From positions 1 through 64,000 of the forward strand of contig JANYDB010000039.1 in NCBI GenBank assembly GCA_025359985.1: a stretch of DNA of 64,000 nt. Reading direction: 5' to 3'. The translations under genes and the position numbers were made by a program. Source of the DNA: Burkholderiales bacterium (GTDB lineage Bacteria; Pseudomonadota; Gammaproteobacteria; Burkholderiales; Usitatibacteraceae). Each line of letters starts with the position of its first letter. The stretch's first letter is position 1. The notes beneath the pieces are model-generated. The model made no database searches, was not told the origin of the DNA, and saw only the letters and a list, made by a program, of their open reading frames with translations. Positions 1-64,000 of this stretch are shown here, piece after piece.

Positions 1-435
1 AGCCAGTTTGAGCGCGCGTGCAACGTCGACTTGATCGAGCCAGCTAACGACAACTTATCCACAGCGACAATGCAAAACAGCCAATCCGCTCGGCTGACAA
101 AAAGAGCGGCTTAAACCCTCCATGAAAAGTGGACAGGATCATCAAACTAAATTAAATGATAAATACGAGCAAAAATATCGGCAGAAAAATTTGCCTTGAG
201 ACCATTCCTTGGCGATACGCTGACAATACGCGAACCTATTGTCAGACAAGACAAGTGCCCGTCCAGCTTGCCGTTTAAGCCAAAAAAGCTTGAAAATGCC
301 CGTGGATAGGGGAGTTTATTTTTTTATTTGATGACGGGTCGCAATACAAAAAGTAATTGAAAAAGTATTAAATGTACTGCGGTCGCATATTCCGACTAAA
401 ATAATCTCAACAAAACCTGAGCGGAAAGATATTTC

Positions 436-1143
436 ATGAGAATTGCACTGCTTGAAGATGATGTTGATATTGGATCTGCGATGCTGCAATGGCTTGAGGG
501 AGCGGGCCATACAATCCATCATTTTGTGTCAGGCAAAGCGATCGTGCGTGAGGCCGGGCGTGAAAGCTATGATTTATTTATTCTCGATTGGCATGTGCCC
601 GATCTTTCAGGAGAAGAAGTGCTTAAGTGGCTGCGTGAAAAACAGCAATCCACCACGCCGGTTTTATTTGCAACCAGTCGCGATTCTGAAGAAGACATTG
701 TTTCCGCGCTGACTAACGGCGCAGATGACTACATGATCAAGCCCGTGCGTCGTCTGGAATTGCTGGCACGGGTAGAAGCGTTATTGAGGCGCGCGCGCCC
801 GAAAGCGGCAGAAACTGATGCAGTTGAGATCGCGTCTTATCGGATTGATGTGGTTAATCGCTTGGTCAATTTTGATGGCAATGATGTTGAAATGACCGAT
901 AAAGAATACGACCTCACATTGTTTTTGTTTAGAAATATAGGTCGTTTATTATCCCGGGGCCACATTTCTGAAAGTGTCTGGGGCCGTAGTGCCGAGGTTC
1001 AGTCGCGTACGGTCGATACGCATATCAGCCGAATCCGTAAGAAACTTGAATTGGGATCAGAGCGCGGTATAAGGCTGACGCCAGTCTACAATTTTGGTTA
1101 CCGCCTTGAGCGCGTTACGGTTGCCGACAAGCCTGCTATTTAG
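436..1143 (+). CDS. OmpR/PhoB-family DNA-binding response regulator
   Basis: N-terminal receiver (MRIALLEDDVDIG, LFILDWHVPDLSGEEVL, DDYMIKPV) and C-terminal winged helix (LLSRGHISESVWG, RTVDTHISRIRKKL). Confidence 0.93.
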   Translation: MRIALLEDDVDIGSAMLQWLEGAGHTIHHFVSGKAIVREAGRESYDLFILDWHVPDLSGEEVLKWLREKQQSTTPVLFATSRDSEEDIVSALTNGADDYMIKPVRRLELLARVEALLRRARPKAAETDAVEIASYRIDVVNRLVNFDGNDVEMTDKEYDLTLFLFRNIGRLLSRGHISESVWGRSAEVQSRTVDTHISRIRKKLELGSERGIRLTPVYNFGYRLERVTVADKPAI

Positions 1144-1202
1144 CGGCTACCGGCATCGCGTACCGATGCCGGTAGCCAGATTGATATACAAGTGTCCGTT
1201 GA

Positions 1203-2882
1203 GTGCATCCATTGCCGTCGGCTATTAAGATAATTGTTCTTTCAATGGAAACCCCCATGCTCAATTTCAGGCCGATGTATAGGGCGCTTTATCTGCTGCT
1301 TCTGAGCTTGAGCCTATGGTTTAGCAGTGGCATTAAAGCGCAAGAGCCTCGTTACTATATTCATACCGCGTTACAGAGCGATACCTTGATCGGTATCGCC
1401 AACCGTTATTTAATTAAACGTAAGGATTGGCAGGCCATAAAGTCGGTCAATAAAATCGAAAACCCTAACCGTATTCCGGTGGGCACGCGCATCAAGATTC
1501 CTGTTACGTTGATGCGCACCGAGCTCATCAACGCTGAAGTGATCGCGTTACAGGGACAAGTGGAATCAAGCAATGGCGTGTTGGCGGTCGGTAGCCGCGT
1601 AGGCGAAGGCGACAAACTTAAAACGGGCAGCAACGGCTTTATCAGCATTCGTCTTGCCGATGGCTCGATACTTAAGGTGCAGTCAAAATCGTCGATTCAG
1701 CTTGAGAATGCACGTCAGCTTACTAATACCGGTGGCATAGGCGATACCGTGGTGAAGCTGGAACAAGGCCGCGTCGAGACCAGCGTGACCAAGCAAAAAG
1801 GGTCCGGTGCACGTTATGAAATTCGTACGCCCACTTCCAACATGGGCGTTCGTGGCACGGTATTTCGTGTGGGCAGCGATGACACCGGACGTCGTGCATT
1901 GAGCGAAGTAGTGGAGGGCATGGTTGATGTCGGCTCAACGGGCCAGGCAAAGATATTGCCGCTACCAGCTGGTTTCGGTACGGTGGTTGAAGCGGGCAAG
2001 CCGCCATCCGCGCCTATTTCGTTGCTGCCCGCGCCTGATTTAAGCGCGGTGGCCACTGTTGCATCAAAACCTCAGATTCGTATTCAATTTCCGGCGCTAG
2101 CGCTCGCACAGGGCTATCGAGGGCAGGTCGCTACCGATGCGGCATTTACGAATTTGATTATGGATGTAACCGCTATGTTGCCCATAATCGATTTGGTAAA
2201 TCTGCCAGATGGTCAATTGTTTTTGCGGGTGCGAGGGTTTGACCAGAATGGTTTGGAAGGTATAGATGCTACTAAATCCTTGCTCCTCAAAGCCACGCCC
2301 AGGCCGCCATTGCTTTTGTACCCGGCAGATAATGCCCAAGTAAGTTCCGGTCAGGCGCGCTTTGAATGGATAAATGCGGTAGAGGCTATCGGGTATCTTA
2401 TCCAGATTGACCATAACGCCGCTTTCACCACGCCTCCTATCAATAAAAAAATAATAGCGGGCCGTGTATTTACACCTGAAACACCATTAGTGCCTGGCCA
2501 ATATCAGTGGCGCGTGGCCACCGTGCGAGGCAATGGTGATGTGGGACCGTATAGCGAAGCTCAATTTTTTATGGTGCGCGATGCCGCCATTAAGCTTGAT
2601 ACCCCCAATATTAAAGGTGGTGATGCACGCTTCTCCTGGAGTGGAAAACCCGGGCAATTCTATCAATTCCAACTATCACGTACCGAACGATTTAGTAAAA
2701 TCGTGGAAGATCGGGTAGTTGATAAAACCGAAGTAGCCATCGACGGACTGGCAAAAAATGTCTATTACATTAGAGTCCGCGCAGTCGATAAGCCCGCCGC
2801 AAAATCAACTGACGCCGCCGCGGAATATAAAGGTGTGTGGAGCGATACCGCCCAGGTTGAAATCTACGGTTCAATATTCTGA
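1203..2882 (+). CDS. Exported LysM and FecR domain protein (start may be 1245 or 1257)
   Basis: Hydrophobic leader, LysM-like YYIHTALQSDTLIGIANRYL, then FecR-like core (GDKLKTGSNGFISIRLADGSILKVQSKSSIQL, MGVRGTVFRVG). Confidence 0.85.
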   Translation: MHPLPSAIKIIVLSMETPMLNFRPMYRALYLLLLSLSLWFSSGIKAQEPRYYIHTALQSDTLIGIANRYLIKRKDWQAIKSVNKIENPNRIPVGTRIKIPVTLMRTELINAEVIALQGQVESSNGVLAVGSRVGEGDKLKTGSNGFISIRLADGSILKVQSKSSIQLENARQLTNTGGIGDTVVKLEQGRVETSVTKQKGSGARYEIRTPTSNMGVRGTVFRVGSDDTGRRALSEVVEGMVDVGSTGQAKILPLPAGFGTVVEAGKPPSAPISLLPAPDLSAVATVASKPQIRIQFPALALAQGYRGQVATDAAFTNLIMDVTAMLPIIDLVNLPDGQLFLRVRGFDQNGLEGIDATKSLLLKATPRPPLLLYPADNAQVSSGQARFEWINAVEAIGYLIQIDHNAAFTTPPINKKIIAGRVFTPETPLVPGQYQWRVATVRGNGDVGPYSEAQFFMVRDAAIKLDTPNIKGGDARFSWSGKPGQFYQFQLSRTERFSKIVEDRVVDKTEVAIDGLAKNVYYIRVRAVDKPAAKSTDAAAEYKGVWSDTAQVEIYGSIF

Positions 2883-2980
2883 ATGTGGTTGCTCTGCCGT
2901 CAAGCTCGCGCCGTTAAAGTTAAAGCTGAGGCTCGTTAAGTGCATGTTATGTTGATGTCACATTTACGCTCAGCGCGCGC

Positions 2981-5464
2981 GTGAAAATCCCCGCTGTCCT
3001 GAACACGTTACGTCATCCTGTCATTCGTGAGTGGTTAGTGATTTTGCTGCTGCTGTCGTCAGCGGTATTATTTTCACTGCGAGGTGAATGGTTTTCACGT
3101 CTTGATCAAACTCTTTATGATCAGGCAATCAGCCTCTGGCAGCGTCCCGCGCAGCGCGATATTGTGATTATCGGTATTGATGAGGAAAGCCTGCGGCAAT
3201 TTGGACGCTGGCCATGGCGGCGAAACATTCATGCAACCCTGCTCGAATACCTGGCAACGGCAGGTGCAAAAGTAGTGGCGCTGGATATTATTTTGTCCGA
3301 AGCGGATCAGCGAGATGCGCCCAGTGATATGTTGTTGGCCCAGGCCATAAAGCATAATCAACGGGTAATATTGCCTGTAACCGCCCGCACCAGCGATGAA
3401 AATTTGACGGGTGAATCGCAACCCATACCGGAATTTTCTCAGGCCGCAGCCCGGCTCGGACACATCACCACGCAGTTTGATTCAGACGGGGTGGTGCGCA
3501 TGGTTTTTTTGCGCGCTGGGATGACGTATCCGCGCCATGATCTGCTGGCACTGGCGGCGCTCGCGGTTGCGGAGCCTGAACGCTGGACCAATTCCATTGC
3601 ATTGCCCGGCGAGTCCGTGCCACAAAACCGTGCGCGTGGAATTTTATGGGCAGCCGATCATGCCTATTTAATACCTTACGCTGGGCCGCCGGGACATTTC
3701 AAGGCGCTGCCCTATTTTACGGTGCTCCGCGGCGATTATCCGCCCACATTTTTCAAAGATAAAATCGTTTTGGTGGGCATGACTGCATCTGGTTTAAGTG
3801 ATGAATTTCCGACACCTGTTTCGGGCCTTGAGAGGGCGATGTCAGGAATTGAAATTCATGCGAATGTGCTGCAGGCGTTACGCGAGGGTGTTGATCTCAG
3901 GCGCATGTCGCTGCAGCTGTCAGCTACGCTCAGCGTCTGTATTCTGCTATTTTTAATGCTGGCCTATTTATGGCTAAGCCCTCGTCAGTCTATTGTGCTT
4001 ACCGCGATGCTGGGTATCGCAATTATTTTATCGACCCTGCTTCTATTTCGCTACGGCGCTATATGGGCGCCGCCCGTACCCTTGCTGTTTGGCTTAATCT
4101 TGGCCTATCCAATCTGGAGTTGGCGCAAACTGGAAGCCACCCAACGCTACCTCAATGAGGAACTCGTCAGCCTAGAACGCGAGCCAAGTTTTGTTGCATC
4201 AGAAACAGCGCAGGCGCTTTTATCACTACCGCCATCGCCCATCATCTTTGTGCCTGATGTGGTCGAGCAGCGTATTGTTGCGTTACGTATGGCTACCCAA
4301 CGGCTGAGAAACCTGAATAGATTTGTCGTCAACAGTATGGAAAGCTTGCCGGCGGCCGCGCTGGTAACGGATTTCAAAGGCAAAGTGATGCTGGCCAATA
4401 CCGGCGCGGATCGTTTATTTGATGCTGGTGTTGTCTTGCCAACGCAAACGTCAGCGCAACCGCAGCCGCTACTGAAGTTACAGCCATTGAATGGACTTGA
4501 TGTATTTGACCTCATGGCCGATATTTATCATCACGAAAACCGCAGTTGGCGAGAGCTGTGGGCCGGTGTTGCGAACAATATGAGCGTGATTACGGTAGAG
4601 GCTACAGGTCGCGATGATCATGAGTACCTGGTGCAAATAGCGCCATCGTTTACAAACAGCGGTGTACATACCGCGACGATTGTGACGTTGACGGATATTT
4701 CATCGCTGCGCGAATCCGAGCGCCGTCGTGACGAGGCGTTGCGCTTCCTTTCGCATGATATGCGTTCACCACAGGCATCCATTCTCACGCTGCTGGAAAT
4801 GCAGCGCGATGACCCCGGCAGCATGACAAACGAAAAACTGTACGATCGGATTGGCCGTTACGCGCGCCGCACCCTGACGCTGGCCGATGATTTTTTGCGG
4901 CTGGCTAAAGCGGAACGGTCCAGGCCGCAGGATTTCGATCCGCTGGATTTGAGTGAGCTGTTGCTGGATGCCACCGAGGAAGGCTGGTCGCTGGCTACGG
5001 CGAAGAATATTCAGGTGGTGAGTGATGTTCCCATGGATGAGGCATGGGTGAGTGGCGATCGTGATTTGCTCACACGAATGCTGGTGAATCTGTTGTCTAA
5101 TGCCATTAAATATAGCCCCCCGCACACCACCGTGTCATGTCGGCTGCATCTGGAATCTGCATCGTGGGTTATGGAAATTACCGATCAAGGCTATGGGATT
5201 GCAGCGGCCGATATCTCAAAACTCTTTACACGTTTTGCCCGCATTCGGCAGGAAGGACAACCCGAAGAAGAAGGCATAGGTCTGGGCCTGGCATTCGTGA
5301 AGACCGTCGTGTTACGTCATAACGGGTCTATTTCAGTGAAGAGTAAAACAGCCGCTTTGGGGGATGCTGTTGAAAGCGCAGCGATTGCTACCATTGAACA
5401 TGTCCGGCGCTGTGGCACCACATTTACGGTAAAGCTGCCGGCGATTGATCGGCCCGCAAATTAA
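2981..5464 (+). CDS. CHASE2-domain sensor histidine kinase (GTG start)
   Basis: CHASE2-like N-terminus (RDIVIIGIDEESLRQFGRWPWRRNIHATLL), transmembrane segments, H-box FLSHDMRSPQASI, N-box NLLSNAIKYSPP, G-box GIGLGLAFVK. Confidence 0.93.
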   Translation: MKIPAVLNTLRHPVIREWLVILLLLSSAVLFSLRGEWFSRLDQTLYDQAISLWQRPAQRDIVIIGIDEESLRQFGRWPWRRNIHATLLEYLATAGAKVVALDIILSEADQRDAPSDMLLAQAIKHNQRVILPVTARTSDENLTGESQPIPEFSQAAARLGHITTQFDSDGVVRMVFLRAGMTYPRHDLLALAALAVAEPERWTNSIALPGESVPQNRARGILWAADHAYLIPYAGPPGHFKALPYFTVLRGDYPPTFFKDKIVLVGMTASGLSDEFPTPVSGLERAMSGIEIHANVLQALREGVDLRRMSLQLSATLSVCILLFLMLAYLWLSPRQSIVLTAMLGIAIILSTLLLFRYGAIWAPPVPLLFGLILAYPIWSWRKLEATQRYLNEELVSLEREPSFVASETAQALLSLPPSPIIFVPDVVEQRIVALRMATQRLRNLNRFVVNSMESLPAAALVTDFKGKVMLANTGADRLFDAGVVLPTQTSAQPQPLLKLQPLNGLDVFDLMADIYHHENRSWRELWAGVANNMSVITVEATGRDDHEYLVQIAPSFTNSGVHTATIVTLTDISSLRESERRRDEALRFLSHDMRSPQASILTLLEMQRDDPGSMTNEKLYDRIGRYARRTLTLADDFLRLAKAERSRPQDFDPLDLSELLLDATEEGWSLATAKNIQVVSDVPMDEAWVSGDRDLLTRMLVNLLSNAIKYSPPHTTVSCRLHLESASWVMEITDQGYGIAAADISKLFTRFARIRQEGQPEEEGIGLGLAFVKTVVLRHNGSISVKSKTAALGDAVESAAIATIEHVRRCGTTFTVKLPAIDRPAN

Positions 5465-5476
5465 TTATTGCTCGCG

Positions 5477-6589
5477 TTATGCAATGGCCTGAAAGACGTA
5501 AATCCCGTTTTCAGCTTGTATTCGTTTGGCACGACCCGCGTACCAAAGATAATGTAAGTGCGCGATGGCCTCTCCCATTGCAAACACCAGTTGATGGTTA
5601 TCCAGCTCGCGCTTGAACAGTACGGGTAAAATTTCCGCCGCTGATTTAGGTTCACGAATAGCCACCATTAATTCCGCCAGCCGTTGTTCGTGATGCAGCG
5701 CCAACTGTGCAATTCGTTCATGTACACCCGTAAATACACGGTCATGCGAAGGCAATACCAGCGTCGCTGCGGGCAACGATGAAAATTTATCCATGCTGTC
5801 AAGGAACTGCTTGAGCGGATTGGCTTCCGGCTGATTGCCCCACACGCCGACATTGGTGGTGATGCGTGGCAGCACCTGATCGCCCGAAATCAGCACACTG
5901 TCACCGTTTAAAGAGTCAGTTGAAGAGCCGGTCGAAAACAATACCGCATGCTCAGGCGCATGACCCAAGACGGTCTTCACCGTCCAGTGCCGCGTACCAA
6001 TGCGCAAGCTGTCGCCGTCAATAAGCCGATGATATTGGCGGGGTAGCGTTGGGACACCGCGCTTGTAAGCATTGCTGCGTTCATTTTGTGCCACCGCAAA
6101 ATCAGGACGAATGCGGGCGAGTCCGTGCGCGATAAAAAACGCAGCCGTAGTGGCGCGGTCAAAGCCTGATGTGTCCTCGGCCGCCGCGTGAGCTGATAAA
6201 AATTCAGTGGCCGTCATCCATACTGGTGCGCCGGTACGCTCATGCAGCCATGCCGCGCAGCCGACATGGTCGGGGTGATAGTGGGTAACGATAATGCGCT
6301 TGACGGGCATACCCTGCATGGTCTCAACAAAGTGCCGTTCCCACCATGTGTGAGTCTGGGCCATGCCGTAGCCCGTATCGACAATCGTCCAGCCTCGGCC
6401 TTTTATTTCACCTCCACCATCCCCTGCCCCATCGCCCATCAGATCGCCATCCGCATCATGGTCTTCCAGCAACCATAAATTAATGTGATCAAGCTTGAAC
6501 GGCAGCGGCATGCGAATCCAGTAAATACCGGGTGCGACCAGAATGGATTGGCCAGGTGCTGGCGGGGTTCCATGAGGATAGGCAATCAT
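5477..6589 (-). CDS. MBL-fold metallo-hydrolase
   Basis: VTHYHPDHVG metal motif, WTIVDTGYG, GHAPEHAVL, LPSHDRVF. Confidence 0.9.
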   Translation of the reverse strand: MIAYPHGTPPAPGQSILVAPGIYWIRMPLPFKLDHINLWLLEDHDADGDLMGDGAGDGGGEIKGRGWTIVDTGYGMAQTHTWWERHFVETMQGMPVKRIIVTHYHPDHVGCAAWLHERTGAPVWMTATEFLSAHAAAEDTSGFDRATTAAFFIAHGLARIRPDFAVAQNERSNAYKRGVPTLPRQYHRLIDGDSLRIGTRHWTVKTVLGHAPEHAVLFSTGSSTDSLNGDSVLISGDQVLPRITTNVGVWGNQPEANPLKQFLDSMDKFSSLPAATLVLPSHDRVFTGVHERIAQLALHHEQRLAELMVAIREPKSAAEILPVLFKRELDNHQLVFAMGEAIAHLHYLWYAGRAKRIQAENGIYVFQAIA

Positions 6590-6686
6590 CGATGGTGTAC
6601 TCGGTTCCGCCTATTCAAAAAGCTTGCTTAATCGCACACTCAAATGCAAACTCATGCAGAAAGTCAAATTAACCACCATAAAAATA

Positions 6687-9038
6687 TTACTTGGTCATCG
6701 CCACAAACACACCGTCCCAGTTTTTGCCGGGAGGTTTGATCTTGAAATTCGCAATGCGCTGGAGATAAACTTTATAAACCTTACGCTGCGGATCGGATTG
6801 CGCGAGCACCGTCAACATTTGCTCAGCATCATCCCAACGCTGCTCTTTGTAACGATCCAGCGCGCGGTGAAAACGCTCAATTTCATCAAGTATTTGATCA
6901 ACAATTTCACCTTTTAAGCCTACCGGTTCAAAAATAGTGATGGGTTCCAATTTACCTTTGACGCGGATACGATCAAGCTCACGATAGACCACTAGCGGCA
7001 CAGTATTAACGATATTTTCAGAAACCAGAATACCGACGCCATATTCCTTGGTCTGCCCTTCAAGTCGCGCAGCCAGATTGACGGCATCGCCCATCACGGT
7101 GTACGCGCGACGGAACGTAGAACCCATATCGCCGACGCTCATAATTCCGCAATTAAGCCCCACGCCAATTTCTAGTTTCGGCCAGCCGCGTTTGAGATAT
7201 TCGGGGCCAATTTCCTTGATCCTTTTTTGCATGGCCAACGCCGACAAAAGCGCGTGCTCGGCATGCTTTTCATCCTTCAGTGGCGCACCCCAAAACGCCA
7301 TAATGGCATCGCCGATATATTTGTCAATGGTGCCGCGTTGTACCTGAATCGTTTCGGTCATCACCGTGAGATAGTCATTCATCATCGCGGTAAGTTCAGT
7401 TGCAGACAAACCTTCGGAAATAGACGTGAAATTACGCACATCGGAAAACAGCACCGTCATGTCGCGGCTTTCGCCTTGAGTGGAATAGTTGGCTGGATTT
7501 TTAGCCATTTCTTCCACCAGTTCTTTCGGTACATAGGTGCCGAAAATACCGGTGATCTGGCGCTTGGAGCGGGCCTCAATAAAAAAGCCGTAAGCCATGT
7601 TAAATAAGTAAAGTATGCCGATCATGAGCAGTGGCATTGCGAGCGGCAGTATCAGATTTTGGCCCCACCAGTATAGGTTAAACGCAATCAGCAGCGCGGC
7701 GGTTGCCACCACCGTAACTGTTGACCATATAGGATTTAATTTTACGAGGGCTACGGCAAGTATCAAACCGATTAACAAAATCATGCATATTTTGATGGCG
7801 GCTTCAAAGTGGGGCTTGCGTTTGATATTGTTATCCAGATAGCCGGAGATCATATTGGCATGGGTCTCGACCCCCGGATAAATCCGATCAACCGGCGTAT
7901 TGCGTAAATCAAACAAGCCTTGAGCCGAGGTGCCAACGAGTGCAATTTTCCCGTCCAGCTCGCCCGTTGTTAGTTTCCCCTGCAGTACATCAGTTGCGGA
8001 AATATAACGAAACATCGGCGAGCCACCACGGTAAGGAATGAGCGCGGTACCGTCATCATCGATGGAAACTTTCGTTTTATTGCCAAACTGAACATTGTCT
8101 AGACGAGCGATACCATCGCCTTCATCGTCACGCATTTTGACGCGGATCGCTTCGTTATCAAGATAGGTCCGATAGACCGCAGTTGAGAGCGATTCATAAA
8201 AGCCGTCTTTGTATTTAATAAAGATTGGCACTCGCCTCAGTACGCCATCAAAATCTATTTGCGGCAAAATATGGCCGGTCGCGGAGGCAGATTCCTGTAA
8301 CGGTTTAAGGTTGCCACTGTAACCGATGATTGCCTGCGAGAAAAAAGGCTTGCCATTAAACGTGCTGCTGGTGAAAGTAGATGCCGGCAATACCCCTAAT
8401 TCAAGAGATGCTGATTTATCGTTGCTTTGGTTACTGCCAGCTGCAAACGCCAACACTACGGAGTGTTTCGCAATTTCATCGGCAAAGCGCGCGTCAAAAT
8501 CGAGTGCGGGACGAATTTCTGCTAATTTTTCCTGAAATTCCGTGTTGGATTTCAGTTCATTTTTACTAAGTGATTCTAATTTTTGCAGTCCCGAGCTGGT
8601 GTCTGCTTCCGGAAAAAGTATGTCGAATCCGACCACCTTTGTCTTGTAATCATTAAACAGTTTCTTGACTAAAAGTGCCATTTTGTCCCGACCCCACGGC
8701 CAGTGACCCTCAGCTTCCAGACTCTTTTCGTCAATATCGATGATGACAATACGGGGGTCAATTGTTTCCGGCATGGTCGCCCGCAAACGGGTGTCATAGG
8801 TTTGAAGCTCTAGCCGCTGAAAAAAGGTCAGTGGCTCGCCGAATATATAGTTCAGAACAAACAGAGCAACGATGGCAATGCCGAGACCGGCGCGGATCGC
8901 GACGTTGATAGAAGAAAAATATTTTGTCCAGATCTGTCTGATATCAAACTTGGCGTTCATTTTGCTTCCCCGCTTATGTTTTTTTGTGAAAAGCCATTTG
9001 TTAAATTGGGCTAATCGTTTTTTGATAGACGGCGGCAT
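6687..9038 (-). CDS. CHASE2-domain class III adenylate/guanylate cyclase (start may be internal, near 8960)
   Basis: CHASE2 motif (PRIVIIDIDEKSLEAEGHWPWGRDKMALLVKKL) and cyclase catalytic motifs (DMTVLFSDVRNFTSISE, KYIGDAIMAFWGAP, GDAVNLAARLEGQTK). Confidence 0.93.
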   Translation of the reverse strand: MPPSIKKRLAQFNKWLFTKKHKRGSKMNAKFDIRQIWTKYFSSINVAIRAGLGIAIVALFVLNYIFGEPLTFFQRLELQTYDTRLRATMPETIDPRIVIIDIDEKSLEAEGHWPWGRDKMALLVKKLFNDYKTKVVGFDILFPEADTSSGLQKLESLSKNELKSNTEFQEKLAEIRPALDFDARFADEIAKHSVVLAFAAGSNQSNDKSASLELGVLPASTFTSSTFNGKPFFSQAIIGYSGNLKPLQESASATGHILPQIDFDGVLRRVPIFIKYKDGFYESLSTAVYRTYLDNEAIRVKMRDDEGDGIARLDNVQFGNKTKVSIDDDGTALIPYRGGSPMFRYISATDVLQGKLTTGELDGKIALVGTSAQGLFDLRNTPVDRIYPGVETHANMISGYLDNNIKRKPHFEAAIKICMILLIGLILAVALVKLNPIWSTVTVVATAALLIAFNLYWWGQNLILPLAMPLLMIGILYLFNMAYGFFIEARSKRQITGIFGTYVPKELVEEMAKNPANYSTQGESRDMTVLFSDVRNFTSISEGLSATELTAMMNDYLTVMTETIQVQRGTIDKYIGDAIMAFWGAPLKDEKHAEHALLSALAMQKRIKEIGPEYLKRGWPKLEIGVGLNCGIMSVGDMGSTFRRAYTVMGDAVNLAARLEGQTKEYGVGILVSENIVNTVPLVVYRELDRIRVKGKLEPITIFEPVGLKGEIVDQILDEIERFHRALDRYKEQRWDDAEQMLTVLAQSDPQRKVYKVYLQRIANFKIKPPGKNWDGVFVAMTK

Positions 9039-9179
9039 ATTAGGAACGCTGACACTTGCAGCGAGATTATGCCTCCCAAGCTAGGGATTGTTGCATATTT
9101 GCATGTGGGGTTGGGAATCCTCTGAGTGAGGTAGCAGAATTTTTGGATTTACCGGTCTATTATGGCTAACCTAAACGGT

Positions 9180-9211
9180 GCAGGCCAGCTTAAAACATTA
9201 GGCTGGCCTGC
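9180..9211 (-). terminator. Candidate terminator hairpin downstream of the PhoX-like gene
   Basis: Perfect 10-bp inverted repeat GCAGGCCAGC / GCTGGCCTGC around a 12-nt loop, just past the minus-strand stop at 9243. No strong U-tract. Confidence 0.5.
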
Positions 9212-9242
9212 ATCAAAGACAAACTAAAACCGGATGACAAAA

Positions 9243-11213
9243 CTACTTGGACAACTTCATCTGTGCCGCTTCAGCCGTGAGATAGCCTACACAAGCGCCA
9301 AAGCGGCCTTTGAAATTAGCGCGAACCAAAGGATCCAGTATTGGTTTTACAATATCGTGCAAAGGCGATTCCCAGTCACCTGGGTGCTGAAAATTACTCA
9401 TGATGTAAGTCCAGCCGTTGATTTCGTCCACCGCATGTAACCCGGTTGATTCCGCACCCGCAGGACATGACAGCACTCGCGATAATGCTTTGGTATCCAC
9501 GTTGTAGGCCCACAAAAAATTGTTGACATGGGTATTGCTGTCCTCACCGATAAACAGTGTGCGCATCTTCTCGGAAAATTTCAAATTGTCAGGGGTCGCG
9601 ATTTTATCTGCATTGGCGAAGTTACCCAGCATGTCCTGCTGCTTGAATTTACCGCCGCCGAGGTCTTCACTGATGAGCGCGGGCACAGCGGTCATATCAA
9701 CCGGTACCCAGTCGCTCGGTATTGCGGCGCCGCTTTTGTCAGCCTGACCGCCACGCAGAGTTTGCGCATAGACCGCGCCTGAATACGGGCCTTCAACCTG
9801 CACACCGCCTGAACCGTTGGTCATGGCGGTTTCAATGCGTGACATCGCGACATAAGCAATCTTGTCTTTGGCATTCAGGGTCGTGCCTTCCCATTTGGTA
9901 AAGCCCATGCTCCCGCCCATCAGCGCGGCATAACGATGTGTTTCCAGAAATATGGCGGCCTTTTCCATGCCGGGTTTTACCTTGATCCAGTTGAATTTTC
10001 CAGCGTAGGCAATCTTGGTATATATCGCGTCGGCTGGATCGCTCGTCTTCACATCCATGATGTCAGACGCTTTAATGCCGCTATTTACCAGTGCGCGAAT
10101 TTCTGCGCTGGTTGCGCTGCCCAGTTTGATCCACAACAGCGTAGCCGCACCTGGGCCTGTGCCAGAGGTTTGATTCCACTTGGCAACATACAAAGTGCCA
10201 CTGGAGAGATCGCGCGCCTGGTCGGCAATGAACATAAACGCGCCGCCGTTAGTCCAGTCATCACCCATCAGCACTGTGCGCTCGTCTGGCATCACTTGCA
10301 CCAGCTCGTGGGAAATACGGCCCATGCAGTAATGTTTTTTGATGCTGCCCGTGCCATCAGGATTCACGGTGACTTCAGGCAGGTGGCCGTAATGATAGGG
10401 GCTTGCCTTGTTTGGATCACCATATAAATTTTTGCTGAACGCTTGTAGTTGTGAATTGGCGGCACCGACCAGTGTCGCATCCGGCTCATACTCTTCGCTC
10501 GACAGATGCGTATTCCAAGGCGAAAGGCTCGCGCCGCAGGTAATCCATAAACCATTTACGGATGAAGTATCGACGTTATGGTATTTGACAACGCTCAGCT
10601 TGCCCGTCGCTTGATCCTGATCCAGCGTGATCACCGCGATGGGCGAGGGCAGCAGGCCGTACATTGAAATAAGACTTTGGTCGCGCGTGGTGTATTCAAA
10701 CTGCACCACCGCAAATATGGCTTTGCCTTTCACCCCTGTAACTGTCGGATTATCCAGCTTCAATAGCGAGGTGCCATCCGGCGAATCTGAGAAAAACTGT
10801 CGCTCCAGGCCTGATATTGAGCGGTCGATAATCGGCTGATTATTGATATCGTAGTAGCCACCTGACAGAATCGAGCCACCTTTGCCATCGGCCACCTGAT
10901 CACCTGTGACAAAGAAAGGCTGATAGGCGAGCCGCCAAGCCTGTGTGCTGCCATCGCTAAAATTAGTGGTCAATGTTGAACTTACCGAGGTCGTGGCCAT
11001 TGCCGCAGGGTTTGTCATGTTGGGTGCGGCCATGGACTGGAAGCTGACGTTATTGAAACTCGGCTTGTCTAGGAAGGGGTTATCGCTGCCGCTATTACAA
11101 GCTGTCAGTAGCGTAACCGCTGACAGTGAAGACGCCAGAGGCAAGATTGGCGCGCCAGCCAGCATTTGCAGGAAATGACGACGTGACTGGTGAGAAGGGG
11201 ATGTATTATTCAC
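9243..11213 (-). CDS. PhoX family (DUF839) Tat-exported phosphatase-like protein
   Basis: Twin-arginine leader SRRHFLQMLAGAPILPLASSL. DUF839-like features: GRISHELVQVMPDERTVLMGDDWTNGGAFMFIAD, KWEGTTLNAKDKIAYVAMSRIE. Confidence 0.82.
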   Translation of the reverse strand: MNNTSPSHQSRRHFLQMLAGAPILPLASSLSAVTLLTACNSGSDNPFLDKPSFNNVSFQSMAAPNMTNPAAMATTSVSSTLTTNFSDGSTQAWRLAYQPFFVTGDQVADGKGGSILSGGYYDINNQPIIDRSISGLERQFFSDSPDGTSLLKLDNPTVTGVKGKAIFAVVQFEYTTRDQSLISMYGLLPSPIAVITLDQDQATGKLSVVKYHNVDTSSVNGLWITCGASLSPWNTHLSSEEYEPDATLVGAANSQLQAFSKNLYGDPNKASPYHYGHLPEVTVNPDGTGSIKKHYCMGRISHELVQVMPDERTVLMGDDWTNGGAFMFIADQARDLSSGTLYVAKWNQTSGTGPGAATLLWIKLGSATSAEIRALVNSGIKASDIMDVKTSDPADAIYTKIAYAGKFNWIKVKPGMEKAAIFLETHRYAALMGGSMGFTKWEGTTLNAKDKIAYVAMSRIETAMTNGSGGVQVEGPYSGAVYAQTLRGGQADKSGAAIPSDWVPVDMTAVPALISEDLGGGKFKQQDMLGNFANADKIATPDNLKFSEKMRTLFIGEDSNTHVNNFLWAYNVDTKALSRVLSCPAGAESTGLHAVDEINGWTYIMSNFQHPGDWESPLHDIVKPILDPLVRANFKGRFGACVGYLTAEAAQMKLSK

Positions 11214-11559
11214 AGGGCAAAATTCCAGTATGAAAAATGTAGATAGAATATTTTTAGTTCAGCATCAACCGTTAGAATTTTGCCTGCGCGGTGTGTCGGT
11301 TTGATGACGTCTTAGCGAAATTGACTGCGACAATATAGCGGATCGATAATCAAGCTCGTTTGTTCTCAGCTCAGCGCTTCTGCGTAAAAAAGGGTGTGGG
11401 CAAATTACTGCTGATTTTTTACCTTATGTTCGTTACCGCACCGCCTGTTTCGGCGGGCCAACGTATTTTTAACTTTTTGGCAATATGACTTATGACTGTT
11501 AATTCCGATAGTCTGCACGGCAAAGACAAAACCCATAAAAGATTCGAGACCTTCAACGC

Positions 11560-13659
11560 ATGACTTCCAAGCATCCTGAAACTATTAAAGTTGATACCTT
11601 GCCTCCCCCCGACAAGGGTTGGCGTTCGCAAAAATGGTGCGTACGTGCTGCCGTCGCGACGCTACTGTTGTTGACGTTAATCGTGGTGATCATCATTTTT
11701 TTTGATTGGAACTTATTGCGTGGCCCGATAGCGCAAAGGGTGACTGCCTTAACCGGCAGAAGCTTTGCGATTAATGGCGATCTGACGGTGCACCTTTCGT
11801 TACACCCACGCATCATCGCCAATGATATTGTGCTCGGCAATAAGGCCGACAGCGATGAGCCGAATATGGCTCAGATCAAGCGCCTCGATTTCAGGGTTAA
11901 TCTCTTGGAGCTCCTGGCTGGTCATTTGGTATTGCCGGAAATAGCGTTGTCCGAGCCTCGTGTTTGGCTCGAAATAGATAGCGATGGCGCGCCTAACTGG
12001 ATTTTTAACCCAAAGCGCAAGCCAATGGAATTTCCAGAGATTGGTGCGCTGACGATTGATCAAGGTAGTGCGACCTATCGCGATCTAAAACACCATACTG
12101 ACCTCGTGATGGCTGTCAAAACCTTGGCCGATGGCACCGATAAATCTGATTTTCGCCTTGAGGTTACGGGCAAAGGACGTTTTAAAGGTATGCCTATGTC
12201 ACTACAGGGACGAGGTGGGGCGCTATTGAGTTTGCGCGATGCCGCCCATCCTTATCCGCTGCAGGTAGCAGCCATGATGGGGACTACCAAAGCGAGTATT
12301 AATGGCACGCTGGTTGACCCCTTGAATCTCAAATCCGAGAAGCTGAACTTCAAACTGGAAGGCAGCGATTTGGCGTTACTGTTTCCGATTATCGGTGTGC
12401 CGATTCCGCCAACACCTGCTTACAAACTCGCCGGGTTCCTGGATCATGCAGACCAGGTATGGACTTTTCGCCGTTTTAAAGGCGTCGTGGGACAAAGTGA
12501 TATCAGTGGTGATTTTGCGGTTGATCATAGCCAGCAGCCGCAAAAAATAACCGCTAATCTGGTTTCGCAAAAACTACTGATGCGTGACCTTGGCGGTTTC
12601 ATTGGCGCGGATCGTGGCACCCGGCGCAGCGAGGCACCACCACCCAGCGACAGGCTGATGCCGACCGAGCCTTTCAGCCTAGAAAAAATACAGGCTGCAG
12701 ACATGGATGTGGCTTTTCGCGGTGAACACATCGTGACTGAATCTATGCCAATTGAGAAAATGAGTGCTCATCTTCTTGTCAACAACGGAGTGCTAAAACT
12801 CAAGCCGCTCGATTTCTGGATGGCCGGCGGACATCTGGTGTCGCAAATAGAAATGGACGGTAGCCAGAAAAATATCATCACCCGTGCAGATATTGTCGCC
12901 AAAGGACTTAGGCTCGATCAGATGTTTCCAAATTCCAAGCTCGCCTCGGCTGATACGGGCACTATGGGTGGCCGTGCCAAGTTGGTAGGCAAGGGTAATT
13001 CAATGGCGCAATTACTTGGCTCGGCAAACGGCGAAGCAGCGTTGATTATGGACGGTGGCTCGGTTGGTGAATTATCGCTGCGGCTCGCGAACCTCGATAT
13101 TGCGAATTCGCTCAGGCTGCTTTTTGCCGGCGATAAACAAACGCCGATTGGTTGCATGGTCGGCAATTTTAAAGCAGTTAACGGCGATTTCATCGTGCAG
13201 GATTTGGTGCTTGATACGCCTAAGGTTAATGTGACCGGCAGTGGCGATATCAATTTTATTGATGAATCGCTACACATCAGGCTAGTGTCTCGTTCGAAAG
13301 GTTTTAGCCTGGCAAGTTTACGTGGCCCGGTCAACATTGCGGGCACATTCAAGAACCCAGCGGTGCGGCCTGAATTAGGCGGTGCCATTATTCGCGGCGG
13401 TCTCGCAGCTGCACTGGGTGCGGCCACGGCTGGCATTGGAGCGTTAATACCGCTGCTTGATTTTGGTAAAAATAAGGACAGCAATTGTGCCGCGCTTATC
13501 AGTCAGGCCAAATCCGACGCGGGCGTGAAAACAAGTGATATAACGTCCAAGGCAAAAAAGTCTACAGCACCTCCCGCAGCATCGAATAAATCCGTAAAGC
13601 CGAGGGCGACTGGCAAATCTGCACCGTCGAAAGAATCCATATCACAACCAGCACCGTAG
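11560..13659 (+). CDS. AsmA family protein
   Basis: N-terminal transmembrane segment, then LLRGPIAQRVTALTGRSFAINGDLTVHL; C-terminal NGEAALIMDGGSVGELSLRLANLDI and GPVNIAGTFKNPAVRPE. Confidence 0.88.
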   Translation: MTSKHPETIKVDTLPPPDKGWRSQKWCVRAAVATLLLLTLIVVIIIFFDWNLLRGPIAQRVTALTGRSFAINGDLTVHLSLHPRIIANDIVLGNKADSDEPNMAQIKRLDFRVNLLELLAGHLVLPEIALSEPRVWLEIDSDGAPNWIFNPKRKPMEFPEIGALTIDQGSATYRDLKHHTDLVMAVKTLADGTDKSDFRLEVTGKGRFKGMPMSLQGRGGALLSLRDAAHPYPLQVAAMMGTTKASINGTLVDPLNLKSEKLNFKLEGSDLALLFPIIGVPIPPTPAYKLAGFLDHADQVWTFRRFKGVVGQSDISGDFAVDHSQQPQKITANLVSQKLLMRDLGGFIGADRGTRRSEAPPPSDRLMPTEPFSLEKIQAADMDVAFRGEHIVTESMPIEKMSAHLLVNNGVLKLKPLDFWMAGGHLVSQIEMDGSQKNIITRADIVAKGLRLDQMFPNSKLASADTGTMGGRAKLVGKGNSMAQLLGSANGEAALIMDGGSVGELSLRLANLDIANSLRLLFAGDKQTPIGCMVGNFKAVNGDFIVQDLVLDTPKVNVTGSGDINFIDESLHIRLVSRSKGFSLASLRGPVNIAGTFKNPAVRPELGGAIIRGGLAAALGAATAGIGALIPLLDFGKNKDSNCAALISQAKSDAGVKTSDITSKAKKSTAPPAASNKSVKPRATGKSAPSKESISQPAP

Positions 13660-13760
13660 ATTATTTAACCATCATGATTTTGCAGCCGCTATTTGTTTCA
13701 CGGTATGGCGCTTGTGAGTTATGAAATGCAAAATAATATCTTTACCGTAGGCAAAAAAAC

Positions 13761-14675
13761 ATGTTGCGTATAACGCTGGCTGCTATTGCACTGCTAATAT
13801 TGGCCGTGATTGTTTCGGCATGCTCGCCGTTGAGAATTGTTAATGGGTTAACGACCACCGACACCTATAGCGCAACAGTTAATATTGAATACGGTCCAGA
13901 TGCGCGCAACAAGCTGGATGTGTATCAACCCAAGCTGCCTCCGCAATCTGCGCAAGTCGGCTTTCCGGTGGTAGTATTTTTCTTTGGCGGATCGTGGGTG
14001 AGCGGGGATCGTGCCAGTTATCGCTTCGTTGCTGAAGCATTGGCTGCCAAAGGCATTCTCGTTATCGTGGCGGATTATCGGCTTTATCCCCAGGTTCGTT
14101 ATCCGGATTTTCTTAACGACTGTGCGCTCGCCGTCGCCTGGGTGCAGCGCGAGGGGTCGCGCTTCGGTGGCGATACCAAACGTTTGTATTTAATGGGGCA
14201 CAGCTCCGGTGCGTATAACGCCGCGATGCTGACTCTTGATCCGCGCTGGCTCACGGCAGCAGGCGTAAAGCCGTCGGCAGTGGCGGGCTGGATCGGTTTG
14301 GCCGGGCCATATGATTTTTTTCCGATGACCAATAAGCAGGCCCAGCCGGTATTTAATCATCCTGATTATCCAACCGGCTCCCAACCAATCGACTACGTTA
14401 CCAAAGCTGCGCCACGCACTTTTCTGGGCGTGCCCGCCACCGATGATGTAGTCAACCCGGAACGTAACACCAAACAGCTCGCCGAAAAGCTGCGTGCGGT
14501 GGGTGTGCCGGTCACGTTGAAGGTATATACCGGCGCCAGTCACGCTTCGTTGATTGGTGCCTTCGCGTGGCCGCTGCGCCGCATAGCACCGGTACTGGAT
14601 GATGTTGCGCAGTTTGTGCTGGATGAAGGTGCTGCTTCGTCCGCATCTTCGACCCTACCGACGATAACGCATTGA
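13761..14675 (+). CDS. Alpha/beta hydrolase (carboxylesterase-like), predicted lipoprotein
   Basis: Lipobox-like LILAVIVSAC; FFFGGSWVSGDRASYRFVAEALA, nucleophile elbow GHSSGAYNA, C-terminal GASHASLIG. Confidence 0.87.
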   Translation: MLRITLAAIALLILAVIVSACSPLRIVNGLTTTDTYSATVNIEYGPDARNKLDVYQPKLPPQSAQVGFPVVVFFFGGSWVSGDRASYRFVAEALAAKGILVIVADYRLYPQVRYPDFLNDCALAVAWVQREGSRFGGDTKRLYLMGHSSGAYNAAMLTLDPRWLTAAGVKPSAVAGWIGLAGPYDFFPMTNKQAQPVFNHPDYPTGSQPIDYVTKAAPRTFLGVPATDDVVNPERNTKQLAEKLRAVGVPVTLKVYTGASHASLIGAFAWPLRRIAPVLDDVAQFVLDEGAASSASSTLPTITH

Positions 14676-14704
14676 TTAAACACAACCCAAACCAAATCAA
14701 ACGC

Positions 14705-14842
14705 ATGCAACCGTTACGAGCAATATTGAAGTGGATATTTGGAGCAAGCTTTCTATCTGCCAGTGCAAATCATTTTATCCATATCGATTTTTATGTGAGT
14801 ATCTTGCCGCATCCATCCGAAGAAATTTACTTAGATAAATGA
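14705..14842 (+). pseudogene. Truncated DoxX-like membrane protein fragment (45 codons)
   Basis: My translation MQPLRAILKWIFGASFLSASANHFIHIDFYVSILPHPSEEIYLDK* resembles the N-terminus of DoxX-like proteins (NHF..DFY..I.P), then stops. Not in the supplied ORF track. Confidence 0.45.
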
Positions 14843-14935
14843 ACAAGTTGTCTCAAATCGCTAATAAATATTTGATAATTTAAAAAATAGCTTTAAATTA
14901 GTTATCAAATATGTAACTTAATTGTCAGGTGCTAA

Positions 14936-15964
14936 ATGAGAACAACTGCGCAAATATCTCGATGGAAAATAATCACAGCGTTGTTTGTTGCGGTTCTTTG
15001 TGTAGGTAGCTGGTTCATTTTTTTTGCGCCTGCTGCCATCAACAACGAAACATCAGCCAATTCGGTGCCTAGCGGTGTTGCTGCTCGGGCTAAATCAGTA
15101 GTCGCAGCGCGCAGTGACCAGCCTCTGCGCCAAGCAGATCAGATTGTCGTTCCGACGGCGGGCAGTAAAGACTTCCGTGTTGAGTATGAAACCGCCGCCA
15201 ATATTTATGACTATTATCAGAAATACATTAAAGGGGATGCTACCAACCAGTATTACGCCATGTCAGCCGCATGGAGATGTGTGGATGTTGTGGGTGATAA
15301 GGGGCGAATAAAGCTCAACTTATGGGTAGAGCGTGCGAGGGGAACAAAAGACGAGCCCCTTAGAAAGGCAGCCTTGCTCAAAATTATTTCAGCCTGTTCC
15401 GGATTTGATGAATTACTAATGGCAAGCATCGAGTCGAAATTCACTGAATTTCAAAATGAGAGCGCGGCAAAAGGCGTAATTGCGGCGAAGCTTGCATTGT
15501 CTCGGCCTTCCCCATTTTCAAAAAATCCGGACGACTTTGCGAACGGGATATTAACCTTCACAAACGCTCTGCAACAGGATATGTCAAGGTTGACAGCTGC
15601 TGAAGCCGCGACATACATCCTGCTAGGGCGTAATAACTATGTTTGGGAAATTGGTGACGAGAAGCTCCCCGTATCGAGCAAAATTTTAATCGCTGCACTC
15701 GACACGATTGATTGTTCTGCAGCTGCGATGTGCCCAATAAGCCCTTTAACAGAGGCTAAGATGTGCCTCATAGGTACTTGTGGCGTCACTGATCGGGCGC
15801 AGAATATCCAGCAGTACAAACTGACGCCGGCTGAGTATGAAGTATACGAACGGCTGCGGCCTCAATTAACGGCTGGCGCACTAACGGGAAAATGGCCAGA
15901 AGGGCTACTCAAGCCCATATCGCTTAGTCCGCCAATTGTGAATGTATCTAAAACCGATAAGTAA
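14936..15964 (+). CDS. Hypothetical protein with N-terminal signal/anchor
   Basis: 342-aa open frame; hydrophobic N-terminus (WKIITALFVAVLCVGSWFIFFA). No family recognised. Confidence 0.65.
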   Translation: MRTTAQISRWKIITALFVAVLCVGSWFIFFAPAAINNETSANSVPSGVAARAKSVVAARSDQPLRQADQIVVPTAGSKDFRVEYETAANIYDYYQKYIKGDATNQYYAMSAAWRCVDVVGDKGRIKLNLWVERARGTKDEPLRKAALLKIISACSGFDELLMASIESKFTEFQNESAAKGVIAAKLALSRPSPFSKNPDDFANGILTFTNALQQDMSRLTAAEAATYILLGRNNYVWEIGDEKLPVSSKILIAALDTIDCSAAAMCPISPLTEAKMCLIGTCGVTDRAQNIQQYKLTPAEYEVYERLRPQLTAGALTGKWPEGLLKPISLSPPIVNVSKTDK

Positions 15965-15992
15965 ACAAATCTTAAATAACAGGGGTCGTAAA

Positions 15993-16482
15993 ATGAAATT
16001 TTTGCAATGGTTTAAAAAGCCTGTTTTTTGCATATTATTGTTGTCATGTTGCATTGCAATAGCGGGGCCATTACTTAACATTACTTAACATTGGTCTTGC
16101 ACATACGGCATCCAATCAAGATAGGGCGAATGCCATTATTAACGCCCTCGATTCTTATCTGACTTCGATAGGGCAGACGATCCAAAGACTAGATTTTTGG
16201 GAGGTTACAGCAAAATATAGTGACGGATGGCAGCAAGCTGCCGTTGTGATTGGTACAGATGGACAAAAATCTAAGTTAGGTAACATTACTCTGGATCAAA
16301 TGAAGGCCCCGGTAATGGTTGGTGGAGATTATCAACTTGGTAGTTGCTATTATTCACCCCCCCAGACATTGCATTTGTGGCTTAACACGATCTGGTATTG
16401 GCCGTCCACAGGTGAAGTTGATCATATTGATTCCACGCCATTCGATTTGAATCTCAGCAATGGCGGTCAGATGTGTGTTTAA
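15993..16482 (+). pseudogene. Exported hypothetical protein interrupted by a 10-bp tandem duplication
   Basis: ATG at 15993 opens a signal-peptide frame (MKFLQWFKKPVFCILLLSCCIAIAGPLLN) that stops at 16086-16088. TTACTTAACA is exactly duplicated at 16071-16080 and 16081-16090. Removing one copy joins the frame to 16246..16482, giving one ~159-aa ORF. Confidence 0.7.
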
Positions 16483-16675
16483 GCATATGTTCTAAATCAA
16501 CTTAGAAACATAATTTTAAAAGTCTCTCATCCTGGCCTTCCCCGGGCGATGGGCTTTTCCCAGTTCGCCTCCAAGGTAGGTTACATCCACGGGCCGTTTG
16601 GGCTATTTCTGCCCCTAAAAAGCCCGCCAGTGCTTGAGTTTAGTTTCTGAATTAACACCGCTGAATGTAGCGCAA

Positions 16676-18793
16676 TCAATCCTCCAACAAGCCTTTCTTG
16701 CGCAACATCGCCGTCACGGTCGGCTCTTTGCCGCGAAACGCGCGATAGGCTTCCATCGGTGGTCTGGTATTGCCGCTTGCATAAATATATTTCAGCAGTC
16801 GCTTGGCAATGACGGGATCAAACGGATCACCGGCTTCGGTGAAGGCTTCAAATCCGTCTGCGTCGAGCACCGCAGCCCACAGATAAACATAATAGCCGGA
16901 CGCATAGCTCGAGCTAGAAAACAAGTGCTGGAAATGCGCGAAGCGATGCCGCATGACGATTTCTTTGGGCATGCCAAGTCGCGTGAGCTGTTCGGTTTCG
17001 AATTCATTGAGATCAAGTCCGTCCATATTGCGGCGGCTATGCAGCGCCATATCGAGCAACGCTGAAGCGACAAACTCGACATTCTCAAAGCCCTGATTAA
17101 AGGTGCGAGCTTGCTTGAGTTTGGCTATGAGCTCATCGGGAATCGGCTGGTGAGTTTGATAGTGTCGCGCGAAGCGCTTGAGTACCTCTGGCTCGCTGAG
17201 CCAGTGTTCAAACAACTGCGACGGCAGTTCAACAAAATCGCGCAGCACGCGGGTACCGGCCAGACGTTCGTAATGCACATTTGAAAGCAGGCCATGCAGG
17301 CCGTGGCCGAACTCATGGAATAGGGTGCGTGCATCATCAAAGCTCAACAGCGTCGGCTCGCCTTTAGCGAAATTATTGTTGTTGACCACAATCGGAATAA
17401 CCTCGCCGTCGATCCTGCTCTGCGAGCGATAGACGCTCATCCAAGCGCCGCCGCGTTTGGTGGCGCGGGCAAAATTATCGTGCAGAAAAATCCCGATCAG
17501 TTTGTTATCAGTATCGTGAACTTCGTAGGTTTTGACATCCGGATGGTACGACTTGATGTCGGGCTGCTCAGTAAAACGAATGTTGAACAAGCGTTGTGCG
17601 CAATCGAATATCGCCTCGACCATGCGATGCAGCGGAAAATAAGGTTTGATCTCGGCATCCCGTAAATCATAGCGAGCGGCGCGAACTTTCTCCGCATAAT
17701 AGCGCCAGTCCCAAGCTGCAATGTCTTCAATGTGATCGTCGCCCGCGATGGTTTTTAGTGCCACACATTCTGCTGCGGCTTTTAATTTGGCGGGCGTCCA
17801 AAGTCGCATTAACAGATCATCGACAGCTTGTCGTGTGCCGGCCATCATGTCGGCGAGGGCATAGTCAGAATAATTATCAAAACCATGCAACTGCGCTTGT
17901 TCAAGGCGTAGCTTCATGATTTCAACCGCGACCAGCAGATTGTCAGTTTCACCTGACGAGCTATTATTTGCGCTTGTGTTGGTGTTCGTTTCCACTTCAG
18001 GGCTCCGACTGCCGCGCTGAGTCCAGGCCTTGAATGCCTGCTCACGCAAATCACGGCGGTCCGAAAAAGTTAAAAACGGCACTATCAGTGAGCGTGAAAG
18101 AGTGATGACGTAACCTTCTTCGGCGCCCCGTTCTTGCGCGGCTTGCCTGGCCGATGCGATGACGGCATCCGGTAATCCGGCGAGATCGCCCGGCCCGAGC
18201 CGCAATTCATACGCCGCTTCGACTGCTAATAAATTCTGCGTAAATCGGGTCGTGAGTTCGGCCAGTTGTTCCATGATTTTGCCGTAGCGCGCTTGTGCTG
18301 CGACTGAAAGCTGTGCGCCGGCGCGAAGGAAATCGAGATGAATGCGCTCCAGCAGGCGTGCTTGCTCAGTATTAAGCCCTAAACCACTGCGCTGCTGATA
18401 CAAATCATCGATGCGTTTAAACAGCGATGCATTCATGTACACCGCGTTGCCGTGCGCAGCCAGAGGCGCGGACATGTCACGTTCAACGGCTTGCAGCGCA
18501 GCCGATGTTTCGGAAGCCGTCAGGTTTTCAAACAGGGCTTCGATGCGATTCAACAGGCGACCGCTTTTATCGAATGCGACGATGGTGTTGTCAAATGTAG
18601 CTGCTATGGGATTGAGCGCAATGGCAACCAGCTCATCATCATGTGCCTGCAGCGCGACCGTGAATGCAGGCTGAAAATCAGCCGCTGAAAACTCGCCAAA
18701 CGGTGGCAGTGCATAAGGGGTAGTCCAGGTTTGCAGCAGCGGGTTGGCAATATTCTCAACGCTAAGATTAAGATGTGTGTCCATGTCGATCAT
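16676..18793 (-). CDS. prlC: M3 family metallopeptidase (oligopeptidase A-like)
   Basis: Zinc motif LFHEFGHGLHGLLS and C-terminal SGYYVYLWAAVLDADGFEAF typical of M3 oligopeptidases. Confidence 0.88.
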   Translation of the reverse strand: MIDMDTHLNLSVENIANPLLQTWTTPYALPPFGEFSAADFQPAFTVALQAHDDELVAIALNPIAATFDNTIVAFDKSGRLLNRIEALFENLTASETSAALQAVERDMSAPLAAHGNAVYMNASLFKRIDDLYQQRSGLGLNTEQARLLERIHLDFLRAGAQLSVAAQARYGKIMEQLAELTTRFTQNLLAVEAAYELRLGPGDLAGLPDAVIASARQAAQERGAEEGYVITLSRSLIVPFLTFSDRRDLREQAFKAWTQRGSRSPEVETNTNTSANNSSSGETDNLLVAVEIMKLRLEQAQLHGFDNYSDYALADMMAGTRQAVDDLLMRLWTPAKLKAAAECVALKTIAGDDHIEDIAAWDWRYYAEKVRAARYDLRDAEIKPYFPLHRMVEAIFDCAQRLFNIRFTEQPDIKSYHPDVKTYEVHDTDNKLIGIFLHDNFARATKRGGAWMSVYRSQSRIDGEVIPIVVNNNNFAKGEPTLLSFDDARTLFHEFGHGLHGLLSNVHYERLAGTRVLRDFVELPSQLFEHWLSEPEVLKRFARHYQTHQPIPDELIAKLKQARTFNQGFENVEFVASALLDMALHSRRNMDGLDLNEFETEQLTRLGMPKEIVMRHRFAHFQHLFSSSSYASGYYVYLWAAVLDADGFEAFTEAGDPFDPVIAKRLLKYIYASGNTRPPMEAYRAFRGKEPTVTAMLRKKGLLED

Positions 18794-18942
18794 GTTTGCA
18801 ATTGAGGTTGAGAGTCTGGCACGCTTATGTATAAGTAAAAACCAACTGATAAAAACAAAACGATAAAAATCTCATCATAAAAACATGATGTATCGGGTTG
18901 TGTTATCAACCCCCCGCTTCATCACTTTTTTCTACGCTTGTC

Positions 18943-18984
18943 GTTATCGTTGCCGTTGCCGTTGTCGTTATTGTTATCGTCACC
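18943..18984 (+). repeat. Degenerate hexanucleotide tandem repeat (7 units of about GTTRYC)
   Basis: GTTATC GTTGCC GTTGCC GTTGTC GTTATT GTTATC GTCACC read directly. Confidence 0.7.
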
Positions 18985-19111
18985 AATGCCGCTCGTCAGC
19001 TAAGTTTGCAAGTTTAACAGGGCGCTATAATCTTGCTCGAACCACTAATCCGATATGAGGTGAGTGCCTGGACACCAGGTTTTCGGTTCATGTTATTAAC
19101 TTGCCACTTAC

Positions 19112-20380
19112 ATGACGCCCACTGAAACGCTACAGCTTTTAAAATCCACTACTGGCTTCACGCCGTTAGGCGAGGCGACGGGTAATCTCACGCTCGGACG
19201 GGGGACGTTAAATGAGAGTCCGGTGCATATTGCACTGGTAGAAAACAAAATTGCTTCAGGCTCAATTGGCGTCAAAGAGTGCGATAAGTTGGCGAGTTTG
19301 TTTCGGATCGTAGGCGCACAAAAAACTCCGCTACTACTTTATCTAGATTGTGCCGGTGCACGTGTCTCAGAAGGGCTGCCTGCGCTGGGTGCGTTTCGCC
19401 AAATGTATCGTGCAGCACTCGAAATGACGCTGGCTGGCGCGCCGATGACCGCGTTGCTCGGCACGCATTGCTATGGCGGAGCCAGCATGTTGGCGGCGTT
19501 GGCGCAGCAGCGGGTGTTCTCCGCGAATACACAATTAGCCATGTCCGGCCCTACAATTTTGGCTGCGGCTGCGGGTGTCTCGGCGTTGGACGAAAGTTTT
19601 CGCGCCATCGCCAGCGCAGGCATTGGGGCAGCGGCACGCGCAAAGCTTTCGCCACAAAACGTATTAGTGTGGGACCACACGGCAATATCCACTTTGAGCG
19701 CTTCGCCAGGCAGCCGACACGCGCAGCATCAGAAACTGGCTACGCATCCGACGGTTGCTGCTGCACTGGCGTTGGCCACTTCACAAGGTGACACACGTCA
19801 AGATGTGGTGCAACGTAAAGATGTGGCGGCGTTGTATCCGCTGGGCTATCAAGGATTTGAGTCAACTATCGCATCATCCAAAGTATTTTTTGGTAAAGCC
19901 AAAGATTTGAGCGGGGGGATTCGATTGCTCGGCCTGATTGATAAACGCCTGTTGGGTGCGGCCCGCACCTGGGCACTGGCCGATCAGGTTTGGGCGCTGG
20001 GTGCTAAATTCGCCGCCAAGGGAGTCGAGCGTGTGCATGTACTGGTGGATTGCGAAGCGCATTCCGCACAGCTCGATGATGAGCGCGCGATGTTGTCCTG
20101 CTATCTGGCCGATTTATCAATTGCGCTGATGACGTTGGCAAAAATGGGTGCGATGGTTGAAACCACCGTACTGGGTCGCGTGGGTGGTGGTGTATATGTG
20201 GCGCTGGCGGCGGCTTCGCACAAAGTGAATTTGCTGCATGGCGCGGATATTCAATTGCTGCCGAGCAAGGCCGTCGCCAGCATTCTGGGCGACGCAGACG
20301 CGGCCCAATATGGGCTGGCTGATTATGTGAAGGCCAGGGTCGCGGATGATGAATTGAAGGTGGGCTATTTGCGTGATTAA
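19112..20380 (+). CDS. Fused biotin-independent malonate decarboxylase beta/gamma-like carboxyltransferase (MdcD-MdcE-like)
   Basis: N-half MdcD-like (LYLDCAGARVSEGLPALGAFRQMYRA, GTHCYGGASMLAALAQ, MSGPTIL); C-half MdcE-like (VHVLVDCEAHSAQLDDERAMLSCYLADLS, GRVGGGVYVALAAASHKVNLLHGADIQLLPSKAVASILG). Confidence 0.78.
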   Translation: MTPTETLQLLKSTTGFTPLGEATGNLTLGRGTLNESPVHIALVENKIASGSIGVKECDKLASLFRIVGAQKTPLLLYLDCAGARVSEGLPALGAFRQMYRAALEMTLAGAPMTALLGTHCYGGASMLAALAQQRVFSANTQLAMSGPTILAAAAGVSALDESFRAIASAGIGAAARAKLSPQNVLVWDHTAISTLSASPGSRHAQHQKLATHPTVAAALALATSQGDTRQDVVQRKDVAALYPLGYQGFESTIASSKVFFGKAKDLSGGIRLLGLIDKRLLGAARTWALADQVWALGAKFAAKGVERVHVLVDCEAHSAQLDDERAMLSCYLADLSIALMTLAKMGAMVETTVLGRVGGGVYVALAAASHKVNLLHGADIQLLPSKAVASILGDADAAQYGLADYVKARVADDELKVGYLRD

Positions 20381-20446
20381 TTTACGTAATTGATTTTTGT
20401 GACTGATTTTTATGTACATGCACGTGCGCAAACGCTATTAAAAAAC

Positions 20447-22099
20447 ATGAACCAGAATTTATTTGCACTTTTTGCATCCCGCTTCCCAGCAGATAAATCG
20501 CGTGTATTCATTGAGGGCGATGGACCGGGGACGGTCCGACGTATTATTACTTTTGCTGAATTTGAAGCGACGATTTCGCAATACGCGAACCTCATTTTGG
20601 CGCTGGCGATTGCACCCGGCGAACGGGTAGCGGTACAGATTGAAAAATCGCCCGAAGCGTTGATGCTATATCTCGCCTGCCTTAAAGCGGGCGTGGTTTA
20701 TGTGCCGCTTAACAGCGCCTATCGTGAAGGCGAGGTACGCTATTTTTTAGAGGATGCAGAACCGAAGTTGATGATTCATGCGCCGCAGGATGCGCATTGG
20801 ATTGGACCGCTGTGTGCTGAGCTGAATATTGCACGGCGCTACACTCTGAATGAAGCGGGGGGCGGCTCCTGGAGCATAAATGCCTCAAACGCTTCATCAG
20901 GCCTAGAGTTTAATTCAGACACTGTGCTGCGTCGTGATGACGATCTTGCCGCAATCCTCTACACCTCTGGTACCACCGGCCGCAGCAAAGGCGCGATGAT
21001 TACGCATCGCAATTTGAGTTCAAACGCGCTTACGCTGCATCAGCATTGGGGCTTTAAGTCAGGCGATGTGTTGCTGCATGTCCTGCCACTGTTTCATGTG
21101 CATGGGCTGTTTGTCGCGGCGCATACGGCGTTGCTCAATGCGTACCATGGTGGGCGCATGATTTTTCAGAATAAATTTGAAGCGAAGGCGGCCTTGGCTG
21201 CGCTTGAACACGCCACCATTTTTATGGGTGTGCCCACCATGTACACGCGGCTACTCGCGGAGCCCTCTTTTCAGCCGGAAGTGTGCAGCCATATGCGGCT
21301 ATTCATCTCGGGCTCCGCGCCTTTATTAGCCCAGACCTTCAGTGAATTTCAAACCCGCACTGGCCACACTATTCTCGAGCGCTACGGGATGACCGAGACC
21401 GGTATGCTCACATCTAACCCATTGGTGGGCGCGCGCAAGGGCGGTACGGTAGGCCAGCCGCTGCCGGGTGTGACGGTGCGTATCGTGACCGCCGCTGATG
21501 TTGATCATGAACACGTCAACACCCGCTTTACGGCTGCCAGTCTTCATGAAATGGGTTCATTACAGGTGGGCGTGTTACAGGTAAAAGGCCCCAATGTGTC
21601 GCCTGGCTACTGGCGCATGCCTGAAAAAAACCAGGAAGAATTTACTGAGGATGGTTTTTTCAGGACCGGCGATTTGGGGGTGAAGGATGCCGATGGCTAT
21701 ATCAGCATCGTCGGGCGCTCTAAAGATTTGATTATTTCAGGCGGCTACAATATTTATCCCAAGGAAATAGAACTGCTGATTGACGCGCTGCCTGGTGTGA
21801 TTGAAAGTGCGGTCATCGGTTTGCCGCATCCTGATTTTGGTGAGGCGGTGACGGTGGTGATTATGCCCAACATTATGCCAAACGCGGCTCTGGGCGGGGG
21901 TTTTAAGGCGGTAGCTGCGGCAGGTGAAGTTTTGGAAGTGGTGTCAGAGGCACACATCATCGCCGTACTAAAATCAAAACTCGCCCATTTCAAAGTCCCC
22001 AAACGAGTCTTTATCGTTAACGATTTGCCACGTAATGCGATGGGTAAAATACAAAAAAATGTATTGCGAAAGCAATACGCGTCCACTTTTATGCCGTAG
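20447..22099 (+). CDS. matB: Malonyl-CoA synthetase-like AMP-binding acyl-CoA ligase (ORF opens at 20390)
   Basis: AMP-binding core AAILYTSGTTGRSKGAMITHRNL, ERYGMTETGMLTSNP, FRTGDLGVKDADGYISIVGRSKDLIISGGYNIYPKEIE, PRNAMGKIQKNVLR. MatB-like overall and adjacent to an MdcDE-like gene. Confidence 0.82.
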   Translation: MNQNLFALFASRFPADKSRVFIEGDGPGTVRRIITFAEFEATISQYANLILALAIAPGERVAVQIEKSPEALMLYLACLKAGVVYVPLNSAYREGEVRYFLEDAEPKLMIHAPQDAHWIGPLCAELNIARRYTLNEAGGGSWSINASNASSGLEFNSDTVLRRDDDLAAILYTSGTTGRSKGAMITHRNLSSNALTLHQHWGFKSGDVLLHVLPLFHVHGLFVAAHTALLNAYHGGRMIFQNKFEAKAALAALEHATIFMGVPTMYTRLLAEPSFQPEVCSHMRLFISGSAPLLAQTFSEFQTRTGHTILERYGMTETGMLTSNPLVGARKGGTVGQPLPGVTVRIVTAADVDHEHVNTRFTAASLHEMGSLQVGVLQVKGPNVSPGYWRMPEKNQEEFTEDGFFRTGDLGVKDADGYISIVGRSKDLIISGGYNIYPKEIELLIDALPGVIESAVIGLPHPDFGEAVTVVIMPNIMPNAALGGGFKAVAAAGEVLEVVSEAHIIAVLKSKLAHFKVPKRVFIVNDLPRNAMGKIQKNVLRKQYASTFMP

Positions 22100-22222
22100 T
22101 CTGCGTTCTTAATTGATGGGTTAAATTAACCTCTAGCGATAAGCACCTTGAAGATCTATAAGTCATCGCCATTTACAATAGATAAAATTCGCCGTTGTGA
22201 GTCCTTAATTTTTGAGAGTCTA

Positions 22223-22762
22223 ATGATTGTTTTTAATTTATCGTGTTCCGAACAGCACAGCTTCGACGGCTGGTTCCGTTCGGCAGAAGACTATGATCGT
22301 CAAGCCACAGGTGGCCTGGTGGAATGTCCTCTTTGCGGCGACAAGCACATTACCAAACAGCTTTCGGCACCACGTATTAATTCGGGCGCCTCAGTTTCCC
22401 GCAGTCATGGCGGCAATGGCGGCGACGGTAGTGGCAACTATAGCGACGATAACGATAGCGCAGCATCACAACTCCGCACGGGCCAACGACGTTTAATCGA
22501 AGGGCAAGAAGTACTGGCCGCCTCGATGATGCCGGGCTTGCAGGAACACATGTTGCGGCAGTTTAAAAATTTTGTATTAAGCAATACCGAAAACGTCGGC
22601 ACTGAATTTGCTGAGACCGCCCGCCGGATCCATTACGGTGAAGAATCGCAGCGCAATATTCGCGGTCGGGTGTCCATTGATGAAGCAATTGCCTTGCGTG
22701 AAGAGGGCATTGAAACGGTATCGTTGCCGCCTGGCGTGGTGCTGGACGAGGCTATGCAGTAG
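22223..22762 (+). CDS. DUF1178 family protein
   Basis: MIVFNLSCSEQHSFDGWFRSAEDYDRQATGGLVECPLCGDKHITKQLSAPRI is characteristic. Start placed at ATG 22223. Confidence 0.88.
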   Translation: MIVFNLSCSEQHSFDGWFRSAEDYDRQATGGLVECPLCGDKHITKQLSAPRINSGASVSRSHGGNGGDGSGNYSDDNDSAASQLRTGQRRLIEGQEVLAASMMPGLQEHMLRQFKNFVLSNTENVGTEFAETARRIHYGEESQRNIRGRVSIDEAIALREEGIETVSLPPGVVLDEAMQ

Positions 22763-22804
22763 GGAGAGTTTTTGTATGAAGAAGCTGAGTTTAGCTCAGC
22801 GATC

Positions 22805-24034
22805 TCAGTGATGTGACGCGCCAGGTTTCAGCATTAGCGCTAATGCAGCCATCGCCAGCATTAACAGCCCGCCTGCAACAAACGGGGCCTTAACACCCAC
22901 CGCCTCGGCCAGTGATCCTGCCGCCGCCATTCCGGCTCCCAACCCGCACACAATAAAAGTCGCTGACCAAGTAAAGGCTTCGGTCGCATATTTGGCGGGC
23001 GCCAGACGCGATACCATTAATGCCTGTGCTGCAAACGCCGGCGAAATCGTAAAGCCCGCAATAAAAGCAATAAACGCAAAGCCGAGCCGATGATCAATCA
23101 CGCCATGTAACATCAGTGGCACGGCGAACATCGCCAGCAATAACGCAAACTGCCGCTCAACCGGTTTCTGGAGATGTAAGCCACCGTAAATCGCGCCGCC
23201 AAAGACGCTGCCAACCGAATTGAGCGATAGCAACAGCCCTGCGAAGGCAGGGGTTGCCATCGCGGTAGCATAGGCAGGGTAACCCACCTCCATTAAGCCG
23301 CAGGCCGTGGTCAGGCCGAATACGGTGACGAACAGCAAAATTAATTTTGATTCGGTTAGCGGGCCTAAAAAATGCCGTTCGGTGGGCTGTTCCTGCTGCC
23401 AGTATTTGAGCGCGGGTGAACGTAGAAAAGCCACGATCGAAAGAGTTACCACACCCCATGCGATCAAAATGGCAGCACGCGGATTACTGAACGCGAGAAT
23501 AATGCCCATGAGTGCTGGCCCAATGGTGAAATTCATTTCCATCAGTATTGAGTCGACTGAAAATGCCATGCGCCGATCCGCATCATTTTTAAAACGGTGT
23601 CGCCACAAGGTACGCGTGAGCACCGTGATCGGTGGCGAGAAAATCCCCATTAGCACAACTGACGTGAATACGGCAGCCAGTGGCCAGCGCCACCACAGCG
23701 ACGCGATAAAAAGCGCGAATGCAAGCGGCTCAGTTACGGCAGTTATGCGCAGCGGCAGCAGCGGGCCGATCCGGTCAATAATACGGCCCTGTACTGGCGC
23801 GGCAACCGCCATCGCAAAAAAATATACGCCCAGCACGCTGCCGGCAATTTTGAAATTTCCCAGCGATTCGCGCAAATACATCACCATCGACAACCCCATC
23901 ATGCCAATCGGCATGCGCGACAAAAACGTGATGATTAGGGTCGTGCCGACATCAGGAAGAGCCAGAAAATCACGGTAGGGCGTAAAAAATCGGGCAAAAA
24001 ACTTCGGCGAAAAATATGATGATACTTTCAACAA
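22805..24034 (-). CDS. MFS transporter
   Basis: About 12 hydrophobic segments; MFS-like loops (GRIIDRIGPLLPLRI, SLNSVGSVFGGAIYG). Confidence 0.88.
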   Translation of the reverse strand: MLKVSSYFSPKFFARFFTPYRDFLALPDVGTTLIITFLSRMPIGMMGLSMVMYLRESLGNFKIAGSVLGVYFFAMAVAAPVQGRIIDRIGPLLPLRITAVTEPLAFALFIASLWWRWPLAAVFTSVVLMGIFSPPITVLTRTLWRHRFKNDADRRMAFSVDSILMEMNFTIGPALMGIILAFSNPRAAILIAWGVVTLSIVAFLRSPALKYWQQEQPTERHFLGPLTESKLILLFVTVFGLTTACGLMEVGYPAYATAMATPAFAGLLLSLNSVGSVFGGAIYGGLHLQKPVERQFALLLAMFAVPLMLHGVIDHRLGFAFIAFIAGFTISPAFAAQALMVSRLAPAKYATEAFTWSATFIVCGLGAGMAAAGSLAEAVGVKAPFVAGGLLMLAMAALALMLKPGASHH

Positions 24035-24043
24035 AATTTCACA

Positions 24044-24484
24044 CTAGGCATCCACGGGGTTTTTATTCAAAATCGCAATGGTGATGCGTGAAACGGCGAC
24101 GAGTTTGTCGGCTTCATCGGTGATCCGGATTTCCCAAATATGAGTGGCCCTGCCGATATGCAGTGGCCGTGCCGTGCCGATCACAAAGCCCGCACGCACG
24201 CTGCGAATATGGTTAGCGTTTATTTCAAGGCCGACCACATTATGCTTGCTGCTATCCACCACTAAAAACGCCCCCGTGCTGCCCAGAGTTTCAGCCAAAG
24301 TCACTGAAGCGCCGCCATGCAGCAAGCCCATTGGCTGATGGGTGCGATGATCCACCGGCATCTTCGCTTTCAGATAATCGTCGCCGACTTCAATAAATTC
24401 AATACCGAGCTGCGCGTTCATCGTCGGCGTGGGCTGGTTCAGTTCTGCAAGAGTCGGGCGGCGATACCAGATGGGTTGTGTCAT
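24044..24484 (-). CDS. Hotdog-fold (PaaI/YdiI-like) thioesterase
   Basis: MPVDHRTHQPMGLLHGGASVTLAETLGSTGAFL and GLEINANHIRSVRAGFVIG. Confidence 0.9.
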   Translation of the reverse strand: MTQPIWYRRPTLAELNQPTPTMNAQLGIEFIEVGDDYLKAKMPVDHRTHQPMGLLHGGASVTLAETLGSTGAFLVVDSSKHNVVGLEINANHIRSVRAGFVIGTARPLHIGRATHIWEIRITDEADKLVAVSRITIAILNKNPVDA

Positions 24485-24533
24485 ACTCGATTGGCTTTAA
24501 AAAATAAATAAAAATTTATGCAGTTACTACCGG

Positions 24534-25049
24534 CTACAAACCAGGCAGGGCCTGAATTTTGACTACCGCGATGAGTAGCGTAATGATCACCATCGCGGTA
24601 ATAACTGAACGTAGTTTATAGAACCAGAGCGGAATCAGCTTCTGTAAATTCAGCAGGGTATCAATAGCCCACACAAAGCCGAATAAAAAGATGGTGACGA
24701 ATATGCGTGAGGTGGGGTGCGACACAAACAGCATCGCCCATGCCAGCAGCGATGGCACCACAGAAAGATAAAAAAGGGTGGTGGCGCTGCGTGGCGCTGA
24801 TTCGGAAAAGCCGATACCGATACCCCATTGGATGCCGCCGAGAAACGATAAAATCACCGCCGCATAGGTGGTGAGGAGCTGCAAAGCCAGCGCTGTTTGC
24901 GACTTGTCGTAAGACTGACGGCGTGACACATCATACGACTCGCCTATAAACAGCATGCCAGCTAACACCACAAACGGAATTGCCCCTGCCAGGGTTAGAA
25001 GCCGCGCGGTTCGCTGTGCGCTGCTGGAGGTGGGCTCTTGAGTCATCAT
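24534..25049 (-). CDS. DUF3429 family membrane protein
   Basis: Multiple transmembrane segments; LLTTYAAVILSFLGGIQWGIGI and SVVPSLLAWAMLF typical of DUF3429. Confidence 0.8.
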   Translation of the reverse strand: MMTQEPTSSSAQRTARLLTLAGAIPFVVLAGMLFIGESYDVSRRQSYDKSQTALALQLLTTYAAVILSFLGGIQWGIGIGFSESAPRSATTLFYLSVVPSLLAWAMLFVSHPTSRIFVTIFLFGFVWAIDTLLNLQKLIPLWFYKLRSVITAMVIITLLIAVVKIQALPGL

Positions 25050-25050
25050 G

Positions 25051-25578
25051 TCAGGTGCTGGCTTTTGTTAATGCGGCCGCACGGCTGGCTCGCATGGCTT
25101 TCGCAATAAGTGCGAGTGAAAACGCGGCAAATAATCCGAACCACAACAGCGACCATGCGGCCACCGTGATGCCGAGGATTGGCGGGTATTTATCAGCACA
25201 GCCGCCGGTCGCAAAAAAATACTCGGGCCACCAATTTGCACTGGGCAAGGTGTTGACAAAATTGCCTAACGGATCTGCCAGACATGATTGCATGGTGTCA
25301 CCTTTGCTGAGCTGCCACATTGCACAGCCTGCGCCGACCAAAGCAAAAATGGCAATGATGGCGTTATAGAACATGCCTGCCGTTCTACGCGGGCCGTGTA
25401 TTGCGCCTATTAACGCAACCAAAGCAATGCTAATGTAAGCATAGCGCTGCAGGATGCATAACGGACAGGGCTGTTGGCGTTGTGCACCGTATTGCAATTG
25501 ATATGCTGTTAACAGTAGAGCGATGCAAATAAGTGCGATAACTGAAAAAACGGCGCGTGCGGAGAGTTTGATAACCAT
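25051..25578 (-). CDS. dsbB: Disulfide bond formation protein B
   Basis: QQPCPLCILQRYAYI redox motif, AGCAMWQLSKGDTMQSCLADP, four predicted transmembrane segments. Confidence 0.92.
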   Translation of the reverse strand: MVIKLSARAVFSVIALICIALLLTAYQLQYGAQRQQPCPLCILQRYAYISIALVALIGAIHGPRRTAGMFYNAIIAIFALVGAGCAMWQLSKGDTMQSCLADPLGNFVNTLPSANWWPEYFFATGGCADKYPPILGITVAAWSLLWFGLFAAFSLALIAKAMRASRAAALTKAST

Positions 25579-25589
25579 GTGTTTACGTC

Positions 25590-28500
25590 CTAGGCCAGTA
25601 CACGAAGTTCGCGCAGCAACACCGATAGCATCGCCAGATCAGATTCTCTGGCGTGTTTTAGATCGGCCATGACTTCACGCATGCGGGCAAGCGCTTTTTC
25701 ATGATGGCTAGACCATGCATCGATGAGCACCGTGGCATCATTTAATTCGGGCGACAAATTCAATACTCCCGCTGTCAATTGTCGCTGCAGATTGGCAATA
25801 TCATCACGCATGGCGGCGCGGGCCATCGATTGCCAGTGCGTGTCAGCGGGCAAAGCGGCAATCTGCCCCGATGCCCAGCGCAAGTCGAGCTTGCCCACCA
25901 ATGCAAAATAAACCGCAGCAGCAAGTGGCACCCCCCGTTTTTTTTCAAGCGAGACTTCAACAATATCCAGTACCGAATACAACGCATCCAGTTTCGCAAT
26001 CGCGCTGGATAATGCCGCCGGCACGCCGCGCTCTGCCAGGTGAAATTCAGCCTGCTTAATAGCCGCGAGATCTTCAGCTGATAAAAATTCGCTCAGTCTC
26101 GATGAAACCGCTGCCACGCCGGGGGCAAAAAAAGCCAGCACTTGTGCAATCGGCATTTGCTCCGAACGACGACGTAAAAACCACAGTGTGGCACGCACGA
26201 CCAGCCGACCGACTTCAATAGTCATCTCATTTTGAATCGATGCGGGTACTTGATTGTCGAGCGCATCAACAGCTTGCCAAAGCGGCAATAAACCAAACAC
26301 ATCGCGCGCCAGAATATAGCAACGCACCACTTCGGATGCGGACGCACCGGTCTCTTCCTGCATGCGATTTACAAACACACTGCCAGTGCGGTTGATGGTA
26401 CCGTTAGCGACTACAGTGGCAATAATTTCGCGCTTTAGCGGATGGCGCGGCATGATCGCCGCGAAGCGTTTTTGGAGCGCAGTGGGAAAATAAGTAATCA
26501 GTTCTTTGACGACATATTCATCATCGATCAGACTCGATTTCAGCAGCACGTCAGACAGTTCCATCTTGCTGTAGGCCAGCAGCACCGCGCGTTCCGGTGA
26601 GGTGAGGCCTTTTTTATTAGCTTTGCGGCTTGCGATTTCCTCATCATCAGGCAAATATTCCACGGCTCGATTGAGTCGACCGGCTTTTTCAAGGTGGCGA
26701 ATAAAGCGGGATTGCGCATCGAGTAATTTTTCTGCGCGCACTCCGGAAACCGACAGAGTTTGGGTTTGAAAATAATTATCCTGCAGCACCAGTGCCCCGA
26801 CTTCATCCGTCATTGACGCCAGCAGCTCGTCACGCTCGTCGATTTTCAAAGCGCCTTGGTCAATGATTGCATCGATTAGAATCTTGATATTTACTTCATG
26901 GTCAGAGCAATCCACACCAGCTGAATTATCTATGGCGTCGGTGTTGATACGCACGCCATTCATGGCGGCTTCGACCCTGCCTAGCTGAGTCGCGCCCAGG
27001 TTGCCGCCTTCAGCGACGACCTTGCAGCGCAGCTCATTACCGTTAATGCGCAACGGATCGGTGGCGCGGTCGCCGACTTCAGCATGGCTTTGATAGCTGG
27101 CTTTGATGTAGGTGCCAATGCCGCCGTTATAAAATAAATCTACGGGAGCCTTCAAAATGGCGCGCATCAATTCTACCGGCGTCATATTGTCATTACTAAT
27201 AGCTAGTACGTTTTTGACTTCTGTTGAAATCGCTATCGATTTTGCGCCACGCGGGAACACACCGCCGCCTTTGGAAATCAAGGCTTTGTTGTAATCTTCC
27301 CAGCTTGAACGGGGGAGGGCAAACAGGCGCTCGCGCTCGTTGAAACCAATAGTTGAATCCGGTTTAGGATCCAGAAAAATATGGCGATGATCAAACGCGG
27401 CCACCAAACATATATGCCGCGAAAGCAGCATGCCATTACCGAAAACATCGCCTGACATATCGCCCACACCCGCTACCGTAAAGTCAGTGGTTTGAGTGTT
27501 GAAATCGGTCTCGCGGAAATGCCGCTTGACGCTTTCCCATGTACCTTTAGCGGTAATGCCCATTTTTTTATGGTCATAGCCGACTGAACCACCAGATGCG
27601 AAAGCATCACCTAGCCAGTGGCCGTATTCTTTTGAAATGGCGTTCGCATAATCCGAAAATGTTGCGGTACCCTTATCGGCGGCAACCACCAGATAGGGAT
27701 CATCTTCATCATGGCGTACCACCTGTTTGGGCGGAATTAGTTTGCCTTTAACCAGGTTATCCGTCAGATCCAAAAGCCCACGCAGGAAGGTTTGATAGCA
27801 AGTAACACCTTCCTTCATATACGCCTCGCGCTCGGCTGCCGGCGGTGCGGCTTTAAGAACAAAGCCGCCTTTGGAGCCCACCGGTACGATCACTGCGTTT
27901 TTGACTTGTTGCGCTTTGACCAGACCCAGTACTTCGGTGCGGAAATCTTCCGGGCGATCAGACCAGCGCAAGCCGCCGCGCGCGACTTTTCCAAAGCGCA
28001 AATGAATGCCTTCAACGCGCGGTGAATAAACAAAAATTTCAAATAACGGTTTGGGTTCAGGCAGCTCCGGCACCTTGGCGGATTCAAGTTTTAGCGAAAG
28101 GTAGGGCTTGCGCTTCCCTATCGTGTCAGGTTGATAATAATTGGTACGAAGAGTGGCCTGGATCACGGCTAAAAAGCGCCGCAAAATACGGTCTTCATCG
28201 GCATTGCTGACAGTATCCAGCAGCGCTTGAATATGCTTGACGGTTTCAGCGCTGGCCATTAGCGTGGCTTGGAGTGCAGGGTCGAAGCGCTGATGAAAAA
28301 GTGCAACCAGCGCCTGTGTAACGGCAGGGTTATTGGCAAGCGTCTGCTCGATATAGCTTTGGCTGTATGTAAATCCTGCCTGCTTTAAATATTTTGCATA
28401 AGCGCGGATCATCACGATCTCTTCGTTCGCCAGCGCCGCCGCCAAGGTCAAACGATTAAAGCCATCGTTCTCAACCTGACGTGCCCAAATGCGGCCAAAT

Positions 28501-30413
28501 GCAACTTCAAATTTCGTTTTGACGTTTGCAAGATCAAGATCTTTGAACGTATGTACCAATCCGAAATCATGAATATGAATCGCAGGATTGCTGTGACGCT
28601 CAATCGTATATGAACGTTCGCTGTCCACTTTGACCCCCATGTTTTCAAGCATCGGCAAACTCGCTGACAGTGGGATCGCGGCTCCTAGCTGGTATAGCCG
28701 GAAGTGTAGGGTGTCGGCGGCGGATTCGGTTGCTTGATAGAGCATCATCGCCAGCCGATTATCCGGCGATAGCTTTTGTGCCATCGCAAAATCCTGCACG
28801 GCTTCGTGCGCAGAAACATCTTCCCGATAGGCAGCCGGGAAGGGCAATACAAAGTCACGTCGTGCGGCGTTGGCGGCGGCTTCTCCGCGGGCGCTGTTAA
28901 GCGCTAAAAATACACCGTCTTCCCAGCGGCTGATGGCAGCCACGATTTCGGCCTCCAGCGCTTTTAAATCAACCTGGGTGCTGACAGTCGGTGACGTACG
29001 CACCAGCATATGAACACGCGCCAAGACGGATTCGGATAATTGCACATTGAATTCTGCGCTGGTGCCATTAAAAGCCCGTTTCAGAATTTCCTGGAGTTTT
29101 ACACGGACCTCGGTGTTGTAATTTTCACGCGGTAAAAAAATCAGGCACGAATAGAAACGCGCATAAACATCGCGGCGCACGAACACCCGCGTCCGGGCAC
29201 GCTCGCCCAATCGCAGAATGCCCATCGCGGTTTCAAACAGCATTTCCTCACCGATCTGGAATAATTCATCGCGCGGATAAGTTTCGAGAATTGAGAATAA
29301 ATTTTTGCCTGCGTGGCTTGAATGCGGAAAGCCGGCACGCGCCATCACCCGCTGAATTTTTTGCCGCAATAGCGGAATATCTTGTGGATTGGCGTGATAG
29401 GTGCTGGACGTATAAAGCCCCACGAAACGACGCTCGCCGATGACTTGGCCGTCTAAATCAAAACGTTTGATGCCGAGATAATCCAGATAGCCCACGCGAT
29501 GCACGGTAGCGCGTGAATTGGCTTTGGTGAGCACCAGTAATTGTGGGTTGCGGGCGAGGGCGCGAATTTCCGGCGGTAATTCAGTGAAACTCGCTGAGAC
29601 CCCGCCAAGCTTGGGTTCGCGCAAGATACCGAGCCCGGATTTGGAGACGATTTTAAGCACGTCCTGGCCATTTTGTTCGGTCAATTCATAATCGCGATAG
29701 CCCAAAAACGTGAAGTGATTATCGCCAACCCAGGCTAAAAATGCGCGAGCCTCATCCAGCTCTTCGATCGGAACTACTTTTACAGCACCGCTCATGGAGC
29801 CCAAAATTTCAGCGACTTTTGCTTTCATTTGCGGCCAGTCTTCAACGGACGAACGCACGTCGCCTAACACTGCGACCAAGCCATCACCCAGCGCCTTGAT
29901 ACGCGCCGGATCGCTGATGCGTTCAACCTCAACATGAATCCATGATTCGAGCTTTACACCGTCATGCGGATTGTCTAGGAAGGTGAGCTGGCCGTGTTTG
30001 TCACGCAATGCATCAAATAACGGATGAATCACAAAGTGGGTGGCAATTCCCTGGCGATTGATTTCCATGGCAATTGAATCCACCAGAAACGGCATATCGT
30101 CATTAACAAATTCTATGACCGTGGTTGATGCAGTCCAACCATGTTCGTCGGTCTTCGGACTAAAAATGCGCATTTTCGCAGCGCCAGACTGAAACTCCTG
30201 GCCAAACTGCAGATGGTTAAGCGCAATTTCGCACCAGGTGGCAGCGCCGCGCATTGTAAAATCTTCAGGATCCATTTCCTGGTAGTAGCTGGCCGCAAAA
30301 GCTTTGGCAGCAGACTGTTCTTTGGCAGGCACTTTGCCGTCAATGAGCTGGTTAATTTCATACAGGAGAATGGTTTTGCGCTGTTCTGCAGTCGTTGAGA
30401 TTGATATCGTCAT
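25590..30413 (-). CDS. Large-type NAD-specific glutamate dehydrogenase (~1600 aa; ORF opens at 30494)
   Basis: Very long frame with [78 protein letters not shown]. Start [11 protein letters not shown] placed at 30413. Confidence 0.93.
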   Translation of the reverse strand: [1607 protein letters not shown]

Positions 30414-30551
30414 GGAGTATGGCCTGACGCAGCAGGCAATTATTCGTGGAGCCCGCATTATAGACTTGTCGTCAATTCTGGCTCTTGAATTCATGCAAAA
30501 AAATTATGCGCGTTGTGCATAGTTATGCAAAGGCGAGAAGGAGCTAACCTT

Positions 30552-31040
30552 TTATTCGACTACGCATCGGTCGTGCATAACAGGCATCGTCGGTGTTGGC
30601 CAGCTTTGATAAGTGTAAATTGATTGCGGAAATTCAACGCCAGATTGCAATGGCCTTCCAAACTGCATCGGCCCCAGAGACCGTGCGGTTTCATATCCCA
30701 GACGTTTCCAGAACGCCATGGCGCGAGGATTGCTCCTCATGGCTGCCATCAGTATGCGTTTGCCGCGCTGTTCGCGACCATAATGCTGTAACGCTTCAAC
30801 CACCTTGTTGCCGTAACCCTTCGCGCCCATTTCGAGCTTGAACATCATCGATTCAATATACCAATCATGTTTATTGGGCTGGTGTTGGCGGATGATCAGT
30901 ATGCCAATGAGTGAAGATGAAAAATCAAATATCCCAATGCATGAACCTTGAACTGGAATAGCAGAGGGCAACGCCGATTCAGTGAGTAATTTGTTTGCGG
31001 CATCTGCACCAGGATCAATGCCAGTGAGCTGCAGCGCCAT
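30552..31040 (-). CDS. GNAT family N-acetyltransferase
   Basis: GAKGYGNKVVEALQHYGREQRGKRILMAAMRSNPRAMAFWKRLGYE matches the GNAT acetyl-CoA site. Confidence 0.82.
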   Translation of the reverse strand: MALQLTGIDPGADAANKLLTESALPSAIPVQGSCIGIFDFSSSLIGILIIRQHQPNKHDWYIESMMFKLEMGAKGYGNKVVEALQHYGREQRGKRILMAAMRSNPRAMAFWKRLGYETARSLGPMQFGRPLQSGVEFPQSIYTYQSWPTPTMPVMHDRCVVE

Positions 31041-31405
31041 ATCATCGCATTGCGCTCAAAGATTCTATAATGCAGGTTCGTCATGTTCATTCAACAAACG
31101 ACCTTAACCCGCGTTAAATTTAAGAACTCGTTTTACATTATTTCAAAAACGTAAGATTGAATACAATTTATTTATATTACGAAAAATAATTTTGACGAGC
31201 GATTTATATCCTAGGCGATTAAAAGTGTACCGACTCGTTGCTGCGGCTTGTTGATGGCGGCTTGATCTTTCACGATTAGTCCATAACGTGTGCATGTCAC
31301 GCGCGTCCGTTTCGTGCTGGCACGCCGTCGTTGTTCCGCTACAATAAGTTTGTTATCGAGTTGAGTTAATTTTCATCCAACCAGCAAACCAAAAAGAGCT
31401 ATCGC

Positions 31406-31993
31406 GTGGAGCCGTTAAATTCATCCAGTCAGGTAAGTGAATTGTTGGCCGAAATAAAGGCCGGAAACGCAGGCGACAGCAGCGCATCAGCGCGACTGTA
31501 TTCATTGTTGTATCCCGAGATAAAACGGCTTGCCCGTTCCCGTTTGTACGCGGCGGGTGGTGTTACCAGCCTCAATACGACCGCCCTGGTTAATGAAGGT
31601 TTTTTACGCATGGCGCAACGAGAAGGGATGGCCGGTGAGTCACGCCTGCAGTTTTTCGCTTATGTAGGCAAAGTATTGCGCTCGGTGGTGCTGGATCATT
31701 TGCGCGCCGAGACTGCCGAGAAACGCGGTGGTAATCAAGTGCAGGTCACACTTTCGCAGGCAGAGTCGATTGCAGTTGCAGGGCGTGACAACTGGTTTTT
31801 GCTTGATCTGGCGTTAGAGCAGCTCAAAGACATGGATTACGCGTTGTATGAGTTGGTTGAGCTGCGCTATTTTGCGGGGTTGACCGTGAGCGAAATTGCG
31901 GCTTTGCGTAAGGTTTCTACCCGCACTATTGAGCGTGACTGGGTCAAGGCGAAAGCCATACTCGAAGAAATGGTCGAACATGCGCCCGAATAA
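31406..31993 (+). CDS. ECF-type RNA polymerase sigma factor (TIGR02999-like)
   Basis: LYPEIKRLARSRLYAAGGVTSLNTTALVNEGFLRM, VGKVLRSVVLDHLRAETAEKRGG, LTVSEIAALRKVSTRTIERDWVKAKAIL. Confidence 0.9.
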   Translation: MEPLNSSSQVSELLAEIKAGNAGDSSASARLYSLLYPEIKRLARSRLYAAGGVTSLNTTALVNEGFLRMAQREGMAGESRLQFFAYVGKVLRSVVLDHLRAETAEKRGGNQVQVTLSQAESIAVAGRDNWFLLDLALEQLKDMDYALYELVELRYFAGLTVSEIAALRKVSTRTIERDWVKAKAILEEMVEHAPE

Positions 31994-32002
31994 AGAGCTG
32001 GT

Positions 32003-35000
32003 GTGAATATTACTGACTGGCAACGCCGTTCGGCACTGTTTGACGAGGTGGTTGATTTGCCAGTAGAGGCGCGCGAAGAATGGCTGGCCGCGCTTGCTAA
32101 AAATGCTCCGCAGCATTTGGCTGCCGTGACAAAAATGCTGCTCGATTACGATCAGACCGAACCTGATCGCACCGCTGCACCGATGATTGGTGGTTTAGGA
32201 ACTGTCGAATTTGAATCCCGCTTGGATTGCGCCACGATGCCTGCAGATATGCAATTAAAATCTGGCGCGCTGATCGGCGCCTGGCGATTAGACCGAAAAA
32301 TTGGCGAAGGCGGCATGGGCTCGGTGTGGTTAGCCGCGCGTCAGGATGGACACTTTAAAGGCAGTGCGGCGATTAAATTTTTACGCACCGGTTCAGGTAA
32401 CACTGAGGTAGTGGAACGTTTTCTGCGCGAACGTCGTCTGCTGGCACGCTTGATTCATCCCGGTATTGCCCGCCTACTGGATGCGGGCACTCATGCGGGC
32501 GAGCCTTATCTGGTAATGGAATACATAGACGGCCAACCCATCACCGCGTGGGCGGCAGCGCATGCGCCACGTGTTGCTGACCGGATTTCACTGATGCTCA
32601 AAGTCTGTCGAGCTGCCGAATACGCACACAGCCAACTGATCGTACATCGCGACTTGAAACCGTCAAATGTGCTGGTAAACCGTATGGGCGAACCATCACT
32701 GCTGGATTTCGGTATTGCCAAGCTCATTGATGCAGCAGATGATGATTACGCGACTGCATTAACCCGCATTACCGGTCGTGGTTTCACTTTGGGCTATTGT
32801 GCGCCGGAGCAGATTACCGGTGAGCCAACGGGTGTGGCGGCTGATGTATTTTCGATGGGCGTGCTGTTGTTTGAATTACTGACCGGTACGCTGCCGTTTC
32901 GGCCCCAACAGGAAGGCCGTGCTGCACTTGAACACGCCATGGTGCATGCAGATGCGCGCAGCATTTCAAAAGCCCTTGACGAAGCTGCTGTATTGCCCGG
33001 CAATTTGCCCAGTAATCGCCCAGTGGATGCAGAGCGCACGAAAGGTGATCTTGAAGCCATTGTGGCCCGTGCGTTGCGCAAAAAACCGGCTGATCGCTAC
33101 CCGACTTTGAGTGCGTTTGCTGATGACCTTGAGCGATGGCTGAATAATTTGCCAGTCGCGGCACGACGCGGGAACTGGCAATACATGACCCTGCTGTGGC
33201 TCAAGCGCAATCGCGCACTGGCCGTCGTCGGGACGGCAGCGTTTATTGCCGTCAGTACCGGTATGGTCACGGCAATCTGGCAAGCTGAACGTGCCAGTGA
33301 AGAGGCATTGCGTGCAGACCAGGAAAAAGAAGTTGCGGTCGAGCAGCGTCGGCGCGCCGAGATCGCCACCGCACAGGCGACTGCCGCCTTGGCCGAAAGC
33401 GATCAGGCGAAGCGTTCCGCGTTGCAGGCCGGGCAACTGGCAGAGCGCAGCGCGTCACTGGCACGGCAGTCTGAACAGACGGCGATGCAAAACGAATTAC
33501 GCTCGCGGCAGGCAGAGGCCGACGCCGCCACATCCAGTCGCAATGCGCAGAAGGAAGCGGCCAAAGCCAAAGCGGTAAATCAGTATCTGGTCACCCTGTT
33601 TGAGAGCGCCGACCCGGAACGTATCAAAGGAGAAAAACTCACGGCTCGCGAATTGCTCGATTCTGGCGCGAAATCACTGACCACACAATTCGCGAATGAC
33701 CCGCAAACATTGGCGGAATTGCAAGCGGTGTTGGGACGGACTTATGTTGGCTTGTCACAGCCGAAAACAGCGATTCCGTTGCTTACCGAAGCGGCTGCAA
33801 CGGTGGCAACAAAATATGGGGATCGCTCAGTCGAGCATGCACGAATTCTCTATTCGCTGGCGCGCGCGGAATCGGAAATTGATAATTTTCCGGAAGCGCA
33901 GAAGCACTATCAAATAGCGCTGGACATACTGGAACCTTTAGACGGGATTGCAAGTGAGACTATTGTTACCGGCAAAACATATCTGGCCCATGCGCTACAA
34001 AAACAGGGGAAGTTCGCCGAAATTGATTCGTTGCTTGCGCCCGTGCGGGCCGCCATCATCGCGCAGCTGGGCGACCAGAGCTGGCTATTCGTCGAGATCG
34101 AAAATGCGCGCGCAGTGGCTCTGTCGGGTCAAGGCAAGATCAATGAAGAACACCGTATTCTGCTGAGTATTGAACCACTTCTAAAAGCACCGCCGCCCGG
34201 CAAACGCGCCGATGCGCTGGTGATCCGTAACAATCTGGCGATTGCTTTTGCGCGCATTGGCAATCTGGCTGAAGCGATTCCGCGAGCCAATGCAGCGGTT
34301 GCGGGCTTTATCGAGCACCTCGGGCCTGACGCCGAGCAAACACTAAAGACAATGTGGTTTTCAGGTGAGCTACTGCGGCAAGCCGGCCGCTATGCGGATT
34401 GCGCAACGCAGTATGAGCGTGTGGCGGAAATCCGGGCGCGGGTTACCGGCGAAACCCATCCACTAACGGTTGATGTGTTTTCAAAAACCGCTTCCTGTGC
34501 ACAACTAACCGGCAATGAAGCGCAGGCGGCGGCCTACACAGCACGTGCGCTGGCAGCGTTGGCGCCCACCGATCAGCCGCCGCAACGCAATGTGCTGCGT
34601 ACTCTGCTGACTTTGCAGCTATATATGCTTGATCGTGCTGACACTCCACGAGCGCGGACTTTGCTGCTGCGAACAAAGGCGCTTGCAGTGGCACTGAATC
34701 TTTCTGCAACCTCACCGGAATCATTATGGATCACGGTCGTTGAGGCTTGCACTGCAGCGCGGGCAGGCGACGTTAAAGCAGCCCTGCGTGGAATGGACGC
34801 GCTATTAGTAAAGGCACCTATGTTCACAAATCTGCCCGCTGTCAGATCGCTGTATGCGTACTTTCTGGTACTGGACGGTCAATTTGAACATGCACAGGCC
34901 GAGATGATTGAAGCCCGCAAGTTGGCCGCATTGCGCATGACGGAAACACACCCTGTTTACCTCACTTTTAATTATGTAGATGCGCTCATTGCTCGACCCA

Positions 35001-35089
35001 AAGAGGGCGCCAGCGCACTACGCGCGCTTGAGACGGGTGCCGGTAGAGCTGCGCGCCTGCCGTTGGCACCGAACTGGTTTGGGCTATGA
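32003..35089 (+). CDS. Ser/Thr protein kinase with transmembrane segment and C-terminal TPR-like region
   Basis: Intact kinase motifs GEGGMGSVWLA, AAIKFL, IVHRDLKPSNVLVN, LLDFGIAKL, GYCAPEQITGEPTGVAADVFSMGVLLFELLTG; transmembrane segment ALAVVGTAAFIAVSTGMVTAIW, coiled coil, TPR-like helices. Start 9 bp after the sigma-factor stop. Confidence 0.93.
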   Translation: MNITDWQRRSALFDEVVDLPVEAREEWLAALAKNAPQHLAAVTKMLLDYDQTEPDRTAAPMIGGLGTVEFESRLDCATMPADMQLKSGALIGAWRLDRKIGEGGMGSVWLAARQDGHFKGSAAIKFLRTGSGNTEVVERFLRERRLLARLIHPGIARLLDAGTHAGEPYLVMEYIDGQPITAWAAAHAPRVADRISLMLKVCRAAEYAHSQLIVHRDLKPSNVLVNRMGEPSLLDFGIAKLIDAADDDYATALTRITGRGFTLGYCAPEQITGEPTGVAADVFSMGVLLFELLTGTLPFRPQQEGRAALEHAMVHADARSISKALDEAAVLPGNLPSNRPVDAERTKGDLEAIVARALRKKPADRYPTLSAFADDLERWLNNLPVAARRGNWQYMTLLWLKRNRALAVVGTAAFIAVSTGMVTAIWQAERASEEALRADQEKEVAVEQRRRAEIATAQATAALAESDQAKRSALQAGQLAERSASLARQSEQTAMQNELRSRQAEADAATSSRNAQKEAAKAKAVNQYLVTLFESADPERIKGEKLTARELLDSGAKSLTTQFANDPQTLAELQAVLGRTYVGLSQPKTAIPLLTEAAATVATKYGDRSVEHARILYSLARAESEIDNFPEAQKHYQIALDILEPLDGIASETIVTGKTYLAHALQKQGKFAEIDSLLAPVRAAIIAQLGDQSWLFVEIENARAVALSGQGKINEEHRILLSIEPLLKAPPPGKRADALVIRNNLAIAFARIGNLAEAIPRANAAVAGFIEHLGPDAEQTLKTMWFSGELLRQAGRYADCATQYERVAEIRARVTGETHPLTVDVFSKTASCAQLTGNEAQAAAYTARALAALAPTDQPPQRNVLRTLLTLQLYMLDRADTPRARTLLLRTKALAVALNLSATSPESLWITVVEACTAARAGDVKAALRGMDALLVKAPMFTNLPAVRSLYAYFLVLDGQFEHAQAEMIEARKLAALRMTETHPVYLTFNYVDALIARPKEGASALRALETGAGRAARLPLAPNWFGL

Positions 35090-35166
35090 CGAGTCATTGT
35101 TTTCATAACGGCTGAGCATGCGCAGATATAAACATATCAGCCACATAAATTAAAAACTGAAGAGTA

Positions 35167-35230
35167 AACCCCAGCATTAAAAGGCATCTTGAAGCATTTT
35201 TGCTCCAAGATGCCTGTTAATGCTGGGGTT
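35167..35230 (+). terminator. Long near-perfect hairpin (30-bp arms, 4-nt loop), likely terminator or RNA structure
   Basis: AACCCCAGCATTAAAAGGCATCTTGAAGCA-TTTT-TGCTCCAAGATGCCTGTTAATGCTGGGGTT; 28 of 30 positions pair. TTTT runs across the 3' edge. Confidence 0.75.
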
Positions 35231-35329
35231 TTGAAATTTAAATTAATCAACAGAGGTAAATGTCGTACTTTCCAGATGGCCTGCGTCTGATAGGTTGATG
35301 CATATTTCCGCCATCGATTGGGAGAAAAC

Positions 35330-36319
35330 ATGAAGCCTGTCAACATGATTGAAATCGCCAAACTCGGGTTGGCCACCATGAGCTTAATTACGGCAAGTTG
35401 GGCGGTGTCAGCCCAAAGCCAGCTCACCCCGCCAACTCCACTCAAGCCGCCCACACCGGCTGGCACGGGTGACAGCACCACCCCTCTTTCAACCGGGCTT
35501 GCCAAGCCCAACGCGCCACTACAGATGGACAAATTATCGACGAATAATCTACGTCCGCAAAATATAAAAATTGGTAGCGAAACAATCGCTTTGCACATGC
35601 TGCCCGATACACAGATTTTCAAGGGTGCTTCCGGCAGAACCATAAGCGTGGCACGTTTGAAGCAATTGCAGGCGTTGCTGGACCCCAGCCTGCCTGCCGA
35701 AATTAAAGCGGGTGGCCCGATTGTTAAGGCGCAGCCTGGTCAGTCGCTCGCCAGCATGGCAGCGCTGCCTGCCAATACGCGTATCACGCTCGCCAATGGC
35801 CATATCGCCAGTGCAGGGCAGTTGAACGAAATTAAAGGCTTAATCAACAAGATGAACCAGCCGCGCACCATTACGCCGGTGCCAATAGTGCTGGCCAATT
35901 CGCAGGCGCGGCTAACAGTAGGCCCTACGCTTACGTTGGCAGACGCATTAAAGCGGCCTGCCAGTGAACCTGTCAGGGTGGGTAACTACACTTATACAGC
36001 TGAACAATTGCGGCTTATTGACAGTAAGCTTCGCGCCAGCAAGGTTGATCCACGCGGCCTGGTTGAACGGGAGCGAGGCAGTGGCACGTCAGTTACCAAT
36101 AAACCAAACCTTAATGTGATTCCTTCTGGCCCTCAAATAAAAATAGCTCGTGGCTCATCCATGGTTTCAATGCTGGATAAGCCGGATAGCGCGGTGCTGG
36201 TTTCCGCCAATGGCAAAGTCACCACGGTCGGCGCACTCAAACAATATTTGCGCGAAAAAAACCTGACGGCTGCGCAATTTGATGCGCAGAAAAATGCCAA
36301 AGTACGGCCCACAAAATAA
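35330..36319 (+). CDS. Exported protein with four degenerate ~40-aa repeats
   Basis: Signal peptide to AVSAQ, Pro-rich linker, four repeats. ATG 35330 preceded by GGGAGAAAAC. Confidence 0.8.
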   Translation: MKPVNMIEIAKLGLATMSLITASWAVSAQSQLTPPTPLKPPTPAGTGDSTTPLSTGLAKPNAPLQMDKLSTNNLRPQNIKIGSETIALHMLPDTQIFKGASGRTISVARLKQLQALLDPSLPAEIKAGGPIVKAQPGQSLASMAALPANTRITLANGHIASAGQLNEIKGLINKMNQPRTITPVPIVLANSQARLTVGPTLTLADALKRPASEPVRVGNYTYTAEQLRLIDSKLRASKVDPRGLVERERGSGTSVTNKPNLNVIPSGPQIKIARGSSMVSMLDKPDSAVLVSANGKVTTVGALKQYLREKNLTAAQFDAQKNAKVRPTK

Positions 36320-36353
36320 CGGCGCTAATTAGAAAATAGAGAGGGATTTCATC

Positions 36354-38507
36354 ATGAATCAGTTTTCAAAATTAATGCGCATTGAGCATTCGCGTTTCCG
36401 GTATTTCATGACACGCATATCGAGTTCATTTCTGCTGGCGTTGGGCTTCAGCTTTGCCTCGATGCCGCCTGCGCATGCCATGGGTGCAGTTGAAGCCATT
36501 GAAAAGGTATGCAATGCCACCAATGGATTATGCGGACCTGATTTTTCCAGTTTGTCTACACACTGTTTTCATGCCGGAAAAGGTGACGAGGTTAGCTGCG
36601 CTATTGCCATCATCTCAGCCATCGCTGGAGTCGGCCAAGTCGGCAGTGCAATCGACACCATCGTCATGTGCGCAAAAGACGTCAAAAATTTAAATGCCAT
36701 TCAGGGTAAATGTAAACAAGCGCTGGATGGACTAGGCCTGCCCGCAGACAAATACAACGAGGCGATTGTTATTGTCAAACGCTGTGCGGCGATCAAAGAC
36801 GTGGATGACACCATCATGTGCGCCGATTATTTACTGAATTCATCCTTCGCGGCCGACGCCGGTGTGACGGTTCCGTCGTGGGTTTATTTTTTGTTTGACA
36901 TATATGACGACATTAAAGCCAAAGACTATTGGGGCTTGGTTTATCATGTCGGTGCCACGATAGCCTGTATCGCTGCGGAATATTTCAGCGGCCTGGATGT
37001 TTGCAGTTTCCTGAAAGATCTTGTTGCCCTAGGGGTGGCTATCTATGACGCGGCAGGTGCCGTGGTCGATTTTATTAGCGACACCTTTAGCTCCGAAAGT
37101 AGCAACATGCCGCCGAGCGATTACTTCGCTCAGAATTGGGCACCTCAGGTAGAAGAGTACGCACAAAACATGTTCCAGTACCGCACAAACGGTTATTGGG
37201 GCGGGCCGCACACCGGTCCTGAAGGTATGCGGGATAACTGCTACGACTATTTCCACGGTCACACCGTTGGATCTGCAAATGCCAATAGTGTTTGTGATGC
37301 GATGCTCTCGGGTAGCGGCGGCAGCGGTGGCGCCTTTATTCAAAAGGGATTTTCGCAAATGGTGGCGCGCCGTGGCGCACAATATTTGTTACCGAATCTG
37401 GTCAGGGCCGCCGTCAAGGCAAAACATGCCGAACTCAATGCCAAAGGTATAAAAGTAGCGTTGGAGGACGTTTCCGCGATATACGGTTATTTTTTCAACG
37501 GGCCGGTTAATCCCGACGCATACAGTGCAACCTTTAAATATTACCAACCGGATAATTGGCCCAAAGGAAGCGTTGCCGCCTTAGCTCACGATATGCTCAC
37601 CGCGGCAACGGATTTGCCCGCTTACCGGCCGCTCACCGTTCAGGACGGCGAGACGCTGGCCAAGAGGAAGCTGGCTGAAGCTGAAAGTAAAGTCGACATT
37701 TCGGCCCAGGCGCTGATTAAAATTAAAAATGCGCAAGTGACAGCAGCCAAGACGGCCGAAGCAAATAAAAAAAATGCGGAGAGTATAGCCGCATGGTTAG
37801 CCAAACCCCTGAATGAATTGATCGCGGGCTGCAAGCACAAGAAAGATCCTAAGACAGTTTGCGAGGCGGGTGTGAAGGCGTTGTATGAAGATTGTAGCGC
37901 GCAGTTTTTCGCCTTCGCTAACACGCATCCGTTAGTGGATGATTTTGATAACTCTGCCAGCAAGCCGCTTGTAAAACAACGCGCCGAAGATTACGACAAA
38001 TGTATCGCATCAATACGCGGCTACATCAAATCCTTACCCGATTATAAAAACGCCGATATTCACGACAAGATAAGCGATCACTTGTCCGCTGCCGCTCCTA
38101 CCGTATCGAATCTGCCGCCTGCCAACAAAGTGACGCTGAAGCCATCAACCAACCTGCCGTCGGGAACAGCGATAACGGGCAATGCGACCTCTACCCACAG
38201 CCCAACATCGCTCGGCGGCGCTATCGGCGCAAGCAGCGGCAACGCATTCAACGCGCAGAATTTAGTTGGCAAGACGCCACCTGCAGCTCTGACATCACTT
38301 GCGCCGCCATTGTCGTTGTCATCGCCGAAAAGCGATGAGGCTGACCCCGCATTGAAGCACTGCAAGCCATATGAGAAACGTAAAGATGAGGCTATTTGCA
38401 GTAACGCAAGCGGATTCAGAGCCTGCCAAGCGTTGGTCAATGCGGGCAAGGCCAAGTCCTGCCGATTGAAAGGCTCGGCGGAGATTTATATGAAACCGGC
38501 TCGCTAG
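36354..38507 (+). CDS. Large exported Cys-containing hypothetical protein (717 aa)
   Basis: Signal peptide (SSSFLLALGFSFASMPPAHA), many Cys after cleavage, Pro/Ser/Thr-rich stretch near the C-terminus. No family recognised. Confidence 0.78.
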   Translation: MNQFSKLMRIEHSRFRYFMTRISSSFLLALGFSFASMPPAHAMGAVEAIEKVCNATNGLCGPDFSSLSTHCFHAGKGDEVSCAIAIISAIAGVGQVGSAIDTIVMCAKDVKNLNAIQGKCKQALDGLGLPADKYNEAIVIVKRCAAIKDVDDTIMCADYLLNSSFAADAGVTVPSWVYFLFDIYDDIKAKDYWGLVYHVGATIACIAAEYFSGLDVCSFLKDLVALGVAIYDAAGAVVDFISDTFSSESSNMPPSDYFAQNWAPQVEEYAQNMFQYRTNGYWGGPHTGPEGMRDNCYDYFHGHTVGSANANSVCDAMLSGSGGSGGAFIQKGFSQMVARRGAQYLLPNLVRAAVKAKHAELNAKGIKVALEDVSAIYGYFFNGPVNPDAYSATFKYYQPDNWPKGSVAALAHDMLTAATDLPAYRPLTVQDGETLAKRKLAEAESKVDISAQALIKIKNAQVTAAKTAEANKKNAESIAAWLAKPLNELIAGCKHKKDPKTVCEAGVKALYEDCSAQFFAFANTHPLVDDFDNSASKPLVKQRAEDYDKCIASIRGYIKSLPDYKNADIHDKISDHLSAAAPTVSNLPPANKVTLKPSTNLPSGTAITGNATSTHSPTSLGGAIGASSGNAFNAQNLVGKTPPAALTSLAPPLSLSSPKSDEADPALKHCKPYEKRKDEAICSNASGFRACQALVNAGKAKSCRLKGSAEIYMKPAR

Positions 38508-38628
38508 TAAATCAGAGAAGACGATGAGGGATGAGGCATTGTCGGTATGTATAACCAGCTTAAATCGTTGCGTCAAAAACTTAAATTTTTATGGGCTGTT
38601 TTTTAAAATTAAATCACGGAGAAACAAC

Positions 38629-39222
38629 ATGAAGCATCGCAAATTAATCACACTCATTGCTGGGGCTGTCATTTCGGGGAGCGCTATGCAGGGCCAAGCA
38701 CAGCAGAGCCAGCTTGGTGCGCCCGGGGCGGCGCGGTCACAGTCCAACACCCTAGCGCCACCACCCGCCTTGAAGGTGCCGGATACTAGCGATACCAATC
38801 GGCCGATTATTCGTATTCCCGGCAAGCCTAACGTGGATCTGACCATCATCACCTCCGGCGAGCGCGCTCAAGATGTATATTTCGCGACCATCAAGAATAT
38901 TGGTACGAGCACGTCCGGGGTGTCCAATCTTTATTGCGCTGCAAATATATCAACACCTGGCGGCGGTGGCTATGTGATCGAGCGTGTGTATGTCGCGAAG
39001 CCTCTGGCGCCTAATGCCATTCATGTTTTCACTTGCGACTTTAAGGCCAGCAAAGGCGAGTTTAATTCCTCCCAAGGCGCAGTCAAGCCTGGCGAAAAAA
39101 TATTTGATGTGCATTTCATTATTAATAATCACAAACAGATTGTTGAGACCAATTACAACAACAACGATGTACACGTAAAGCCCGGTATTTTTGGCCAGCC
39201 GGTCAAGCCTGGCAAAGATTGA
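38629..39222 (+). CDS. Exported CARDB-like protein
   Basis: Signal peptide MKHRKLITLIAGAVISGSAMQGQAQ; C-terminal IFDVHFIINNHKQIVETNYNNNDVHV typical of CARDB folds. ATG 38629 preceded by ACGGAGAAACAAC. Confidence 0.72.
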   Translation: MKHRKLITLIAGAVISGSAMQGQAQQSQLGAPGAARSQSNTLAPPPALKVPDTSDTNRPIIRIPGKPNVDLTIITSGERAQDVYFATIKNIGTSTSGVSNLYCAANISTPGGGGYVIERVYVAKPLAPNAIHVFTCDFKASKGEFNSSQGAVKPGEKIFDVHFIINNHKQIVETNYNNNDVHVKPGIFGQPVKPGKD

Positions 39223-39437
39223 TGCGATACAAACGGCCTTTCATTATCAGAATTCATGTTCAGAATTCCACGCTATAAAAAATAAAAATTGGCTACAGAC
39301 GGGCGTTTCAAGGTAAAAGTGCCTGGAGATGCCCGCCATTAGTAGTGTTTCATTAAAAATAATGCAGCACCCAGTTTTTTCATGGCGATGCGCAGTGACT
39401 TGAGACTGGCCTGTGTTTTTTAAGAAGGCGTAAATCG

Positions 39438-40028
39438 ATGTATCAAAACGCAATAATGGCGGTGAAAAGGTTGGCGTTGGCGGGCGTCTGGTTGATGGTC
39501 GTCACCGAGGGATTAAGCTCTTCATGGGTAGCCGCGCAGATGCCGTTCGGGTTAAAACAAATGCCATCGATCAATACGGAAATCCCATCCGCCGCCACTT
39601 CTTCATTACTTACACCCTCGCTAAAAAAATCGAGCAAACAACCGGCCATTGAGGTGAGATCACTGGTCTTAAAGCCCGGTGAATTTCCACCGGCGAGCCC
39701 TGCTCAATACAAAGTGGCTTTTGAATGCACCATCCGCAATATTCCGCCACAAACCGATTTCGATCTGTTCCCGCGTTATCGCTGCGATCTGGATAAGGTG
39801 AGAACGGCGGAGGTCAACAGGCTGCCCATTTATCGCATCGATATTTTTCCCTCTGCAGATGGCATCACCACCAAAATCGTGCTCATTGCAAATAAAAACC
39901 CCAAAGATATGACACTGCCAAACCACATTCGTGCCGCGTTGCAGCTTTATCGTGATCAGTCCGCAAAAGAGAGCGTGTCAGTGCTTAAAGATTTTTTTTA
40001 TGCCGATGGCTTGCTGGAAAGCAAATAG
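39438..40028 (+). CDS. Exported hypothetical protein
   Basis: N-terminal signal-like segment to AAQMPFG, then Pro/Ser-rich linker and globular region. No family recognised. Confidence 0.65.
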   Translation: MYQNAIMAVKRLALAGVWLMVVTEGLSSSWVAAQMPFGLKQMPSINTEIPSAATSSLLTPSLKKSSKQPAIEVRSLVLKPGEFPPASPAQYKVAFECTIRNIPPQTDFDLFPRYRCDLDKVRTAEVNRLPIYRIDIFPSADGITTKIVLIANKNPKDMTLPNHIRAALQLYRDQSAKESVSVLKDFFYADGLLESK

Positions 40029-40275
40029 AAAATATTTGCCCGCTAAAGATAATCGTTGTCGGTTGTCGCATTTGTGGGTCAGCTTGCGTCTGTGTAGAAG
40101 TGAGGCTTAATCCGACGGAGGCTAGATCGTGCAAGCCGTCAGAAAATCGTTACACATAACCAAGCGGCGTCACTGACGGCGCTGCTGCCAAGTCATAAAT
40201 AGACAGCACAAAATGCCGGCTAATTTTCGGTACGAATCAATATAAATCGAATCATCACCATTAACAGGAGCAGTT

Positions 40276-40722
40276 ATGTACCTAAACCTCAATCGTTTTA
40301 CCGCAGTCCGTTTATTGATGCCATCACTTCTGGCTGCTGCCTTCACCGCCACTTTGGCCGTCACGGCTAGCGCCCAGAATTTGAAGCCTGGCCAATACGA
40401 ATACACCACGAAAACAGAGGTATTCGGCATTTCGATACCGATCAATTTCAAGCAGTGTGTTACGCAAAAGGATGTGGATTCCAACAACGCTTATGTCAAC
40501 AAACAAGGCTTGGACGGTTGTACGCCTCCCGATGTCAAGCGCAAAGGCGGCGATATCACCATTAAATATTCCTGCGCCAAACCAAAGATGACGGGCGAAG
40601 GTAAAGGCACAGTGACGGAGGATACTTTTACGATGGATATGAAAGTCATCCAGCACGATATGGGCGATAGCGTAGTGAAGACCGCACTCACTGCCAAGCG
40701 TCTTGGCGAATGTGCCAAATAA
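40276..40722 (+). CDS. DUF3617-like periplasmic protein
   Basis: Signal peptide to VTASAQ, then LKPGQYEYTTKTEVFG, QCVTQKD, DITIKYSC, and C-terminal AKRLGECAK. Confidence 0.75.
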   Translation: MYLNLNRFTAVRLLMPSLLAAAFTATLAVTASAQNLKPGQYEYTTKTEVFGISIPINFKQCVTQKDVDSNNAYVNKQGLDGCTPPDVKRKGGDITIKYSCAKPKMTGEGKGTVTEDTFTMDMKVIQHDMGDSVVKTALTAKRLGECAK

Positions 40723-40739
40723 TTTCTGGTGGAGATGAT

Positions 40740-41510
40740 ATGAAATCCCTAAAACAGTTTTTGATCAAAATGTCCTGCGTTGGCACGTTGGCTTTATCCG
40801 GTGTGGCCGCTGTTAGCGCAGCATATGCCGAAGGTAAAGACCCGGTTTCTGACCGTTCATCCACCACTAAAAAATTGGAAAGTCTGGGCAAGGTTGATAT
40901 GGCCACGCGTCCGCTAGTAACAGTGTATGAGGTAACGTCGAATGTGGGCGAGATTGATGCTCGCGCTGCAACGGCGATGTTTACCACCGCATTGGTCAAG
41001 AGCCGTCAATTCCGGGTGCTGGAGCGCAATAAAATCATGGGCGGTGTCGCCAAGGAACGCGAGATGAATCAAAGCGGTGTCAGCTCCGGTAATAGCGCGA
41101 CCCGCCAGATCAAGGGAGCCAATGTTATTTTTGAGGCCACTTTCTCGGAAGCAACCGCGTCCAAAAAAACCTCATCTGGTGGCTTTTCTATTGGAGGTTT
41201 GCAGTTGGGCGGAGGATCGAATCAGGATGAAGTAGGTATGGATGTGCGCGTCCTGTCGGTCGGCACAGGTGAGGTGCTGGACGCCATCAATGTGCGCAAA
41301 GCGGTGGAGTCGAGTCAATCAAGCGTAAGCGGGATTGGTGCGCTGGTGGATACTATTGCGTCGGCTAAAGGCAAGAATTTAAAAGGGTTTACGCCAGACG
41401 CAAATTTCCAGTCAGCACGTAAGGAAAGTATGGATCGCGCATTGCGTGCGTTAATTGAGCAGGCGATTTTTGAGTTGGCCAAGCGTGCCGGTGAGTGGAC
41501 AGATGATTAA
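40740..41510 (+). CDS. CsgG/HfaB-family protein
   Basis: RPLVTVYEVTSNVGEIDARAATAMFTTALVKSRQFRVLERNKI and DEVGMDVRVLSVGTGEVLDAINVRKAV are CsgG-like. Signal peptide ends near AYA-EG. Confidence 0.8.
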   Translation: MKSLKQFLIKMSCVGTLALSGVAAVSAAYAEGKDPVSDRSSTTKKLESLGKVDMATRPLVTVYEVTSNVGEIDARAATAMFTTALVKSRQFRVLERNKIMGGVAKEREMNQSGVSSGNSATRQIKGANVIFEATFSEATASKKTSSGGFSIGGLQLGGGSNQDEVGMDVRVLSVGTGEVLDAINVRKAVESSQSSVSGIGALVDTIASAKGKNLKGFTPDANFQSARKESMDRALRALIEQAIFELAKRAGEWTDD

Positions 41511-42276
41511 ATTGGGCGCCACGCGGCCATCAACACGAACGTCAGATTTGGCGCGTGCCATTTCGCACAGCGTGTCCGGGTTTGGATTATTGGTTGCATT
41601 AGGCTCGGGGGCTGCCTCATTTGCGCAGACTATTCTGGAACAGCCCACACTGGCTGGCGCTACTGCGCCCCTGCCTAGCCAAGGGGGGGGCAGCCTGCAT
41701 CTTTCGTCACGCCGTGAAGGCGCTTTTCCGTATCTGCCCAATGCCGCTTATGTCATCACCATCAGGGTGCCTGAGGAGGCGTCAAGAGAGGGCTGGCGTT
41801 GCTGCTGGATTGAAGCTTATTCAAGAGAAACCGCAAAATTACTGTCTGCGCGATACCGCAAAACGGTAATAGGAAACGATCCGGATATGATTTTCGATGC
41901 GGCTCGAACAGAGGCTTCTATCAGGCAAATTGCACCAGGTATTTACGAGGGCTATTTGGCGTTGGGCGGGACGCGTATTGCCCGTAACTATGCAGCACGG
42001 CTTTATATACATTTATATCGACTCGGCGGCACGGTCGATGGGCTCGATGTTGCGCAAGGTGAAATGTTATTTGCTGCGCGTACACATGACCGGGTGGCGC
42101 GCAATTTTCTTAATGAGCCGGTATTGAATGTGCGGTTTATGTATCAACCTCGTAACGGCTGGGATAATGAAAATGGCAGGCCTTACGGGCAGCCGGATTT
42201 AACCGGTTCGCCGCCTTCGCAACTTCCGAATTACGCACCGCCGTCGCAACTCCACGATCAGCGGCCTCCAAGATAA
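41503..42276 (+). CDS. Exported hypothetical protein overlapping the CsgG-like gene by 8 nt
   Basis: ATG 41503 lies inside the stop region of the upstream gene (ATGATTAA). Signal-like N-terminus to SFAQ; Pro-rich tail PPSQLPNYAPPSQLHDQRPPR. Confidence 0.72.
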   Translation: MIKLGATRPSTRTSDLARAISHSVSGFGLLVALGSGAASFAQTILEQPTLAGATAPLPSQGGGSLHLSSRREGAFPYLPNAAYVITIRVPEEASREGWRCCWIEAYSRETAKLLSARYRKTVIGNDPDMIFDAARTEASIRQIAPGIYEGYLALGGTRIARNYAARLYIHLYRLGGTVDGLDVAQGEMLFAARTHDRVARNFLNEPVLNVRFMYQPRNGWDNENGRPYGQPDLTGSPPSQLPNYAPPSQLHDQRPPR

Positions 42277-42716
42277 TGTGGCATAAGCCTGAATAATTAT
42301 TTCAATCGGTGCGGCATCAAAAGACAGCCTGGCTTAATATGATCAGGCTATTTTTTACACGCTGCCCAAGCATATTCAGTCTGCTTCGGGCGCACCGCTA
42401 ATTGATCTTCAGCAGGCGGGAACGCGGCTGCGCCGCATTTATCTTTGATCAATTTATGGTTATTAAATTGGACCTGGCAGTAATGGGCGTTATTCGCATA
42501 TAGACGCATTCACAGAGCGGGGCCAAATTCAGTAAATTACGGAATAAAAACATTGAGCTTGCGAGCGACCACCACATTGGCGGTTTAGGGAAGTATTGCG
42601 CCCAGCAACACCATGGTTTGATTTGATCGACCTCGCCATCGAGCGGCGCTGCTAAATCAACGCGACGTTTTGCGTAAACCATTGCGCTTGGAATTTGAAT
42701 ACGCTTAATATTCGTC

Positions 42717-44060
42717 ATGAATTCCACGCCACTAGATGTTTTTACGAAAGCGGCAGCTCTTCCGCCGGATGACCCGTTGCGCATCACGCTGCATAACGAG
42801 GTGCATGCACGACCAATGGCGCGTGTAAGGTTGCCAGCACTCATCATTTACGTGGCTGTGCTGAACGCCGAGGTAACGCGAGAGCAAGAGTGTGGACACC
42901 TGCGAAACTTGCCCAATCAACACGCGTTATCGTTGGATAGCTTGAACAATAATTTTTTGCGGTTGCGCTTTGAAGGCTATACCGTCAAATGGGAACGGCA
43001 TACCGAATTTACCCGTTATAGCATCGTGCAGCCGTTGCCCGCCGCCGCCTTACTGGGAGTGGGCGCATCTGATCCGGAATTGCTATCTGCTTTGGTGATT
43101 GCGCCTGAATGGCTGCGTAATATTCCGGGGCGCACGGTAGCTGCCATTCAGCTCGCCATCGTGAATGGCGATCTCAGCAATGAAATAGCCCTGATGGCTC
43201 AGGCGCATACCTGGTTTGGCAGACGTGCGGTGGTGGCTTCGCAAATGGGCAATGGGCATTCATGGGCGATAACGGAATTCTGTATCGGCGCAGACGGCTA
43301 CGAGCGCATGCTGGTAATCGCGCCGCCCGGCACCAGCGAAACGCGTGCCGGCCGCATCACCCATCGCCTACTAGAGCTTGAAACCTATCGCCTGATGGCG
43401 TTGCGTGGCTTACCTGCGGCTAAACAGCTGGGGCCGATGTTGGCAGATGCGGAAAGCGGGCTGGCGGATATCACCGCGCAACTTGAAAACAAGACCGCCA
43501 TGGATCAGGATTTATTGGATACGCTGGTGTCACTGGCGGCGCGGGTGGAGCGTGCCACTGCGCTGCATGTGTACCGTTTTTCGGCCACACGCGCTTACGA
43601 TACGCTGGTGAGCCAGCGTATCGCCGAGCTGCGCGAAAAGCCGATTCCTGGTACGCAGACGATTGGTGAATTCATGCAGCGTCGCTTATCACCCGCCATC
43701 GCGACCGTGGCAGCTACCGCGCAACGGCTGGCCTCATTGTCCGAGCGGGTTTCACGCACCAGCGCGTTGTTGCGGACCCGAGTGGATATTGCCACCGAAG
43801 TGCAAAATCAGCAGTTGCTGGAAAAACTCACGCGCGGTCAGGCGCTTCAGCTACGTCTGCAATCGACAGTAGAAGGCCTATCGATCGCGGCTATTTCGTA
43901 TTACGTGATCAGCTTATTGCTCTACTTAAATAAAGCGCTCAAAGCTGTTGGTATGCCAATCGATCCTGAGATCATCACCGGCGCAATGATTCCGCTGGTG
44001 CTATGGGCCGTCTGGCGCACCACACGGCGCATTCACGCCAAGCTGAAAGCAGGAGATTAA
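42717..44060 (+). CDS. DUF3422 family membrane-anchored protein
   Basis: LHNEVHARP near the N-terminus, RITHRLLELETYRLMALRGLPAAK, two C-terminal transmembrane segments. Confidence 0.85.
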   Translation: MNSTPLDVFTKAAALPPDDPLRITLHNEVHARPMARVRLPALIIYVAVLNAEVTREQECGHLRNLPNQHALSLDSLNNNFLRLRFEGYTVKWERHTEFTRYSIVQPLPAAALLGVGASDPELLSALVIAPEWLRNIPGRTVAAIQLAIVNGDLSNEIALMAQAHTWFGRRAVVASQMGNGHSWAITEFCIGADGYERMLVIAPPGTSETRAGRITHRLLELETYRLMALRGLPAAKQLGPMLADAESGLADITAQLENKTAMDQDLLDTLVSLAARVERATALHVYRFSATRAYDTLVSQRIAELREKPIPGTQTIGEFMQRRLSPAIATVAATAQRLASLSERVSRTSALLRTRVDIATEVQNQQLLEKLTRGQALQLRLQSTVEGLSIAAISYYVISLLLYLNKALKAVGMPIDPEIITGAMIPLVLWAVWRTTRRIHAKLKAGD

Positions 44061-44596
44061 TCTGATGTTTGAAATTGTGTTGCACTTAGTAGTGCAGTAG
44101 GAGGATCAAAGTCAAACACAGATGACTGTCAAATATGGGAAAAACCACAAATGAAAGTCTAGCAGCGGCGCTAATCATGGCGACAAAATGCCTTGCAATC
44201 CCCGTGGATAAACGAGATAGTGCTTTTTCGGATATGATTTATGCGCTACTCGGTCTATTTTGTAGATGCTGCCAAATAGCGGCTCTGCTGACGAAAATCT
44301 GGGTGCGCCCACGAATATTTGATCAATTCATGAGTGGCAAATAGTCAAAAACGATAATGACTATGCACTACAGATTTATACTTTTACTGAAAATTCATAT
44401 TGCGCTGTCAAGTCAAAAGTAAAAAATAATTGCTTGGTTAGCTTGGCCTAGCACGGCGCTGTGCATTGTTCAGTGTTGGTCATGCAGGGAATGGATTGTG
44501 ACTCGCGGCGAGCCTGACCGACACCAAAAGTGGCGAAGCGACGCTGAATACCTGTAAAATCAAATGTTTTGTAATGTAAATCAAAAACCAAGCGGC

Positions 44597-45910
44597 ATGA
44601 GTAATTCTCCCCAGCAGCTCGCGAAAGCCAGCAAAGCCACGATTCAAGCCGTCCGCGGTATGAATGACTTACTGCCCAAAGATGCGCCGCTTTGGCAATT
44701 TTTGGAAGACGTCACACGTGAAGTATTTGAGCAATATGGCTATTGCCTGATGCGCACGCCTATAGTTGAGCCGACCCCGCTGTATGTGCGTTCGCTGGGT
44801 GAAGTGACTGATGTGGTCGAAAAGGAAATGTACTCCTTCGAAGACGGTCTAAGCGGCGAAAAGCTGACGTTGCGTCCCGAGGCGACTGCTGGCCTAGTGC
44901 GTGCGGCGATTGAGCATAACCTGCTTTATGATGGCCCCAAGCGTATCTGGACATGGGGGCCGATGTTCCGGCACGAACGTCCACAGAAAGGACGCTACCG
45001 ACAATTTCATCAATTTGGTGTTGAAGCGCTTGGTTTTGCCGGCCCCGATGTTGATGCCGAGCAGATTACGATGCTGGCGCGACTTTGGAAGCGGCTTGGT
45101 TTTTCGAATATCGAGCTACAAATTAATTCGATCGGTGATTTGGCCGCCCGTAAAGCGCATCGTGATGCGCTGGTGGTCTATTTTGAAGCGCATCAGGATC
45201 AGTTGGACGAAGACGCAAAGCGCCGCCTGTATACGAACCCGCTGCGTACGCTGGATAGTAAAAATCCAAAAATGCAGGATTTGGCCAACGCGGCACCCAA
45301 GCTCGCTGATTATCTGGGTGAGGCAGAACGCGCCCACTTTGACGGCGTTAAATCACGACTCGATGCGGCGGGCGTGGTTTATCAGGTTAATCCACGTCTA
45401 GTGCGCGGTTTTGATTATTACAACCGCACCGTGTTCGAATTCATTGGGCGCGGCAATGACTGGGAACTAGCTATCGCCGGCGGCGGCCGCTATGATGGTC
45501 TGGTTGAGAAAATGGGTGGCAAACCGGCCCCTTCGTGCGGGTTTGGTATTGGTGTTGAGCGCGTCATTATGTTATTGCAGGAAACCCGGCAGCCCTCGTC
45601 ATCTATGTTGGATGCCTACGTTGTTTATGCAGCAGAGGCTGAAGCTCAGGCTTGCGGCATTGCAGAACAGTTGCGGGACTGCGGTTTGGCCGTTGCGGTG
45701 CACGGCGCTGCCGATGGCGGGATAGGCAGTTTTAAATCGCAAATGAAGAAAGCGGACGGAAGTGGCGCGCGCTTTGCTATCATCTTGGGTTCAGATGAAT
45801 TGGCAACCGGTAAAATCAGTCTTAAAAATCTGGCTGATGGCGAACAAGCCTTGGCTACTCTTGACGAAGCCATTTTATTGTTACAAAGCATTTCATCACC
45901 AAGCACTTGA
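44597..45910 (+). CDS. hisS: Histidine--tRNA ligase
   Basis: AVRGMNDLLPKDAPLW, LTLRPEATAGLVRA, GPMFRHERPQKGRYRQFHQFGVEALG, LVRGFDYYNRTVFEF, GGGRYDGLVEKMGG. Confidence 0.97.
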   Translation: MSNSPQQLAKASKATIQAVRGMNDLLPKDAPLWQFLEDVTREVFEQYGYCLMRTPIVEPTPLYVRSLGEVTDVVEKEMYSFEDGLSGEKLTLRPEATAGLVRAAIEHNLLYDGPKRIWTWGPMFRHERPQKGRYRQFHQFGVEALGFAGPDVDAEQITMLARLWKRLGFSNIELQINSIGDLAARKAHRDALVVYFEAHQDQLDEDAKRRLYTNPLRTLDSKNPKMQDLANAAPKLADYLGEAERAHFDGVKSRLDAAGVVYQVNPRLVRGFDYYNRTVFEFIGRGNDWELAIAGGGRYDGLVEKMGGKPAPSCGFGIGVERVIMLLQETRQPSSSMLDAYVVYAAEAEAQACGIAEQLRDCGLAVAVHGAADGGIGSFKSQMKKADGSGARFAIILGSDELATGKISLKNLADGEQALATLDEAILLLQSISSPST

Positions 45911-45969
45911 ACGTTCGATTATTCGCAAGCTCCTCCTAAACTATTTTTAGTAATTAGTGAAAGTTTTAC

Positions 45970-46731
45970 ATGTCAACTTATGATTTAGAAGAACAAGAAC
46001 GTATCTCAGCCCTTAAAGACTGGTGGGATAAATGGGGTAATTGGGTGACGGCTGGGGTAGTGGCGACGCTGGTAGGCGTGGTTGGCGTACAACTTTGTCG
46101 CTACTATCAAAAATCTCAGAGTTTACAAGCTGAAACGCTTTTCAAGGGCGTCAAAAAAACGGGCGAAGAAGTTGCTGCCGGTAAAGATGCTGCCAACAAA
46201 GAAGGCATCAAAGATAGTAAAAAACTTTCCGATGCAGTGAGCGCGATGGTCGATAAATTCCCCGGCACGTTTCAGGCGACAGAAGCTCAGTTGATGGCTG
46301 CCAAAGCCGCTTTTGAGGCGGGTGATTTTGCGAGTGCAAAAACGCAATTGCAATGGGTTATCGATAACGGCCGTGATACACATCGCACACTGGCCCGAGT
46401 GCGCCTTGCCGCTGTCATGCTTGAAACCAAAGATTATGATGGCGCATTGAAGACGCTTGACGGCGCAAAAGATGAAGCGTTTCAATCGGTCACGGCAGAT
46501 TTAAAAGGCGATATTTATGCAGCACAAGGCAAACGCGCAGAAGCTCGTGCGTCATATCAGATCGCGGTTGAAAAAGCCGACGCGCGCAGTTCCTTGAAAG
46601 CCATTTCTCAAGCCAAGCTGGATGCGTTTGGTGGCACCGATGAAAGTAAAAAAGTGGCCATCAGAGATGATGCAAAATCAGGCGAAAAAAATGCTAAAGA
46701 TGGTAAAGACAGTAAAGGAATCACGAAGTGA
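45970..46731 (+). CDS. YfgM-like tetratricopeptide membrane protein
   Basis: MSTYDLEEQERISALKDWWDKWGNWVTAGVVATLVGVVG and position between hisS and bamB. Confidence 0.93.
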   Translation: MSTYDLEEQERISALKDWWDKWGNWVTAGVVATLVGVVGVQLCRYYQKSQSLQAETLFKGVKKTGEEVAAGKDAANKEGIKDSKKLSDAVSAMVDKFPGTFQATEAQLMAAKAAFEAGDFASAKTQLQWVIDNGRDTHRTLARVRLAAVMLETKDYDGALKTLDGAKDEAFQSVTADLKGDIYAAQGKRAEARASYQIAVEKADARSSLKAISQAKLDAFGGTDESKKVAIRDDAKSGEKNAKDGKDSKGITK

Positions 46732-47906
46732 GTAAGTTATCGGCATCAGCTTTTTACTCAACTTCAAAACCGAGTTCAGCGTTTGGGTTAACCTGTGTTG
46801 CCATGGCGGCTATATTGTGCACTGCGGTGGCAGGTTGCGGTTTGTTCAGCGGCAGCAAGCTAAAACCGGCGGTATTGCCAGATTTAAAAAACTCTGATCT
46901 TGCGATTGTCTGGTCATCCAGTGTGGGTAAATCTGCGGGCTATTTATTTACGCCCGCATTTGCCGATAAATTAATTTATGTAGCGACACACAAGAGCGGC
47001 ATTGTGGCGTTATCCGACGAGGGTGGTCGCCAAGTCAGCCAAATTGAAGCCGGCATTCCTTTGGCTGGCGGCGTCGGCATTAGTGACAACACGGTTGTGG
47101 TGGCGAGCAATAAAGGTGAGGTGCTGGCATTTGATTCCGCCGGACGTTCGGTCTGGAAAAGTCAGGTTAGTGGTGAAGTGCTGGCGGCGCCGGTGATCGT
47201 TGGCGCCAACGTTATTGTGCGCACTGCAGACGGACGAATTTTTGCGTTGAACCGTGCCGATGGCAAACGTAAATGGGTGTTTCAACGGGCTACTCCGGCC
47301 CTGACCCTGCGCACCAACGCCAGCGTGGTGGTGAATCGTGGCACCATTTATGCAGGCTATGCAGGCGGCAAAGTGATTGCGATTGAAGCAGAAAGCGGCA
47401 AACCCACATGGGAAGCGACTATCTCTACGCCGCGCGGTTCGACCGAGCTTGAGCGTGTAGCCGATGTGGCAGGGATACCTGTTCTGGATGATTCACGTAT
47501 TTGTGCTGCCGTTTATCAAGGCCGTACAGGTTGTGTGGAAGCGTTGAATGGCAATGTACTGTGGTCGCGTGAAATTTCAAGTGCAGATGGTGTCGCAATC
47601 GATGCCAAATATTTATATGTGGCCGATACTGAGGGCAATGTTTATGCGCTCGATAAAACATCCGGCGCAACGGTCTGGAAACAGGATAAATTACAACGTC
47701 GTGAGCTGGGTGCGCCATTAAGCTTTAAAGGCAAGGTTCTTGTCGGTGATGCTACTGGTCTAGTGCATCTATTGTCACCGGAAAATGGCGAATTGATTGG
47801 CCGCGTCAGTACCGATGGCAGCGAGGTTGTCGCGCTGCTGCAAAATGGCGATAAGGCCATTGTGCAGACTGCTAAAGGCGGTGTTTACGCGCTTTCAGTC
47901 AGGTAG
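46728..47906 (+). CDS. bamB: Outer membrane protein assembly factor BamB
   Basis: Lipobox AVAGCGLFSG; repeated beta-propeller motifs (VYALDKTSGATVWK, HLLSPENGELIGRVSTDGSEV); overlaps the yfgM stop by 4 nt. Confidence 0.95.
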   Translation: MSKLSASAFYSTSKPSSAFGLTCVAMAAILCTAVAGCGLFSGSKLKPAVLPDLKNSDLAIVWSSSVGKSAGYLFTPAFADKLIYVATHKSGIVALSDEGGRQVSQIEAGIPLAGGVGISDNTVVVASNKGEVLAFDSAGRSVWKSQVSGEVLAAPVIVGANVIVRTADGRIFALNRADGKRKWVFQRATPALTLRTNASVVVNRGTIYAGYAGGKVIAIEAESGKPTWEATISTPRGSTELERVADVAGIPVLDDSRICAAVYQGRTGCVEALNGNVLWSREISSADGVAIDAKYLYVADTEGNVYALDKTSGATVWKQDKLQRRELGAPLSFKGKVLVGDATGLVHLLSPENGELIGRVSTDGSEVVALLQNGDKAIVQTAKGGVYALSVR

Positions 47907-47928
47907 TCTGAAACACCAGTTAAAAATT

Positions 47929-47957
47929 ATTTTCGAATATATTTTTCGAAAATTTTG
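47929..47957 (+). terminator. Possible AT-rich terminator between bamB and der
   Basis: Inverted repeat ATTTTCGAA / TTCGAAAAT with 7-nt spacer, followed by TTTTG. Confidence 0.35.
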
Positions 47958-48067
47958 ATAGCAATCACAGCGCGGCTGCCGGTCGTGCTGACCCGGGTTT
48001 AAGCAGTTTCCATAGCAGTTTCCATGTCCGGCTCTCCCAATATAGCGAGAGTATTAAGCGCAGAAAA

Positions 48068-49474
48068 ATGAAACCCACCATTGTTATTGTTGGACGTCCT
48101 AACGTCGGCAAATCTATGCTCTTCAATCGCCTCACCAAAACCCGTGATGCCTTGGTTGCGGATATGCCGGGCTTAACGCGTGACCGTCATTACGGACACG
48201 GACGTGGTGCCTCCAAACCCTATTTATGCGTCGATACGGGCGGCTTTGAGCCCAAGGTGACCGACGGCATATTGCATGAAATGGCAAAGCAGACGCTGCA
48301 GGCTATTGCTGAAGCGGATGCCGTCATTTTTGTTGTAGATGGCCGGCAAGGGCTGACGCCGCAAGACAAAATTATAGGTGAGCGTTTACGCCGTGATGCT
48401 CAGGGGCGCGGTATCCCGATGGCGATTGCCGTCAATAAAGCCGAAGGGATGAATGAAGAAGTTGTTTGTGCCGAATTTCATGAATTGGGTTTGGGCGAGC
48501 CTGTTGCCATCTCTGCAGCACATGGTGAGGGCACCCGACAACTCATAGAAGATGTGTTGGAGCATTTTCCGGATGCTGAAGAAAATCTCGATCCCGATAC
48601 GCCGCGCGTGGCTATTGTAGGCCGTCCCAATGTCGGCAAATCGACACTGGTGAACCGCTTGCTGGGTGAAGAGCGCGTGATTGCTTTTGATGAGCCCGGA
48701 ACCACCCGTGATTCGATTTATATTCCGCTGACGTTCCATGATAAAAATTACACATTGATCGACACCGCGGGGATTCGTCGCAAAGGCAAAGTGTTCGAGG
48801 CGGTTGAGAAATTTTCAGTCATTAAAACCCTGCAAGCGATTGAAGACGCTCATGTGGTGGTGTTGTTGCTAGATGCGCGCCAGGAAGTTTCCGATCAGGA
48901 TGCGCATATTGCGGGTTTTGTACTGGAATCCGGCCGGGCAGTAGTGGTGGGCATCAACAAATGGGATAACCTGGATGATTACACCCGTGAGCGCACCAAG
49001 AGTGATTTTGATCGCAAGCTGCATTTTCTAGATTTTGCGCGCATGCACACGGTTTCAGCCAAAGACGGAATGGGATTGGCACCCCTATTCAAGTCAATCG
49101 ATGAAGCTTTTGCGGCAGCCATGTCCAAGCTTTCCACACCCAAGCTTACTCGCGCATTGATGGCCGCTACTGCCGCCCATCAGCCGCCCATGAATGGTTT
49201 GCACCGCCCTAAACTGCGCTATGCCCACCAAGGTGGTCACAATCCACCGATTGTGGTTATTCACGGCTCCGGACTGGATGGATTGGCTGATAGCTATGTT
49301 CGCTATCTGGAAAACACTTTCCGGGATGCGTTCAAACTTAAAGGCACGCCGTTGCGGGTTGAGCTAAAAAAGAGTCACAACCCCTACGCCAATCGTAAAC
49401 CGCAAGTGTTGACGGCAAGTCAAGAAAATCAGCGTCGTCGCGGGCGCATCCGCATGAAACGTAAATTTGCCTGA
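48068..49474 (+). CDS. der: Ribosome biogenesis GTPase Der
   Basis: Two G domains ([33 protein letters not shown]), KH-like C-terminus. Confidence 0.97.
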
Positions 49475-49805
49475 TTTTTGCATAAAACTAACTTGTTTTG
49501 CTGATTTTGCGTTTCATTACTTGAAAAGCATCCTCTGCGCCTGCATATCCGTATAGAAATTGTTGGGTTGGTGCACAAAATGGCCAATAAATTGAAACGG
49601 CTTAGCCAATATGCGCTACCAAGGAACCTAGATGAAATTTTCCGGTCTGTGCTAGGGCTAGAGATATTAATAAAGTTGATAAATCCGGTTAAATGCTTTT
49701 GTCAAAACGATTTAAAACAAACAATTCCTTGTTCACGTATCATCATTATTCGGACGCTAATTTACTGCGTTGTTGTTAACTAAAACGAGAAGCTGGAGAA
49801 TAAAA

Positions 49806-50045
49806 ATGAGTGCAAAAGGGCAACTATTACAAGACCCATTCCTTAATATTTTGCGTAAGGAACATGTCCCGGTTTCGATTTATCTGGTCAATGGCATCAA
49901 GTTGCAGGGCCAGATCGAATCCTTCGACCAGTACGTTGTGTTGTTAAAAAATACTGTCACGCAAATGGTTTACAAACACGCCATTTCTACTGTTGTGCCA
50001 GCGCGTGCGGTTTCAATTCCATTTGAAGCGCCCAGCGAAAGTTAA
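49806..50045 (+). CDS. hfq: RNA chaperone Hfq
   Basis: [65 protein letters not shown]. Confidence 0.98.
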
Positions 50046-50186
50046 TATTTTGTTTGAGCATCGTTACTAGGCATTGTTTGCAAGCGGTGGCTTGGTGACG
50101 AAATTGGATTGTGGATTGGTAATGTCCTCGCGTCGTCATGATGCGAGCACAACTACGAGCACACAAAGCTCATTCTTGTTAAAACG

Positions 50187-51422
50187 ATGAAACCTAATTT
50201 TGCCGATTCTGCATCACCGCAAGGCGCCGCTGTGCTTGTTGGAATTAATTTTGACGATGTGTATTTTGAGGCACAGCTTGCGGAAGCGCGCGAGTTGATA
50301 TCAAGTGCAGGCGCCAGGGTTGCGTCGACTTTAACCGGCAAGCGTTATAAACCCGATCCGGCCACCTTTGCGGGCAGCGGCAAAATTGAAGAAATAGCCG
50401 AAGCTGTTTTGCAAACCAATGCATCGCTTGTGGTGTTTAATCACCAGCTTTCCCCAATCCAGATTCGTAATATCGAAAAAATTGTTGGCGTTCGGGTAAT
50501 TGATCGCACCGATTTAATTCTTGATATTTTTGCCCAGCGTGCGCGCTCCGCTGAAGGCAAGCTGCAGGTTGAATTGGCCCAAATGCAACATTTGATGACG
50601 CGCCTGGTGAAAGGCTGGACTCATCTGGAGCGGCAACGCGGCGGCATTAGTGTGCGTGGCGGCCCCGGCGAATCTCAGCTTGAGTTGGATCGCCGCATGG
50701 TGGGTGACAAGGTAAAAAAGCTTAAAGAAAAACTCAAAAAATTAGGACGTCAGCGTAATACCCAGCGCGCCAGTCGCCGCCGTGCAGGAACTTTTTCAGT
50801 CTCGATTGTCGGTTATACCAATGCTGGTAAATCAACCCTGTTTAATCGATTAACGCGCTCAGGTACTTATGTGGCAGATCAACTATTTGCGACGCTCGAT
50901 ACCACCACTCGCCGCTTGTATATTGCGCCCAATATTAATGTAGCTCTGTCTGACACGGTCGGGTTTATTCGCAACCTTCCGCATGGCCTAGTGGCCGCAT
51001 TCCATGCAACGCTGACCGAAGCGGTTGAGGCGGATCTGTTGCTGCATGTAGTGGATGCTGCGAATCCGGCACGCGAAGAGCAAATAGCCGAAGTTAATAA
51101 AGTGCTTGCAGAAATTGGTGCAGAGTTAATTCCGCAAATTGTTGTGTATAACAAAATCGATCTACTCGAGACGGGAACTTTATTTGCGCCTGCTTCTGCT
51201 GCATTGCGTGATGAGAGTGATAAAATTATTGAATTACGTGTAAGTGCGGTGTCTGGCGTCGGCATGAATCTAGTGCGCGACACCATTCATGAATATGCAG
51301 AAATGTTGCACCATCGGACTGACCTGGCCGCTGATTTTGATGAGCGTTTCCAAGTCGGCTATGAAAATGAAGTTGTTTCGATTGATCAAGCGCAATCTTT
51401 TGCGCACCTCGGAGTGAGTTAA
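50187..51422 (+). CDS. hflX: GTPase HflX
   Basis: LIEDIFAQRA-type region LILDIFAQRARSAEGKLQVELAQMQHLMTRL, RGGPGESQLELDRR, SIVGYTNAGKSTLFNRLTRS. Confidence 0.97.
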   Translation: MKPNFADSASPQGAAVLVGINFDDVYFEAQLAEARELISSAGARVASTLTGKRYKPDPATFAGSGKIEEIAEAVLQTNASLVVFNHQLSPIQIRNIEKIVGVRVIDRTDLILDIFAQRARSAEGKLQVELAQMQHLMTRLVKGWTHLERQRGGISVRGGPGESQLELDRRMVGDKVKKLKEKLKKLGRQRNTQRASRRRAGTFSVSIVGYTNAGKSTLFNRLTRSGTYVADQLFATLDTTTRRLYIAPNINVALSDTVGFIRNLPHGLVAAFHATLTEAVEADLLLHVVDAANPAREEQIAEVNKVLAEIGAELIPQIVVYNKIDLLETGTLFAPASAALRDESDKIIELRVSAVSGVGMNLVRDTIHEYAEMLHHRTDLAADFDERFQVGYENEVVSIDQAQSFAHLGVS

Positions 51423-51424
51423 GT

Positions 51425-52789
51425 ATGTTGCGACTTTTGCAATTGCTGGATAAACGTGCGTTGTTATGGCCATTGACGATTCTGGCCTACCCTGTTATCC
51501 GGTTGGGTTATCAGATCAAAAAAATACGCGCCCCGTTTCCGGCGACAGACGGCCTGAATAATACGGCCGAGATGTCACTTAATGATCCGCAATGGGGCAA
51601 ACGCGGCGGGAATAAAAATGATGGCCCGCCTGACCTCAATGAAATTTTCAATAAATTTAGTCAGAAGCTCAACAATTTGCTCGGCAAAAAAGGCAATAAC
51701 GGTCAAGGCGGCAACGATAACGATACTGGTGGTCCCAGTAAAGCCGCCATGGGTGGCGGCATATTACTAGCCGTCGGCCTCGCACTTGTCGTCTGGTTGG
51801 GTAGTGGTTTTTACATTGTAGAAGAAGGTAAACGCGGGGTTGAATTGCGTCTGGGTAAATATACTCAAACCACCCAGCCGGGCCCGCGCTGGCGTATTCC
51901 GTATCCGTTTGAATCGGTAGAAATTGTTAATGTGTCGCAAGTTCGCGCGATCGAAGTGGGGCATCGCAATAATCAGAAGACCAAAGTCCCGGAAGAGTCG
52001 CTGATGCTGACTGAAGATCAAAATATTGTTGATGTTCAGTTTGCTGTGCAATACACCTTGAAGAGTCCTGAAGATTTCCTGTTTTTTAATCGCGAACCCG
52101 ATGAAGCGGTGCGCCAGGCTGCAGAAACCTCGATGCGGGAAATTGTCGGCAAAAGCAAGATGGATTTTGTGCTTTACGAAGGCCGCGCTGATATTGGTGC
52201 TCGAGCCAGGGCGCTGATGCAAATTATTCTGGATCGCTACAAAACCGGTATTCAGGTTTCAACTGTCACGATGCAAAACGCGCAGCCGCCACAACAAGTC
52301 CAAAACAGTTTTGATGACGCAGTGCGCGCCAAGCAGGATCGAGAGCGCCTAAAAAACGAAGGCGAAGCCTACGCTAACGATATCTTACCGAAGACAAAAG
52401 GCGCTGCGGCACGCTTGATGGAAGAAGCGCAGGGTCACAAGCAACGTGTTATTGCGAACGCACAGGGCGATGCATCACGTTTCACGCAAGTGTTGACAGA
52501 ATACGAAAAAGCACCGGGCGTTACTCGTGAGCGCATGTACCTTGATGCCATGCAGCAAATTATGCAGAGCGCGAGCAAAGTTCTGGTTGATCAAAAAGGC
52601 GGCCAGAACCTGCTGTACCTTCCGCTTGATAAGCTGATTCAATCGACGGCACCTTCAATAGCACCTGTTAACAGCGATAATTCAACCCCACGTAATGTTG
52701 CTGCAGGGGCCGTAGACGCACCGACTGCGCCAGCCACTATTACGGCGCCGACTGAGCCTTCGCGGGCTACTTCGCTGCGCAATCGCTGA
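51425..52789 (+). CDS. hflK: FtsH protease activity modulator HflK
   Basis: SPFH protein; MSLNDPQWGKRGGNKNDGPPDL, FYIVEEGKRGVELRLGKYTQTTQPGPRWRIPYPFE. Conventional start may be 51572. Confidence 0.95.
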   Translation: MLRLLQLLDKRALLWPLTILAYPVIRLGYQIKKIRAPFPATDGLNNTAEMSLNDPQWGKRGGNKNDGPPDLNEIFNKFSQKLNNLLGKKGNNGQGGNDNDTGGPSKAAMGGGILLAVGLALVVWLGSGFYIVEEGKRGVELRLGKYTQTTQPGPRWRIPYPFESVEIVNVSQVRAIEVGHRNNQKTKVPEESLMLTEDQNIVDVQFAVQYTLKSPEDFLFFNREPDEAVRQAAETSMREIVGKSKMDFVLYEGRADIGARARALMQIILDRYKTGIQVSTVTMQNAQPPQQVQNSFDDAVRAKQDRERLKNEGEAYANDILPKTKGAAARLMEEAQGHKQRVIANAQGDASRFTQVLTEYEKAPGVTRERMYLDAMQQIMQSASKVLVDQKGGQNLLYLPLDKLIQSTAPSIAPVNSDNSTPRNVAAGAVDAPTAPATITAPTEPSRATSLRNR

Positions 52790-52848
52790 GCGCCCCATTC
52801 TTGAATCCTGATCATTGCTGAACACCCAGAAATAACGAGATCAAAATT

Positions 52849-53727
52849 ATGCAAAAAAATATCCCGGCTATTGTTATCAGTCTCATCGTGCTGTTGCTGG
52901 TACTGGTGTTATCGGTTTATACCGTTGACCAGCGGCAGGCGGCAATTAAATTTCAGTTAGGGCAGGTGGTTGCCATCCAGACTACGCCTGGGCTATATTT
53001 TAAAGTGCCGTTCATTGAAAATATTCGCTTATACGACACACGCATTCAGACGCTGGACAGCAAGGATGCAGAGCGTATCCAGACCAAAGAAAAAAACAAT
53101 GTGTTGGTTGATACCTATGTTAAATATCGCATCGTCGATGTAAAACAATTTTTTGTATCAACAGGCGGTGATTTTGCCCGGGCTGAGGTGCGGCTCTCGC
53201 AAAGTGTGAACGATGATTTGCGCGCAGAATTCGGTCAACGCAGTCTGGCGGAAGTGATCTCGGGTGAACGCAATAAAATTATGGAAAATCTTCTCGTCAG
53301 AACCGATAAGGATGCGCGCAGCATCGGTATCGAGGTGCTCGATGTGCGCTTGAAGCGTGTTGATCTAGTGCCCGAGATCAGCGCTGATGTGTATCGTCGT
53401 ATGGATTCAGAGCGCAAACGTGTAGCCAATGAGCTGCGCTCCACGGGCTCAGGTGAAGCCGAAAAAATTCGCGCCGATGCCGAGCGGCAGAGAGAAATTA
53501 TTTTGGCTGAAGCGTTCCGCGATGCCCAAAAAATCAAAGGTGAAGGCGATGCTTCAGCAGCGAAAATTTATGCGCAGGCGTTCAGCAAAAATGCGGAATT
53601 TTATGCTTTCTATCGAAGCATGGATGTGTACAAAAACAGCTTTCGCAACAAGACCGACTTGATGGTGCTGGATCCCAGTTCTGATTTATTTAAATATTTA
53701 AAAAACCCCAACAAGAGCGGCAAGTAA
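52849..53727 (+). CDS. hflC: Protease modulator HflC
   Basis: SPFH features: VDQRQAAIKFQLGQV, PGLYFKVPFIENIRLYDTRIQTLD, SERKRVANELRSTGSGEAEKIRADAERQREIILAEA. Confidence 0.96.
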   Translation: MQKNIPAIVISLIVLLLVLVLSVYTVDQRQAAIKFQLGQVVAIQTTPGLYFKVPFIENIRLYDTRIQTLDSKDAERIQTKEKNNVLVDTYVKYRIVDVKQFFVSTGGDFARAEVRLSQSVNDDLRAEFGQRSLAEVISGERNKIMENLLVRTDKDARSIGIEVLDVRLKRVDLVPEISADVYRRMDSERKRVANELRSTGSGEAEKIRADAERQREIILAEAFRDAQKIKGEGDASAAKIYAQAFSKNAEFYAFYRSMDVYKNSFRNKTDLMVLDPSSDLFKYLKNPNKSGK

Positions 53728-53804
53728 ATCAGGATGGGTAGCAATAAATATAGCGCTAGGTTAAGCTAAATCAGCAGAACCGAAAAACTTCCGTATAATC
53801 CGTC

Positions 53805-53838
53805 AACGGCGCGTCCTAAACAGGGACGCGCCGTTTTT
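53805..53838 (+). terminator. Rho-independent terminator after hflC
   Basis: Perfect 12-bp stem AACGGCGCGTCC / GGACGCGCCGTT with 7-nt loop and T-run. Confidence 0.85.
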
Positions 53839-53932
53839 GCGTCCTGAGGTTGAACAAAGTGCTGAATAAGCCGACGAGGCAGATGTTAAAAAACGCTGCT
53901 TGAAATAATTAAATGAAATATAAGTGAAGCCG

Positions 53933-55120
53933 ATGAGAACTTGGGCATTACCTGAACATATTGAAGATATGTTGCCGCATGATGCGAAAAAGCTTGAGCA
54001 TATTCGCCGACTGGCGCTGGATATGTTTGCCCGGCATGGCTACGAGCTGGTAGTACCGCCGCTCATGGAATATGTAGATTCATTATTAAGCGGCACCGGT
54101 CATGATATGGATTTGGCGACCTTCAAGCTGGTTGACCAGCTATCCGGCCGCACGATGGGGATTCGCGCCGATACGACGCCTCAGGTGGCGCGCATTGATG
54201 CGCATGTGCTGAACCGGCAGGGTGTATCCCGCCTTTGCTACGCTGGGAGTGTGCTTCATACCTTGCCCTTTGGCTTGGGCAAGAGCCGCCAACCTTTCCA
54301 GGCGGGTGCTGAACTGTATGGCCACGCGGGCCTCGAAGCCGATATTGAAATTCAGCAATTAATGATCGATGCGCTGGCCGCAGTAGGCGTAAAAGCGGTG
54401 CAGCTTGATATAGGCCACCCAGCCATTTTTCGTGCGCTGATTGATCTGGCCAAGATTTCTCAAGCGGTTGCAGATGATATTTTTAAGGCCACTGAGGCCA
54501 AGGATACGCCCAGTCTCAAAACTGGGATGGCCAAGCTTAATTTGCCGAGCCAATTGGTCGAAGCGTTCCTCAATCTGCCAACACTTTATGGCGACGCTAG
54601 CGTGCTGGAACGCGCCACCGCTGCACTACCGCAGGATGAGCGCATCACCAGCGCGCTTGCACAACTGCGCACTATCGCCCAACATTTTTCCGCGCAAGGC
54701 ATTGCCGTCAGTATCGATTTGGGTGAATTGGGCGGATTTAATTACGAGAGCGGTATTGTTTTTGCAGCTTTTGCCAAAGGCGCATCAGATGCGGTAGCGC
54801 GTGGTGGTCGTTATGATCAGGTTGGCAAGGCGTTCGGTCGTGCAAGAGCGGCAACTGGTTTCTCCATGGATTTAAAATCATTGCTGCCGCTGATTGCGGA
54901 TCAGGTTACGTCTGGCGCGATACTGGCTCCGCTGACAATTGACCAGGCTGCACAAACAATCATTAACCAATTGCGTGCTGGCGGTGAAGCCGTGATTGCG
55001 CACTTACCCGGACATGATGCGCATACGCATGAGCTTGGTTGTGACCGTCAACTTATATACAAAGAAGGTCGCTGGACAGTCATTCCATTCGATAATCCCG
55101 GCAATTCCAGCAATCGGTAA
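53933..55120 (+). CDS. hisZ: ATP phosphoribosyltransferase regulatory subunit HisZ
   Basis: HisS-like paralog (WALPEHIEDMLPHDAKKLEHIRR, MGIRADTTPQVARIDAH, ARGGRYDQVGKAFGRARAATGFSMDL), upstream of purA. Confidence 0.93.
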   Translation: MRTWALPEHIEDMLPHDAKKLEHIRRLALDMFARHGYELVVPPLMEYVDSLLSGTGHDMDLATFKLVDQLSGRTMGIRADTTPQVARIDAHVLNRQGVSRLCYAGSVLHTLPFGLGKSRQPFQAGAELYGHAGLEADIEIQQLMIDALAAVGVKAVQLDIGHPAIFRALIDLAKISQAVADDIFKATEAKDTPSLKTGMAKLNLPSQLVEAFLNLPTLYGDASVLERATAALPQDERITSALAQLRTIAQHFSAQGIAVSIDLGELGGFNYESGIVFAAFAKGASDAVARGGRYDQVGKAFGRARAATGFSMDLKSLLPLIADQVTSGAILAPLTIDQAAQTIINQLRAGGEAVIAHLPGHDAHTHELGCDRQLIYKEGRWTVIPFDNPGNSSNR

Positions 55121-55215
55121 ACGGATAATTCGTGTGTTCACCCTTATTTCCGCGGCACTTTCCACGCCTTTCCCATGCGCTGTCCACGCGTTTTGGTTAC
55201 ACACTCATTTAATAG

Positions 55216-56529
<1,314 letters not shown>

Positions 56530-56580
56530 TCCTGGATTAGCGCTTTGACTCACAAGCTGGACCAGCGCGCGGGATAACAC

Positions 56581-57543
56581 ATGATTGTCGTGGACTCATC
56601 ATCGCATTCAAAATGGCTGCGCTATGCGGTGCTAAGTCTATCCGTGCTGATGGTATCAAGTGCGGCAATCATGATTCGCTACGCACAAGCGGAGAATGTT
56701 TCTTCCCTGGCCATTGCAGCCTGGCGTCTCGGTATCGCTGCCGTGGTGCTGGTGGTCGTGGTGGCGGTGAAATCCGATGCGCGTGCGGAGCTCGCAAAAA
56801 TTAGCAAACAGGATTATCTGCTTGCCGCTGCCTCAGGCGTTTTTCTGGCAGCACATTTCGCTTCCTGGATTTCATCGTTAAGCTATACCTCGGTTGCCAG
56901 CAGCACCGCGCTGGTGACCACCAATCCGATCTGGATTGCGCTTGTTTCGTGGCTGGTGTTTCATGAAAAGCTGGGCAGATGGTTAGTCATCGGCATCATC
57001 GCCGCCATTCTGGGCAGCGCATTAATTTTCGCTTCTGATGCGCGTTTGACGGTGAGCGGCAGCGATACTAATCCATTGCTGGGCAATATGCTGGCACTCA
57101 TAGGCTCATTCGCAGTCTGCGGCTATTTATTAATCGGTCGGCGTCTTCGAAAAACGATGGCGCTGTTGCCGTACATCCTGCTCACCTATGGCAGCGCTGC
57201 GTTGGCTTTGTTGATGGCTGCTTTAGCAACCAACCAACCGTTGGCAGGCTATTCAGGCCTTGCCTGGCTGTGCCTGCTGGGGCTGGGCTTAGGGCCACAG
57301 CTCATCGGGCACAGTGGCATTAACTGGGCGCTTAAACATATCCCGGCTACTTTTATTGCCATCGTTATTTTGGGCGAGCCTATCGGCTCCTCGCTGCTCG
57401 CATGGTGGATATTTGGCGAAAAATTTGCCCTTCTTCAGTTGCTGGGGTTTACGGTATTGTTGTCGGGGATTTATTTCGCATCCCGCGACGTCGGTGCGTC
57501 TGCTCGCCCCTCCGCTCGCTCTACTATTAGCTCGGCAAAATGA
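56581..57543 (+). CDS. DMT/EamA family transporter
   Basis: Ten hydrophobic segments; YTSVASSTALVTTNPIWIALVSWLVFHEKL and ILGEPIGSSLLAWWIFGEKF. Confidence 0.9.
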   Translation: MIVVDSSSHSKWLRYAVLSLSVLMVSSAAIMIRYAQAENVSSLAIAAWRLGIAAVVLVVVVAVKSDARAELAKISKQDYLLAAASGVFLAAHFASWISSLSYTSVASSTALVTTNPIWIALVSWLVFHEKLGRWLVIGIIAAILGSALIFASDARLTVSGSDTNPLLGNMLALIGSFAVCGYLLIGRRLRKTMALLPYILLTYGSAALALLMAALATNQPLAGYSGLAWLCLLGLGLGPQLIGHSGINWALKHIPATFIAIVILGEPIGSSLLAWWIFGEKFALLQLLGFTVLLSGIYFASRDVGASARPSARSTISSAK

Positions 57544-57625
57544 AAGTATCACGGGCTCGCTTATAATCTTAAGCTTGAATATATGCTTAACCGAGCACAT
57601 TCCATTCCCTTTTTAGTGACCTTCC

Positions 57626-60600
57626 GTGACCACAGCCGTTTCTGCTATTTCCATTGAACACGATACCCAGGAACGTAATGCCGCTCTGGCGCGTTTAGCG
57701 TCCTCCACGCTGCCAAAAGTCGTTTTTATCACCCATGCGCTGGGTGGTGGCACTGAGCGTCATATTCAGGATCTGGCGCTGATGTTAGCCGATACCCATG
57801 AGGTATTGATTCTGAAACCGGCTGGCCCGGACGTGCTCTCATTGCAATGGGCTAGGCAAAGTGAAAAATTGACCGCTTATTTTTCCGGCACTGCAGAGTA
57901 TCCGCAACTGGTCGAGTTTTTAAGATCGTTGGCGATTTCGCGGGTTCATTTGCATCATGTAGATGGCTTGCCGAAAGTCATTCTAGATTTGGCCGCAGCA
58001 CTGGATGCAGCGCTCGACATTACCCTGCACGATCATTTCCCGATAACGCCACAATACTACCTGGATGAAGGTGGTGTGGTGCCGACGCGCAGGATTGTTC
58101 ATGCGTGGAATTTGTCAAACGATGAGTGGCGCGGCCAGATGCATCAGCTTCTCAAAGCCGCTGCGCGGGTTATTTGTCCATCGCGCTATATCCAAGAGCG
58201 TATCGCGGAATATTTCCCCGATATTAAAACCTCGGTGTGGCCGCATCCGCAAGCGTTCATCCAACATAGTGGCAGTGCAGTACCTACAGTTAAGGTTATC
58301 GTGCTTGGCCGTCTGACGCCCAGTAAGGGCCTCGGGATCATTGAAGCTTGTGCGCTTGATGCCAAAACGCGTAATCTGGCGTTGGAGTTCGTGGTGTTGG
58401 GGCCAACGGTCGTGCCATTGTCCTGTTTCCCAGCATTACCGATTACCGTACACGGCAGTTATGAAGAGCATGATTTGCCTGAACTTGTCGCGCTTGAGCG
58501 CGCCGATGCGTTTATATTTCCTTCGCAAATTCCGGAGAGTTTTTCATACACCCTGAGCATTGCGCTGGCCTCAGGGTTGCCGATTATTGCTTCTAGACTA
58601 GGCGCATTTATCGAACGGCTTGAAACGGTACCGCAAGCCAAAATGCTGGATTGGAATAGTGCCGCGAACATCTGGAATGACGCGCTGCTCACTGCCGCTA
58701 ATGCGCCGCCCATCCCTAAAAATAATGTAACTGCTCAAACTATTTCACGCGCCCAATATTTTGCACAATATACGGCGGTGAGCGTTGCCACCCATGCCAC
58801 TAATGCTGCCACTACGACCGCCGCTACAAACGCGTCTACAACAAACACCCCTCGATCAGTCACATTGAAAGTGGCATTTTTTTATCCGCCTAAAAAAATA
58901 TCGACAGACACAATATATTCAATGCCGGATTTATATAACCTCGGTGTGGTCTGCGGGCAGGCTGAAGCCCGGCATGAGTTAGTACGCCGCATTGATGAAG
59001 CCGAGCATGAAATCGTGTCCGCCAGAGAATCCGCCGAAGCCGCCCATATCGCCTTACGTGAACGCGATCAGGATGTTGATGATCTCAATTTAGCGCTACA
59101 ACAAACCCAGGCGGATTATGGTGTCCTACAACGCCACCAGGAAGAATTGGCTGCGGCTCTTGATGAAACCCGCGTGACGCTGGAGGGTGAGCGTGATGTC
59201 GCCAGAGCCGCTTATCATGAAATCGACGGTAGTCGATTCTGGCGCATGACAGCCCCATTGAGAACGGTTGCGCACTTTATTAAATCATGGGTATACCGCG
59301 CAAAAGATGCCCGGCTTAGCACCCGGCAATTACCCCACCGGCTCGCGGTCGCTTCACAAATATTGAAAGAGGAAGGGGCTGTTGCGCTAGGCAAACGCGT
59401 TCATGAAAAGCTCACACGTCGTATGGAAACCCCGCGCGAAACCAAGCCGATTTATGAACTGGAAGCAGGCATTACGCCGCTCGTAGTCCCGCATCATGCC
59501 GCGCCGCGTTTCACCATCATCATTCCTGTCTATGCACAGCACGTCATGACGTTTACCTGCCTTAAAAGTATTGCGGCAACCTGTGCGGACCTTGCTATTG
59601 AAGTCATCGTTATCGATGATTGTTCACCCGAACTGGCGTCCGAGGCATTGGCCGCCGTAACCGGCATTACCATTGTGCGGAATACGGTCAACCTGGGCTT
59701 TTTGCGCAACTGCAATAAAGCCGCACAACTTGCACGCGGCGAGTATTTGGTAATCCTGAATAACGACACCATTGTGACCAAAGGTTGGCTAGCGGAAATG
59801 GCGGCGGTGTTTGATGGGCAAGCCGATGCTGGCATGGTGGGTTGTAAATTAATTTATCCGGATGGCACTTTACAGGAGGCGGGGGGCATTATTTGGCGCG
59901 ATGGCTCAGCCTGGAATTATGGTCGCAATGATAAAGCCGACAAACCCGAATACAATTATTTACGCGAAGTTGATTATTGCTCCGGCGCGTGTTTGCTGAT
60001 TCGCCGTGATTTCTGGAATGAGCTGGGCGGCTTTGATGAAGCCTATGCACCGGCTTATTATGAAGATGGTGACTTGGCGTTTCGGGTACGCGCAGGTGGC
60101 AAACGGGTGTTTTACCAGCCGCGTGCGGTGGTGGTACATTTTGAAGGCAAGAGCTCGGGCACTGATTTAACGCAAGGCATCAAAAAGCATCAGGTTATCA
60201 ACCAGGGAACATTTGTGAACCGCTGGTGCAACGTGCTTGCCAAGCATCGTATCAATGGCCTGTCACCGCAATTGGAGCGTGATCGTTACAGCAAGCGCCG
60301 GGTGCTGGTGCTTGATGCCTGCATGCTTACCCCTGATCAGGATGCAGGCTCGTTACGCATGTTTGAGATGCTTAAAATTATGGCGGGCATGGGCTGCAAA
60401 GTCACGTTTGTGGCGGATAACCTGGAATATCGATCTCCTTATACGCAGCAGATTCAGTCGCTTGGAGTGGAGGTGCTATGGCATCCGTTTTATGCATCCG
60501 TGAGCGCGTTGCTGGAGCGCACCGCCGCGCAATACGATGTGGTCATGCTATCGCGGGCTACGGTGGCGGTAAAGTATGTTGACCTGGTTAAACGCGTCGC

Positions 60601-61408
60601 GCCGCGTGCCAAGCTGGTATTTGATACGGTTGATCTGCATTTTCTGCGTCAGCAGCGGCTAGCGGATTTAAACCCTGAAAACCCTGATCCTGCATTGCTT
60701 GCCGCCGCCGAGGCCATGAAAAAACAGGAGCTGGACATCATGTCGAAAGCAGATGTCACGCTCGTCGTCAGCTCAGTGGAGCAAGCGCTGTTGGACACAT
60801 TAGCGCCGCAGGTGCGCGTCAATATTGTGTCCACCATTCATGACGCCACGCCCGGCCCAAAATCATTTGCTGAGCGGAGCGGTATTTTGTTTATTGGTGG
60901 TTTCCGTCATCCGCCCAACCTGGATGCCGTGATCTGGTATTGCGAATATGTATTGCCAATTATTCGGCAAAAAGCACCAGGACTTATCACCACGTTGATT
61001 GGCAGCAACGCACCGCCTTTACTGCAAAAATTTGCCGCGCCGGATTTTGTGATTGCCGGTTTTGTGCCCGATGTTTCGCCCTATTACCAAAGTGCACGCC
61101 TTTCTATTTCACCGTTGCGCTATGGGGCCGGTGTCAAAGGTAAGATCAATATTTCGATGCAATACGGGGTGCCGGTGGTGGCGACGACGGTTTCCGTTGA
61201 AGGCATGTTTTTGCATGATGGTATTGAAGCCCTGGTGGCAGATACGCCAGAAGCGTTTGCGGATGCGGTCATACGTGGCCACACCGATGAGACGCTTTGG
61301 AATGCGCTGTCTAAAGCGTCGCTACTCAATCTCGAAACCTATTTTTCAAGCCGTCGTGCCCGTGAATCATTGGCCGGCGTGCTTGATTTGGATCTGGTTC
61401 AGGTTTAG
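57626..61408 (+). CDS. Multidomain glycosyltransferase (GT-B / coiled coil / GT2 / GT-B)
   Basis: N-terminal GT4-like ([20 protein letters not shown]), coiled coil ending [18 protein letters not shown]2 ([41 protein letters not shown]), C-terminal GT4-like ([27 protein letters not shown]). GTG start. Confidence 0.9.
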
Positions 61409-61430
61409 ATTTAAATTTAAGTCGATATAT

Positions 61431-62528
61431 TTATAACCTGATCCCCGGCGGTGCCATACCCAAAAACCGCGAAGTTACGCCAGACAAGGCGTCCGCTACC
61501 CGTTCCCAAACCATATCAACGGTGATATCGGCCATCGGTACCGTTGCATCCGCAGTGATGCCTGCCAGCGGATGATCGACTACATACAGCGCTGGATGTT
61601 GCAGCGGCTTGTAGAGCGCGCTGGGCAGAGTAGGGTGGTACATCGCCACCATCGGTTTGCCAAGCGCGCCAAATAAGTGCGTTGGTCCGGTATCAACACC
61701 GATGTACAAATCAAGTTCATGCATGATCGCGGCGGTCTCGCGCAGCGATAACTCACCTGCGTAAACGGTAGTGTTGTCCGGCAATAAATTTTTGAAAATA
61801 GCAGTGCGTTCACGATCATCCGGCCCGCCGAATAAACAAAAATGCGCGTGCGGATATGATTTGATAACCCGCACGCCCAGTGCAATAAATTGCTCAATCG
61901 GCCAATCCCGATACGCCTTGGTGGGAAAGCTGGCGACTTGCAGACCGATGACGGGTTTTGAATTCATGCCAAGGTCACGCGCCAGCCGTGCCTTGGCTGC
62001 TTGCAGCTCGCGGCCCGTAGCAACATAATCCAGACCGTAATCATTAGCCACAATACCGACAGAAAGTGGTAGTGCGAACTGCATCGCCACGCCGTGCAGG
62101 CTATACAGCGTGGGCTCGATCGCCATGTGATGAAGCAATTTATTTAGCGCCTCATTTTTTTGCGCATAGCCCACCACCCGATCTGCTTTACGCAATGCAT
62201 ATTGATGTAGTGCTTCATCATGGCCCCAGACAAAAGCCCAATCGTAGCGCTCGCCCGTGAAGCTTCCGATCAAGTTGCCCAGCCGCCCGCGATACAGCGC
62301 AGACCGCTTGTCAATTTCGCCTACTTTGGTTAGATAAGGCAAATGATTCAGCACCTCAACACGTTTGACGTGGCCGAGGCACGTAATCGCCGCGTTCGGA
62401 AAATGCCGGGCGATGGCACGAATCGCAGGCGTGTTCAGCAGCGTATCGCCGATGCGCGTTACATTGATAATCAGAATCCGTTTGACGGCCAGCGCTTCTG
62501 CACTACCGATCAAAGGCGCGGTTTTCAT
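61431..62528 (-). CDS. Glycosyltransferase family 9 (heptosyltransferase-like)
   Basis: RILIINVTRIGDTLLNTPAIRAIARHFPNAAITCLGH and DLYIGVDTGPTHLFGALGKPMVAMYHPT. Confidence 0.9.
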   Translation of the reverse strand: MKTAPLIGSAEALAVKRILIINVTRIGDTLLNTPAIRAIARHFPNAAITCLGHVKRVEVLNHLPYLTKVGEIDKRSALYRGRLGNLIGSFTGERYDWAFVWGHDEALHQYALRKADRVVGYAQKNEALNKLLHHMAIEPTLYSLHGVAMQFALPLSVGIVANDYGLDYVATGRELQAAKARLARDLGMNSKPVIGLQVASFPTKAYRDWPIEQFIALGVRVIKSYPHAHFCLFGGPDDRERTAIFKNLLPDNTTVYAGELSLRETAAIMHELDLYIGVDTGPTHLFGALGKPMVAMYHPTLPSALYKPLQHPALYVVDHPLAGITADATVPMADITVDMVWERVADALSGVTSRFLGMAPPGIRL

Positions 62529-63694
62529 CGCACTGCTTTCATCGCGTTACTGTTATTTTTGCTGGCTTCCGCAAAAATACTTTCCATTTTATCGAGCATC
62601 ACATCAATGCCGAAGTGCTGTTGAGCATAGGTATAACTGGCCGCTCCCATTTGCGTGCGCAAAGCATCGTTATGCATGAGCTTGGCGAGCGCTTCGGCCA
62701 ATGCCTCTGGATTACGTGGGGCGATCATGTAACCGGTTACGCCTTCCTGCACCGCTTCGTTGATCGCCCCGACTGTGGTGGAGACCACGGCCAGTCCGCA
62801 CGCCATACCCTGCATGATGCCTTGTGGCACCCCTTCCGCACCATACGAGGGCAGGGTGAGTAGATCCAGCGCAGACAACCATTCCGGCACATTTTCTTGA
62901 TTGCCAACCATGTGCACTACGCTTTGCAAATTCAGCTCTTGAATACGAACGTGAAGGCGTTCACGCTCCGGCCCATCGCCGATGATAACGAGGCGCCAGG
63001 TTTGCAAGTCCGGAAATCGTTCGCGCAATAAAACTATCGCATCCAGTAAATCGCGATGACCTTTCCAGTCGCGCAGCGTTGCCAGCACGCCGAGCGTAGG
63101 CGCATTTTCTAATCCCAGTTTGGCGCGCATAGCGGATTTATCGATTGGTTTGTAGCGTGTCAGATCGATCCCGGTTCGCACGGAAGTCATGCTCGCCAAC
63201 GCGTAACCGTTGTCACGATGCAGCTGCTGGCGTAGCGCTTCGCCGGCGGTCACGATATGCGCAGTCGCTTTGGTGTAAAGCCAGCGTGTCGAAAAATGAT
63301 TATTGATCGGGGTTGAGACATGCCGTGTGCGCACCATGGGCGGCGTATTGGATGCACTCGCTAAGGTCGCTAAAGCCACTGCGGCCAACCAGCTATCGGT
63401 AGAACTGTGAGTATTAATAACATCATATTCGCGGCCATGCCGCGCCAGCCACGAACGCAGGCGGAACAGCGGGCCCAAGCGTTTTTTTTCAATATCGATG
63501 GCGGTGGTTGGGATTCCCATGCGTTGGGCCGCCGGTAAAATTTCAGCGCTGGCCGGGGTCAGCAGCATCACCTGATGGCCGCGATCCAGCATGCCGCGTG
63601 CTTCGGTCAGAATCCGAATTTCCTGGCCGCCCCAGCCAGTGGAATTTTCGGTATGCAGTATGGAAAACGGGCGTGAGTTATTTTTGTTGGGCAT
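62525..63694 (-). CDS. Glycosyltransferase family 4
   Basis: GWGGQEIRILTEARGM, LRDWKGHRDLLDAIV, VIIGDGPERERL, LPSYGAEGVPQGIMQGMACGLAVVSTTVG. Confidence 0.93.
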   Translation of the reverse strand: MPNKNNSRPFSILHTENSTGWGGQEIRILTEARGMLDRGHQVMLLTPASAEILPAAQRMGIPTTAIDIEKKRLGPLFRLRSWLARHGREYDVINTHSSTDSWLAAVALATLASASNTPPMVRTRHVSTPINNHFSTRWLYTKATAHIVTAGEALRQQLHRDNGYALASMTSVRTGIDLTRYKPIDKSAMRAKLGLENAPTLGVLATLRDWKGHRDLLDAIVLLRERFPDLQTWRLVIIGDGPERERLHVRIQELNLQSVVHMVGNQENVPEWLSALDLLTLPSYGAEGVPQGIMQGMACGLAVVSTTVGAINEAVQEGVTGYMIAPRNPEALAEALAKLMHNDALRTQMGAASYTYAQQHFGIDVMLDKMESIFAEASKNNSNAMKAVR

Positions 63695-63698
63695 ATTT

Positions 63699-64000
63699 TT
63701 ATAATTTGAAATCAGGCTGATGTCGCTTGAACCAAAGCTCCAGCACCGTCAACGCCCACAGGCGACCAGCGTGGTTGCTGCGGCCTCGCCGGTGCTTTGC
63801 TAACAGATTTGGTAACGCACCATCGCGGAATAAACCGCGCTTTTGCAGGCCATTGATACCGAGAGAAGATTCCATATGTTGCTTGAGCCCGCCTTCCAAC
63901 CACGGCGATAGCGGCATTACAAAGCCTTGCTTGCCACGGTGAACAATAGAATCGGGCAAATATTTTTCCGCTAATTTCTTTAATAAATATTTGGTGGTCT
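63699..64000 (-). CDS. Asparagine synthase (glutamine-hydrolysing) C-terminus, partial at window edge
   Basis: Minus-strand frame open to the window end: TTKYLLKKLAEKYLPDSIVHRGKQGFVMPLSPWLEGGLKQHMESSL...LWALTVLELWFKRHQPDFKL. Confidence 0.82.
   Translation of the reverse strand, partial: TTKYLLKKLAEKYLPDSIVHRGKQGFVMPLSPWLEGGLKQHMESSLGINGLQKRGLFRDGALPNLLAKHRRGRSNHAGRLWALTVLELWFKRHQPDFKL

Follow-up and report, generated by a model that had tools for sequence, protein, structure and literature searches.

A recurring CsgG-like gene module in Burkholderiales with a common promoter motif and a candidate phospho-activated sigma factor

In a 64,000-nucleotide stretch of a Burkholderiales genome (the whole of which is called the window below), nine same-strand genes (g1 to g9, block 31406-42276, all +) place an ECF sigma factor and a Ser/Thr kinase upstream of a series of exported proteins and a relative of the curli channel protein CsgG. 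The question raised by this locus is whether the nine genes belong together and, if they do, whether the CsgG relative serves the exported proteins as a channel. A sequence-only reading had proposed functional unity under a sigma/kinase switch; every open reading frame that it listed was recovered at the same position and on the + strand. The features of the block are as follows.

31406..31993, +, g1: ECF sigma factor; TIGR02999/PF07638 above cut-off; NTTA at residues 57-60 of region 2.2, with Thr59 as candidate phosphosite
32003..35089, +, g2: Hanks-type Ser/Thr kinase; PF00069 plus TPR; cytoplasmic kinase domain, TM about 405-425, TPR ectodomain
35166..35231, no strand: terminator-like hairpin in the kinase/g3 gap; 66 bases, -47.4 kcal/mol, z -10
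35261..35288, +: promoter motif site 1, 42 bp upstream of g3; PWM 34.4
35330..36319, +, g3: exported orphan with signal peptide; positional counterpart in locus L007 with weak similarity (E 2e-4)
36354..38507, +, g4: Cys-rich exported protein (~700 aa) of a conserved module family; 20 Cys; leave-one-out profile E 3.6e-11
38629..39222, +, g5: exported protein, CARDB-like under cut-off (14.1 bits); a CARDB protein above cut-off occurs in L011
39438..40028, +, g6: exported orphan; 47% identity to its L007 counterpart, which has its own motif site
40064..40091, +: promoter motif site 2, 185 bp upstream of g7; PWM 31.8
40276..40722, +, g7: exported DUF3617 protein; PF12276 E 9.2e-18
40740..41510, +, g8: CsgG-like protein lacking both lipobox and constriction loop; PF03783 77.3 bits (cut-off 20.8), E 1.3e-21
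41503..42276, +, g9: exported orphan overlapping g8, with C-terminal APPSQL motifs; 56% identity to its L007 counterpart

The earlier labels of ECF sigma factor, Ser/Thr kinase, DUF3617 and CsgG were all above family cut-offs (Pfam; TIGR02999 for the sigma factor). The product of g1 matched PF07638 with E 2e-38 and scored 148.1 bits against TIGR02999 (cut-off 126.15), a family call made at the level of the TIGR02999/Sigma70_ECF models and not with an ECF43-specific one, and g2 matched PF00069 (E 1.5e-41) in addition to TPRs. For g5 the CARDB likeness stood but not its significance (14.1 bits, cut-off 22.7), and the description of g3 as a repeat protein found weak support (self-alignment score 63, against a mean of 38 and a maximum of 68 for shuffles; not significant). 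The 20 Cys counted in g4 bear out its label as a Cys-containing protein, and g9 overlaps g8 by 8 bases, as had been described. Tight packing had been ascribed to 40276-42276 only, but g3 and g4 are also close (34-base gap). No Pfam family matched g3, g4, g6 or g9, and a heuristic placed a Sec-type signal peptide without a lipobox at the N-terminus of all g3 to g9 products. The reported hairpin is indeed strong, and a hairpin of unrelated sequence (-61.9 kcal/mol) lies at the same position in the congener locus L007, which fits a terminator rather than a conserved RNA. Rfam gave no match within the window, and scans for sigma-70 promoters and terminators gave results near chance level.

Recurrence of the module and its promoter motif

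The co-occurrence test suggested by the sequence-only reading was run, and the families recur together: sigma factor, kinase, DUF3617 protein, Cys-rich g4-type protein and CsgG-like protein were found in five further genomes, with differing flanks and gene orders. The loci are L007/L036 in the window's genus, L008 and L009 in another genus of the family (L012 being the same genome as L008, that of Betaproteobacteria bacterium GR16-43, complete under CP019169.1), and L010 and L011 in records titled Rhodoferax. Within each of these loci the module genes fall within about 12 kb, and the g4 relatives are 734-855 aa long. DUF3617 is present in all module loci and also adjoins CsgG in the distant locus L029, while APPSQL-bearing proteins follow CsgG in L010 and L011, as g9 does in the window. 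A close CsgG-like relative was always accompanied by the rest of the module, and its clade is rare (4 of the 28 genomes sampled from the genus and family, 6 of 399 across the order, 4 of 369 drawn from the class and 3 of 399 drawn from the phylum, with the window's genome counted in each). Queries with the genes flanking the block gave no match in the other module loci, and in L010 and L011 the module genes are split over both strands; the module is therefore not merely one inherited stretch. The DUF3422 neighbour shows 41-45% identity to congeners and is hence uninformative for synteny.

A two-part motif, TGTCGYA-N15-GCGTCTKA, with variable spacers and the geometry of ECF promoters, was located upstream of most transcription units in all six module loci. 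Across the six loci, 30 regions upstream of module genes were compared (in a few cases one piece of DNA was counted twice, once for each strand); 18 of them contained the pair TGTCG, 18 bases, CGTC, whereas no pair in any of 20 shuffled sets was present in more than 3. Exact motif sites numbered 18 in the module loci, where about 0.1 per 20-kb locus would be expected. The 14 loci used as controls, four of which are the remaining sigma-kinase loci of the window's genome, had none. All 21 sites (a number that includes two near-matches in L010 and one site at an OmpA-type gene, described below) face the next gene, at a median of 57 bp before its start. The two sites in the block, one upstream of g3 and the other upstream of DUF3617-CsgG-g9, had PWM scores of 34.4 and 31.8, compared with 12.9 for the next best sequence in the window; an exact match at 11332 on the minus strand is far from the block, was excluded from the matrix and lies under the scores listed. 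In the window g5, g6 and the sigma gene have no motif site of their own, and such a site precedes the g6 counterpart in L007 and the sigma gene in L036.

When a stricter form of the motif was searched for in the whole genome of the window, four sites were obtained: two in the block, one inside a coding sequence, which was attributed to chance, and a fourth that lies 69 bp upstream of a DUF4892-OmpA gene. This gene is unlinked, on another contig, and its site is the only convincing one beyond the block. Its product shares 58% identity with the DUF4892-OmpA protein that is encoded two genes past CsgG in L010 and has a counterpart in L011. Because the motif search was blind to this gene, the site constitutes an independent confirmation. 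In relatives lacking the module, the stricter motif had 0-2 sites per genome, about equal to the reversed control pattern.

Two observations would suit a chance neighbourhood of a sigma-kinase pair and unrelated exported genes: the window's genome has five such pairs, this block's included, so that many a gene could have one close by, and a hairpin stands between the kinase and g3. Against it stand the recurring co-occurrence despite altered flanks and order and, decisively for its rejection, the promoter motif in common, which leave this explanation next to no probability. The same two results bear out the earlier claim of one functional module with a sigma/kinase switch, and the block is very probably controlled as one unit.

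The sigma factor and its kinase

Sigma factors of the ECF43 group have no acidic DAED in region sigma2.2 and carry a TTA-type motif instead, and they are activated when a neighbouring kinase phosphorylates a Thr of this motif (STTA in EcfP, T51 in EcfK; PMC8999054, PMC13147305). In g1, NTTA replaces DAED, and the TTA is invariant in an alignment across three loci; identity of g1 to the sigma factors of other module loci is 61-80%. The catalytic motifs of g2 are intact (GEGGMG at 101, HRDLKPSN at 215, DFG at 235 and APE at 267). Both EcfK/PknS of Xanthomonas citri and EcfP/PknT of Vibrio parahaemolyticus resemble the window in having an adjacent kinase with a TM segment and a TPR ectodomain, and a TTA-type motif (STTA/QTTA) in place of DAED. 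Their outputs differ from that of the window, being the T6SS or polymyxin resistance (the latter for EcfP; PMC8999054, PMC13147305) and not a module of CsgG-like protein and exported orphans. As NTTA at 57-60 is combined with a kinase of PknS layout, as published for ECF43, we infer with good support that the sigma factor is phospho-activated by its partner kinase in an ECF43-type switch.

By this scheme the membrane kinase would sense a cue from the envelope or from outside through its TPR ectodomain and would phosphorylate the sigma factor, with Thr59 as the likeliest target, and the negative charge thus introduced would let the sigma factor bind RNA polymerase, both steps being modelled on EcfP/PknT and EcfK/PknS. 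From its constant association with the motif we infer that this sigma factor, once active, reads TGTCGYA-N15-GCGTCTKA promoters. Those in the window would drive g3-g4, with possible read-through to g5-g6, and DUF3617-CsgG-g9; the DUF4892-OmpA gene elsewhere in the genome would be driven as well, and the hairpin would keep sigma-kinase transcription apart from the output genes.

The CsgG-like protein, the orphans and their possible roles

The sole CsgG-like copy in the window's genome is g8, and its closest solved relative is CsgG, by sequence (E 1e-10) as well as by fold (Foldseek), with GNA1162, LpoB, FlgT and PelC also among the Foldseek matches. Aligned with E. coli CsgG, neither g8 nor its close relatives have a lipobox, and the 15-column E. 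coli stretch with the constriction loop, as placed by the residues that we take to line the constriction, is missing from all aligned members. CsgG has two membrane beta-hairpins and forms a nonameric barrel; both hairpin regions keep their lengths in these members, but the model of g8 is weak (pLDDT 58 overall, about 40-50 in the hairpin regions), so that any pore is putative.

Curli-like (type VIII) amyloid export, with a CsgG channel and unrecognised fibre subunits, would be in keeping with the CsgG domain that g8 has in common with E. coli curli CsgG (csgG/csgDEFG-csgBAC) and with the exported proteins alongside. The curli system has a lipobox and a constriction-loop stretch in CsgG, both missing from g8, and it has CsgF and curlin repeats, which were absent genome-wide here (the E. 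coli control was positive); this extends the earlier remark that no CsgA/B repeats or CsgF are recognisable. None of the proteins of the block matched CsgE in Pfam. With the repeats of g3 not significant either, a curli system was rejected on membership, and such export is very unlikely. Caulobacter anchors its holdfast by HfaABD, and the HfaB component offers another precedent: it is related to CsgG and is believed to position proteins at the cell surface although a complete curli set is missing (PMC6707917). The likeness, drawn from its description, is that g8 is likewise a CsgG relative without this set; the partners of HfaB are unlike those in the window, and no HfaA-like curlin protein was found in the genome, although a very divergent HfaA could escape the search. 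The ring or scaffold lipoproteins PelC, LpoB and GNA1162 also have the fold in common with g8 but match it more weakly than CsgG does, and g8 differs from them in lacking a lipobox and in retaining the CsgG hairpin-length regions. The mode of action of g8 may resemble that of curli CsgG, as is believed of HfaB, or the protein may form a soluble ring of the PelC/LpoB kind.

The exported proteins diverge fast. Between the window and its congener, the sigma factor (80% identity), the cytoplasmic part of the kinase (72%), DUF3617 (80%) and CsgG (83%) are conserved, while g3 (23%), g4 (29%), g6 (47%), g9 (56%) and the kinase ectodomain (29%) are divergent; the ectodomain is fast-diverging in two loci, like the exported orphans. 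Judged from sequence comparison, this pattern is compatible with products exposed at the surface and a sensor that keeps pace with them, but the divergence of the orphans could instead reflect loose constraint. The g4 family is very divergent, yet its C-terminal Cys motif is invariant, and a profile built from the other five relatives found the window's g4 with E 3.6e-11 (for 1e5 sequences), while shuffles scored nothing. Scanning the genome contigs with the single g4 sequence gave no match, because g4 diverges too fast for that method. Among 399 genomes of the order the family was limited to the three module genomes in the sample and a single distant case; a weaker paralogue (L048) lies elsewhere in the window's genome, and a DUF4892-OmpA gene is close to both of these extra relatives. 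The predicted structure of g4 had a mean pLDDT of 38 and no fold match, with only the last ~50 residues well modelled.

Taken as a whole, the block is probably a self-contained, phospho-switched surface or envelope regulon with a CsgG-like platform. The g3 to g9 products would reach the periplasm via Sec, and the CsgG-like protein probably forms an outer-membrane ring or platform, which might export or anchor the rapidly diverging orphans and foremost g4; DUF3617 and the OmpA-like protein would be its partners in the periplasm or linked to peptidoglycan. Export or anchoring through the CsgG-like protein, with g8 as secretion channel and the orphans as its clients, is a tentative proposal to which we give somewhat less than even chances. 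A rather unlikely, though not far-fetched, alternative is an envelope-stress regulon without secretion, under the same phospho-sigma control, in which the CsgG-like protein would be a periplasmic ring or scaffold without a pore, comparable to PelC, LpoB or GNA1162, and the orphans would serve in repair, either in the periplasm or bound to peptidoglycan. The missing lipobox and constriction loop of g8, GNA1162, LpoB, FlgT and PelC among its fold matches, the promoter motif common to an OmpA-type gene and the service of ECF43 EcfP in polymyxin resistance would all suit this alternative; CsgG itself is nevertheless the top match in sequence and fold, both hairpin-length regions are retained, and fast divergence of orphans is unusual in housekeeping repair. 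The most far-reaching version of the export proposal, a new export or display system, is improbable: a constriction-less CsgG clade and a DUF3617 periplasmic escort would export the large, fast-diversifying Cys-rich protein and lineage-specific orphans, and the TPR ectodomain would sense these clients or their targets and adjust their production through sigma phosphorylation.

Neither the type of regulator nor the fold of CsgG is new. In the literature searched (much subscription literature lay outside its scope), no description was found of their combination, the promoter motif, the g4 family or the constriction-loop-less CsgG clade; the search returned no DUF3617 paper, none joining CsgG with an ECF sigma factor and a Ser/Thr kinase, no ECF43 promoter motif and no joint role for DUF3617, DUF4892-OmpA, the Cys-rich orphan family and the loop-less CsgG clade. 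These four are now linked, and a list of orphans becomes a regulon that can be put to the test, its promoter defined and a phospho-switch proposed for it, which would extend ECF43-type kinase control by another kind of output.

Further sigma-kinase pairs and CsgG relatives

Besides the module's own sigma gene, four further sigma genes above the TIGR02999 cut-off were found in the window's genome (G000), each with a Ser/Thr kinase gene directly 3' of it, on the following contigs:

C74, C114, C83 and C60 (loci L037-L040): extra sigma-kinase pairs of G000

The pair on C60 is followed by a gene for a 1243-aa protein and by those of other exported proteins. Near a CsgG relative with a lipobox (locus L022, genome G284) lie a 525-aa lipoprotein-like gene and a further sigma-kinase pair, with an identity of about 40%; the module's promoter motif was not found at this locus. 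Distant CsgG relatives at three other loci (L027, L028 and L029) lie near exported proteins of about 410-430 aa with similar C-termini, and in L029 a DUF3617 gene is situated 4 bases upstream of CsgG.

DUF4892-OmpA genes and distant relatives of the Cys-rich family

One DUF4892-OmpA gene is unlinked to the module and carries the module's promoter motif:

G000:C3:5728-5755, minus strand: module promoter motif site (L059), upstream of the DUF4892-OmpA gene

This gene adjoins one that looks like glmS. DUF4892-OmpA genes also lie close to distant members of the module's Cys-rich exported family (g4), of 873 aa in L048 (G000:C16) and 1128 aa in L047 (G145), near which neither CsgG nor the module sigma was found. 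The C-terminus of the L048 protein has a four-Cys motif of similar kind.

Divergence within and beside the module

Proteins encoded directly after CsgG in four module loci share APPSQL motifs and are hardly similar outside them:

Window 42200-42276: APPSQL motifs
L007 (same genus), g9: APPSQL motifs
L010 (titled Rhodoferax) 10686-11180: protein with APPSQL motifs
L011 (titled Rhodoferax) 10617-11126: protein with APPSQL motifs

Farther along the window lies a neighbouring gene, whose product has only 41-45% identity to its best congener matches, low for a same-genus pair:

Window 42717-44060: DUF3422 protein gene

Compared with the window, the kinase ectodomain is 42-46% identical in L010 and L008 (another genus of the family) and only 25-29% identical in L007 and L011; for the cytoplasmic part, identity in the latter two is 64-72%. 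Judging by these identities, the sensor part of the kinase may have been replaced in L007 and L011. A small exported protein of L011 (6448-7050), which ends C-terminally in three copies of VTLPxFTMTG, is a possible repetitive client.
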